A DNA stretch of 36,364 nt from Actinobacteria bacterium HGW-Actinobacteria-5 (GTDB lineage Bacteria > Actinomycetota > Actinomycetes > Propionibacteriales > Propionibacteriaceae), in contig PHEV01000041.1 in NCBI GenBank assembly GCA_002843035.1, positions 1 to 36,364 on the forward strand, written 5' to 3'. The notes beneath the pieces are model-generated. The model was not told where the DNA came from, searched no databases, and saw only the letters and a list, made by a program, of their open reading frames with translations. Of this stretch, positions 1-36,364 are shown piece by piece. The position numbers and the translations under genes are program-made. Each line of letters starts with the position of its first letter. Position 1 is the stretch's first letter.

Positions 1-243
1 CGTCCGGAGGGTGTCGCCGCGCCGCAGGTGCGGCCCGCGCCCAGGACGCACTCGACGCGTCCGGCTGCGACGGCGCCGGATTCCTGGCAGCTCACCGATC
101 GCGGTATCGCGGTGGCGGTGGTGCTCTTCCTTGCCGTGGTGGCGGTGGCCGCGGTGGTTCTGGTCGGGGCGTTTCTCTCGGTGAGTGACGCGCCCATCCC
201 GACGGCTCCGCCGGCGCCCGTGGCCGCCGCGGCACAGGGCTGA
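1..243 (+). CDS. Small single-pass membrane protein, 5' end cut by the window edge or starting at GTG 28
   Basis: The frame is open from base 1, and the first available start is GTG 28, which would give 71 aa, so the true N-terminus may lie outside the window. What is visible is a Pro/Ala/Arg-rich stretch, one strong hydrophobic segment (about residues 30-50 counted from GTG 28) and a Pro/Ala-rich tail ending at TGA 241-243. Established context: in many actinobacteria a short membrane protein, often with a C-terminal LysM domain, lies between lexA and nrdR. This one sits directly upstream of nrdR and has the hydrophobic part but no LysM domain, so it may be a shortened relative. A perfect hairpin follows 14 nt after the stop. 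No enzymatic function can be inferred. Confidence 0.55.
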   Translation, partial: RPEGVAAPQVRPAPRTHSTRPAATAPDSWQLTDRGIAVAVVLFLAVVAVAAVVLVGAFLSVSDAPIPTAPPAPVAAAAQG

Positions 244-257
244 TTCCGGGGGGATGC

Positions 258-290
258 CACGCCGGCCGGTCCTGATGACCGGCCGGCGTG
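258..290 (+). terminator. Hairpin terminator after the membrane-protein gene
   Basis: Perfect 13-bp inverted repeat (258-270 pairs with 278-290) around a 7-nt loop, 14 nt after the stop codon. No T-run follows, as is common for terminators in GC-rich actinobacteria. It separates the first gene from the nrdR promoter. Confidence 0.7.
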
Positions 291-332
291 CGCAATTGGG
301 ACCATCCGCCGCGACACGCGGACCAACGGGTC

Positions 333-361
333 TTGCCAGTCTGCGGTTCGCGGCATAACCT
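333..361 (+). promoter_or_regulatory. Predicted nrdRJ promoter (TTGCCA-17-TAACCT)
   Basis: A -35-like TTGCCA at 333-338 and a -10-like TAACCT at 356-361 are separated by 17 bp. Transcription would start near 368, inside the first NrdR box. This fits autorepression by NrdR. Confidence 0.5.
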
Positions 362-408
362 CTACATCTAGTAGTTACAGCGCTGTGGTTCCTCCACAGA
401 TTGTGGTC
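360..408 (+). promoter_or_regulatory. Tandem NrdR boxes upstream of nrdR-nrdJ
   Basis: Box 1 is the dyad CTACATCTAGTAG at 362-374, centred on 368. Box 2 is the dyad CCACAGATTGTGG at 394-406, centred on 400. The centres are 32 bp apart, about three helical turns, which is the known spacing of paired NrdR boxes in bacterial nrd promoters. Box 1 overlaps the predicted transcription start. Confidence 0.7.
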
Positions 409-469
409 ACGACTCAGAGAGTCATCCACACAACATCCACCGGATGATCCCCAGAAAGGGGTCAGGACA

Positions 470-928
470 GTGCACTGCCCGTTCTGCCGTCACACCGACA
501 CCAGGGTTCTGGACAGCCGGGTGGCCGAGGACGGCACGAGCATCCGCCGGCGCCGCCAGTGCCCGGCGTGCGAGCGGCGCTTCACCACCCTGGAGCAGAT
601 GCAGTTGGTGGTCGTGAAGCGCTCCGGTGTGGTGGAACCCTTCTCCCGCGAGAAGGTCGTGACCGGTGTCGCCAAGGCATGCAAGGGCCGGCCGGTCTCC
701 GAGGCCGACCTGGCCCGGCTGGGCCAGCGCGTGGAGGAAACGCTGCGGGCCAGCGGGCAGGCGGAGATCCCCGCCGACGAGGTGGGCCTGGCCATCCTCG
801 GTCCGCTGAGCGAACTCGACTCGGTGGCGTACCTGCGATTCGCCTCCGTCTACAAGCACTACGACTCGGTCGAAGACTTCGAGGCCGAGATCGAAACCCT
901 GCGCCGTTCGGCGCTGGTCACGAACTGA
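470..928 (+). CDS. nrdR: Transcriptional repressor NrdR
   Basis: Nucleotide-sensing repressor of ribonucleotide reductase genes. The start is GTG 470, preceded 8 nt upstream by GAAAGGGG (454-461), giving 152 aa, the usual NrdR length. An upstream in-frame TTG at 401 would add 23 unrelated residues ahead of the zinc ribbon and was rejected. The N-terminal zinc ribbon shows Cys3, Cys6, Cys31 and Cys34 (CPFC and CPAC pairs) with an Arg-rich stretch between them. An ATP-cone domain follows from about residue 49. The gene is 43 nt upstream of nrdJ, with no terminator between, and paired NrdR boxes lie ahead of it, so the repressor probably controls its own operon in response to dATP/ATP, as shown for Streptomyces nrdRJ. 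Confidence 0.96.
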
Positions 929-971
929 CCACTCTCCACCCCTCCCCGATATAGCGAAAGGCAGCCCAACC

Positions 972-3806
972 ATGACCGAGACCGCGAAGGCACCCGCCAA
1001 GGGTGGCCGGAAGTCGCCGGGCCTGAAGATCAACCGGGTGTTCACCACCCCCGGCGTACACCCCTTCGACGAGGTCACCTGGGAGCTGCGCGATGTCGTG
1101 CAGACCAACTGGAAGACCGGCGAGCACGTGTTCGAGCAGCGTGGGGTGGAGTTCCCCGACTTCTGGAGCCTGAACGCGTCCACGATCGTGACCACGAAGT
1201 ACTTCCGCGGGGCACTGGGCACCCCGCAGCGTGAGGCCAGCCTGAAGACGCTGATCGACCGGGTGGTGAAGACCTACCGGAAGGCCGGCGAGGAGAACGG
1301 CTACTTCGCCACCGGTGAGGATGCGGAGATCTTCGAGCACGAGCTCACCTGGATGCTGCTGAACCAGTACTTCAGCTTCAACTCGCCGGTCTGGTTCAAC
1401 GTGGGCACCGCCAGCCCGCAGCAGGTCAGCGCGTGCTTCATCCTGAGCGTCGACGACTCGATGGACTCGATCCTGAACTGGTACAAGGAGGAGGGGTTCA
1501 TCTTCAAGGGCGGCTCGGGGGCCGGCCTGAACCTTTCCCGGATCCGTTCCAGCAAGGAACTGCTGTCCTCCGGCGGCACGGCGTCGGGTCCGGTCTCGTT
1601 CATGCGGGGCGCCGACGCGTCCGCGGGCACCATCAAGTCCGGCGGCGCCACCCGGCGCGCGGCGAAGATGGTCGTGCTCGACGTGGACCACCCCGACATC
1701 TACGAGTTCGTGGAGACGAAGGCGCGCGAGGAGGACAAGATCCGGGCGCTGCGCGACGCCGGCTTCGACATGGATCTGGGCGGCAAGGACATCGTCTCGG
1801 TCCAGTACCAGAACGCAAACAACTCGGTGCGGGTGAGTGACGAGTTCATGCGTGCGGTGGAGGAGGGCTCCGAGTTCGGGTTGCGGGGCCGGATGACCGG
1901 CGAGGTGATCGAGACCGTCGACGCCCGCGACCTGTTCGGCAAGATCTCCCAGGCCGCCTGGGAGTGCGCGGATCCCGGACTGCAGTACGACGACACGATC
2001 AATGCCTGGCACACCAATCCGGAGTCGGGCCGGATCACGGCGTCCAACCCCTGCAGCGAGTACATGAGCCTGGACAACAGCTCGTGCAACCTGGCCAGCC
2101 TGAACCTGCTCAAGTTCCTTCGCGAGGACGACACCTTCGACGTCGAGCTGTTCACGAAGGCGACGGAGCTGATCATCACCGCGATGGACATCTCGATCTG
2201 CTTCGCCGACTTCCCGACCGAATCCATCGGTGAGACCACCAGGAACTTCCGCCAGCTGGGCATCGGGTACGCCAACCTGGGTGCGCTCCTGATGGCGGTG
2301 GGCCGCGGCTACGACTCCGAGGGCGGACGCGCACTGGCCGCTGCGATCACCTCACTGATGACCGCGGTGTCCTATCGCCGCTCGGCCGAACTCGCGGCCG
2401 TGGTGGGTCCCTACAACGGCTACGCCCGTAACTCGTCGGCTCACCAGCGGGTGATGCGCAAGCACCAGGCTGCGAACGACGACGTGCGCACGTTCAACGG
2501 CCTCGACACCCCCGTGCACGCCGCGGCGGGCGCGGAGTGGGCGCAGGTCGTGGCGCTGGGGGCGAAGAACGGCTTCCGCAACGCCCAGGCCTCCGTCCTG
2601 GCGCCGACCGGAACCATCGGCTTCATGATGGACTGCGACACCACCGGCATCGAGCCGGACTTCTCCCTGGTGAAGTTCAAGAAGCTGGTCGGCGGCGGAT
2701 CGATGCAGATCGTCAACCAGACGATCCCGCGGGCGCTCCGCAAGCTCGGCTACGCGGACGAGACCGTGGAGGCGATCGTCGAGTACATCTCCAGCAACGG
2801 TCACGTGGTGAACGCCCCTGGCCTGAAGCCGGAGCACTACGAGGTGTTCGACACCGCGATGGGCCAGCGCTCGATCAGGCCCATGGGCCACGTCCGGATG
2901 ATGGCCGCGGTGCAGCCGTTCCTTTCCGGTGCGATCTCCAAGACGGTCAACCTGCCGGAGACCGCCACGGTCGAGGACATCGCCGACGTCTACCTGCAGG
3001 GCTGGAAGCTGGGCCTGAAGGCACTCGCGGTGTACCGCGACAACTGCAAGGTCGGCCAGCCGCTGAGCGACGCGAAGGCGGAGGACAAGACCGAGGCCAA
3101 GGCGGAGCCGGAGGTGCGGGTCGAGTACCGGGCACGCCGCAAGCGCCTGCCGAAGTCGCGGGTCAGCCGCACCACGTCGTTCTCCGTGGCCGGTGCCGAG
3201 GGCTACATGACCTCGGGCCAGTACGACGACGGATCGCTCGGCGAGGTGTTCCTCAAGCTCGGCAAGCAGGGTTCCACGCTGGCCGGCGTGATGGACGCCT
3301 TCTCCATCGCGGTCTCGATCGGCCTGCAGTACGGCGTGCCGCTGGAGCAGTTCGCGCAGAAGTTCACCAACCTCAAGTTCGAGCCGGCCGGCATGACCGA
3401 CGACCCGGACGTCCGGCTGGCGCAGTCGATCATGGACTACATCTTCCGCAGGCTGTCCCTGGACTACCTGTCCTACGACGAACGGGCCGAACTCGGCATC
3501 TACACCGCCGCCGAGCGGGCGCGGTACGTCGAGACCGGCAAGTACCTCTCGGAGGAGGACGAGGCCGAGCTGATCGAGTCGGAGTCGCTGAAGAACGACG
3601 CGGCGGACGACGTGCACGTGCACGCCGACGGTCCGAACCAGCCCGCGCTGGTGCCGGTGGAGGCGCACTCCACCGCAGAGGTGCTGGAGAAGCTGTCCGG
3701 GATGAGCGTGGACGCCCCGCTGTGCCTCACCTGCGGCACGAAGATGCGGCGTTCCGGTTCCTGCTACATCTGCGAGGGCTGCGGAGCCACCAGCGGCTGC
3801 AGCTGA
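972..3806 (+). CDS. nrdJ: Vitamin B12-dependent (class II) ribonucleoside-diphosphate reductase
   Basis: Reduces ribonucleotides to deoxyribonucleotides in the cytoplasm using adenosylcobalamin to generate the thiyl radical. The 944-aa product starts at ATG 972 with GAAAGG about 10 nt upstream. The active-site N-x-C-x-E triad is visible as Asn359, Cys361 and Glu363, and one redox cysteine is probably Cys155 in a SACFIL context. A charged Lys/Glu/Ala linker near residues 695-715 leads into a C-terminal domain. The protein ends in a Cys-rich tail with CxxC pairs, which in this family re-reduces the active site and binds zinc. Size and layout match actinobacterial NrdJ. Co-transcription with nrdR is likely. 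No class I nrdAB genes are in the window, so oxygen-independent, B12-dependent dNTP synthesis is expected. Confidence 0.97.
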   Translation: MTETAKAPAKGGRKSPGLKINRVFTTPGVHPFDEVTWELRDVVQTNWKTGEHVFEQRGVEFPDFWSLNASTIVTTKYFRGALGTPQREASLKTLIDRVVKTYRKAGEENGYFATGEDAEIFEHELTWMLLNQYFSFNSPVWFNVGTASPQQVSACFILSVDDSMDSILNWYKEEGFIFKGGSGAGLNLSRIRSSKELLSSGGTASGPVSFMRGADASAGTIKSGGATRRAAKMVVLDVDHPDIYEFVETKAREEDKIRALRDAGFDMDLGGKDIVSVQYQNANNSVRVSDEFMRAVEEGSEFGLRGRMTGEVIETVDARDLFGKISQAAWECADPGLQYDDTINAWHTNPESGRITASNPCSEYMSLDNSSCNLASLNLLKFLREDDTFDVELFTKATELIITAMDISICFADFPTESIGETTRNFRQLGIGYANLGALLMAVGRGYDSEGGRALAAAITSLMTAVSYRRSAELAAVVGPYNGYARNSSAHQRVMRKHQAANDDVRTFNGLDTPVHAAAGAEWAQVVALGAKNGFRNAQASVLAPTGTIGFMMDCDTTGIEPDFSLVKFKKLVGGGSMQIVNQTIPRALRKLGYADETVEAIVEYISSNGHVVNAPGLKPEHYEVFDTAMGQRSIRPMGHVRMMAAVQPFLSGAISKTVNLPETATVEDIADVYLQGWKLGLKALAVYRDNCKVGQPLSDAKAEDKTEAKAEPEVRVEYRARRKRLPKSRVSRTTSFSVAGAEGYMTSGQYDDGSLGEVFLKLGKQGSTLAGVMDAFSIAVSIGLQYGVPLEQFAQKFTNLKFEPAGMTDDPDVRLAQSIMDYIFRRLSLDYLSYDERAELGIYTAAERARYVETGKYLSEEDEAELIESESLKNDAADDVHVHADGPNQPALVPVEAHSTAEVLEKLSGMSVDAPLCLTCGTKMRRSGSCYICEGCGATSGCS

Positions 3807-3822
3807 GCCAGTTCCAGAAGCA

Positions 3823-3851
3823 CCGGCCGGTCCCCTGGCGGGGCCGGCCGG
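3823..3851. terminator. Bidirectional hairpin between nrdJ and the DUF1905 gene
   Basis: CCGGCCGG and CCCC (3823-3835, with one bulged T at 3831) pair with GGGG and CCGGCCGG (3840-3851) around a TGGC loop. It starts 17 nt after the nrdJ stop and 9 nt before the end of the convergent minus-strand gene, so it can serve both. Confidence 0.7.
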
Positions 3852-3859
3852 CGTGCGTC

Positions 3860-4153
3860 TCAGGACGGGATCAGGCGGAGGATGACAGGCACGGGATCGC
3901 CGTCCAGCAACCCCTCCGCGCGCCGGACGGCGGCCTTCACCGGCAGCACGTAGTTCCCCCGTCCGGCGGACGGGAAGAGCGACGTCCGCCAGGTGGTGGC
4001 ACCCACGCTCACCTGAACTTTCACCGCACCGAAGCCGGTCGGCGGACCGGACTCGAACCGGATCACATCGGAGAGGTCATCGGGCACCGTGACGAATCGC
4101 CACGAACCGCCGGAGTCGCACCACAGCGGGGCGGTGAAGGCCAGGTCGTCCAC
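3860..4153 (-). CDS. DUF1905 domain-containing protein
   Basis: Small protein of 97 aa. I place the start at GTG 4153, 5 nt after the stop of the upstream 67-aa gene, because the N-terminus there (VDDLAFTAPLW) fits the family; a longer reading starting at 4213 would overlap the neighbour. The family signature is visible as an aromatic WRF followed by VTVP, then a block with FGAVKVQV, a TxWRTSLFP segment and a final YVLPVKAAVRRAEGL segment. Family members are about 95 aa and often stand alone or are fused to a YdeI-like tail, which is absent here. The function of the family is not established. It is the last gene of a three-gene minus-strand unit (DedA-like, 67-aa unknown, DUF1905). Confidence 0.85.
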   Translation of the reverse strand: MDDLAFTAPLWCDSGGSWRFVTVPDDLSDVIRFESGPPTGFGAVKVQVSVGATTWRTSLFPSAGRGNYVLPVKAAVRRAEGLLDGDPVPVILRLIPS

Positions 4154-4158
4154 GACGC

Positions 4159-4362
4159 TCAATCCTCTTCGGACTCGGTCACTTCCTGTCTGGTCACCTG
4201 CAGCGACACCCACGAGGTCGTCGCCGGCGGCTCGGGCTGTTGGGGGTGTGACGAGGATCGCTCACCGGGCTGGTTGGGCCGCACCGGTTCCCCCATCGCA
4301 GCCTTCAGCGCCTGTGCGATCGCATTGCCCGCGGCGGGGTCGAACTTGCGGATCTCGGCCAT
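4159..4362 (-). CDS. Hypothetical 67-aa protein
   Basis: I do not recognise this family. The N-terminal ~25 residues (MAEIRKFDPAAGNAIAQAL) could form an amphipathic helix. The rest is Pro/Gln/Ser-rich and then acidic, ending in ESEED, and looks disordered. The start ATG 4362 lies 9 nt after the stop of the DedA-like gene and the stop is 5 nt before the DUF1905 gene, so it is probably read as part of the same transcript. The ribosome site is weak (AGGG about 8 nt upstream, overlapping the preceding stop). It is kept as a gene because of its position and tight spacing, not because of similarity. Confidence 0.55.
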   Translation of the reverse strand: MAEIRKFDPAAGNAIAQALKAAMGEPVRPNQPGERSSSHPQQPEPPATTSWVSLQVTRQEVTESEED

Positions 4363-4371
4363 GGCTGAACC

Positions 4372-4881
4372 CTATGCGACCGGGCTGTCGGGCGCTTGTG
4401 TCTCGACTGTGTCCCGAGTCCGTCGTCGGGCCTGCCAGAGCAGGTAGCCGACGATCGCAGCGACCGCGACGATGACCAGGCCGACGGCCAGGAAGGGGGA
4501 GACGGCCCACAGCCGTCCGACCAGGTCGACCCCGACCGTGCCGAGGGTCGCGTAGAGCAGGGCCCAGGCGATCGAGCCGATGGTCACGGCCGGCAGGTAG
4601 TGCCGGAGCTTCATCCCGGTCGCACCGGCGGCGAGGTTCGCCAGGGTCTGGAAGCCGATGGTCAGGAAGGACACGGCGATCGCGGGCGGCCCGTACCGGT
4701 CGATGCGCTCGGTGGCCCGCACGTAGCCGGGGGAGTCGAGCAGGTGAACGAGCCGGGTCCGACGGGCACCGGCCGTGCCCAGCCGGCCCAACCAGTACGT
4801 GCCGTTGGCCCGGAACATCACAATCACGAACAGCGCGACGACGATGAGGGGGAACGGCACATCCCAGCGGGTTGGGTCCAT
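4372..4881 (-). CDS. DedA/VTT-family membrane protein
   Basis: Polytopic inner-membrane protein of 169 aa. It starts at ATG 4881 with a clear GGAGGA (4885-4890) and a -10-like TAAGCT at 4911-4916. Hydrophobic segments lie near residues 10-25, 68-90, 98-125 and 132-152. Characteristic DedA/SNARE-associated features are the early RANGTYWLGR segment, the IDRYGPPAIAVSF stretch (the family's conserved R/G/P-containing re-entrant region) and a Gly/Ala-rich LANLAAGATGM motif. DedA proteins are linked to lipid flipping (undecaprenyl phosphate or phospholipid) and envelope integrity. The substrate here cannot be told from sequence. At 169 aa it is a little shorter than most DedA proteins (about 200 aa). 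The C-terminus is Arg-rich and cytosolic. Confidence 0.8.
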   Translation of the reverse strand: MDPTRWDVPFPLIVVALFVIVMFRANGTYWLGRLGTAGARRTRLVHLLDSPGYVRATERIDRYGPPAIAVSFLTIGFQTLANLAAGATGMKLRHYLPAVTIGSIAWALLYATLGTVGVDLVGRLWAVSPFLAVGLVIVAVAAIVGYLLWQARRRTRDTVETQAPDSPVA

Positions 4882-4944
4882 GCGTCCTCCAGCCGTGCGG
4901 ATGAGCGCCCAGCTTAGCCAGCCGCCCGGGGGGAGACGAGGACG

Positions 4945-6192
4945 CTAGGCAGTTGTCGCCCGGCGCAGCAGCACCACACCGAGGGCGAACAGGGCCAGCG
5001 CCACGGCGGAGGTGGGGTCGGCGGGATGCAGGACGGCGCCGAACTGCCACACGGCCCAGGTGCCTGCGGTGAACAGCGCATAACCCGCCTCGGCAAGACC
5101 TCGCGGCGCAGGTCCGGGGCCCCGCCGGGGGATGCAGCGTGCGTCCAGCCGGGCGATGCCGGGCACAGCGAGCGCCAGCAGCCCCAGCACGACCACGATC
5201 AGCACGAGCTGGTTCATCAGCACCGGCGCCAGTGCGGGAAGCAGCAGCGAGAGCCCGACCAGCACTCCCGCGCCGGCCACGATGGCCAGGACCTGCCACA
5301 GGTAGATCGTGAGCAGGAGGGCGTTGGTGAACCGAACGATGTCGGCGGCGCGCCGGCTCAGCCGGGCCGCCACCCCGGCGCGCTCCAGCAGCGCAAGGAC
5401 GCATGTCTGCGCGAGCCCGAGTGCGAGGATGGCCAGGGTGGGCGGCAACAGGTTCGCCACCAGCACGTCCGCCCACGCAGGCGCTGCGGGAGGGTAGCCG
5501 AGGCCGAGGACGAGGAGCGCGACCAGCGCCACCGATCCGGCGAGGACGGCCAGGACCCGTCCGATCGGCCAACCGCGGAACCAGCCCCGGTGGTACGCGA
5601 CGCCCCACTGGTGCGCCAGCGGCCAGACGAAGGCCAGGTTGAGCCACTGGAGGCGAAGGTCCCCGGTCGTCCGGACCGCCACGTCGACGGCGACAGCGCC
5701 CACCAGCAGCGGCAGCATCGCCCACGCGCCGAACCGGTCGTGCAGCCACACTGCCAGCGGGGCGGCTGCCAGGAGCAGCTGGTAGACGACGGCGAACCAG
5801 AGCAGTTGGGCGAACTGGGCGCTGCGCAGCATCGCGTCCGGGAGCCAGCCGGTCCACGCCGCGATCGTGCCCAGCCCGGCGAACATCACCATGAACACGG
5901 TCATCGGTCCGAGCAGACGGCTGCCCCGGTGGGTGAGGAAGGCCGAGTACGGCCGGCCCGAGGCCCGCCAGGTGTCCACCACTACCGCATTGGCGTAGCC
6001 GGCGGCCACGAAGAAGACCGGGACGATCGTCGCGACCCAGCTGACCCCCCAGAAGACCGGACCCGGTGCCCAGGGCACCACCTGCACCTGCCCGTCCACC
6101 AGCAGCACCTGCCACAGCAGCGTGTGGAACACGACCACGATCAGCATCGCCGCGATCCGGGCGAGGTCGATCAGGTGGTTGCGTTCGGGCAC
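4945..6192 (-). CDS. Acyltransferase family 3 integral membrane protein
   Basis: Predicted membrane O-acyltransferase of 415 aa with about ten hydrophobic segments. The N-terminus has the family hallmark: a short basic/polar lead (PERNHLIDLARIAAM) followed by TM1 with the conserved histidine in VVVFHTLLW. A later segment after the second TM pair holds RGSRLLGP, matching the Arg-rich loop of Acyl_transf_3 proteins. These enzymes acylate sugars, peptidoglycan or antibiotics at the membrane; the acceptor here is unknown. The start is GTG 6192, exactly 6 nt after a TAGGAT -10 hexamer (6199-6204), so the transcript is probably leaderless. It is divergent from the AEC transporter gene. Confidence 0.85.
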   Translation of the reverse strand: MPERNHLIDLARIAAMLIVVVFHTLLWQVLLVDGQVQVVPWAPGPVFWGVSWVATIVPVFFVAAGYANAVVVDTWRASGRPYSAFLTHRGSRLLGPMTVFMVMFAGLGTIAAWTGWLPDAMLRSAQFAQLLWFAVVYQLLLAAAPLAVWLHDRFGAWAMLPLLVGAVAVDVAVRTTGDLRLQWLNLAFVWPLAHQWGVAYHRGWFRGWPIGRVLAVLAGSVALVALLVLGLGYPPAAPAWADVLVANLLPPTLAILALGLAQTCVLALLERAGVAARLSRRAADIVRFTNALLLTIYLWQVLAIVAGAGVLVGLSLLLPALAPVLMNQLVLIVVVLGLLALAVPGIARLDARCIPRRGPGPAPRGLAEAGYALFTAGTWAVWQFGAVLHPADPTSAVALALFALGVVLLRRATTA

Positions 6193-6198
6193 CGGGAC

Positions 6199-6204
6199 AT
6201 CCTA
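6199..6204 (-). promoter_or_regulatory. -10 hexamer TAGGAT, leaderless start of the acyltransferase gene
   Basis: TAGGAT on the minus strand ends 6 nt before GTG 6192, so transcription would begin at or next to the start codon. There is no Shine-Dalgarno sequence. Confidence 0.55.
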
Positions 6205-6304
6205 GGCACCGGGGGACCGGTGTCCGCGCCGGCGGCCGGCGGCGGATCGCGCAAGCCCCGGCCCACCGGATCGGGCCGAGGTCAGGGCGGGGTGGCCGGA
6301 GGCC

Positions 6305-6310
6305 TACGCT
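6305..6310 (+). promoter_or_regulatory. -10 hexamer TACGCT, leaderless start of the AEC gene
   Basis: TACGCT is followed by a 6-nt spacer and GTG 6317. No Shine-Dalgarno sequence fits this start. Confidence 0.5.
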
Positions 6311-6316
6311 GACGGT

Positions 6317-7252
6317 GTGCAGGCGGCCCTGAGCGGATACCTCACCATCTGGTCGGTGATCGGGGTCGGCTGGGTGGTGGCACACTTCCGCGTCCTGAAC
6401 GAGAACCACCGCCGGATGCTGAACCGGATCGCGTTCACGGTGACCTCCCCTGCACTGCTGTTCGCACTGGTCGCACGGGCCAACCTCGGGCACCTGTTCA
6501 GTGCGACCCTCGCGGTCTCGACACTGGCGATCGTGGGCAGCGCGGCTGCGTATCTGGTGCTCTCCCGGGTGCTGTTCGGACGCGGTGACCTGCCGGGCCG
6601 GGTAGTCGGAACGCTCTGTTCGGTCTACACCAACGCCGGCAACCTCGGCCTGCCGATTGCGGCCTACGTGCTCGGTGACATGACCTGGATGGCGCCGATC
6701 CTGCTGTTGCAGATCGGCGTCATGCAGCCGACGGCACTCGCCCTGCTCGACCTCGCCGCGGCACGCAGGGAGCACCGCCGGCTCAGCTGGGTGCGCTACG
6801 CGACGCTGCCGCTGCGCAACCCGATCACGGTCGGCACCGTCGCGGGACTGGTCGTGAACCTGCTGCACGTGGAGGTGCCGGGCGTGGTCTGGCAGCCGAT
6901 CGAGATGGTGGGCCAGGTCACCGTCCCGGCGATGCTGATCGCTTTCGGCATCTCGCTGCGGCTCGATCCGCTGCCCGGTCGCGGCCCGGACGTCGGCGAG
7001 CTGGCCCTGGTCGCGCCGATCAAGGTGCTGCTGCATCCGGCGCTCGCACTGACCCTCGGCGCCGGGGTGTTCCACCTGCGTCCCGGCGACCTGCTGGCCG
7101 TGACGGTGATCGCCGCACTGCCGACGGCGCAGAACATCTACCTGATCGCCAGCCGGTACCACGTGCGGACGCTGCTCGCGCGCGACGCGATCTTCGTCTC
7201 GACGCTCGCGTCGATCCCGGTGATCGTCGCCGCGTCCACCTGGCTGCGCTGA
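6317..7252 (+). CDS. AEC (auxin efflux carrier) family transporter
   Basis: Secondary transporter of 311 aa with about ten TM segments in two five-TM halves. Family features visible are the N-terminal VIGVGWVVAHFRVL segment, a first half ending in the YTNAGNLGLPIA motif (the conserved Asn/Gly/Pro bend of the family) and the second-half PTAQNIYLIAS motif with Pro/Ala/Asn. Bacterial members move small organic acids such as malate or malonate. The substrate cannot be assigned here. It starts at GTG 6317 and has its own -10 at 6305-6310. The 124-bp gap to the divergent acyltransferase gene holds both promoters. Confidence 0.88.
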   Translation: MQAALSGYLTIWSVIGVGWVVAHFRVLNENHRRMLNRIAFTVTSPALLFALVARANLGHLFSATLAVSTLAIVGSAAAYLVLSRVLFGRGDLPGRVVGTLCSVYTNAGNLGLPIAAYVLGDMTWMAPILLLQIGVMQPTALALLDLAAARREHRRLSWVRYATLPLRNPITVGTVAGLVVNLLHVEVPGVVWQPIEMVGQVTVPAMLIAFGISLRLDPLPGRGPDVGELALVAPIKVLLHPALALTLGAGVFHLRPGDLLAVTVIAALPTAQNIYLIASRYHVRTLLARDAIFVSTLASIPVIVAASTWLR

Positions 7253-7343
7253 GCCGACCGGAACAGAACCGTCCCCACGACGTCCGGCGGCGGTTTCCAA
7301 CGGCACTTCGGCGGTTCCCGAGGCAGTCGGGACGCGGAGCCGC

Positions 7344-7349
7344 TAGCAT
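7344..7349 (+). promoter_or_regulatory. -10 hexamer TAGCAT ahead of the PPOX gene
   Basis: TAGCAT is followed by 7 nt and ATG 7357. Because the hexamer overlaps the upstream in-frame ATG at 7348, it argues that ATG 7357 is the true start. Confidence 0.5.
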
Positions 7350-7356
7350 GCGCCCG

Positions 7357-7758
7357 ATGGAAAGCGGCCATTTCACCCGACTCTCCGGGGACGAATGCCG
7401 TCACCTGGTTCGCGGCCACAGCGTCGGCCGGGTGTGCTGGCTGTCCGGAGAGGGCTTGCAGGCGCTTCCGGTCAGCTACATCGTCTCCAGCGACCGGCTT
7501 TTCTTCCGGGTCGATCCCGACTCCGTCCTGGGTGAGCTGGCGGGCACGGTGCCGGTGATCGTCGAGGTCGACGATATCGACGTGCCGACCGCGACCGGCT
7601 GGAGTGTCATCGTGCGCGGCGAGGCCAGCGAGGCTCCCGAGCCGCACCATCCGGCGGTGCCCGCCCCGTGGGCCCCGGGCCATCGGACGCTCACTGTGGT
7701 CGTCACGCCGACCGCCTACTCCGGCCGCGCCGTCTCGGCCGACCACCCGAGGAGTTGA
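7357..7758 (+). CDS. Pyridoxamine 5'-phosphate oxidase-fold (PPOX) family protein
   Basis: Split-barrel flavin/F420-binding-type protein of 133 aa. The start is placed at ATG 7357 because the promoter hexamer overlaps the earlier ATG. The opening (LSGDECRHLVRGHSVGRV) and the ALPVSYIV segment match the short PPOX/Pyridox_ox_2 proteins common in actinobacteria. The following SSDRLFFRVDP, VIVEVDDID and WSVIVRGEA segments are the expected beta strands of the split barrel. Cofactor and substrate are unknown. It is followed after 1 nt by the universal stress protein gene, so the two are almost certainly co-translated. This pairing occurs in actinobacterial dormancy/stress regulons. I see no clear DosR box, but I could not score one. 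Confidence 0.85.
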   Translation: MESGHFTRLSGDECRHLVRGHSVGRVCWLSGEGLQALPVSYIVSSDRLFFRVDPDSVLGELAGTVPVIVEVDDIDVPTATGWSVIVRGEASEAPEPHHPAVPAPWAPGHRTLTVVVTPTAYSGRAVSADHPRS

Positions 7759-7759
7759 G

Positions 7760-8659
7760 ATGCTCAAACCCTACGTAGGGCCGGCCCGCGTCGTGGTCGG
7801 CTTCGACGGCTCGGACGACTCCACCAGTGCGCTGGCGCGCGGCATCGCGGAGGCACAGCAGCGGAACGCAGAGCTGGTGCTCGTGCACGCCGTCGACGAC
7901 ACCGTCCTGAACAGCGCCTGGGGTGTCGTGTTCGACCCGGAGGAGATCAAGGAAGGTGCCGCCGACATGCTCGGCAAGGCCGTGGAGAACGCCACTGCCG
8001 CCGGGCTGCCGCGTCAGCACGTTCGCACCGAGGTCGTGCTCGGCAACCCGGCGGCGGCGCTGGCCCGGCTGAGCGAGCAGGCCTCGCTGGTGGTCGTGGG
8101 ACGGCGCTCCGCGGATGCGGGGGAGAAGCTCTTCGCCGGATCGACGGCCGTCGGCATCGCGGGCACGTCGCGCTGTCCGGTGATCGTGGTCTCGGGGAAC
8201 GACATCGTGCACGACCAGCCCACCGGAGTGATCGGCGTCGGCGTCGACACCGCCGCCCGCGGCGCGGTTGCCCTCGAATGGGCCCTCAGCGAGTGCACCG
8301 GCCACGGCGGACGGGTCGCCGTGATCAGCGTCTGCCGTGCCCCGCAGGGACGCTGGTTCAGCGGCGGCCACCCGACCCCCGAACAGGAACAGGCGGCCGT
8401 CCAGGTCACCCAGGCCCGGATGACCGACATGGTCTCGGAGATCACCGAGGACTACCCGGACGTCGACGTCACCCTCGAGGTCTCCTACGGCAACCCCCTC
8501 GACGTACTCACCACGCGCAGTGAGGAGCTGGACCTGCTCGTGGTCGAGGTGCATGCGTCCTTCCCGACCTACTCGGTGGGAGGCCTGATCCGTGGTCTGC
8601 TCAGCCACGCCCGCTGCCCGGTCGGAGTGATCCGGCCCAAGGACAGCCACGGCTCCTGA
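7760..8659 (+). CDS. Universal stress protein, tandem UspA domains
   Basis: Cytoplasmic 299-aa protein with two Usp domains. Domain 1 (about residues 10-150) begins VVVGFDGSDDS and ends with a nucleotide-loop-like VVGRRSADAGEKLFAGS segment and the RCPVIVV strand. Domain 2 (about 160-295) begins IGVGVDTAARG and ends RCPVGVI, but its loop is degenerate, so only domain 1 is likely to bind ATP. The start is ATG 7760, 1 nt after the PPOX stop, with GAGGAG at 7748-7753 inside the upstream gene; a much longer upstream reading in the same frame overlaps the PPOX gene and was rejected. Tandem Usp proteins of about 290 aa are typical of actinobacterial hypoxia and stress responses. Confidence 0.92.
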   Translation: MLKPYVGPARVVVGFDGSDDSTSALARGIAEAQQRNAELVLVHAVDDTVLNSAWGVVFDPEEIKEGAADMLGKAVENATAAGLPRQHVRTEVVLGNPAAALARLSEQASLVVVGRRSADAGEKLFAGSTAVGIAGTSRCPVIVVSGNDIVHDQPTGVIGVGVDTAARGAVALEWALSECTGHGGRVAVISVCRAPQGRWFSGGHPTPEQEQAAVQVTQARMTDMVSEITEDYPDVDVTLEVSYGNPLDVLTTRSEELDLLVVEVHASFPTYSVGGLIRGLLSHARCPVGVIRPKDSHGS

Positions 8660-8754
8660 CCTGGCTCCTGCACCATCCGGGCCGGCCCGGCGTGCTCCGG
8701 GCCCGGCTCGCCACAGTTCGCGGAGCGTGCCGAACGAGGCAGGCGGCTGCGGCG

Positions 8755-8760
8755 TAAACT
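8755..8760 (+). promoter_or_regulatory. -10 hexamer TAAACT ahead of hrpA
   Basis: TAAACT lies 9 nt before ATG 8770. The expected transcript has almost no 5' leader and no Shine-Dalgarno sequence. Confidence 0.45.
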
Positions 8761-8769
8761 TGGCCGGCT

Positions 8770-11700
8770 ATGACCCCTGACCAGCCCGCGATCGCCTTCG
8801 ACGAGGCGTTGCCGATCAGCGCGCACGTCGAGGAGATCACCGAGGCGCTGCGCCACCACCAGGTGCTGGTCGTCGCGGGTGAGACCGGCTCCGGGAAGAC
8901 CACCCAGTTGCCGAAGATCTGCCTTCTGGCGGGACGGGAGCGGATCGGGCACACCCAGCCGCGCCGGATCGCCGCCCGCAGCGTCGCCGCGCGGATGGCG
9001 GAGGAGTTGGGTGAGGAACTGGGCCGAACGGTCGGCTTCCAGGTGCGGTTCTCCAGCCAGCGCAGCCGGGAGACCCGGGTGAAGGTGATGACGGACGGCA
9101 TCCTGCTCGCCGAGATCTCCCACGACCGCGACCTGCGCCGCTACGACACGATCATCATCGACGAGGCGCACGAGCGCAGCCTGAACATCGACTTCCTGCT
9201 CGGCTACCTCAAGCAGCTCTTGCCACGGCGTCCGGACCTGAAGGTGATCATCACCTCGGCGACCATCGACACCGCGCGTTTCTCCGCTCACTTCGACGAC
9301 GCGCCCGTGATCGAGGTGTCCGGACGCAGCTACCCGGTCGAGATGCGCTACCGGCCGGTCAGCGCGACCGCGGAGGACCGCGACCGCGACCAACTGGACG
9401 CGATCTGCGACGCGGTCAGCGAACTGTCGGGCTCGCTGGACGGCGACATTCTCGTCTTCCTCTCCGGCGAGCGCGAGATCCGGGACGCGGCGGAGGCCAT
9501 CAACGGCCTCCAGCTGCGGTTCACCGAGGTGGTGCCGCTGTACGCCCGGCTGTCGGCCGCTGAGCAGCACCGCGTGTTCACCCCCCACCCGGGCCGGCGG
9601 ATCGTCCTCGCCACGAATGTCGCCGAGACCTCCCTGACCGTGCCCGGCATCCGGTTCGTCGTCGACCCCGGTTTCGCGCGCATCTCCCGCTACTCGGCAC
9701 GCACGAAGGTGCAACGCCTGCCGGTGGAGCCGATCTCGCAGGCTTCGGCCAACCAGCGGGCGGGCCGGTGCGGGCGACTCGGTCCGGGCGTGTGCATCCG
9801 GCTGTACAGCGAGGACGACTTCGCCTCCCGGCCGGAGTTCACCCAGCCGGAGATCCTGCGCACCAACCTGGCCTCGGTGATCCTGCAGATGGCGGACGCC
9901 GGGCTGGGCGACATCACCCGGTTCCCGTTCGTCGAGCCGCCCGACGCCAGCCAGGTGCGTGACGGGCTGCGGCTGCTCACCGAGCTCGGTGCGATCGACC
10001 CGGGGAAGAAGCAGGCGCACGGTACCGTCCGGCTGACGAAGACCGGACGCACGCTGGCCCGCCTGCCCGTGGACCCGCGGCTCGGCCGGATGCTGGTGGA
10101 GGCCGACCACCTGGGCTGCCTGCGGGAGGTGCTGCCGATCGTGGCCGGCATCGCCATCCCCGACGTCCGCGAGCGGCCGGTCGAGCACCAGGCGGAGGCT
10201 GACGCGGCGCACCGGCGCTTCTGGGCTCCGCTTCGCGGAACCGGGGCTCCGATGGACGGCGCCGCCGAGCCGACCCCCGACGGCTCCGACATCGCTGCGC
10301 TCGGACGCCTGTGGACCTACCTGCGTGAGAAGCGCCGCGAACTGTCGGGCAACGGCTTCCGGCGGCTGTGTCGTGCGGAGTACCTGCACTTCCTGCGGGT
10401 ACGTGAATGGCAGGACCTGCACACCCAGCTGCGCGAGGCGTGCAGCGAGGTCGGGATGCACCGCAACGACGCCCCCGCCGACCTCGACCGGGTACACACC
10501 GCCGTCCTGGCCGGCCTGCTCTCCCACGTGGGCCTGCTCGACGAGGCCAGCCTTGCCAAGCCGGCGCGCGGGAAGCGTCGCGGTCCGGCCGAATACCTCG
10601 GAGCGAGAGGCGCCCGGTTCGCGATCAACCCCGGCTCCAGCGCGGCCCGGACGAACGCGCCGCTGGTGATGGCGGTCGAGCTGGTGGAGACCAGCCGGTT
10701 ATGGGCTCGCACCGTCGCCCCGATCACCGCGGAGCAGGTGGAGGCGGTCGGCGGACATCTGCTCAAGCACACCTACTCCGAACCGCACTGGTCGGCGAAG
10801 GGTGGGCAGTGCGTGGCCTACGAGCGAGTCACGCTGCTCGGCGTCCCGATCATCGCGCAGAGGCTGGTCAGCTACGCACGGATCGACCCGGCGGTGGCGC
10901 GGGAGGTGTTCATCCAGTCCGCCCTCGTCGAGGGGGAGTGGCGCACCCGGCACCACTTCTGGGCGCGGAACCAGGAGGTTCGTGCCGAGGCGGAGGAGCT
11001 GGCCGACCGGAACCGTCGTCGCGACCTGTTGCTGGACGACGCGGCGATCGCCGCGTTCTACGCCGAGCGGGTCCCCGCGGACGTGGTCACAGTCGCGCAT
11101 TTCGACCGGTGGTGGCGTGACGCCCGGCGCCGCGACGAGCACCTGCTCGACCTCACGCTGGCCGACCTGACCGTCCCGGACGCGGACTTCGACACCGGCG
11201 CCTACCCTGACCGCTGGTCAGCAGCGGGCGAGGAACTGGATGTCGACTACGCCTTCGACCCGGGCTCCGGGCACGACGGGGTGACCGTGACCGTCCCCCT
11301 GGCGCTGCTCACCCGCCTGGACGCCGCCCCGTTTACCTGGCAGGTGCCCGGGCTGCGCGCGGACGTCGCCACCGAGCTGATCCGCGGCTTGCCGAAGGCG
11401 CTGCGCACCCGGCTCGTGCCCGCACCCGACACCGCCCGGCGGGCGCTCGCGTGGCTCGTCGACCACCCCGGCCCGGACACCGAACCGGTCTGGACGGGCC
11501 TGGGACGGGCGGTGCTCGCCCTGACCGGGGTGCAGGTCCCGGCTGACGCCTGGCAGCCGGACGCGGTGCCGGACCACCTGCGGGTGCGCTTCCGGGTGCT
11601 CGCGGACGGTGTGCGGCCCGTGGTGGGGCGCGACCTCGCCGAACTGGCCGCTCAACTCGCCCCGAAGGTGAGCCGGACGCTGAACGCTGCGGCCACCCAC

Positions 11701-12597
11701 CTCACCCACCCGGGGGCCACGCGGTGGGAGTTCGGCACCCTGCCGGAGCGGATCAGCGAGCCGATGCCCGGCTTCCCTGCGCTGGTCGACCGCGTGGACC
11801 GGGTGGGCGTGCAGGTCTTCGCCGACCTGGACGCCGCCGTCCGGGCCCATCGTGACGGGCTGCGCCGGCTGATCACGCTGACCACGGTCGACCCGACCCG
11901 GTCGGTGGTGTCCCGGATGGGCAACGCCACCAAGCTCGCCCTGGCCACTTCTCCCTACCCGGACGTGCCTGCGCTGCTGGCCGATGCCCGGCTGAAGGCC
12001 ACCGGCGATCTCGCGGGCGCGATCGGTGGGCTCGAGAAGATCCGCGACGGGGCCGCCTTCGGTCGGCTCGCCGATGCCGTCCGGGCCGACGCGCCTGCGG
12101 CGATGCAACGCACGGTCACCCTCACCGGGGAGATCCTGCAGTTGGCCGGTGATGTGCGCCGTGCGCTGGCGGCCGTTCCCGTCGTGACCCGCGACGACGC
12201 GTCCGAACAGCTGGACGGTCTGGTCTACCGCGGCTTCATCGCAGCGACACCGGCAACGGCGTGGCTGCGGCTGCCCACCTACCTGAAGGCCATCCGGCGA
12301 CGGCGAGCTCTGTGCACGCTTCCCATCCGGTCCGCTCCCGCAGCGGGTGTCGGACATCGGCTGGCTGCTGGAGGAACTCCGGATCGGCCTGTTCGCCCAG
12401 GCTCTCGGCACGGCCGTGCCGGTCTCGGCGAAGCGGGTCCGCTCGGCCCTGGCGCTCGCCGCGCAGTAGCCGGCGGGTGTTCCGGTGCACGTCGGGTGCA
12501 CGGAGTTTCACCAGGGGAAGAACAGGTTGCGAACTGCCTGAATTGCCAACGGGGTCGTCCTCCCGGAACTAGGCTCATCCCTGTACGCCTTCAATGA
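8770..12597 (+). CDS. hrpA: HrpA-type DEAH-box ATP-dependent RNA helicase with a frameshifted C-terminus
   Basis: RNA helicase of the DEAH family involved in mRNA processing and rescue of stalled ribosomes in other bacteria. Motif I (GETGSGKT) is at residues 37-44, DEAH at 131-134, the SAT motif near 160 and QRAGRCGR at 329-336. The winged-helix, ratchet and long HrpA-specific C-terminal region follow. Homology is clear up to the LPTYLKAI segment near base 12290. After that the open frame carries about 100 Arg/Gly/Pro-rich residues to TGA 12597 that do not look like HrpA. The expected final segment is found in the +1 frame, from about 12338 to TAG 12467-12469. About 30 codons that normally separate these two blocks also seem to be missing. 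As written, the gene makes a 1275-aa protein with an aberrant tail. This is either a real deletion or a sequence error. The helicase core is intact. Confidence 0.9.
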   Translation: MTPDQPAIAFDEALPISAHVEEITEALRHHQVLVVAGETGSGKTTQLPKICLLAGRERIGHTQPRRIAARSVAARMAEELGEELGRTVGFQVRFSSQRSRETRVKVMTDGILLAEISHDRDLRRYDTIIIDEAHERSLNIDFLLGYLKQLLPRRPDLKVIITSATIDTARFSAHFDDAPVIEVSGRSYPVEMRYRPVSATAEDRDRDQLDAICDAVSELSGSLDGDILVFLSGEREIRDAAEAINGLQLRFTEVVPLYARLSAAEQHRVFTPHPGRRIVLATNVAETSLTVPGIRFVVDPGFARISRYSARTKVQRLPVEPISQASANQRAGRCGRLGPGVCIRLYSEDDFASRPEFTQPEILRTNLASVILQMADAGLGDITRFPFVEPPDASQVRDGLRLLTELGAIDPGKKQAHGTVRLTKTGRTLARLPVDPRLGRMLVEADHLGCLREVLPIVAGIAIPDVRERPVEHQAEADAAHRRFWAPLRGTGAPMDGAAEPTPDGSDIAALGRLWTYLREKRRELSGNGFRRLCRAEYLHFLRVREWQDLHTQLREACSEVGMHRNDAPADLDRVHTAVLAGLLSHVGLLDEASLAKPARGKRRGPAEYLGARGARFAINPGSSAARTNAPLVMAVELVETSRLWARTVAPITAEQVEAVGGHLLKHTYSEPHWSAKGGQCVAYERVTLLGVPIIAQRLVSYARIDPAVAREVFIQSALVEGEWRTRHHFWARNQEVRAEAEELADRNRRRDLLLDDAAIAAFYAERVPADVVTVAHFDRWWRDARRRDEHLLDLTLADLTVPDADFDTGAYPDRWSAAGEELDVDYAFDPGSGHDGVTVTVPLALLTRLDAAPFTWQVPGLRADVATELIRGLPKALRTRLVPAPDTARRALAWLVDHPGPDTEPVWTGLGRAVLALTGVQVPADAWQPDAVPDHLRVRFRVLADGVRPVVGRDLAELAAQLAPKVSRTLNAAATHLTHPGATRWEFGTLPERISEPMPGFPALVDRVDRVGVQVFADLDAAVRAHRDGLRRLITLTTVDPTRSVVSRMGNATKLALATSPYPDVPALLADARLKATGDLAGAIGGLEKIRDGAAFGRLADAVRADAPAAMQRTVTLTGEILQLAGDVRRALAAVPVVTRDDASEQLDGLVYRGFIAATPATAWLRLPTYLKAIRRRRALCTLPIRSAPAAGVGHRLAAGGTPDRPVRPGSRHGRAGLGEAGPLGPGARRAVAGGCSGARRVHGVSPGEEQVANCLNCQRGRPPGTRLIPVRLQ
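12338..12469 (+). pseudogene. hrpA: Out-of-frame remnant of the hrpA C-terminal segment
   Basis: Read in the +1 frame relative to hrpA, this stretch encodes PQRVSDIGWLLEELRIGLFA followed by QALGTAVPVSAKRVRSAL and TAG at 12467-12469. This is the conserved end of actinobacterial HrpA proteins (WLLEELR, FAQALGT, PVS-KR). It lies inside the aberrant tail of the hrpA frame, so the two pieces cannot be joined without a shift between about 12295 and 12338. Confidence 0.75.
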
Positions 12598-12611
12598 TGA
12601 GGGGGTCACTG

Positions 12612-14304
12612 ATGGTGCGCTTTCTATGACGTTCCCCAACTGAGGAACCTCACCGAACTTGCCGAGCGGGGGGCCGACAGGTACGGGACACGACCCGCGT
12701 TCCGCGAACTGGGACCGGATCGGGCCGTCCACGAGTACTCCTACCGGTCGCTGCACGATGATGTCGTCGCAGCAGGTACGGCGCTGCTCGACCAGGGGCT
12801 GGCCGGTGGCCATGTCGCCATGGTCGGCGAGGCCAGCTACGCCTACGTGGTCTGCTACCTCGCCGTGGTCTGCACCGGCGGCGTGATCGTGCCGCTGGAC
12901 AAGGAGCTCACCGACGCCGAACTGGCCGACCTGATCGTCCGCTGCGACGCAGACGCGGTGCTGTACGGCGACGAGCTGCACGCGGACATCGCAGGCATCC
13001 TCGCCCACTGCCCTCGGGTGCGCCTGACGGTGAACATCAGCCGTTACGCGCCCGAATCCCACCGGCCCGGCTTCGACGCCCTGCTGGCCCGGGGACGGCA
13101 GTTGCTGGCCGCCGGAGACACCCGGTTCGCCGAGGTCAGCATCGATCCGGACGCGCCGGCGGCGATCCTGTTCACGTCCGGGACGACCGGGCCGAGCAAG
13201 GGGGTGATGCTCTCCCAGCGGAACATCGTCACGGTGATCCATTCGGCGTTCTCGCTGTTCCGGTTCCCGCGAGTGTGCCTGTCGGTGCTGCCGATCAACC
13301 ACGCCTACGAGTTCAACCTGAACGTGCTCGGCTGCCTGTTCGACGGCATCACGCTGTGCTTCAACGACAGCATCATGCACGTGCGCGAGAACCTCGGACG
13401 GTTCCGCCCCGAGATGTCGCTGATGGTGCCGATGATCGTCGAGGCGCTCTACAAGAACATCTGGAAGGAGGCGGAGAAGAACCACATGACGGGGTACCTG
13501 AAGTACGCCGTCGCACTGTCCAACGGGCTGCGCACGATCGGTATCGACCTGCGCAGGGTCTTCTTCCGCCCGATCCTGGAGCACTTCGGCGGGCGATTGC
13601 GGGTGATCGTGTGCGGCGGCGCCCCGCTCGGCCCGGACGTCGTCGCCGGCCTCACGTCGTTCGGCATCACCGTGTACAACGGTTACGGGATCACCGAGTG
13701 CGCGCCGCTGATCTCCTCCAACTGCACCGTGCGCAGCGTGCCCGGATCCGTGGGCGTGCCGGTGCCCGACCTCGAGGTGAGGATCGGGGAGCCGGACGCG
13801 GACGGCACCGGGGAGATCCAGGTGCGCGGGCCGGCGGTCATGCTCGGCTACTACCGCGACCCGGTCGCGACCAACCAGGCGTTCACCGAGGACGGCTGGT
13901 TCCGCACCGGCGACCTCGGCCACCTCGGCAAGCGCGGCGCGCTGTTCATCACCGGGCGGCAGAAGAACCTGATCATCCTGCCGAACGGCAAGAACGTGCA
14001 GCCGGAGGAGATCGAGGAGGCCCTGCTCGGCGGCATCGCGTACCTGCGGGAGGTCGTGGTGCACGAGCTGGTCGACCAGACCGGTGCGCCGCGGATCGCC
14101 GCGTCCGCCTATCTCGATCCCGACTGGGTCGGCGGGGTCGGCTTCGAGGGGGCGCGTGCCCGCTTCGAGGCCGACGTGGCTGCCGTCAACCAACGGCTGG
14201 CCGCCTACAAGCGGGTCTGCCTGACGAACCTGCGTGAGCAGGAGTTCGAGAAGACATCGACCAGGAAGATCATGCGTCACCGAGTCGAAGGAGCCTTGGC
14301 ATGA
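12612..14304 (+). CDS. AMP-dependent fatty-acyl ligase (long-chain acyl-CoA/ACP synthetase type), apparent frameshift at codon 4
   Basis: Predicted to activate a carboxylic acid, probably a fatty acid, as acyl-AMP and pass it to the neighbouring ACP. Visible ANL-family motifs are FTSGTTGPSKG (P-loop, bases ~13172-13204), YNGYGITECAPL (A5), GWFRTGDLG (A7), QKNLIILPNGKNVQPEEIE (A8 hinge) and TSTRKIMRH with the C-terminal catalytic Lys. The frame used by all motifs has clear coding sequence back to about base 12624 (FYDVPQLRNLTELAERG) but no ATG, GTG or TTG there. ATG 12612, with an ideal AGGGGG (12600-12605) 6 nt upstream, reads MVRF and then meets a stop after one more codon. Removing one T from TTT 12621-12623 joins it to the body and gives about 563 aa. 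The first intact in-frame ATG is 12820 (494 aa), which would lose much of the N-terminal subdomain. It ends with an ATGA overlap with the ACP gene. Confidence 0.85.
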
Positions 14305-14537
14305 CGATGCTCGGCGCGATCACCAAGCTGGTTCGGGAGTACGTCGACGTCGACGACGACCAGCTCACCCGCGACACCGACCCGGTGCGCGACCTGCACC
14401 TGAACTCCTACGACCTGATGAGCATCATCGGCCGCCTGGAATCCGACCTCGGGATCGAGATCGGCGAACGGGACGTCCGCAGGCTGGTCACCCTCGGTGA
14501 CCTCGACGACTACATCCGCTCGAAGCTGGCGGCGTGA
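14301..14537 (+). CDS. Acyl carrier protein (discrete phosphopantetheine carrier)
   Basis: Carrier protein of 78 aa starting at ATG 14301, which overlaps the ligase stop as ATGA. The attachment motif is DLHLNSYDLMSI with the predicted phosphopantetheine serine at Ser36; the usual D-S-L is replaced by N-S-Y, a form typical of secondary-metabolite or D-alanyl-type carriers and not of the housekeeping FabF-linked AcpP. A helix-III/IV block (LESDLGIEIGERDVRRLVTLGDLDDYI, given as residues about 48-74) is acidic as expected. Position between an AMP-ligase and a PPTase indicates a dedicated carrier for the activated acyl group. The stop overlaps the PPTase start as GTGA. Confidence 0.92.
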   Translation: MTMLGAITKLVREYVDVDDDQLTRDTDPVRDLHLNSYDLMSIIGRLESDLGIEIGERDVRRLVTLGDLDDYIRSKLAA

Positions 14538-15121
14538 TCACCGCGAGCCTGTGCATCGACGAGTCGCTGGACTCCCCGCAGCGGCGGGAACGGGTCGCCC
14601 GGCGGCTGCTCCGCCGTGACCTGGTGACCGGGTTCGGGTTGCCCGACACCGAGCCCGTGCTGGTCCGCAACAGCTTCGGCAGACCGTCGCTCGCGGACCA
14701 CCGCGGAGTGCACGTGAGCATTGCCCACTGCACGGGCGGCGTTGCGGTCGCGTGTGCGGACGATCGGATCGGGATTGACCTGGAGAACCTGCGCCGGCGG
14801 GACCGCCACGCGGCGGCCCGGATGCTGGGAGGGGACGAGTGGGGCACGGTCGAGCGTGCGCCGGATCCCGACCGGGAGTTCTTCCGCTACTGGACGCTCA
14901 AGGAGAGCTACGTGAAGGCGCTCGGGGTGGGCCTGTCCTACCGCGTCCGACGGCTCACGGTGAGGATCGACGCCGACGGCGGTGCCTGCCTGGACCGGCC
15001 CGGCACCGAGGTGTGGCTCGACGAGCGCCAGCCGGGGTTCGTCGTGGCGCTGTGCCGGCTGCGCGGGGCGCCGGATGCCGGGCGGGTGGGCGTCCGGCGC
15101 GTGCGGTTGGCCGAGTTGTAG
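14534..15121 (+). CDS. 4'-phosphopantetheinyl transferase, Sfp type
   Basis: Transfers 4'-phosphopantetheine from CoA to the carrier serine, very likely of the adjacent ACP. The 195-aa product starts at GTG 14534, overlapping the ACP stop. Family motifs in order are a GRPSL segment and VHVSIAHC (P1/P2 region), IGIDLE with the Mg-binding Asp82 and Glu84, and FFRYWTLKESYVKALG with Trp120, Lys123, Glu124, Ser125 and Lys128. It is shorter than classical Sfp (about 224 aa) but has all catalytic positions. A private PPTase suggests the ACP is not served by the housekeeping AcpS. Confidence 0.93.
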   Translation: MITASLCIDESLDSPQRRERVARRLLRRDLVTGFGLPDTEPVLVRNSFGRPSLADHRGVHVSIAHCTGGVAVACADDRIGIDLENLRRRDRHAAARMLGGDEWGTVERAPDPDREFFRYWTLKESYVKALGVGLSYRVRRLTVRIDADGGACLDRPGTEVWLDERQPGFVVALCRLRGAPDAGRVGVRRVRLAEL

Positions 15122-15131
15122 GAGGTCTGGG

Positions 15132-15835
<704 letters not shown>

Positions 15836-15836
<1 letters not shown>

Positions 15837-18800
15837 TGCTGAGCCGCGCTCTGATCCGGGACGCGCTACGCGAGGTGCGCAACAACCCCGCCCGCTTCGT
15901 GTCCATCCTGGCCATCGTCGCGATCGGTGCGGGACTGTTCGTCGGGATCAAGGCCGCGGCTCCGAACATGAAGTACACGGCCGACCAGTACTACGACGCG
16001 CAGAACATGATGGACATACGTGTGCTGTCCACGCTGGGCCTGGTGCAGGACGATATCGGGGCCATCGCGGCGACCGAGGACGTGCGCGCAGTGCAGGCCG
16101 GCTACTTCGCCGACGTGATCACGACGGTCGGCGGGGTCGAGTACGTGTTCCGCGCCCACTCGCTGCCGGAGACTCTCGCCGGAGACGGCGACTCCACGCC
16201 GATGAACCTGCCCAAGCTGGTCGACGGACGCCTGCCTGCGGCGCCCGACGAGTGCGTCGTCGAGGCCAACCGCAACGTCAGCTTCCCGCTGGGGATCGGG
16301 GACACGATCGAGCTGACCTCGGGCACCACGGCTCCGGTGTCGGACACGCTGCACCACGACCGCTACCGGATCGTGGGCACTGTGGTCTCACCGGTCTACC
16401 TCACCTTCGACCACGGCGAGTCGAGCATCGGTGGGGGCCGGGTGAACCTGTTCCTGATGGTGCCGCACTCGGAGTTCGCCTACCCGGTGTACACCGAGGC
16501 CCTGATCACCGTGCAGGGAGCGCGGGAGCTCGACTCGTACTCGGCCGAGTACCGGTCCCTGGTCGGCCGGGTGGTCGGAAGGCTGCAGAACCTGGGCGAG
16601 GAGCGAGCTCCGCTCCGCCTCGCCCAGATCAAGCAGGAGGCCCAGGCGAAGCTCGACGAGGCCCGCAGCGAGCTGGACGCCGAGCGGGCGCGCTACGACC
16701 AGGAGATCGGGGCCGCGGAGAAGAAGCTCGCCGCGGCCCAGGACCAGATCGTCTCCGGACAGGCTGCGCTCGACGCGCGCCGTCAGGCGTTCGCAGAGCA
16801 GATCGCCGCGTCGGAGGAAACGATCCGGCAGTTCGACGCCCAGCTGCGCAGCGCGCAGGCCGTGTTCGAACAGAGCACCTCGAGCTACCACAAGCTGCTG
16901 GACCAGGTGGCCACGATCACCAACGGAGCCAAACAGGCGAAGGCGCAGGCCGAGGAGGCACTCGACGCGGCGGTGGAGAGCATCGCGCAGCTTCAGGACC
17001 TGCTCGACGACGACAACCTGACCGATGAGCAGCGGTCCGCGCTCAAGTCGGTGTTGGGCCAGCAGGAGCGGATCCGGGACGGGGCGCAGTCCGCGATCAA
17101 GGCCTCCAACCGGGTCGTGGCAGCTGCGGACAAGCAGGTCAGCAAGGCGAGGTCCCAGCTGAACTCGGCGAAGCGTCAGCTGGCGGCCGCCCGTGCCCAG
17201 CTCGACCGCGCCAAGGCGCAACTGGCTGCGGCGAAGTCGAAGGCGAACGCCGAGTTCGCCGCAGCGCAGAACCGGCTCGACGAGGCCCGCGCCGAGTACG
17301 AGGCCGGCATGGCCGAGCTCACCACGCAGAAGGCCGAAGGGGCGCAGAAGCTGGCCGACGGAGAACGGAAGCTCGCCGCGGCGCAGGACCAGATCAACCG
17401 GCTGAGCGCGCCCACGTGGTACGTCCTCGACCGGACGAAGCTGGCCAGCTACGCCGACTACGCCGCGACCGCCGACCGGATGGACGCGATCGCGCTGCTC
17501 TTCCCGGTGTTCTTCTTCGCGGTCGCCGCCCTGGTCTGCCTGACCACCATGACCCGCATGATCGACGAACAGCGCACCTCGATCGGTGCCTACAAGGCAC
17601 TCGGCTACGACCGAAGGGCGATCGCGTTCAAGTACGTCGCCTACGCCGCCCTGGCGAGCGCGGTCGGCGGCACGATCGGCGTGGCCGTCGGCATCAATGT
17701 CTTCCCACAGGTGATCTTCGACTCGTGGGCGATGATGTACCAGCTGCCGCCGATGGAGCAGGTTCCGCAGGCACCCCTCCTGATGGGTGCCGTCCTGGTG
17801 TCGATCCTGCTGGTCAGCGTCACCGCCTACCTCGGCGTCCGCAACGAACTGACAGCGGTCCCCGCCACGCTGATGCGGCCCAAGGCGCCCCCGCCAGGGA
17901 AGGTGATCTGGCTGGAGCGGATCCCGGAGCTCTGGCGGCGGCTCTCGTTCAGCCAGAAGGTGACCATGCGCAACATCTTCCGGTACAAGAAGCGGTTCTT
18001 CATGACCGTGATCGGAGTGGCCGGCTGCGCGGCCCTGCTCGTGGCCGGGCTGGGCCTGAGCGACTCGATCGGGAGCATCGTGCACCGCCAGTACGGCGAG
18101 ATCCTCGGCCAGGACATCTCGCTGCGGTTCACGCCCACGTCCACGCCTGCGGCCCGCACTTCGGTGCTGGCCGAACTCGGCCTCGACCCTCTGGTGTCCT
18201 CCACCCTGGCGGTCTCCGACGTCAACGCAACCGTGAAGGGGCCGTCGACGGACTTCGCGGCGTCGCTGGTCACGCCGATCGACGCCGACGACTTCGGCGC
18301 GTTCGTCTCACTGCGGACGAGGGAGGGCCAGTCCCCGATCGCGCTTCCGGCGCAGGGCGCGGTGATCTCCGAGAAGCTGGCAGCCGAACTCGGCGTCGGC
18401 GTCGGGGACATGATGGCCGTCGACCGGGGCACGGGGGCGTACCGGCAGGCTGTGGTCGCGGGCATCACGGAGAACTACATCTTCCACTACATCTACCTGA
18501 GCCCTTCGGCCTATCGCGAGGTGTTCGGGGCCGACCCGGAGTGCAACGGAGTGTTCGTGAAGCTCGCCGGCCATGACCGGGACGCGGAGACCGCTCTCGG
18601 CACCAGGCTGATGGGCGGCGGCACGGTGGCGTCGGTGAGCTACTACTCCGACGCGATCACGAAGTTCAAGGACACGATCAAGAGCCTGGACACGATCATC
18701 TGGGCGATGGTGATCTCGGCCGGGTTGCTCGCCTTCGTGGTGCTCTACAACCTCACGATCATCAACCTGAGCGAGCGCACCAGGGAGATCGCGACCATCA

Positions 18801-19087
18801 AGGTGCTCGGCTTCTTCAACCGCGAGGTGTCCAGCTACATCTACCGGGAGAACATCTTGCTCACCATCATCGGCGCGCTGGCCGGGCTCGGTGTCGGCGT
18901 GGGCCTGCACCGGGCGATCATGGTCTCGATCGAGCAGGAGAACGTGATGTTCGGCAACTACGTCTCCGGTTGGACCTTCGTCATCGCGTTCCTGCTCACC
19001 GTGTCGTTCGGCCTGGTCGTGAGCGTGTTCACCTACCGCAAGCTGACCGTCGTGAAGATGGTCGAGTCCCTGAAGTCGATCGAGTAG
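15836..19087 (+). CDS. FtsX/MacB-fold ABC permease with a long extracytoplasmic coiled coil
   Basis: Large permease of 1083 aa starting at ATG 15836, 1-nt overlap with the ATPase stop (GTG 15833 is an alternative). I read eight TM segments: TM1 at about residues 21-42, TM2-4 at 552-575, 600-628 and 646-670, TM5 at 720-745, and TM6-8 at 954-979, 1006-1028 and 1047-1067. The first outside region (43-550) contains a MacB-like periplasmic core domain to about 255 and then an Ala/Gln/Glu/Lys-rich coiled coil from about 260 to 522 with a short break near 370-440. A second outside core domain lies at about 745-953. This two-fold layout, FtsX domain repeated once, is that of single-chain mechanotransmission permeases that move lipids, peptides or lipoproteins out of the membrane. 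The coiled coil, if folded back on itself, would form a stalk reaching into the cell wall. Substrate is inferred from neighbours to be an acylated product. Confidence 0.92.
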
Positions 19088-19094
19088 GAGAGCC

Positions 19095-20468
19095 GTGCCC
19101 ACGCGAACCCTGTACGAGCTGACGCCGTCCCAGCAGCTGTCCATGCTGAACCGGCACTGGACGCTGCACAAGTCGATCGTGAACATCGCCACGTCGGTGA
19201 CCATCCACGAGCGTCTCGACACCGCTGTGCTCTGCCAGGCCGTGCGCGTGTGCGTGCTGCGGTGGGACTCCTTCGGGCTGCGCTTCGTCAAGGAGCACGG
19301 CGAGTACCGCCAGTACTTCGGACCGCGCGACTGCCTCTACGTCGAGCAGCACGACTTCGCGAGCGCGGCCGAACAGGAACGCCTGTTCGCCGAGCGCGCG
19401 GCGCGGCGGATCCCGCTCGCGCACGCGCCACAAGCCGGGTTCATCGTGTTCACGACGCCCGAGGGCCACACCGGCATCTTCAGCGTGATCAGCCACCTGA
19501 TCATGGACGCCTGGGCGATCGCCGCCTTCTACCGCGATGTCGTGGACGTGTACGCGGCGATCGTGGCGGGGGAGTCGCTGCCGAAGCCGCCGCGGGACCA
19601 CGAGCCGGTGCTGCAGCGGGAACTGGAGTACCTGCGCTCCGGGCGGAGCGAGGCCGACCGGGCGTTCTGGCAGGCGGAGTTCTCAGGCTCCGAGCCGCAA
19701 TTCACGAGCCTGAAGGGGACCACGCCGCTCGAACGGTACCGGCGGATCACCCGGCACCCGGACGCGCGGCAGTGCTGGACGCAGCACCTGCGGACGAAGG
19801 CCGACCACGTCGTGCTGGTGGTGGATGCCGCCGACGTGCGCGCCTTCCAGGCCTTCCTCGACCGCGAACACCTCTCCTCGATGCAGGCGCTGTTCGTGAT
19901 GGGCCTGCGGCTCTACCTGGCGAAGGTGAACGGCCGCGCCGAGGACATCACCCTCGGCGTGAACGTTGCGCGGCGGGCGACGCTCGTGGAGAAGAACTCG
20001 GGCGGGTGCCGTGTGCAGAACCTGACGCTGCGCATCGTCATGCCGGAGAGCATGACCTTCCGGGAAGCCGTGGAAGCCGTGGTGGAGAAGCAGGACACGC
20101 TGTTCCGGCACGCGGACTTCTCGAGCATGGAGATGCTCAACCTGCCGCACGAGCTCTACCGCGACCAGGGCTCGGTGCCAGGCACGGGGTACTACGACGT
20201 CCTGCTGACCTTCCAGCCGGTTCCGCTGTCGGTGGGGCACGGCTACACATGCACGACGGACTGGACCTGCAACGGGGCGTTCAGCCTGCCCGGCTACCTC
20301 ACCGTGATGGACGACGACGGATCCGGGGGTCTGCGCTGCTACTGGGAGCGCCAGGTGCACTACCTCCCGGTCCCGCTGATCCAGGACTGCCACGCGTTCA
20401 TGGTGCGGGCGCTGCGGGCCGGGGTGGCGAACCCCTCGGTCACGCTCGGGGAGTTGATGGACCTCTGA
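19095..20468 (+). CDS. Stand-alone condensation-domain (NRPS-type) acyltransferase
   Basis: Predicted acyl-transferring enzyme of 457 aa, the size of a single NRPS condensation domain with no adenylation or carrier domain attached. The start GTG 19095 is 7 nt after the permease stop, with AGGAGAG just upstream. The catalytic HHxxxDG motif is present as SHLIMDA: Ser133 replaces the first His, the key second His is His134 and Asp138 is kept, while Gly is Ala139. The C-terminal half shows a DFSSMEMLNLPHELYR segment and a PGYLTVMDDDG segment consistent with the second CAT-like lobe. Since the operon supplies an acyl-ACP, I infer that this protein moves the acyl group to an amine or hydroxyl acceptor that is not encoded nearby. 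Its 3' end overlaps the convergent esterase gene by 29 bp. Confidence 0.85.
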   Translation: MPTRTLYELTPSQQLSMLNRHWTLHKSIVNIATSVTIHERLDTAVLCQAVRVCVLRWDSFGLRFVKEHGEYRQYFGPRDCLYVEQHDFASAAEQERLFAERAARRIPLAHAPQAGFIVFTTPEGHTGIFSVISHLIMDAWAIAAFYRDVVDVYAAIVAGESLPKPPRDHEPVLQRELEYLRSGRSEADRAFWQAEFSGSEPQFTSLKGTTPLERYRRITRHPDARQCWTQHLRTKADHVVLVVDAADVRAFQAFLDREHLSSMQALFVMGLRLYLAKVNGRAEDITLGVNVARRATLVEKNSGGCRVQNLTLRIVMPESMTFREAVEAVVEKQDTLFRHADFSSMEMLNLPHELYRDQGSVPGTGYYDVLLTFQPVPLSVGHGYTCTTDWTCNGAFSLPGYLTVMDDDGSGGLRCYWERQVHYLPVPLIQDCHAFMVRALRAGVANPSVTLGELMDL

Positions 20469-21330
20469 CGTCGGCGTCCGTCGATCGGGGGTGACGCTGG
20501 AAGAACTCCCAGCTGAGCCGGGTGGCGTCGGGTTCGGCAAGGGTGGGGCCAGTGATCACCTCGGGGAGCGGCACGCCTCCCGGCCAGGTGTGCCCGCCGC
20601 CGGCGAAGGCGTACCAGACGACCTCGCAGTCCCCGCGTCCGCCGGACCACGTGGTCCGGCGGACGCGCGCACCGAGGTCCTCGGTCGTCGATGCCGTGCA
20701 ACCGCAGTGCCGGGCGTAGCCGTCCATCCAGTCGCGTGCGTCGGGCACCTGCCGTCCAAGGCGCCGGACGCCACCGGCGATCGGGATGATCCGGTCGAGT
20801 GCACCGTGGAACGCGATCAACGGCACGGGCCGCGGGACGGCGGGCCCCTCCGGGGCGAGGGTGTAGAGCCCCGACACCGAACTGGCGGCTGCGAAGGTGT
20901 CGGGCAGGGTGAGGACCAGGCTTGCGACCAGCCCGCCGCCGTTCGACATGCCGGAGGCATAGATGCGGTCACGGTCGATCGGGTAGCGGGACGCGAGGTG
21001 CTCGATCAGCGCAGCGATCGCGTCGACCTGCCGGCGGGTGGCCGGGGTCTCGCCGGCGTCAGCTGCGTCCCAGTGCGGTGGGATGCCCTGCCCCAGCGGG
21101 TAGACGGTGAGGAACCCCTCGCGCGCCGCGAGGTCGTCCCACCGGCTCATCTCGCGCTGGTGCCCCGGTGACTGGAGGAACCCGTGCAGGACGACGACCA
21201 GCGGCGAGGGACGGGTGAGGTCGTGTCCCGGCGGCACCTGGAAGAGGTAGCGCAGCGTGCCGTGGGGGCCGGTCAGGGAGTGGTTGACGCGGTAGAACCG
21301 GCGCACCCGGACCAGCCAGACGCTGAGCAC
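20440..21330 (-). CDS. PHB-depolymerase/feruloyl-esterase-like alpha/beta hydrolase (LpqC type)
   Basis: Secreted or membrane-anchored serine esterase. From GTG 21330 it is 296 aa. The catalytic triad is visible: Ser129 in GMSNGG, an Asp in FHGALDRIIP and a His in GGGHTWPGG. The N-terminal LVVVLHGFLQSPG segment carries the oxyanion region. The family cleaves polyester or aromatic ester bonds; the natural substrate is unknown. The frame stays open upstream of GTG 21330 and encodes a classic signal anchor (RAALVALAAATGVLSVWLV). A GAGGAGG site near 21407-21413 and a TAGGCT -10 at 21425-21430 would fit a start at about 21402, where the codon is ACG. The real protein is therefore probably about 320 aa with a non-standard or altered start. 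The 3' end overlaps the condensation-domain gene. Confidence 0.87.
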   Translation of the reverse strand: MLSVWLVRVRRFYRVNHSLTGPHGTLRYLFQVPPGHDLTRPSPLVVVLHGFLQSPGHQREMSRWDDLAAREGFLTVYPLGQGIPPHWDAADAGETPATRRQVDAIAALIEHLASRYPIDRDRIYASGMSNGGGLVASLVLTLPDTFAAASSVSGLYTLAPEGPAVPRPVPLIAFHGALDRIIPIAGGVRRLGRQVPDARDWMDGYARHCGCTASTTEDLGARVRRTTWSGGRGDCEVVWYAFAGGGHTWPGGVPLPEVITGPTLAEPDATRLSWEFFQRHPRSTDADVRGPSTPRA

Positions 21331-21582
21331 ACCCGTCGCGGCAGCGAGCGCGACCAGTGCGGCCCGGCCGGCCTGCCGTTCGGGAGCGTGGGATCCAGTC
21401 GTCGCCCCTCCTCACACGTCTCCCAGCCTAGACGTCAGGTGCCGTCGGCCGCGTCAGCGGCGGCGAAGCACCCGGGCCGAGAAGTGATGGGGGAAGGCGG
21501 AGCAATTGGCGAGGAGCCGGATCGGGGCGGGGAAACGAGCCGCGATCAGCAGAGCCGGCGACACTGCCGGACCCTCTGTGTT

Positions 21583-21614
21583 CCGTGGGGCCCCGGGACA
21601 GCGGGGCCCCACGG
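21583..21614. terminator. Strong hairpin, 12-bp stem
   Basis: CCGTGGGGCCCC (21583-21594) pairs perfectly with GGGGCCCCACGG (21603-21614) around an 8-nt loop. It lies 69 nt past the stop of the 57-aa minus-strand gene, and no gene is recognised between it and the esterase gene. It may be a second terminator for the small gene. The rest of 21431-21659 shows nothing I can support. Confidence 0.5.
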
Positions 21615-21659
21615 TGGCGCGTCGACCTGCACGGGGGAGGGGGTCCCGGGGTCGTCGCT

Positions 21660-21679
21660 CTGTCCGGCGAACCGGACAG
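21660..21679 (-). terminator. Terminator of the 57-aa gene
   Basis: CTGTCCGG (21660-21667) and CCGGACAG (21672-21679) form a perfect 8-bp stem with a 4-nt loop. It begins 3 nt after the stop codon (21683-21685) of the small minus-strand gene, which supports that gene being real. Confidence 0.65.
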
Positions 21680-21682
21680 GGG

Positions 21683-21856
21683 TCAGTAGCTGGCGAGATG
21701 GGTACGGATGGTTTCGCCCTCGGTCAGGGCACGGCGGAACCAGTGGCGCCGGTCAACCTTGCGCCGGTAGACGGGGGTCGGTTCAATCTGGCGAGCGATT
21801 TCGAGGTCCTCGACGAGGCGCTCGCGGTCCCGATCGACAACTGCGTAGCTCAACAT
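21683..21856 (-). CDS. Hypothetical 57-aa charged protein divergent from the LysR gene
   Basis: I do not recognise this family. The reading frame runs from ATG 21856 to TGA 21683-21685. It opens MLSYAVVDRDRERLVEDLEI, has an Arg/Lys-rich middle (YRRKVDRRHWFRRAL) and ends EGETIRTHLASY. It looks helical, soluble and very rich in Arg, Asp and Glu. A GGGAGA ribosome site lies upstream (about 21866-21871) and a hairpin follows 3 nt after the stop. It is divergent from the LysR regulator gene with 81 nt between the two start codons, which is the usual arrangement for a LysR target. I infer it is real and LysR-controlled; the function is unknown. Confidence 0.6.
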   Translation of the reverse strand: MLSYAVVDRDRERLVEDLEIARQIEPTPVYRRKVDRRHWFRRALTEGETIRTHLASY

Positions 21857-21881
21857 GGGTCAATTCTCCCGCCGAAGTTTG

Positions 21882-21906
21882 TTCGGGACAAGCTGAATAA
21901 CCCGAA
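21882..21906. promoter_or_regulatory. Candidate LysR operator dyad
   Basis: TTCGGG (21882-21887) and CCCGAA (21901-21906) form a dyad with a 13-bp centre, in the gap between the LysR gene and the divergent 57-aa gene. The right arm overlaps the expected -35 position of the LysR promoter, fitting autorepression, the usual behaviour of LysR regulators. Confidence 0.4.
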
Positions 21907-21925
21907 TGATCATGCGGTGAGGCCG

Positions 21926-21931
21926 TATAAT
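21926..21931 (+). promoter_or_regulatory. -10 hexamer TATAAT, leaderless start of the LysR gene
   Basis: A perfect TATAAT is followed by 6 nt and ATG 21938. This is the clearest example of the leaderless pattern in the window. Confidence 0.65.
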
Positions 21932-21937
21932 CGAGCC

Positions 21938-22900
21938 ATGCTAGATCTGAACCGTCTGCGCATCCTGCGGGCCGTCGTGGCGAGCGGATCCGTGAACGAC
22001 ACCGCCCGGCGGCTGGGCCTCACTCCATCGACCGTGAGCCAGCACGTCCACACCCTCGAGAAGGAGGTCGGATTCGCGCTGGTCGAGCGGGTCGGACGGG
22101 GGATCCAGGTCACGCCCGCCGCGGTCGCGCTCGCCCGGGCGAGCGCGGAAGCGCTGCATGCGATGACCGACCTCGACGTGCTCGTCCGCGAGTTGCGGGA
22201 GGGCGTGACCGAGCGCCTGACGATGCGCACGTTCGCCTCCGCGGCCTACACCTGGGTGCCCGCGGTCGCCCGCGCGCTGCGGCAGGAGTTCCCGGGACTC
22301 ACCCTGGAGATGTCCATCAACGAGACCGACACGGCGGAGAACTCCGGTCAGGCGGACGTGGAGATTCACACCGAGCTCCCCTACGAGGAGCCGCGGGTGC
22401 CGCCGGCCTACCGGAGGGTGGAGCTCGGCCTGGACGACTTCCTGGTGGCGCTGCCCCCCGACCACCCGCTGGTGGAGGCGGAGTCCGCGGACCTCAGCGA
22501 GTTCAGCGAGGACGACTGGGTGCAGTACGACTTCGGTGACGACATCGCGACCAGGCTGGTCGCGCACGCGTTCGCGGGGGCAGGGTTCACGCCCCGTTAC
22601 GTCGCGCGGGCGCAGGACCACGTGACCGGCCTGGCCTTCGTCGCCGCCGGCGTCGGCCTGGCCCTGGTCCCGCAGCTCGCTGTCGGGTGGTCGGGCTTCG
22701 ACGTCGGCTACGTGCGTCCGACCAATCCGACGCCGTACCGCCGGATCGTCGCCTTGATCCGGGATGGCGCGCGGACCAACCCTGCGGCCGGCCGGACGAT
22801 CGAGCTGCTCACCGAACTGGGCTCCCGGCTGGGCGAGTTCAACCCCACCATCCGGGGTCGTGCACCCGGCCCGAACTGGTTCCGGCTCACTGACGGCTGA
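21938..22900 (+). CDS. LysR-family transcriptional regulator
   Basis: DNA-binding regulator of 320 aa. The winged helix-turn-helix is at about residues 1-60 (LNRLRILRAVVASGSVNDTA, then LGLTPSTVSQHVHTLEKEVG), the typical LysR form. The remainder is the two-lobed effector-binding domain, with a long stretch of acidic residues near 180-195 (ESADLSEFSEDDW) and the VAAGVGLALVPQLAV segment that matches the conserved LysR GxGxxxxP region. The start is ATG 21938, 6 nt after TATAAT; longer upstream frames were rejected because they would include the promoter. The ligand is unknown. The likely target is the divergent 57-aa gene. Confidence 0.93.
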   Translation: MLDLNRLRILRAVVASGSVNDTARRLGLTPSTVSQHVHTLEKEVGFALVERVGRGIQVTPAAVALARASAEALHAMTDLDVLVRELREGVTERLTMRTFASAAYTWVPAVARALRQEFPGLTLEMSINETDTAENSGQADVEIHTELPYEEPRVPPAYRRVELGLDDFLVALPPDHPLVEAESADLSEFSEDDWVQYDFGDDIATRLVAHAFAGAGFTPRYVARAQDHVTGLAFVAAGVGLALVPQLAVGWSGFDVGYVRPTNPTPYRRIVALIRDGARTNPAAGRTIELLTELGSRLGEFNPTIRGRAPGPNWFRLTDG

Positions 22901-22958
22901 GCCGCGGCGCGGACGTCAGCCCACAGCGCAATGCGCTGGTCGTGAGCAGGCCTCGGGG

Positions 22959-22964
22959 TACAGT
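22959..22964 (+). promoter_or_regulatory. -10 hexamer TACAGT, leaderless start of the PAC2 gene
   Basis: TACAGT is followed by a 6-nt spacer and GTG 22971, with no Shine-Dalgarno sequence. It fixes the start of the PAC2-family gene. Confidence 0.55.
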
Positions 22965-22970
22965 GGCCGG

Positions 22971-23870
22971 GTGCTGGATCCTCGGCTGCTGTACACGTTC
23001 AACCCGGACCTCTGGGAGGCGGTGCGGGGTACGGCGCCTGCCATGCTGCACCTGCTGGACGGCTACATCGATGCCGGTTCGGTGACCCACGGCGCCGGCC
23101 ACTACCTGCTTGAGGTGTGCGAGCACGAGGTGCTCGTGGAGTTCGACCACGACCAGCTGCACGACTACCGTTCGCGCCGGCCACAGATGGTCTTCGACAC
23201 CAACCACTGGGTGTCGATGACGGACTACGAGCTGGTGATCCACCGGCTGCTGGACGCGAAGGGCACACCGTTCCTGATGCTCACCGGACCGGAGCCCGAC
23301 ACACAGTGGAACCGCGCCAGCGCCGCCGTCCTCGGGATCGCGGAGCGGCTGGGGGTTTCTCGGCTGGTCACGGTGTCCGGGGTGCCGATGGCCGTTCCGC
23401 ATACGCGTCCGACCCTGGTCACGGCGCACTCCACCGACCCTGAGACCGTGAGCGGCAACCCGGTGTGGATCGATCGCGTCCAGCTGCCCGGCAGCTTCTC
23501 GCACGTCCTGGAGTTCCGGGCCGGAGAGGCCGGCATCCTCGGCCAGGGCTTCGTCGCCCACGTCCCGCACTACCTGGCGCAGGCGGCGTTCCCGCAGGCC
23601 ACGGAGGCGGTGCTGCGACGCGTGGCCGAAGCGGCCGGGCTGGAGTTCCCGATGGAGACCCTGGTCGAGCGCTCGGCCGCCAACCTGGCCGGCATCGAGT
23701 CCGAGACCGCGGAGGACGCCGACTTCCCGGCGGTGGTGCAGGCGCTCGAGGAGCAGTACGACCGGCTGAGCAGCAGCGGCGCCGCGTCGGTGCCCAGCGC
23801 CAACGAGATCGGGGCGGCCGTGGAGCAGTTCCTCGCCGAGCAGGACCCGCCGACCGACTTCCGGCGGTAG
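22971..23870 (+). CDS. PAC2 family protein
   Basis: Protein of 299 aa in the PAC2 (proteasome assembly chaperone 2-like) family, widespread in actinobacteria. The start GTG 22971 gives the typical N-terminus VLDPRLLYTFNPDLW. Family features are the AMLHLLDGYIDAGS segment, the YRSRRPQMVFDTNHW segment, FLMLTGPEPDTQW and TVSGVPMAVPHTRP. The C-terminal ~60 residues are acidic and helical (EEQYDRL and then EIGAAVEQFLAEQ). Its function in bacteria is not established; a link to the proteasome is only by fold. It is followed after 2 nt by the thioesterase gene, so the two form an operon. Confidence 0.92.
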   Translation: MLDPRLLYTFNPDLWEAVRGTAPAMLHLLDGYIDAGSVTHGAGHYLLEVCEHEVLVEFDHDQLHDYRSRRPQMVFDTNHWVSMTDYELVIHRLLDAKGTPFLMLTGPEPDTQWNRASAAVLGIAERLGVSRLVTVSGVPMAVPHTRPTLVTAHSTDPETVSGNPVWIDRVQLPGSFSHVLEFRAGEAGILGQGFVAHVPHYLAQAAFPQATEAVLRRVAEAAGLEFPMETLVERSAANLAGIESETAEDADFPAVVQALEEQYDRLSSSGAASVPSANEIGAAVEQFLAEQDPPTDFRR

Positions 23871-23872
23871 CT

Positions 23873-24733
23873 GTGCCCGGCTCCGTCGACGAGCTGATCG
23901 GGATCCTCGACCTCGACCGCACCGGCGAGAACACCTTCCTCGGCCGTGATGCGGGATCTTCCCGTCAGCGTGTCTTCGGGGGCCAGGTGCTCGCACAGGC
24001 GCTCACCGCCGGCTACCGGACCGTCCCCGAGGGTCGGGTGGCCCACTCGCTGGGCGCGTACTTCCTGCGTGCGGGGGAGTCGGGGACGCCGATCTGCTAC
24101 ACCGTCGAGACGACCCGGGACGGCGCGAGCTTCTCGGCCCGCCGGATTGTGGCCGATCAGGGCGGCCGGGTGATCTTCTCCGTGGTCTGCTCCTACCACG
24201 AGCTCGAGCCGGGCCTGGACCACTCCGACGCCGCGCCGACGCACGTGGCCCCGCCGGAGGCCTGCCCGCCGCTGTCCGAGGTGCTCGGTGCGCGATCCCG
24301 CCGTGCCGCGGAGGCCTGGCGACAGGAGTGGGGCGTGCTGGAGACCCGGTTCGCTTCCGACACCTCGACCCTCAGCGCAGCCGGGCACTCGGATGCGGAG
24401 ATGAAGGTGTGGGTGCGCGCGGAGAGCGAGCTTCCGGACGACCCGCAGCTGCACCAGGCGTTCCTGGCCTACGCCAGCGACCTGACCCTGCTCGCGGTCA
24501 GCACCGTCCCGCACCCGGTGGAGTTCGCCGGGCCGAACATGCAGGTGGCGTCGATCGATCACTCGATGTGGTTCCACCGGCCGGCCCGGGCTGACCATTG
24601 GCTGCTCTACGACCAGGTCTCGCCGTCCGCATCCTCCGGCCTCGGGTTCAGCTTCGGCCGCCTGTTCCAGGCCGGGCGCCTGGCGGCCTCCTGTGCGCAG
24701 GAAGGGCTGATCCGGCTGGTCGACACTGACTGA
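23873..24733 (+). CDS. tesB: Acyl-CoA thioesterase II
   Basis: Hydrolyses acyl-CoA to free fatty acid and CoA. The 286-aa size is the usual TesB length, with two hot-dog domains. The N-terminal domain opens LIGILDLDRTGENTFLG and has the FGGQVLAQAL helix and the HSLGAYFLRAG segment. The second half shows DLTLLAVSTVPHP, SIDHSMWFHRP and WLLYDQVSPSAS, containing the catalytic Asp/Thr/Gln-type positions of the family. The start GTG 23873 is 2 nt after the PAC2 stop. It may recycle acyl-CoA, and it is not evidently linked to the acyl-ligase operon about 3.4 kb upstream. Confidence 0.95.
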   Translation: MPGSVDELIGILDLDRTGENTFLGRDAGSSRQRVFGGQVLAQALTAGYRTVPEGRVAHSLGAYFLRAGESGTPICYTVETTRDGASFSARRIVADQGGRVIFSVVCSYHELEPGLDHSDAAPTHVAPPEACPPLSEVLGARSRRAAEAWRQEWGVLETRFASDTSTLSAAGHSDAEMKVWVRAESELPDDPQLHQAFLAYASDLTLLAVSTVPHPVEFAGPNMQVASIDHSMWFHRPARADHWLLYDQVSPSASSGLGFSFGRLFQAGRLAASCAQEGLIRLVDTD

Positions 24734-24848
24734 GCCGTCCGTCCTCCCGCCGACTGATCCGTCCAGCTCCCCGCCCGAGGGCCATCCTTCCTGCCGAGGG
24801 ACCGGCCCCTGGGTGGAGCGCTCGGCAGCATGGCTGGTCCTCAACAAC

Positions 24849-24885
24849 CCGGAGGGCCCCAGGTCGACGACCTGGGGCCCTCCGG
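24849..24885. terminator. Bidirectional terminator between tesB and the sigB-like gene
   Basis: CCGGAGGGCCCCAGGTCG (24849-24866) pairs perfectly with its complement at 24868-24885. The 18-bp arms are separated by one base, so the real loop will be formed by the inner CG pairs. It lies 115 nt after tesB and 30 nt beyond the convergent sigma factor stop, so it can stop both transcripts. Confidence 0.85.
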
Positions 24886-24914
24886 CTTCGTGGGGTGGTG
24901 CTGGATCCGTGTGC

Positions 24915-25865
24915 TCAGGCGGCCTCGGAGTCCCCGCGCAGCTTCGAGATGGCGTGCCGTTCGATCTGCCGGACGCGCTCGGCGGTGATGCCCCACACGG
25001 CGGCAATGTCGGCCAGCTTGGCCTGGCGGCCGTCAACGAGGCCGTAGCGGCGACGCACCACGTCGGCAGAGCGCTCGTCCAGGCTGGACAGCATGGCGTC
25101 CAGGCGTGCCCGGTCCTCCGCGTCGAGCACGACCTCGTCGGGCCCGGGCGACATCTCGCGGGCGAGCAGGTCGCCGAGCGCGGTGTCGCCGTCCTCCTCG
25201 ACCGGAGCGTCCAGGCTGACGTGGTCGCGGGAGAGCCGCAGCAGGTCGACGATCTGCTCTTCGGGAACACCGAGCTCGTCGGCGATCTCCCAGAGTTCGG
25301 GCTCGCGGCCGAAGCGGCGCTCCAGCGTGCGGCGCACCGCAGAGACCTGGTTGACCTGCTCGGCGACGTGCACAGGAAGGCGGACGATCCGGCCCTGCTG
25401 GGCGATGCCGCGGGAGATCGACTGGCGTACCCACCAGGTGGCGTAGGTGGAGAACTTGAAGCCCTTGCTGTAGTCGAACTTCTCAACGGCGCGGATCAAG
25501 CCGGTGTTGCCCTCCTGCACGAGGTCCAGCAGCGGCATCTGGGCCCGGCCGTACTTGCGGGCCACCGAGACGACCAGCCGGAGGTTCGCCGTGATGAATC
25601 GCTGCATGGCCGCATCGCCATCGCGGGCGATCTGGCGCAGTTCTTCCTCGGTGGCGTCGACGCGACGCAGCGCGGACTCCTCGTCGTCGAGAGTGCCGTC
25701 GAGGATGGCCTGGGCGTAGCGCCCGGCCTCGATCAGCTTCGCCAGCTGGACCTCCTCCTCTGCGGTCAGCAGGGGGGTCTTGGCGATCCCGTCCAGGTAG
25801 AGACCAACCGCGTCCTTGCCGTCGATGCCGTCGGTGGTGCGGACTCGATGTGCCGTTGCGATCAT
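24915..25865 (-). CDS. sigB: RNA polymerase sigma factor, group 2 (SigB/HrdD-like)
   Basis: Alternative primary-like sigma factor of 316 aa. The start is ATG 25865 (MIATAHRV), which has GAAAGGGAAG 5 nt upstream; an ATG at 25889 is possible but has no ribosome site. Region 1.2 is visible as DAVGLYLDGIAKTPLL. Region 2 includes [38 protein letters not shown] and [13 protein letters not shown]. Region 4.2 ends AERVRQIERHAISKLR. The acidic N-terminal region 1.1 of the primary factor is missing, which fits group 2. It sits about 2.4 kb from the sigA-like gene, separated by ptrB. Actinobacterial sigB-type factors respond to stress and stationary phase; the exact regulon cannot be read here. Confidence 0.92.
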   Translation of the reverse strand: MIATAHRVRTTDGIDGKDAVGLYLDGIAKTPLLTAEEEVQLAKLIEAGRYAQAILDGTLDDEESALRRVDATEEELRQIARDGDAAMQRFITANLRLVVSVARKYGRAQMPLLDLVQEGNTGLIRAVEKFDYSKGFKFSTYATWWVRQSISRGIAQQGRIVRLPVHVAEQVNQVSAVRRTLERRFGREPELWEIADELGVPEEQIVDLLRLSRDHVSLDAPVEEDGDTALGDLLAREMSPGPDEVVLDAEDRARLDAMLSSLDERSADVVRRRYGLVDGRQAKLADIAAVWGITAERVRQIERHAISKLRGDSEAA

Positions 25866-25973
25866 GCGTGCTTCCCTTTCGCTCGTCATCAGTACAACGT
25901 GCGGGAGGGTCATTTCGCTGCCTGCGAAACCCCTGATCAGCCCCGGAACACAGGCCTCAGGGCCAGATCAAGA

Positions 25974-26002
25974 CCACGGTTGTAGTCGACCTGCGACCGT
26001 GG
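25974..26002 (-). terminator. Weak hairpin in the ptrB-sigB gap
   Basis: CCACGGT (25974-25980) and ACCGTGG (25996-26002) can pair around a 15-nt loop, 45 nt past the ptrB stop (26047-26049). Apart from this and the sigB promoter region, I see nothing in 25866-26046. Confidence 0.35.
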
Positions 26003-26046
26003 GCTGTAGCGCACTGTCCAGCTCTCAGCAGGCGTACGGGATGCTC

Positions 26047-28170
26047 TCAGGAAACCGGGCTGGTGGCGTCGATCAGCCAGGCCAGCTCGAACGCCGTGTC
26101 CCGCCAGGCCTGGTAGCGCCCGGATGCGCCGCCGTGGCCGGCCACGAGCTCGGCGCGGAGCAGGATCGGGCGGTCCGACCCCGAGTCGTGGCGCAGCCGG
26201 GCCACCCACTTGGCCGGCTCGGTGACCTCCACCCGGGTGTCGTTCAGGCTCGTCGTGACCAGGATTGCCGGGTACCGGCAGGCGCGGATGTTCTCGTAGG
26301 GGGAGTAGCGGCGCATCCGGGCGTAGGCCTCGGGGTCGTGCAGTGGGTCGCCCCACTCCTCCCACTCGCTCACGGTCAGCGGCAGGTCGGGCTGCAGAAC
26401 CGTGTTCAGCGCGTCCACGAACGGGACGGCCGCGTGCACGGCGACGAAGGCGTCCGGCGCCAGGTTGATCGCCGCACCCACCAGCAGGCCGCCCGCGCTG
26501 CCGCCCTCGGCCGCCAGCCGGTCGGGGGCGGCATAGCCGTGCTCGACGAGGTGGCGCGCGCAGGCGAGGAAGTCGGTGAAGGTGTTCTCCTTCGCGGCCA
26601 GCTTGCCGTCCAGGTACCAGCTCCGGCCGAGCTCACCGCCGCCGCGGACGTGCGCGATCGCGTACACGTAGCCGCGGTCGAGCAGGCTCAGCCGGGCGAT
26701 GGAGAAGGTGGGCGGCGTGCTGATCTCGTAGGCGCCGTAGCCGTACAGCAGGCAGCCGGCTGTCCCGTCGATGGGCGTGTCGGCCCGGAACACGATCGAG
26801 ATGGGCACGCGGGTGCCGTCAGGAGCGGTCGCCCACTCCCTGCGCTGCACGTAGTCGGAGGGCCGGTACGGACCGAAAGTGGGGTGATCGAGCACCGGTC
26901 GCCGCCGGAGCAGCTTCCGTGCTCCGTCGGCGAGGGAGTACTCGATCACCTCGTCCGGGGTGACCATCGACTGGTAGTGCAGGCGGATCCGGTCGGTGTC
27001 GGGCTCGTCACCGTCGTCGGAATCCACGTGGAACAGCGGCTCGTCGAACGCGATCGGCACCTCGGGGCCAACGTCCCCGGCCCGGTCGCGGTGCCGCAGG
27101 GCGATCACCTGCAGACCGTCGCGACGCAGGCTCAGCACAAGGACCCGGTCGTAGGCGGTCACACCCAGCAGCCGGACGCCGGGCTCGTTCGCCCGCAGCT
27201 CGCGCCACTGCTCGGGTGAAGTGGCCTCCAGTGGGGCCTCGGCGAGTGCGAAGTCGGGCGCATCGTCGTTGTGCACGATGAACAGGCGGTCGTCGGCGAT
27301 CTCGACGTCGTACTCGACGTCCTCGCGGCGTGGGGCTACCGAGCGCAGTCCGGCGTCCGGAGCCGTGGTGTCGAGCAGCCAGACCTCGGTGGAGGTCTTG
27401 CTCGCGGCACCGAGCTGCACCCAGCGGTGGTCGCGCGAGCAGTCCACGCCGAGCCAGTAGCGCTCGTCGGGTTCGGTGTACAGCAGTTCGTCTGCGCCAG
27501 TTGCGCCGAGCCGGTGCAGCCACAGCCGGTCGGGTCGCCAGGCGTCGTCGACGGTCAGATAGCAGAACGCGTGGTCGCCGGCCCAACAGCCGCCGCCGGC
27601 GACCTCGGCCACGCCATCGGGGAGGAGCTCTCCCGTGGTGAGGTCGAGGAAGTGCAGGCGGTACCGCTCATCTCCGGCGGTGTCGACCGAGTAGGCCACC
27701 CGCCGCCCGTCTGGCGAGATCTCGAAGCAGCCGAGCGCGAAGAACTCCTCGCCCTCGGCGAGGGCCTGCACATCGAGCAGCAGTTCCTCTCCCGGCGGCA
27801 CGCCGACGGCGGGATCGGGAAGGGAGTCCCGGCCGTCCGCGGGGCAGCGGTGCAGGCTGGGATAGTCGAGGCCCTCGGTGGTGCGGGCGTAGTACCAGAA
27901 CTCGCCCAGGCCCGGGTGGCGCGCGAACTCGGGCACGCTGAGGTCGGTCTGCTTCGTCCGGGCCGAGATGTCGGTGAAGATCTGCTCGCGCAGTCCGTCC
28001 AGGCGACCGGTCGCCTGCTCCGTCCAGGCGTTCTCCGCGGCGAGGTAGTCGAGCAGGGCGGGGTCGTCCTTGTCGCGCATCCAGGCGTAGGGATCCTCGA
28101 CCCGCTCCCCATGGTGGACGCGGGTCTCGGGCCGGCGTGGGGCGACTGGCGGGTGGACGGGTTCGGGCAT
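26047..28170 (-). CDS. ptrB: Oligopeptidase B (S9 family serine peptidase)
   Basis: Cytoplasmic prolyl-oligopeptidase-family enzyme that cleaves short peptides after Arg or Lys. The 707-aa length matches protease II. The N-terminal beta-propeller begins PVAPRRPETRVHHGERVEDPYAWMRD, of which the VEDPYAWMRD piece is highly conserved. The catalytic domain shows RGGGELGRSWY, the nucleophile in EGGSAGG with Ser558, FVDALNTVLQ, SPYENI, an Asp downstream in TSLNDTRVE and the His in AGHGGASGR. The start is ATG 28170, 7 nt after TATCGT (28178-28183), another leaderless promoter. It is divergent from the sigA-like gene. Confidence 0.95.
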   Translation of the reverse strand: MPEPVHPPVAPRRPETRVHHGERVEDPYAWMRDKDDPALLDYLAAENAWTEQATGRLDGLREQIFTDISARTKQTDLSVPEFARHPGLGEFWYYARTTEGLDYPSLHRCPADGRDSLPDPAVGVPPGEELLLDVQALAEGEEFFALGCFEISPDGRRVAYSVDTAGDERYRLHFLDLTTGELLPDGVAEVAGGGCWAGDHAFCYLTVDDAWRPDRLWLHRLGATGADELLYTEPDERYWLGVDCSRDHRWVQLGAASKTSTEVWLLDTTAPDAGLRSVAPRREDVEYDVEIADDRLFIVHNDDAPDFALAEAPLEATSPEQWRELRANEPGVRLLGVTAYDRVLVLSLRRDGLQVIALRHRDRAGDVGPEVPIAFDEPLFHVDSDDGDEPDTDRIRLHYQSMVTPDEVIEYSLADGARKLLRRRPVLDHPTFGPYRPSDYVQRREWATAPDGTRVPISIVFRADTPIDGTAGCLLYGYGAYEISTPPTFSIARLSLLDRGYVYAIAHVRGGGELGRSWYLDGKLAAKENTFTDFLACARHLVEHGYAAPDRLAAEGGSAGGLLVGAAINLAPDAFVAVHAAVPFVDALNTVLQPDLPLTVSEWEEWGDPLHDPEAYARMRRYSPYENIRACRYPAILVTTSLNDTRVEVTEPAKWVARLRHDSGSDRPILLRAELVAGHGGASGRYQAWRDTAFELAWLIDATSPVS

Positions 28171-28177
28171 GGGACAA

Positions 28178-28183
28178 ACGATA
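28178..28183 (-). promoter_or_regulatory. -10 hexamer TATCGT, leaderless start of ptrB
   Basis: TATCGT on the minus strand ends 7 nt before ATG 28170. There is no Shine-Dalgarno sequence. Confidence 0.5.
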
Positions 28184-28205
28184 GGCGGTAACCCTACCCA
28201 CGGGC

Positions 28206-28234
28206 TTGGGAGTCAGACGCCTTCGTGGCACAAT
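28206..28234 (+). promoter_or_regulatory. Candidate sigA promoter
   Basis: TTGGGA (28206-28211) and CACAAT (28229-28234) are spaced 17 bp and would give a leader of about 62 nt. A TTGACA at 28249-28254 looks like a perfect -35 but has no -10 partner at the right distance. Confidence 0.35.
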
Positions 28235-28250
28235 GGGCTTCGCGACTATT

Positions 28251-28267
28251 GACAACCCCCGGTTGTC
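28251..28267 (+). repeat. Perfect inverted repeat in the sigA 5' leader
   Basis: GACAACC (28251-28257), CCC loop, GGTTGTC (28261-28267). It lies 37 nt before the GTG start of sigA and just downstream of the predicted promoter. It could be an operator or an RNA hairpin. Confidence 0.5.
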
Positions 28268-28303
28268 GTGCGCCCTTGAACGCTCTGTTGAGAGGTCTTG
28301 CCT

Positions 28304-29668
28304 GTGACTCCACGTGCCCAAGCTGCCGCCGTTTCCGCTTCTGAAGAGGCTGTTGTCGAGGCCTCGAAGCGCAGGGGCCGTAAGCCAGCCGGCTCCCCGG
28401 TGAAGGCCGTCCCCAACCCCGAACCGGCGTCGCCGGTAACCCCGGACGAGGACGCGGAGCCGACGGAACTGGTTGACGAAGACGTTGACGACGTAGTGGA
28501 CGTCGAGGACGACGAGGACGACGTCACCGTCGAAGAGGTGCTCGACCCGAAGAATGTCGAGAAGGTGAAGTTCCAGCGGGACGGTGACGACGTGGTGCTG
28601 ACCGTGGGCGGCAAGAAGCGCAGCCTTGACGAGGTCGACGAGTCCGAGTTCGAACCCGCCGAAGAGGCCAAGACCGAGAAGGAACTGACTGAGGACGAGG
28701 GGTTCAGCCTCTCCGACGCCGACGACGCAGACGAGCCCGAACAGCAGGTGTTGGCCGCCGGCGCCACCGCCGATCCGGTGAAGGACTACCTGAAGCAGAT
28801 CGGGAAGGTCGCTCTGCTGAACGCCGAACAGGAGGTCTCGCTGGCCAAGCGCATCGAGGCCGGGCTGTTCGCGGAGGAGACCCTGAACGAGGGGAGCGTG
28901 GCACCCGCGGACCAGGACGACCTGGAGTGGATCGCGGAGGACGGGCGTCGCGCCAAGAACCACCTGCTCGAGGCCAACCTTCGCCTGGTGGTCTCGCTGG
29001 CCAAGCGGTACACCGGCCGCGGCATGCTCTTCCTCGACCTGATCCAGGAGGGCAACCTCGGTCTGATCCGCGCGGTGGAGAAGTTCGACTACACCAAGGG
29101 CTACAAGTTCTCCACCTACGCGACCTGGTGGATCAAGCAGGCGATCACCCGCGCCATGGCCGACCAGGCACGCACCATCCGGATCCCGGTGCACATGGTC
29201 GAGGTGATCAACAAGCTGGCGCGCGTGCAGCGCCAGATGCTGCAGGACCTGGGCCGGGAACCCACGCCGGAGGAGCTCGCCAAGGAACTCGACATGACCC
29301 CGGAGAAGGTCGTCGAGGTGCAGAAGTACGGCCGCGAGCCGATCTCCCTGCACACCCCGCTCGGCGAGGACGGCGACTCCGAGTTCGGTGACCTGATCGA
29401 GGACTCCGAGGCTGTGGTGCCCGCGGAGGCCGTGAACTTCACCCTGCTGCAGGAGCAGCTGCACGATGTGCTGGACACGCTCAGCGAGCGCGAGGCCGGC
29501 GTGGTGAGCATGCGGTTCGGTCTCACCGACGGCCAGCCCAAGACGCTGGACGAGATCGGCAAGGTCTACGGGGTGACCCGGGAACGGATCCGCCAGATCG
29601 AGTCCAAGACCATGAGCAAGCTGCGGCACCCGTCCCGTTCGCAGGTCCTGCGCGACTACCTGGACTAG
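28304..29668 (+). CDS. sigA: Primary RNA polymerase sigma factor (RpoD/SigA/HrdB type)
   Basis: Housekeeping sigma factor of 454 aa. The start is GTG 28304, 8 nt after GAGAGG (28290-28295); the TTG at 28298 is too close to it. Residues about 1-155 are Ala/Pro-, Lys- and then strongly Asp/Glu-rich, the actinobacterial region 1.1-like extension, including [16 protein letters not shown]. Region 1.2 opens [16 protein letters not shown]. Region 2 shows [37 protein letters not shown] and [16 protein letters not shown]. Region 3 follows, and region 4.2 has [20 protein letters not shown], ending LRDYLD, as in HrdB and mycobacterial SigA. The gene has its own leader, unlike many neighbours. Confidence 0.96.
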
Positions 29669-29780
29669 CCTCGAGCGACTGCGCCCCCGATCCCTCGGGA
29701 CGGGGAGCTGTCTCGTGCCGGAAGGTCGCTGCTACCTGATCGTAATCTGCAATTTCGTAGCGGATCGCGGCCGGAATCGG

Positions 29781-29786
29781 TAGTTT
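29781..29786 (+). promoter_or_regulatory. -10 hexamer TAGTTT, leaderless start of the transporter operon
   Basis: TAGTTT is followed by 6 nt and ATG 29793. The 29669-29780 stretch otherwise holds an imperfect C/G hairpin after sigA (about 29682-29705) and nothing else I can support. Confidence 0.55.
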
Positions 29787-29792
29787 CGCTGG

Positions 29793-30566
29793 ATGGGAGC
29801 ACCCGAAGCTGAGACGCAGGCGGCTGTGGGAGAGCCGCTCGTGGTCCTGTCCGGCGTGAACAAGCACTTCGGTACCCTGCACGTCCTGCAGGACATCGAA
29901 ATGACCGTCCACAAGGGCGAAGTCGTGGTCGTGCTCGGCCCGTCGGGATCGGGGAAGTCGACGCTGTGCCGGGCGATCAACCGCCTGGAGACGATCGGTT
30001 CAGGGACGATCACGATCGACGGCGTGCCGCTTCCCGAGGAAGGCAGGGCGCTCGCCCGGCTGCGCGCGGACGTCGGCATGGTCTTCCAGTCGTTCAACCT
30101 GTTCGCGCACAAGACCGTGCTGGAGAACATCACCCTCGGGCCGATCAAGGTGCGTGGGCTGAAGCCCGCCGAGGCCAGTCAGCGTGCGATGGAACTGCTG
30201 GAACGTGTCGGGGTGGGCGACCAGGCCGAGAAGTACCCGGCGCAGCTGTCCGGCGGCCAGCAGCAGCGCGTGGCGATCGCCCGCGCCCTGGCCATGGATC
30301 CCAAGGTGATCCTGTTCGACGAACCCACCTCGGCGCTCGACCCGGAGATGGTCAACGAGGTGCTGGACGTGATGGTCACCCTTGCCAGCGGCGGCATGAC
30401 CATGATCGTGGTCACCCACGAGATGGGCTTCGCACGCAAGGCCGCCGACCGGGTGGTGTTCATGTCGGAGGGCCAGATCGTCGAGGAGAACACCCCGGAC
30501 GAGTTCTTCACCAACCCGCAGACCGACCGCGCGAGGGACTTCCTGAGCAAGATCCTCTCCCACTGA
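29793..30566 (+). CDS. gluA: Polar amino-acid (probably glutamate) ABC transporter ATP-binding protein
   Basis: Cytoplasmic ATPase of 257 aa. After a 17-residue polar lead it shows [21 protein letters not shown] (Walker A), [16 protein letters not shown] (Q-loop), [15 protein letters not shown] (signature), [16 protein letters not shown] (Walker B and D-loop) and [15 protein letters not shown] (switch His). The LCRAINRLE and THEMGFAR segments mark the polar amino-acid (GlnQ/GluA) family. It leads a four-gene set with a binding protein and two permeases in the gluABCD order known from Corynebacterium. The start ATG 29793 is fixed by TAGTTT 6 nt upstream. Glutamate is the best guess; glutamine or aspartate are possible. 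Confidence 0.93.
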
Positions 30567-30575
30567 CTTTTTTCC

Positions 30576-30601
30576 AACTTACGAAGAAGTTCCTTACGAA
30601 G
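30576..30601 (+). repeat. Direct repeat CTTACGAAG in the gluA-gluB gap
   Basis: CTTACGAAG occurs at 30578-30586 and again at 30593-30601, 15 nt apart. The first copy is inside the small dyad AACTT...AAGTT (30576-30580 with 30587-30591). The gap is unusually A/T-rich for this DNA and begins with a run of T (30568-30573). The second copy overlaps the gluB ribosome site. Confidence 0.45.
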
Positions 30602-30611
30602 GAGGAGAAAG

Positions 30612-31448
30612 ATGAAGTACGTCAAGCCCCTCGGGGCCCTGGGTGCGGCGGTGGTGATGGCCCTGAGCCTGTCCGCTTGCGCCAGCGGAAGTGCGGCCGG
30701 AGGCGATCCGGGTTCCGGCGGCAAGGTGGTCATCGGGATCAAGTTCGACCAGCCCGGACTCGGCCTGAAGGAGGGCGACACCTACACCGGCTTCGACGTC
30801 GAGGTCGCCAAGTACGTCGCCAAGGATCTCGGCTACACCGACGTGGAGTTCAAGGAGACCCCGTCGGCCCAGCGCGAGACGATGCTCCAGTCGGACCAGG
30901 TGAAGATGATCTTCGCCACCTACTCCATCACCGACGACCGCAAGAAGAAGGTGTCCTTCGCCGGGCCCTACTTCATCGCCGGCCAGGATCTCCTGGTCGC
31001 TGCGGGCAACAGCGACATCACCGGCCCGGACACCCTCAACGGCAAGAAGCTGTGCTCGGTGAAGGGTTCGACGTCGGCGAAGAAGATCCAGGACAACTTC
31101 GCCAATCAGGTGCAGCTGAAGGAGTACGACACCTACTCCAAGTGCGTCGAGGCTCTGGCCTCGGGCGCGGTTGACGCCGTGACCACAGACAACGTGATCC
31201 TGGCCGGCTTCGCCGCACAGAGCCAGTACGCGGGCAAGTTCAAGGTGGTCGGCAAGACCTTCAGCGAGGAGCGGTACGGCGTCGGAATCAAGCAGGGCGA
31301 CACCAAGCTCTGCACGGCCATCAACGCCGCGCTGGAGAAGATGGTCTCCGACGGCTCCTGGCAGAAGGCGCTGGACGACACCGTCGGCAAGTCGGGCTTC
31401 CAGGTCGACACCAGCGTGAATCCGCCCAAGCCGGACGCCTGCGCGTAG
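30612..31448 (+). CDS. gluB: Glutamate-type ABC transporter substrate-binding lipoprotein
   Basis: Extracytoplasmic binding protein of 278 aa. The signal peptide ends in the lipobox LSAC with lipidated Cys23. The mature protein begins with a Gly/Ser-rich linker and continues with IGIKFDQPGLGLKEG and YTGFDVEVAKYVAKDLGY, the typical polar amino-acid solute-binding start. It then shows SVKGSTSAKKI and CVEALASGAVDAVTTDNVIL, and GVGIKQGDTKLCTAIN, as in the GluB family. Two Cys in the mature part (in KKLCSV and SKCVEA) could form a disulfide. The ribosome site AAGGAGGAG is 5-6 nt upstream of ATG 30612. A stable hairpin separates it from gluC. Confidence 0.94.
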   Translation: MKYVKPLGALGAAVVMALSLSACASGSAAGGDPGSGGKVVIGIKFDQPGLGLKEGDTYTGFDVEVAKYVAKDLGYTDVEFKETPSAQRETMLQSDQVKMIFATYSITDDRKKKVSFAGPYFIAGQDLLVAAGNSDITGPDTLNGKKLCSVKGSTSAKKIQDNFANQVQLKEYDTYSKCVEALASGAVDAVTTDNVILAGFAAQSQYAGKFKVVGKTFSEERYGVGIKQGDTKLCTAINAALEKMVSDGSWQKALDDTVGKSGFQVDTSVNPPKPDACA

Positions 31449-31460
31449 GAACTGAGGCAC

Positions 31461-31495
31461 GGCCGGTGGCCCGTCCGCTCGGCGGGCCACCGGCC
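31461..31495 (+). terminator. Intercistronic hairpin between gluB and gluC
   Basis: GGCCGGTGGCCCG (31461-31473) pairs perfectly with CGGGCCACCGGCC (31483-31495) around a 9-nt loop, 13 nt after the gluB stop. It is probably a partial terminator or mRNA stabiliser that makes the binding protein more abundant than the permeases. Confidence 0.7.
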
Positions 31496-31518
31496 ACCAC
31501 GACTCGCGGAGGAGGGTG

Positions 31519-32208
31519 ATGTCGGGTTTCGAGACGCTGTTCGGCGAGTACAACGTGTTCGGGGCGTTCTGGGTGACCGTGCAGCTGACGGTCTGGGGTG
31601 CGCTCGGCGCCCTGCTGCTGGGCACCGTCGTGGCGGTGTGCCGCGTCTCCCCGGTCGGCGTGCTGCAGCAGTTCGGCGCGTGGTTCGTCACCCTCGTCCG
31701 GAACACGCCGCTGACCCTGATCGTGGCACTGTGCTCGCTGGGCATCTCGGACGTGATGAAGGTCTACCTGGCCGACCCGGACTCGAACACCTTCATCGTC
31801 GACAACAGCTTCCGCTGGGGTGTGGTGGCGATCGCCGTCTACCACGCGTCCTTCGTGGCCGAGGCGCTGCGCAGCGGCATCAACACGGTGCCGACCGGAC
31901 AGGCCGAGGCGGCCCGCGCGATCGGCCTGAGCTTCGGGCCCACCCTGCGGCACGTGGTGCTGCCCCAGGCGTTCCGGGGCGCCATCGCGCCGCTCGGCAA
32001 CACGCTGATCGCACTGACCAAGAACACCACCGTGGTGGCCACCGTGGGGGTCGCAGAGGCGGCCTACATGATGAGCAACATGATCGAGTTCAACTCGTCG
32101 TTGCTCTACTGGATCTTCGCAATCATGGCGACGGGCTTCGTCATCCTGACCCTGCCGACCGGCCTGCTGTTCACGTGGCTGTCCAACCGTCTGGCGGTGC
32201 ACCGATGA
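31519..32208 (+). CDS. gluC: Amino-acid ABC transporter permease
   Basis: Inner-membrane permease of 229 aa. The start is ATG 31519, with GGAGG at 31508-31512 about 6 nt upstream; the GTG at 31516 is too close. It opens FETLFGEYNVFGAFWVTVQLTVW, read here as TM1, and has about five TM segments. The conserved EAA loop region is GQAEAARAIGLSFGPTLRHV, followed by LPQAFRGAIAPLGN, the HisM/GlnP-type ATPase-contact motif. Its stop overlaps the gluD start as ATGA. With gluD it forms a heterodimeric channel. Confidence 0.93.
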   Translation: MSGFETLFGEYNVFGAFWVTVQLTVWGALGALLLGTVVAVCRVSPVGVLQQFGAWFVTLVRNTPLTLIVALCSLGISDVMKVYLADPDSNTFIVDNSFRWGVVAIAVYHASFVAEALRSGINTVPTGQAEAARAIGLSFGPTLRHVVLPQAFRGAIAPLGNTLIALTKNTTVVATVGVAEAAYMMSNMIEFNSSLLYWIFAIMATGFVILTLPTGLLFTWLSNRLAVHR

Positions 32209-33155
32209 GTTCGGCGAGCCTCCTGTTCGACGTACCGGGGCCGAAGGCGCGGATCCGGTACCGGGTTGTCGCTGCGGTGAGCGTGCTGGTGCTGCTCGCC
32301 ATCCTCGCCGCCGTCCTGGTGCGGCTGGGGGACCCGGCCAACAACCAGCTCACTGCGGAGAAGTGGCTGCCGTTCCTCACGCCGGGCGCGTGGACGTCGT
32401 ACCTGCTGCCGGGCCTGGCCGGCACGCTGATCGCGGCGGCGATCTCGGTCGTGCTTGCGATCGTCTTCGGCCTGCTGCTCGGCATCGGACGCCTGGTGCA
32501 GGTGCGCTGGGTGCGCTGGGCGTGCGGCGGTTTTGTCGAGTTCTTCCGCTCGGTCCCGGTGCTGATGATGATGCTGTTCGCGTACTACGCGGGCCTGTTC
32601 GGGCTGGGCATCTCCGGATCGGCGCTGCCGCTGTTCGGCGTGGTGGTGGGCCTGACCGTCTACAACTCCTGCGTCCTGGCCGAGCTGGTGCGCTCCGGGG
32701 TGAATGCGCTGCCCGCCGGCCAGCGGGAGTCCGGACTCGCGATCGGGCTCACGCCGCTGCAGACCCTGACCACGATCCTGCTGCCGCAGGCGATCACCGC
32801 CATGCTGCCGTCCATGCTCAGCCAGTTGGTGGTGATCCTGAAGGACTCGGCGCTCGGCTACATGATCTCCTACCTGGAACTGATGCGGTCGGGGACGTAC
32901 CTGGCCACGGCGTTCGCGAACCTGATCCCGACCCTGATCGTGCTGGCCGTGATCTACATCGTGCTGAACAGTGCGCTCACCCGGGTGGCGGGTCTCGTCG
33001 AGCAGCGGCTGCGCCGTGCGCCCCAGGGAGTCGCCCCCCAGCACGTCACGGCGGGCTTCGTGCCGGAGACAGCCGCCGAGCCGGACGTGCCGCTGACCAT
33101 CATGCCGCCGCCGGACCCGCGTCCGGGACGGGAGCGGCCGCGGCACGGCCACTGA
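32205..33155 (+). CDS. gluD: Amino-acid ABC transporter permease
   Basis: Second permease, 316 aa, starting at ATG 32205 in a 4-nt overlap with gluC. An N-terminal cytosolic stretch precedes TM1 (VVAAVSVLVLLAILAAVLV). The core channel begins near residue 70 and includes FVEFFRSVPVLMMMLF, the typical family start. The EAA region is AGQRESGLAIGLTPLQTL, followed by LPQAITAMLPS. The C-terminal ~45 residues after the last TM are Pro/Arg-rich, ending PGRERPRHGH, which is longer than usual and probably disordered. No hairpin terminator is obvious in the 6 nt to the convergent HAD gene. Confidence 0.93.
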   Translation: MSSASLLFDVPGPKARIRYRVVAAVSVLVLLAILAAVLVRLGDPANNQLTAEKWLPFLTPGAWTSYLLPGLAGTLIAAAISVVLAIVFGLLLGIGRLVQVRWVRWACGGFVEFFRSVPVLMMMLFAYYAGLFGLGISGSALPLFGVVVGLTVYNSCVLAELVRSGVNALPAGQRESGLAIGLTPLQTLTTILLPQAITAMLPSMLSQLVVILKDSALGYMISYLELMRSGTYLATAFANLIPTLIVLAVIYIVLNSALTRVAGLVEQRLRRAPQGVAPQHVTAGFVPETAAEPDVPLTIMPPPDPRPGRERPRHGH

Positions 33156-33161
33156 GTGCGG

Positions 33162-33806
33162 TCAGCTGGAGAGCACGAGGTCCAGCACGTCGCGCAGGTC
33201 ATCGACCACCGGCGCACCGAGGGACGCCAGGTGCGCCCGTGAGTGGTGGCCCCCGCTGAACAGGACGCAGTGGGCCCCGAGCGCGTCCGCGATCTCGAAG
33301 TCGTGCTCGGAGTCGCCGACGAACCAGACCTGGGCCGGGTCGGCTCCGGCCTCACTGAGCCAGCGCCGCGCCAGTGCTTCCTTGGAGGCGGCGTAGATGT
33401 CCTCGATGCCGTGGGCGCCGTCCAGCCAGGCGTCCAGGCCGAACGGGCCGAGCTGGGCCAGGAGGTTCTGCTGCTCGGAGGCGGAGATCACGACCTGGCG
33501 GGTGCCACGGGCGTGCAGGCTTCGGAGCACATCCGTGGCGCCGTCGTGCAGCCCGCAGGCGGTCGATGCCGCCGTGTAGAGCTCCAGGTAGCGGTGCGCA
33601 GCCGCGGCGAAGTTGCCCTCCGGTGAGGTGTCGAAACCGAGGTCGGCGTAGTAGTCGGCGATCGGGAACCGAAACACCGCCTGGTAGCCGCGCACCCCGG
33701 CCAGGGTGGGCAACCCGTACTCGTCGAGCAGCTGGTTGACCACCTGCACGCAACAGTGCAGGTCGTCGAAGAGGGTGCCGTTCCAGTCCCAGACCACGGA
33801 CGTCAC
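33162..33806 (-). CDS. HAD-superfamily hydrolase
   Basis: Predicted phosphatase-like protein of 214 aa. Motif I is DWNGTLFDD near residues 7-15, where Asn stands in place of the second Asp of the classic DxD. Motif II is VVISAS, the Lys of motif III is in ASKEALARRW and motif IV is WFVGDSEHDFEIA with two acidic residues. The cap domain is helical (about residues 17-80), the phosphoglycolate phosphatase-like C1 type. The Asn change is known in some HAD proteins but removes the usual general acid/base, so activity may be altered. The start GTG 33806 overlaps the S9 peptidase stop as GTGA. It is the last gene of a three-gene unit. Confidence 0.88.
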   Translation of the reverse strand: MTSVVWDWNGTLFDDLHCCVQVVNQLLDEYGLPTLAGVRGYQAVFRFPIADYYADLGFDTSPEGNFAAAAHRYLELYTAASTACGLHDGATDVLRSLHARGTRQVVISASEQQNLLAQLGPFGLDAWLDGAHGIEDIYAASKEALARRWLSEAGADPAQVWFVGDSEHDFEIADALGAHCVLFSGGHHSRAHLASLGAPVVDDLRDVLDLVLSS

Positions 33807-35716
33807 GAGAGGCCACCGGTGGCCGCAGCGGGAGTGAAGCCGTGGACGCGGCCGAGGAAGGCGAGGGCATGTTCGGCCGTGGCGACGATGTTCTGGGCGC
33901 GGCGGAAGCCGTGCCCCTCGCCGTCGAAGACGACCAGTTCCACCGGCAGGCCCTTCGCGCGGACCGCGTCCGCCATCGCCACGGCCTGGTTCAGCGGCAC
34001 CACCTTGTCGTCGGCTCCCTGCAGGATCAGCATCGGGCAGGCCAGCCGGTCGAGGTGGTGGATCGGCGACCGCTCCCGGTAGATCTCCCTGCCGTCGGGG
34101 TAGGGAGCGACCATGCCGTCGAGGTAGCGGCTCTCGAACTTGTGGGTGTCGGTGGCCAGCATCTCCAGGTCGCCGATGCCGTACAGGCTGATCCCGGCAG
34201 CGAACACGTCGCTGCTGGTGAGCGCCGCGAGCGTGGTGTAGCCGCCGGCGGAGCCGCCGCGGATGCTGAGCCGGGCCGGGTCCGCGAGACCGGCAGCGGC
34301 GAGGGCACGGACGCCGTCCACGCAGTCACGCACGTCGACCACTCCCCAGTTGCCCCTGAGCCGATCGCGGTAGGCGCGGCCGTAGCCGGTCGAGCCGCCG
34401 TAGTTCACGTCGAGAATGCCGATGCCACGCGTGGTCCAGAACTGCACGGACACGGCGAAGTCGGGGCCGGAGAAGGCGGTCGGGCCGCCGTGGCTCCACA
34501 CCTGCACCGGGGGCAGCTCGCCCGGGAGCCCGGTGAGGTCGCCGTTGGCGGGAGGGTAGAACCAGGCGTGGACGGGACCCTGGGGGCCCTCCCAGGTGAA
34601 CGGCCGCGCACGTGAGACCAGCTCGCGGGGCAGGTCGACGCCGGAGGCCCGCCGGACCGTGTGCACAGTGCCGTCGGTCCAGTGGAGGTCGACCAGCTCG
34701 GCGGGCCGGTCGGCGTAGCCGAGCACGGCGAGCGTGTGGTCGCCGGTGCCGGTGAGGTCCGCGGTGACCGCTTCGGTCGGGACCTCGGCGAGGCGTCCGG
34801 GACCTGCGTCCGCCGGGTCGAATTCGAGTACGCCGAGGCGGCTGAGGCCCGCGTCGAGCCAGGTGCACCCGATCCGGCCGGCATCGATCACGGAGTAGGG
34901 CGCCGGGGTGAGCACCCACAGCGGTCCGCAGAAGTCGTGCGGCGTCGGGCAGAGTTCGCGGACGCCGCGCTCGGCGTCCCAGCGCAGGAAGTTCCAGTAG
35001 CCAGAGGCGTCACTGAGCAGCAGCAGGCCCCCGTCGGGCGACCAGGCCGGGTAGAGCGCCGAGACCTCCGACCCACCGGCGACGACGGTCCTCTCCGAGG
35101 GTGCGGACAGCGGTGCGACGACGACCCTGGTGCTGTCCCACGGCATGTTCGGGTGGTCCCACTCGCACCACGCGAGACGCCCGTCCGCACTGAGCCGGGG
35201 ATGGGCGTAGAAGTCGGAGCCGGAGACCAGGACCGTGCCGCCGTCGGCGTTGTCGGTGTCCAGGTCGAGGGACACGATCGTGGTGACCGCCTCTGCTCCG
35301 TGGACGCTGTGGTCCTCGCGCACCGCCAGGAGCAGGCGGCGATCCGGGTGCAGCTCGAGCGCGGCGTACCGGTACGGTTCGCCGGCGGCGATCGTGCGGG
35401 TTGCACCGGCTTCGGTCACCCGGACGGCGCCGTCGGGCCACGAACTGTAGGCGACCAGGCCGCCGTTCGCCGTCCACGCGCCGCCGCCGTACTCCTGAAC
35501 GGCGGTGCGTACGTACGCCTCCGGCGTCAGCTCGACGGGCTCCTCGCCGGGCCCCTGGCGCCACAGGCCGATCCGTCCGCCCTGCTCGGGGTGGCCCTCG
35601 GTCCAGAACCGGACGCCGTCGACGACCAGCCCGGGGGCGAGGCCGACGGCTGAGCGGGTGAGGTCGGCGGCGGAGATCGGGGACGGCCAGGAGCCGTAGG
35701 CGAGCGCAGGACTCAT
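33803..35716 (-). CDS. S9 family serine peptidase (acylaminoacyl-peptidase/DPP-type)
   Basis: Cytoplasmic peptidase of 637 aa. The start is ATG 35716, overlapping the macrodomain gene stop as ATGA; the frame runs further upstream but into the macrodomain gene. The N-terminal ~380 residues are beta-propeller-like repeats with SW/W-containing blades (for example YPAWSPDGG and WCEWDHPN). The C-terminal alpha/beta hydrolase domain has IGILDVNYGGSTGYGRAYR, the nucleophile in RGGSAGGYT with Ser489, the Asp in LQGADDKVVPLNQA and the His in FDGEGHGFRRA. There is no signal peptide. It likely trims peptides or N-acylated peptides; the exact substrate is unknown. Confidence 0.92.
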   Translation of the reverse strand: MSPALAYGSWPSPISAADLTRSAVGLAPGLVVDGVRFWTEGHPEQGGRIGLWRQGPGEEPVELTPEAYVRTAVQEYGGGAWTANGGLVAYSSWPDGAVRVTEAGATRTIAAGEPYRYAALELHPDRRLLLAVREDHSVHGAEAVTTIVSLDLDTDNADGGTVLVSGSDFYAHPRLSADGRLAWCEWDHPNMPWDSTRVVVAPLSAPSERTVVAGGSEVSALYPAWSPDGGLLLLSDASGYWNFLRWDAERGVRELCPTPHDFCGPLWVLTPAPYSVIDAGRIGCTWLDAGLSRLGVLEFDPADAGPGRLAEVPTEAVTADLTGTGDHTLAVLGYADRPAELVDLHWTDGTVHTVRRASGVDLPRELVSRARPFTWEGPQGPVHAWFYPPANGDLTGLPGELPPVQVWSHGGPTAFSGPDFAVSVQFWTTRGIGILDVNYGGSTGYGRAYRDRLRGNWGVVDVRDCVDGVRALAAAGLADPARLSIRGGSAGGYTTLAALTSSDVFAAGISLYGIGDLEMLATDTHKFESRYLDGMVAPYPDGREIYRERSPIHHLDRLACPMLILQGADDKVVPLNQAVAMADAVRAKGLPVELVVFDGEGHGFRRAQNIVATAEHALAFLGRVHGFTPAAATGGLS

Positions 35717-36234
35717 GCGTCCAACCCTGCCAGTTCGGCGCGGAACGCGTCGTACAGCCTCTGCGTGAAGAGCACGAATCGCACGCGGTCGATGCCGGTG
35801 CGCGGGTGCGCGGCGACGGTGGCGACCGCCACCCTGGCCGCGGTGGGGGCGTCCCAGCCGTATGCGCCGGCGCCGATGGCCGGGAAGGCGACGGTGTGCG
35901 CACCGAGCTGCCCGGCGACGTCCAGCGAGCGGGTGTAGCAGGAGGCCAACAGGCCCTCGTCCGCCTGGCCGCGGTGGCGGTTCGGGCCCACGGTGTGGAT
36001 CACCCAGCGCGCCGGCAGGTTGCCGGCTCCGGTTGCGACGGCCTCGCCGACCGGGAGCCCGTCCGGCCATTGGGTCCTGCGGATCCTGCGGCAGGCCTCC
36101 AGTAGTGCGGGCCCGGCGGCGGCGTGCAGGGCGCCGTCGACGCCACCCCCGCCGAGCAGCGTCGAGTTCGCCGCGTTCACCAGTGCGTCCGCCGGCTCGC
36201 GGGTCAGGTCGCCCAGCGCGACATCGATGCTCAT
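35713..36234 (-). CDS. Macrodomain protein (O-acetyl-ADP-ribose deacetylase, YmdB-like)
   Basis: ADP-ribose-binding macrodomain of 173 aa. It starts at ATG 36234, chosen because GATACT (36242-36247) lies 7 nt upstream and because the protein then opens SIDVALGDLTREPADALVNA, the family start. The ligand loop is NAANSTLLGGGGVDGALH, with the Asn/Gly-rich contacts, and the second loop is PAIGAGAYGWD, the phosphate-binding site. The conserved layout matches YmdB-type deacetylases that act on O-acetyl-ADP-ribose or remove ADP-ribose from proteins. It is coupled to the S9 peptidase by ATGA. The upstream ATG at 36255 would cross the promoter and was rejected. Confidence 0.92.
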   Translation of the reverse strand: MSIDVALGDLTREPADALVNAANSTLLGGGGVDGALHAAAGPALLEACRRIRRTQWPDGLPVGEAVATGAGNLPARWVIHTVGPNRHRGQADEGLLASCYTRSLDVAGQLGAHTVAFPAIGAGAYGWDAPTAARVAVATVAAHPRTGIDRVRFVLFTQRLYDAFRAELAGLDA

Positions 36235-36241
36235 GCCAGCG

Positions 36242-36247
36242 AGTATC
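36242..36247 (-). promoter_or_regulatory. -10 hexamer GATACT, leaderless start of the macrodomain operon
   Basis: GATACT on the minus strand is followed by 7 nt and ATG 36234, with no Shine-Dalgarno sequence. Confidence 0.45.
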
Positions 36248-36268
36248 GCAGCCACCGGCGACAGGAAA

Positions 36269-36306
36269 AGCGAAGGGCCCCGGGAGACTCCCCGGGGCCC
36301 TTCGCT
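36269..36306 (-). terminator. Strong terminator of the gene entering from the right
   Basis: AGCGAAGGGCCCCGGG (36269-36284) pairs perfectly with 36291-36306 around a 6-nt loop. On the minus strand it is followed by TTTTCC, so it is a true intrinsic terminator. It begins 10 nt after the stop of the partial gene at 36317. Confidence 0.9.
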
Positions 36307-36316
36307 GAAGCCTCGC

Positions 36317-36364
36317 TCAGCTGAGCTTGCCGGTCTCGTCGTGGATCTCCAGGGCGACCTGGGT
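36317..36364 (-). CDS. C-terminal fragment of an unidentified protein
   Basis: The minus-strand frame from the window edge encodes 15 residues, TQVALEIHDETGKLS, and stops at 36317-36319. A strong terminator follows. The fragment is too short to identify. Confidence 0.6.
   Translation of the reverse strand, partial: TQVALEIHDETGKLS

Follow-up and report, generated by a model that had tools for sequence, protein, structure and literature searches.

What does a condensation (C) domain do when it is encoded on its own, reads SHxxxDA in place of the canonical HHxxxDG, and lies behind the genes of an exporter? The question is raised by a gene in the window, by which we mean the whole stretch of 36,364 nucleotides from Actinobacteria bacterium HGW-Actinobacteria-5 that was analyzed. 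A first-pass annotation had given the coordinates of the open reading frame, the motif SHLIMDA, and the numbering of His134 and Asp138, all of which proved correct on re-reading of the sequence.

Gene arrangement

The C gene has a GTG start immediately preceded by a GGAG Shine-Dalgarno sequence, a GC3 of 0.95, and a product of 457 aa. It is the last gene of a series in the order fatty-acyl ligase, acyl carrier protein (ACP), phosphopantetheinyl transferase (PPTase), ABC ATPase, FtsX permease, and C, and an esterase gene converges on it. The features are as follows:

12621 to 12629, forward strand: TTTCTATGA, at the 5' end of the ligase gene
12640 to 14304, forward strand: stand-alone fatty-acyl adenylate ligase (A); PF00501, E = 2e-54; start codon uncertain
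14301 to 14537, forward strand: ACP of 78 aa with the phosphopantetheine site HLNSYDL; PF00550, E = 5e-8; ATGA overlap with the ligase gene
14534 to 15121, forward strand: 4'-phosphopantetheinyl transferase; PF01648, E = 1e-14; GTGA overlap with the ACP gene
15132 to 15836, forward strand: ABC transporter ATPase of the LolD/MacB type, 234 aa; PF00005, E = 8e-34; LolD-like in NCBIfam
15836 to 19087, forward strand: fused double FtsX/MacB-type permease, 1083 aa, with a long coiled-coil extracellular part
19095 to 20468, forward strand: stand-alone condensation domain of the fatty-acid-amide (FAA) type (OaaC-like, C_FAA); PF00668, OaaC match, FAA clade
19491 to 19511, forward strand: active-site motif SHLIMDA (residues 133 to 139, with Ser133, catalytic His134, Asp138, and Ala139)
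20440 to 21330, reverse strand: alpha/beta hydrolase, PHB-depolymerase-type esterase; convergent with the C gene, with a 29-bp overlap at the 3' end of the latter

The GTG start of the ATPase gene, 10 nt after the PPTase gene, is fixed by a Shine-Dalgarno sequence and by a 234-aa orthologue in a Propionicimonas locus (L021). The ATPase and permease genes join in TGATG (15836), and the permease contains two FtsX plus MacB_PCD stretches together with SMC-like coiled-coil matches. Only 7 nt, with the GGAG, separate the permease stop codon from the C gene. As the genes overlap or nearly touch throughout, the arrangement places the C gene in the transcription unit of the ligase, and a location outside the operon of the ligase was rejected on the strength of these junctions. 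Free-standing adenylation and carrier proteins, which are expected near a C_FAA gene, are thus present in the same operon as the ligase and ACP. The first-pass annotation had described the location of the C gene as unusual. It is so in comparison with the clostridial order C-ACP-A, since here C follows the exporter, but not among relatives of the host: C lies directly 3' of the FtsX gene in every Propionibacteriaceae locus in which both genes are readable on one contig.

The ligase, which scores 248 to 312 bits against clostridial FAA ligases and 116 bits against the best PDB ligase, has a peculiar 5' end. Its frame contains no ATG, GTG, or TTG start there, although homology reaches to about position 12622; the first in-frame ATG is at 12820, and with a start at that codon the PF00501 match begins only at profile position 53. 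A Shine-Dalgarno sequence and an ATG at 12612 open a different frame (ATG GTG CGC TTT CTA TGA). In the genes of the window, CTA accounts for 3 of 986 Leu codons and TTT for 2 of 315 Phe codons. The 9-mer at 12621 to 12629 and the frame arrangement recur identically in the Propionicimonas orthologue, while the ligases of two other loci of the family (L101 and L099) have normal starts. Either the ligase starts at the CTG at 12640 or a +1 shift occurs at TTT-C.

Family assignment

The C protein has one Pfam domain, Condensation (PF00668, residues 5 to 346, E = 6e-28), and its length fits the 300 to 520 aa of the stand-alone, single C domains grouped as C_FAA. A phmmer search of PDB sequences returned 12KH as the best match (145.5 bits, E = 2e-41, residues 4 to 456), while every other C domain scored at most 44.2 bits. 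This entry is OaaC according to the deposition in its paper (PMC13142362). Identity between the two proteins is just 25 to 27%, so that neither acceptor nor donor specificity can be transferred from OaaC. A profile search of the PDB with alignment A2 was left out of the evidence because A2 contains OaaC and the result would be circular.

Two further analyses point the same way. An HMM built only from clostridial stand-alone FAA C domains and OaaC gave the window protein 323 bits, compared with 165 to 224 bits for the nearest N-terminal C domains of modular nonribosomal peptide synthetases (NRPSs), 117 bits or fewer for the remaining C domains, and 75 bits for EntF. In a maximum-likelihood tree of C domains with 90 rows, the protein fell inside a 27-row clade of stand-alone FAA-type domains (100/100). 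This clade adjoins the N-terminal NRPS C domains (99/97), and the window protein is outside the clade of the latter, in agreement with the published placement of FAA C domains in their own clade beside starter C domains (PMC13142362); we saw these neighbors mostly as N-terminal domains of large ORFs and take the label "starter" from that paper. Within the FAA clade, the six rows from Propionibacteriaceae group together (100/98), and two C domains of the rumen Clostridiales RUG806 are sister to them (100/95). The first-pass annotation had named placement in a noncatalytic epimerase or interface clade as an outcome that would speak against its reading; the phylogeny put the protein in a catalytic clade instead. 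On this sequence evidence the C protein is a member of C_FAA, distantly related, in an actinobacterium, to the enzyme with which gut bacteria couple fatty acids to small amines.

The relatives came to light only with alignments and with searches inside the right groups. A single-protein scan of contigs from close-relative genomes gave no match, and relatives emerged with alignment A1. An alignment of the window protein, a congener, and OaaC was run against 391 genomes from the class to which a rumen Clostridiales metagenome-assembled genome belongs and against 198 genomes of the window's own family, and the gene neighborhoods were read. Among 396 genomes across the phylum there was, besides the window, one match, a modular NRPS in G150, and relatives emerged on the within-family search. 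Plasmid records contained distant matches only (21 to 25% identity).

The active-site motif

SHLIMDA is not a chance match, as it aligns with the active-site motif in 26 relatives in which His134 and Asp138 are invariant; in alignment A2 these two and 17 further residues are invariant. Free-standing catalysis, which the first-pass annotation had thought plausible, is supported as such by the retention of the second His and the Asp in all 27 FAA-clade sequences. The changed first His and Gly, which it had treated as an anomaly, are ordinary for the clade. The residue after the Asp is Ser in 17, Ala in 9, and Thr in 1 of the sequences and never Gly, and the first residue is Asp in 16, Ser in 3, Asn in 3, Cys in 2, His in 2, and Tyr in 1; a clostridial relative (L088) has SHLVMDA. 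It had also held that homologues with a different catalytic motif would count against it, and the homologues differ at two noncatalytic motif positions only. In the published family, the second His (>99%) and the Asp are kept, the Gly position is Ser in 42% and Ala in 36%, and a D or H at the first position is typical but not defining (PMC13142362). His134, Asp138, and Ala139 agree with these published residues, while Ser133 departs from the typical D or H. Since the first residue varies inside the FAA clade, it is no defining feature of the family. All 8 members of the subclade that includes the window protein have S, C, or N here, against 0/19 of the others, which have D, H, or Y throughout (19/19). 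This would make the residue a mark of lineage rather than a catalytic requirement.

Studies of other C domains suggest why such a motif may be functional. In the RzmA starter domain it is the second His that positions the two substrates; the role of the first His and of the Asp appears to be structural, and the Gly is thought to make space for the donor (PMC7804268). An altered Gly accompanied a small acceptor in the fuscachelin C domain, and altered motifs are commoner where the acceptor is small (PMC8097023). Given these residue roles and this pattern, SHxxxDA is compatible with activity.

Conservation in the Propionibacteriaceae

The set of ligase, ACP, PPTase, ATPase, permease, and C with the esterase was found in four Propionibacteriaceae genomes: G000 and G027, both of the window's genus, G949 (L101), and G936 (L099), in the last of which the PPTase gene is displaced to the far side of the esterase gene. 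In G954 the cassette is split over two contigs (L123 and L102), and in G933 permease, C, and PPTase lie on a short contig; the genomes compared are mostly draft assemblies. Among the 198 family genomes, C domain matches (E <= 1e-25) and strong permease matches occur in the same six genomes, and two further genomes have a permease half only (31% identity). The esterase (E <= 1e-40) is present in 2 of 30 congeners, precisely those with the C gene, and adjoins the cassette also in L099, L101, and L123; its position shifts among genomes, yet it stays with the cassette.

The cassette locus (12598 to 21505) lies between genes for an HrpA-like helicase and a LysR protein, a variable insertion site. 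In seven of eight congeners examined the two flanking genes are adjacent with no cassette between them, and in the eighth (G017, L114) a sugar ABC transporter/LacI region occupies the gap. As some cassette-free species are nearer to the window's genome than G027 by helicase identity, repeated loss or transfer of the cassette is likely from these sequences.

Two other loci were observed along the way. G949, which has a full cassette, also encodes a second FAA-type C domain (L100; contig C158, 8041 to 9828, reverse strand; 595-aa ORF, motif SHLAMDT). No ligase or ACP gene adjoins it, and the gene of an MFS_3 transporter lies at a distance of about 2.4 kb. In another genome of the phylum (G150, contig C45, L103), a similar ligase-ACP-PPTase series lies immediately 5' to the gene of a 2536-aa NRPS that begins with a C domain; this may be an intermediate form between FAA and lipopeptide pathways.

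Proposed function and alternatives

From the family membership, the conserved catalytic residues, the operon structure, and the cassette conservation computed here, we infer that the C protein is probably an active C_FAA member with its own ligase, ACP, and PPTase partners, which would join acyl-ACP and a free amine into an N-acyl amide for export. The ligase would activate a fatty acid as acyl-AMP and load it onto the small ACP, itself converted to the holo form by the PPTase of the operon. By analogy to OaaC, the C protein would then acylate a small, freely diffusing amine, with acyl-ACP as donor, and release an N-acyl amide; His134 would position or deprotonate the acceptor, and the role of Asp138 would be structural. 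Export of this membrane-soluble compound would fall to the fused MacB/FtsX-type ABC transporter. The convergent esterase may break the compound down or remove acyl groups that were misloaded. That the operon has an exporter of its own suggests that the bacterium both makes and secretes a fatty-acid amide. A soluble acceptor, as proposed in the first-pass annotation, is probable, since OaaC, the closest solved relative, uses one (PMC13142362). Read gene by gene, the cassette contains none for making or recognizing a particular amine.

It is also conceivable, though we consider it unlikely, that a protein of the same family uses an acceptor other than a simple amine and forms an ester, an N-acyl amino acid, or another acylated small molecule. 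The subclade of Propionibacteriaceae and RUG806 is deep, sharing 25 to 29% identity with clostridial members, and is set apart by its first motif residue, as described above, but OaaC, its closest functional relative, makes amides and is reported to be selective for small amines. Ester formation, which the first-pass annotation had raised, found no pointer: the stand-alone, ester-forming "C-domain type II peptide synthetase" 4znm, which we take to be SgcC5, scored 24 bits against the 145.5 bits of OaaC. No PapA entry was among the 30 PDB sequence matches at E <= 1, and PapA proteins were outside the rows of the tree.

A starter (lipoinitiation) domain split from a larger NRPS, which would pass its acyl group to a carrier-bound amino acid encoded elsewhere, is a good deal less credible. 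The nearest relatives beyond the FAA clade are N-terminal NRPS C domains, mostly clostridial, and in fold searches with an AlphaFold model (mean pLDDT 76.5, two weak stretches, built on 7 sequences) ObiF1 and the starter C domains of RzmA and CDA ranked first. However, 12KH was absent from the matches of both fold searches (structure library to 2026-04-08), and as fold comparison alone cannot separate starter from FAA domains, sequence-based tests were used; these place the protein within the well-supported stand-alone clade. Starter domains are N-terminal in a multidomain NRPS with an acceptor carrier downstream, whereas we found a single domain, one ligase, one ACP, and no acceptor module in the operon, an arrangement conserved across genera, and a search of the window's own genome with the C protein gave no second match at E <= 0.001. 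That the protein is catalytically dead or noncondensing (an interface, epimerase-like, or scaffold member) because the canonical first His and Gly are altered is hardly tenable, given the catalytic His and Asp in 27/27 clade members, the activity of OaaC with DHxxxDS, the positioning of both substrates in RzmA by the second His, with a presumed structural role for the first His and the Asp (PMC7804268), and a match to the epimerase 2xhg at E = 0.06 only.

The synthesis and secretion of an N-acyl amide is hence the reading that we prefer. FAA pathways have been discussed as gut-bacterial sources of human receptor ligands. A tentative extension, which we would not press, is that the subclade of Propionibacteriaceae and rumen Clostridiales differs from gut FAA enzymes in acceptor class, that the actinobacterial cassette is a dedicated make-and-secrete pathway for a new interbacterial acylated small molecule, and that the host-receptor effects of the gut versions are a side effect.

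Comparison with known systems

Searches of the literature found no report of an actinobacterial or Propionicimonas FAA cluster, which is weak evidence, as most subscription papers were outside their scope; we are not aware of any description of such a cassette from actinobacteria. With the complete and conserved FAA cassette of the Propionibacteriaceae, which brings its own exporter, PPTase, and esterase, the family reaches into another phylum.

The starter C domains RzmA-Cs and CDA C1 have the fold (Z 36 to 38) and a fatty-acyl donor in common with the window protein. They differ from it in their acyl-CoA donor, their carrier-bound amino-acid acceptor, their place in a multidomain NRPS, and their HHxxxDG motif.

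OaaC is the stand-alone C domain in the pathway of Coprococcus eutactus to oleoyl-aminovaleric acid; in vitro it joins the acyl group of acyl-ACP to a free amine, giving fatty-acid amides, and it is reported to select small amines (PMC13142362). The window protein resembles it as a full-length homologue with a single domain, a noncanonical motif that keeps His and Asp, and a stand-alone ligase and ACP as partners. It differs in its motif (SHLIMDA rather than DHRLMDS), its separate subclade, its GC-rich Propionibacteriaceae host, and an operon that includes a PPTase and an ABC exporter and has C last. A homodimer that hides the ACP site has been shown for OaaC only.

Nearest in the tree outside the Propionibacteriaceae are the C domains of RUG806 (L088 and L024), with SHLVMDA and CHMVMDA and about 25% identity to the window protein. 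One C copy is followed by ACP and PPTase genes, and upstream of C in L088 is an MFS transporter gene in place of the ABC/FtsX pair of the window. The RUG806 genome (G491) encodes three stand-alone C domains of the FAA type, each on its own contig; two are complete and one is partial.

In gut Clostridia, whose FAA clusters PMC13142362 credits to a first report by Chang and colleagues, the order is hydrolase-C-ACP-A and the biosynthetic trio is the same, with a PPTase gene nearby in some. We found C-ACP-A in 17 clostridial loci, one with a PPTase gene between ACP and A, and an alpha/beta hydrolase gene before C in 11 of the 19 clostridial loci examined. This hydrolase is of another alpha/beta-hydrolase type, with no detectable similarity to the window esterase; as it precedes the clostridial C gene and the esterase stays with the Propionibacteriaceae cassette, a hydrolase recurs as a partner in both phyla. 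The clostridial loci examined showed no FtsX exporter next to their FAA clusters. What is new in comparison with the gut clusters is the dedicated MacB-type exporter and the gene order, and with a compact operon available for expression, the purpose that FAA lipids serve for the bacteria themselves becomes testable.
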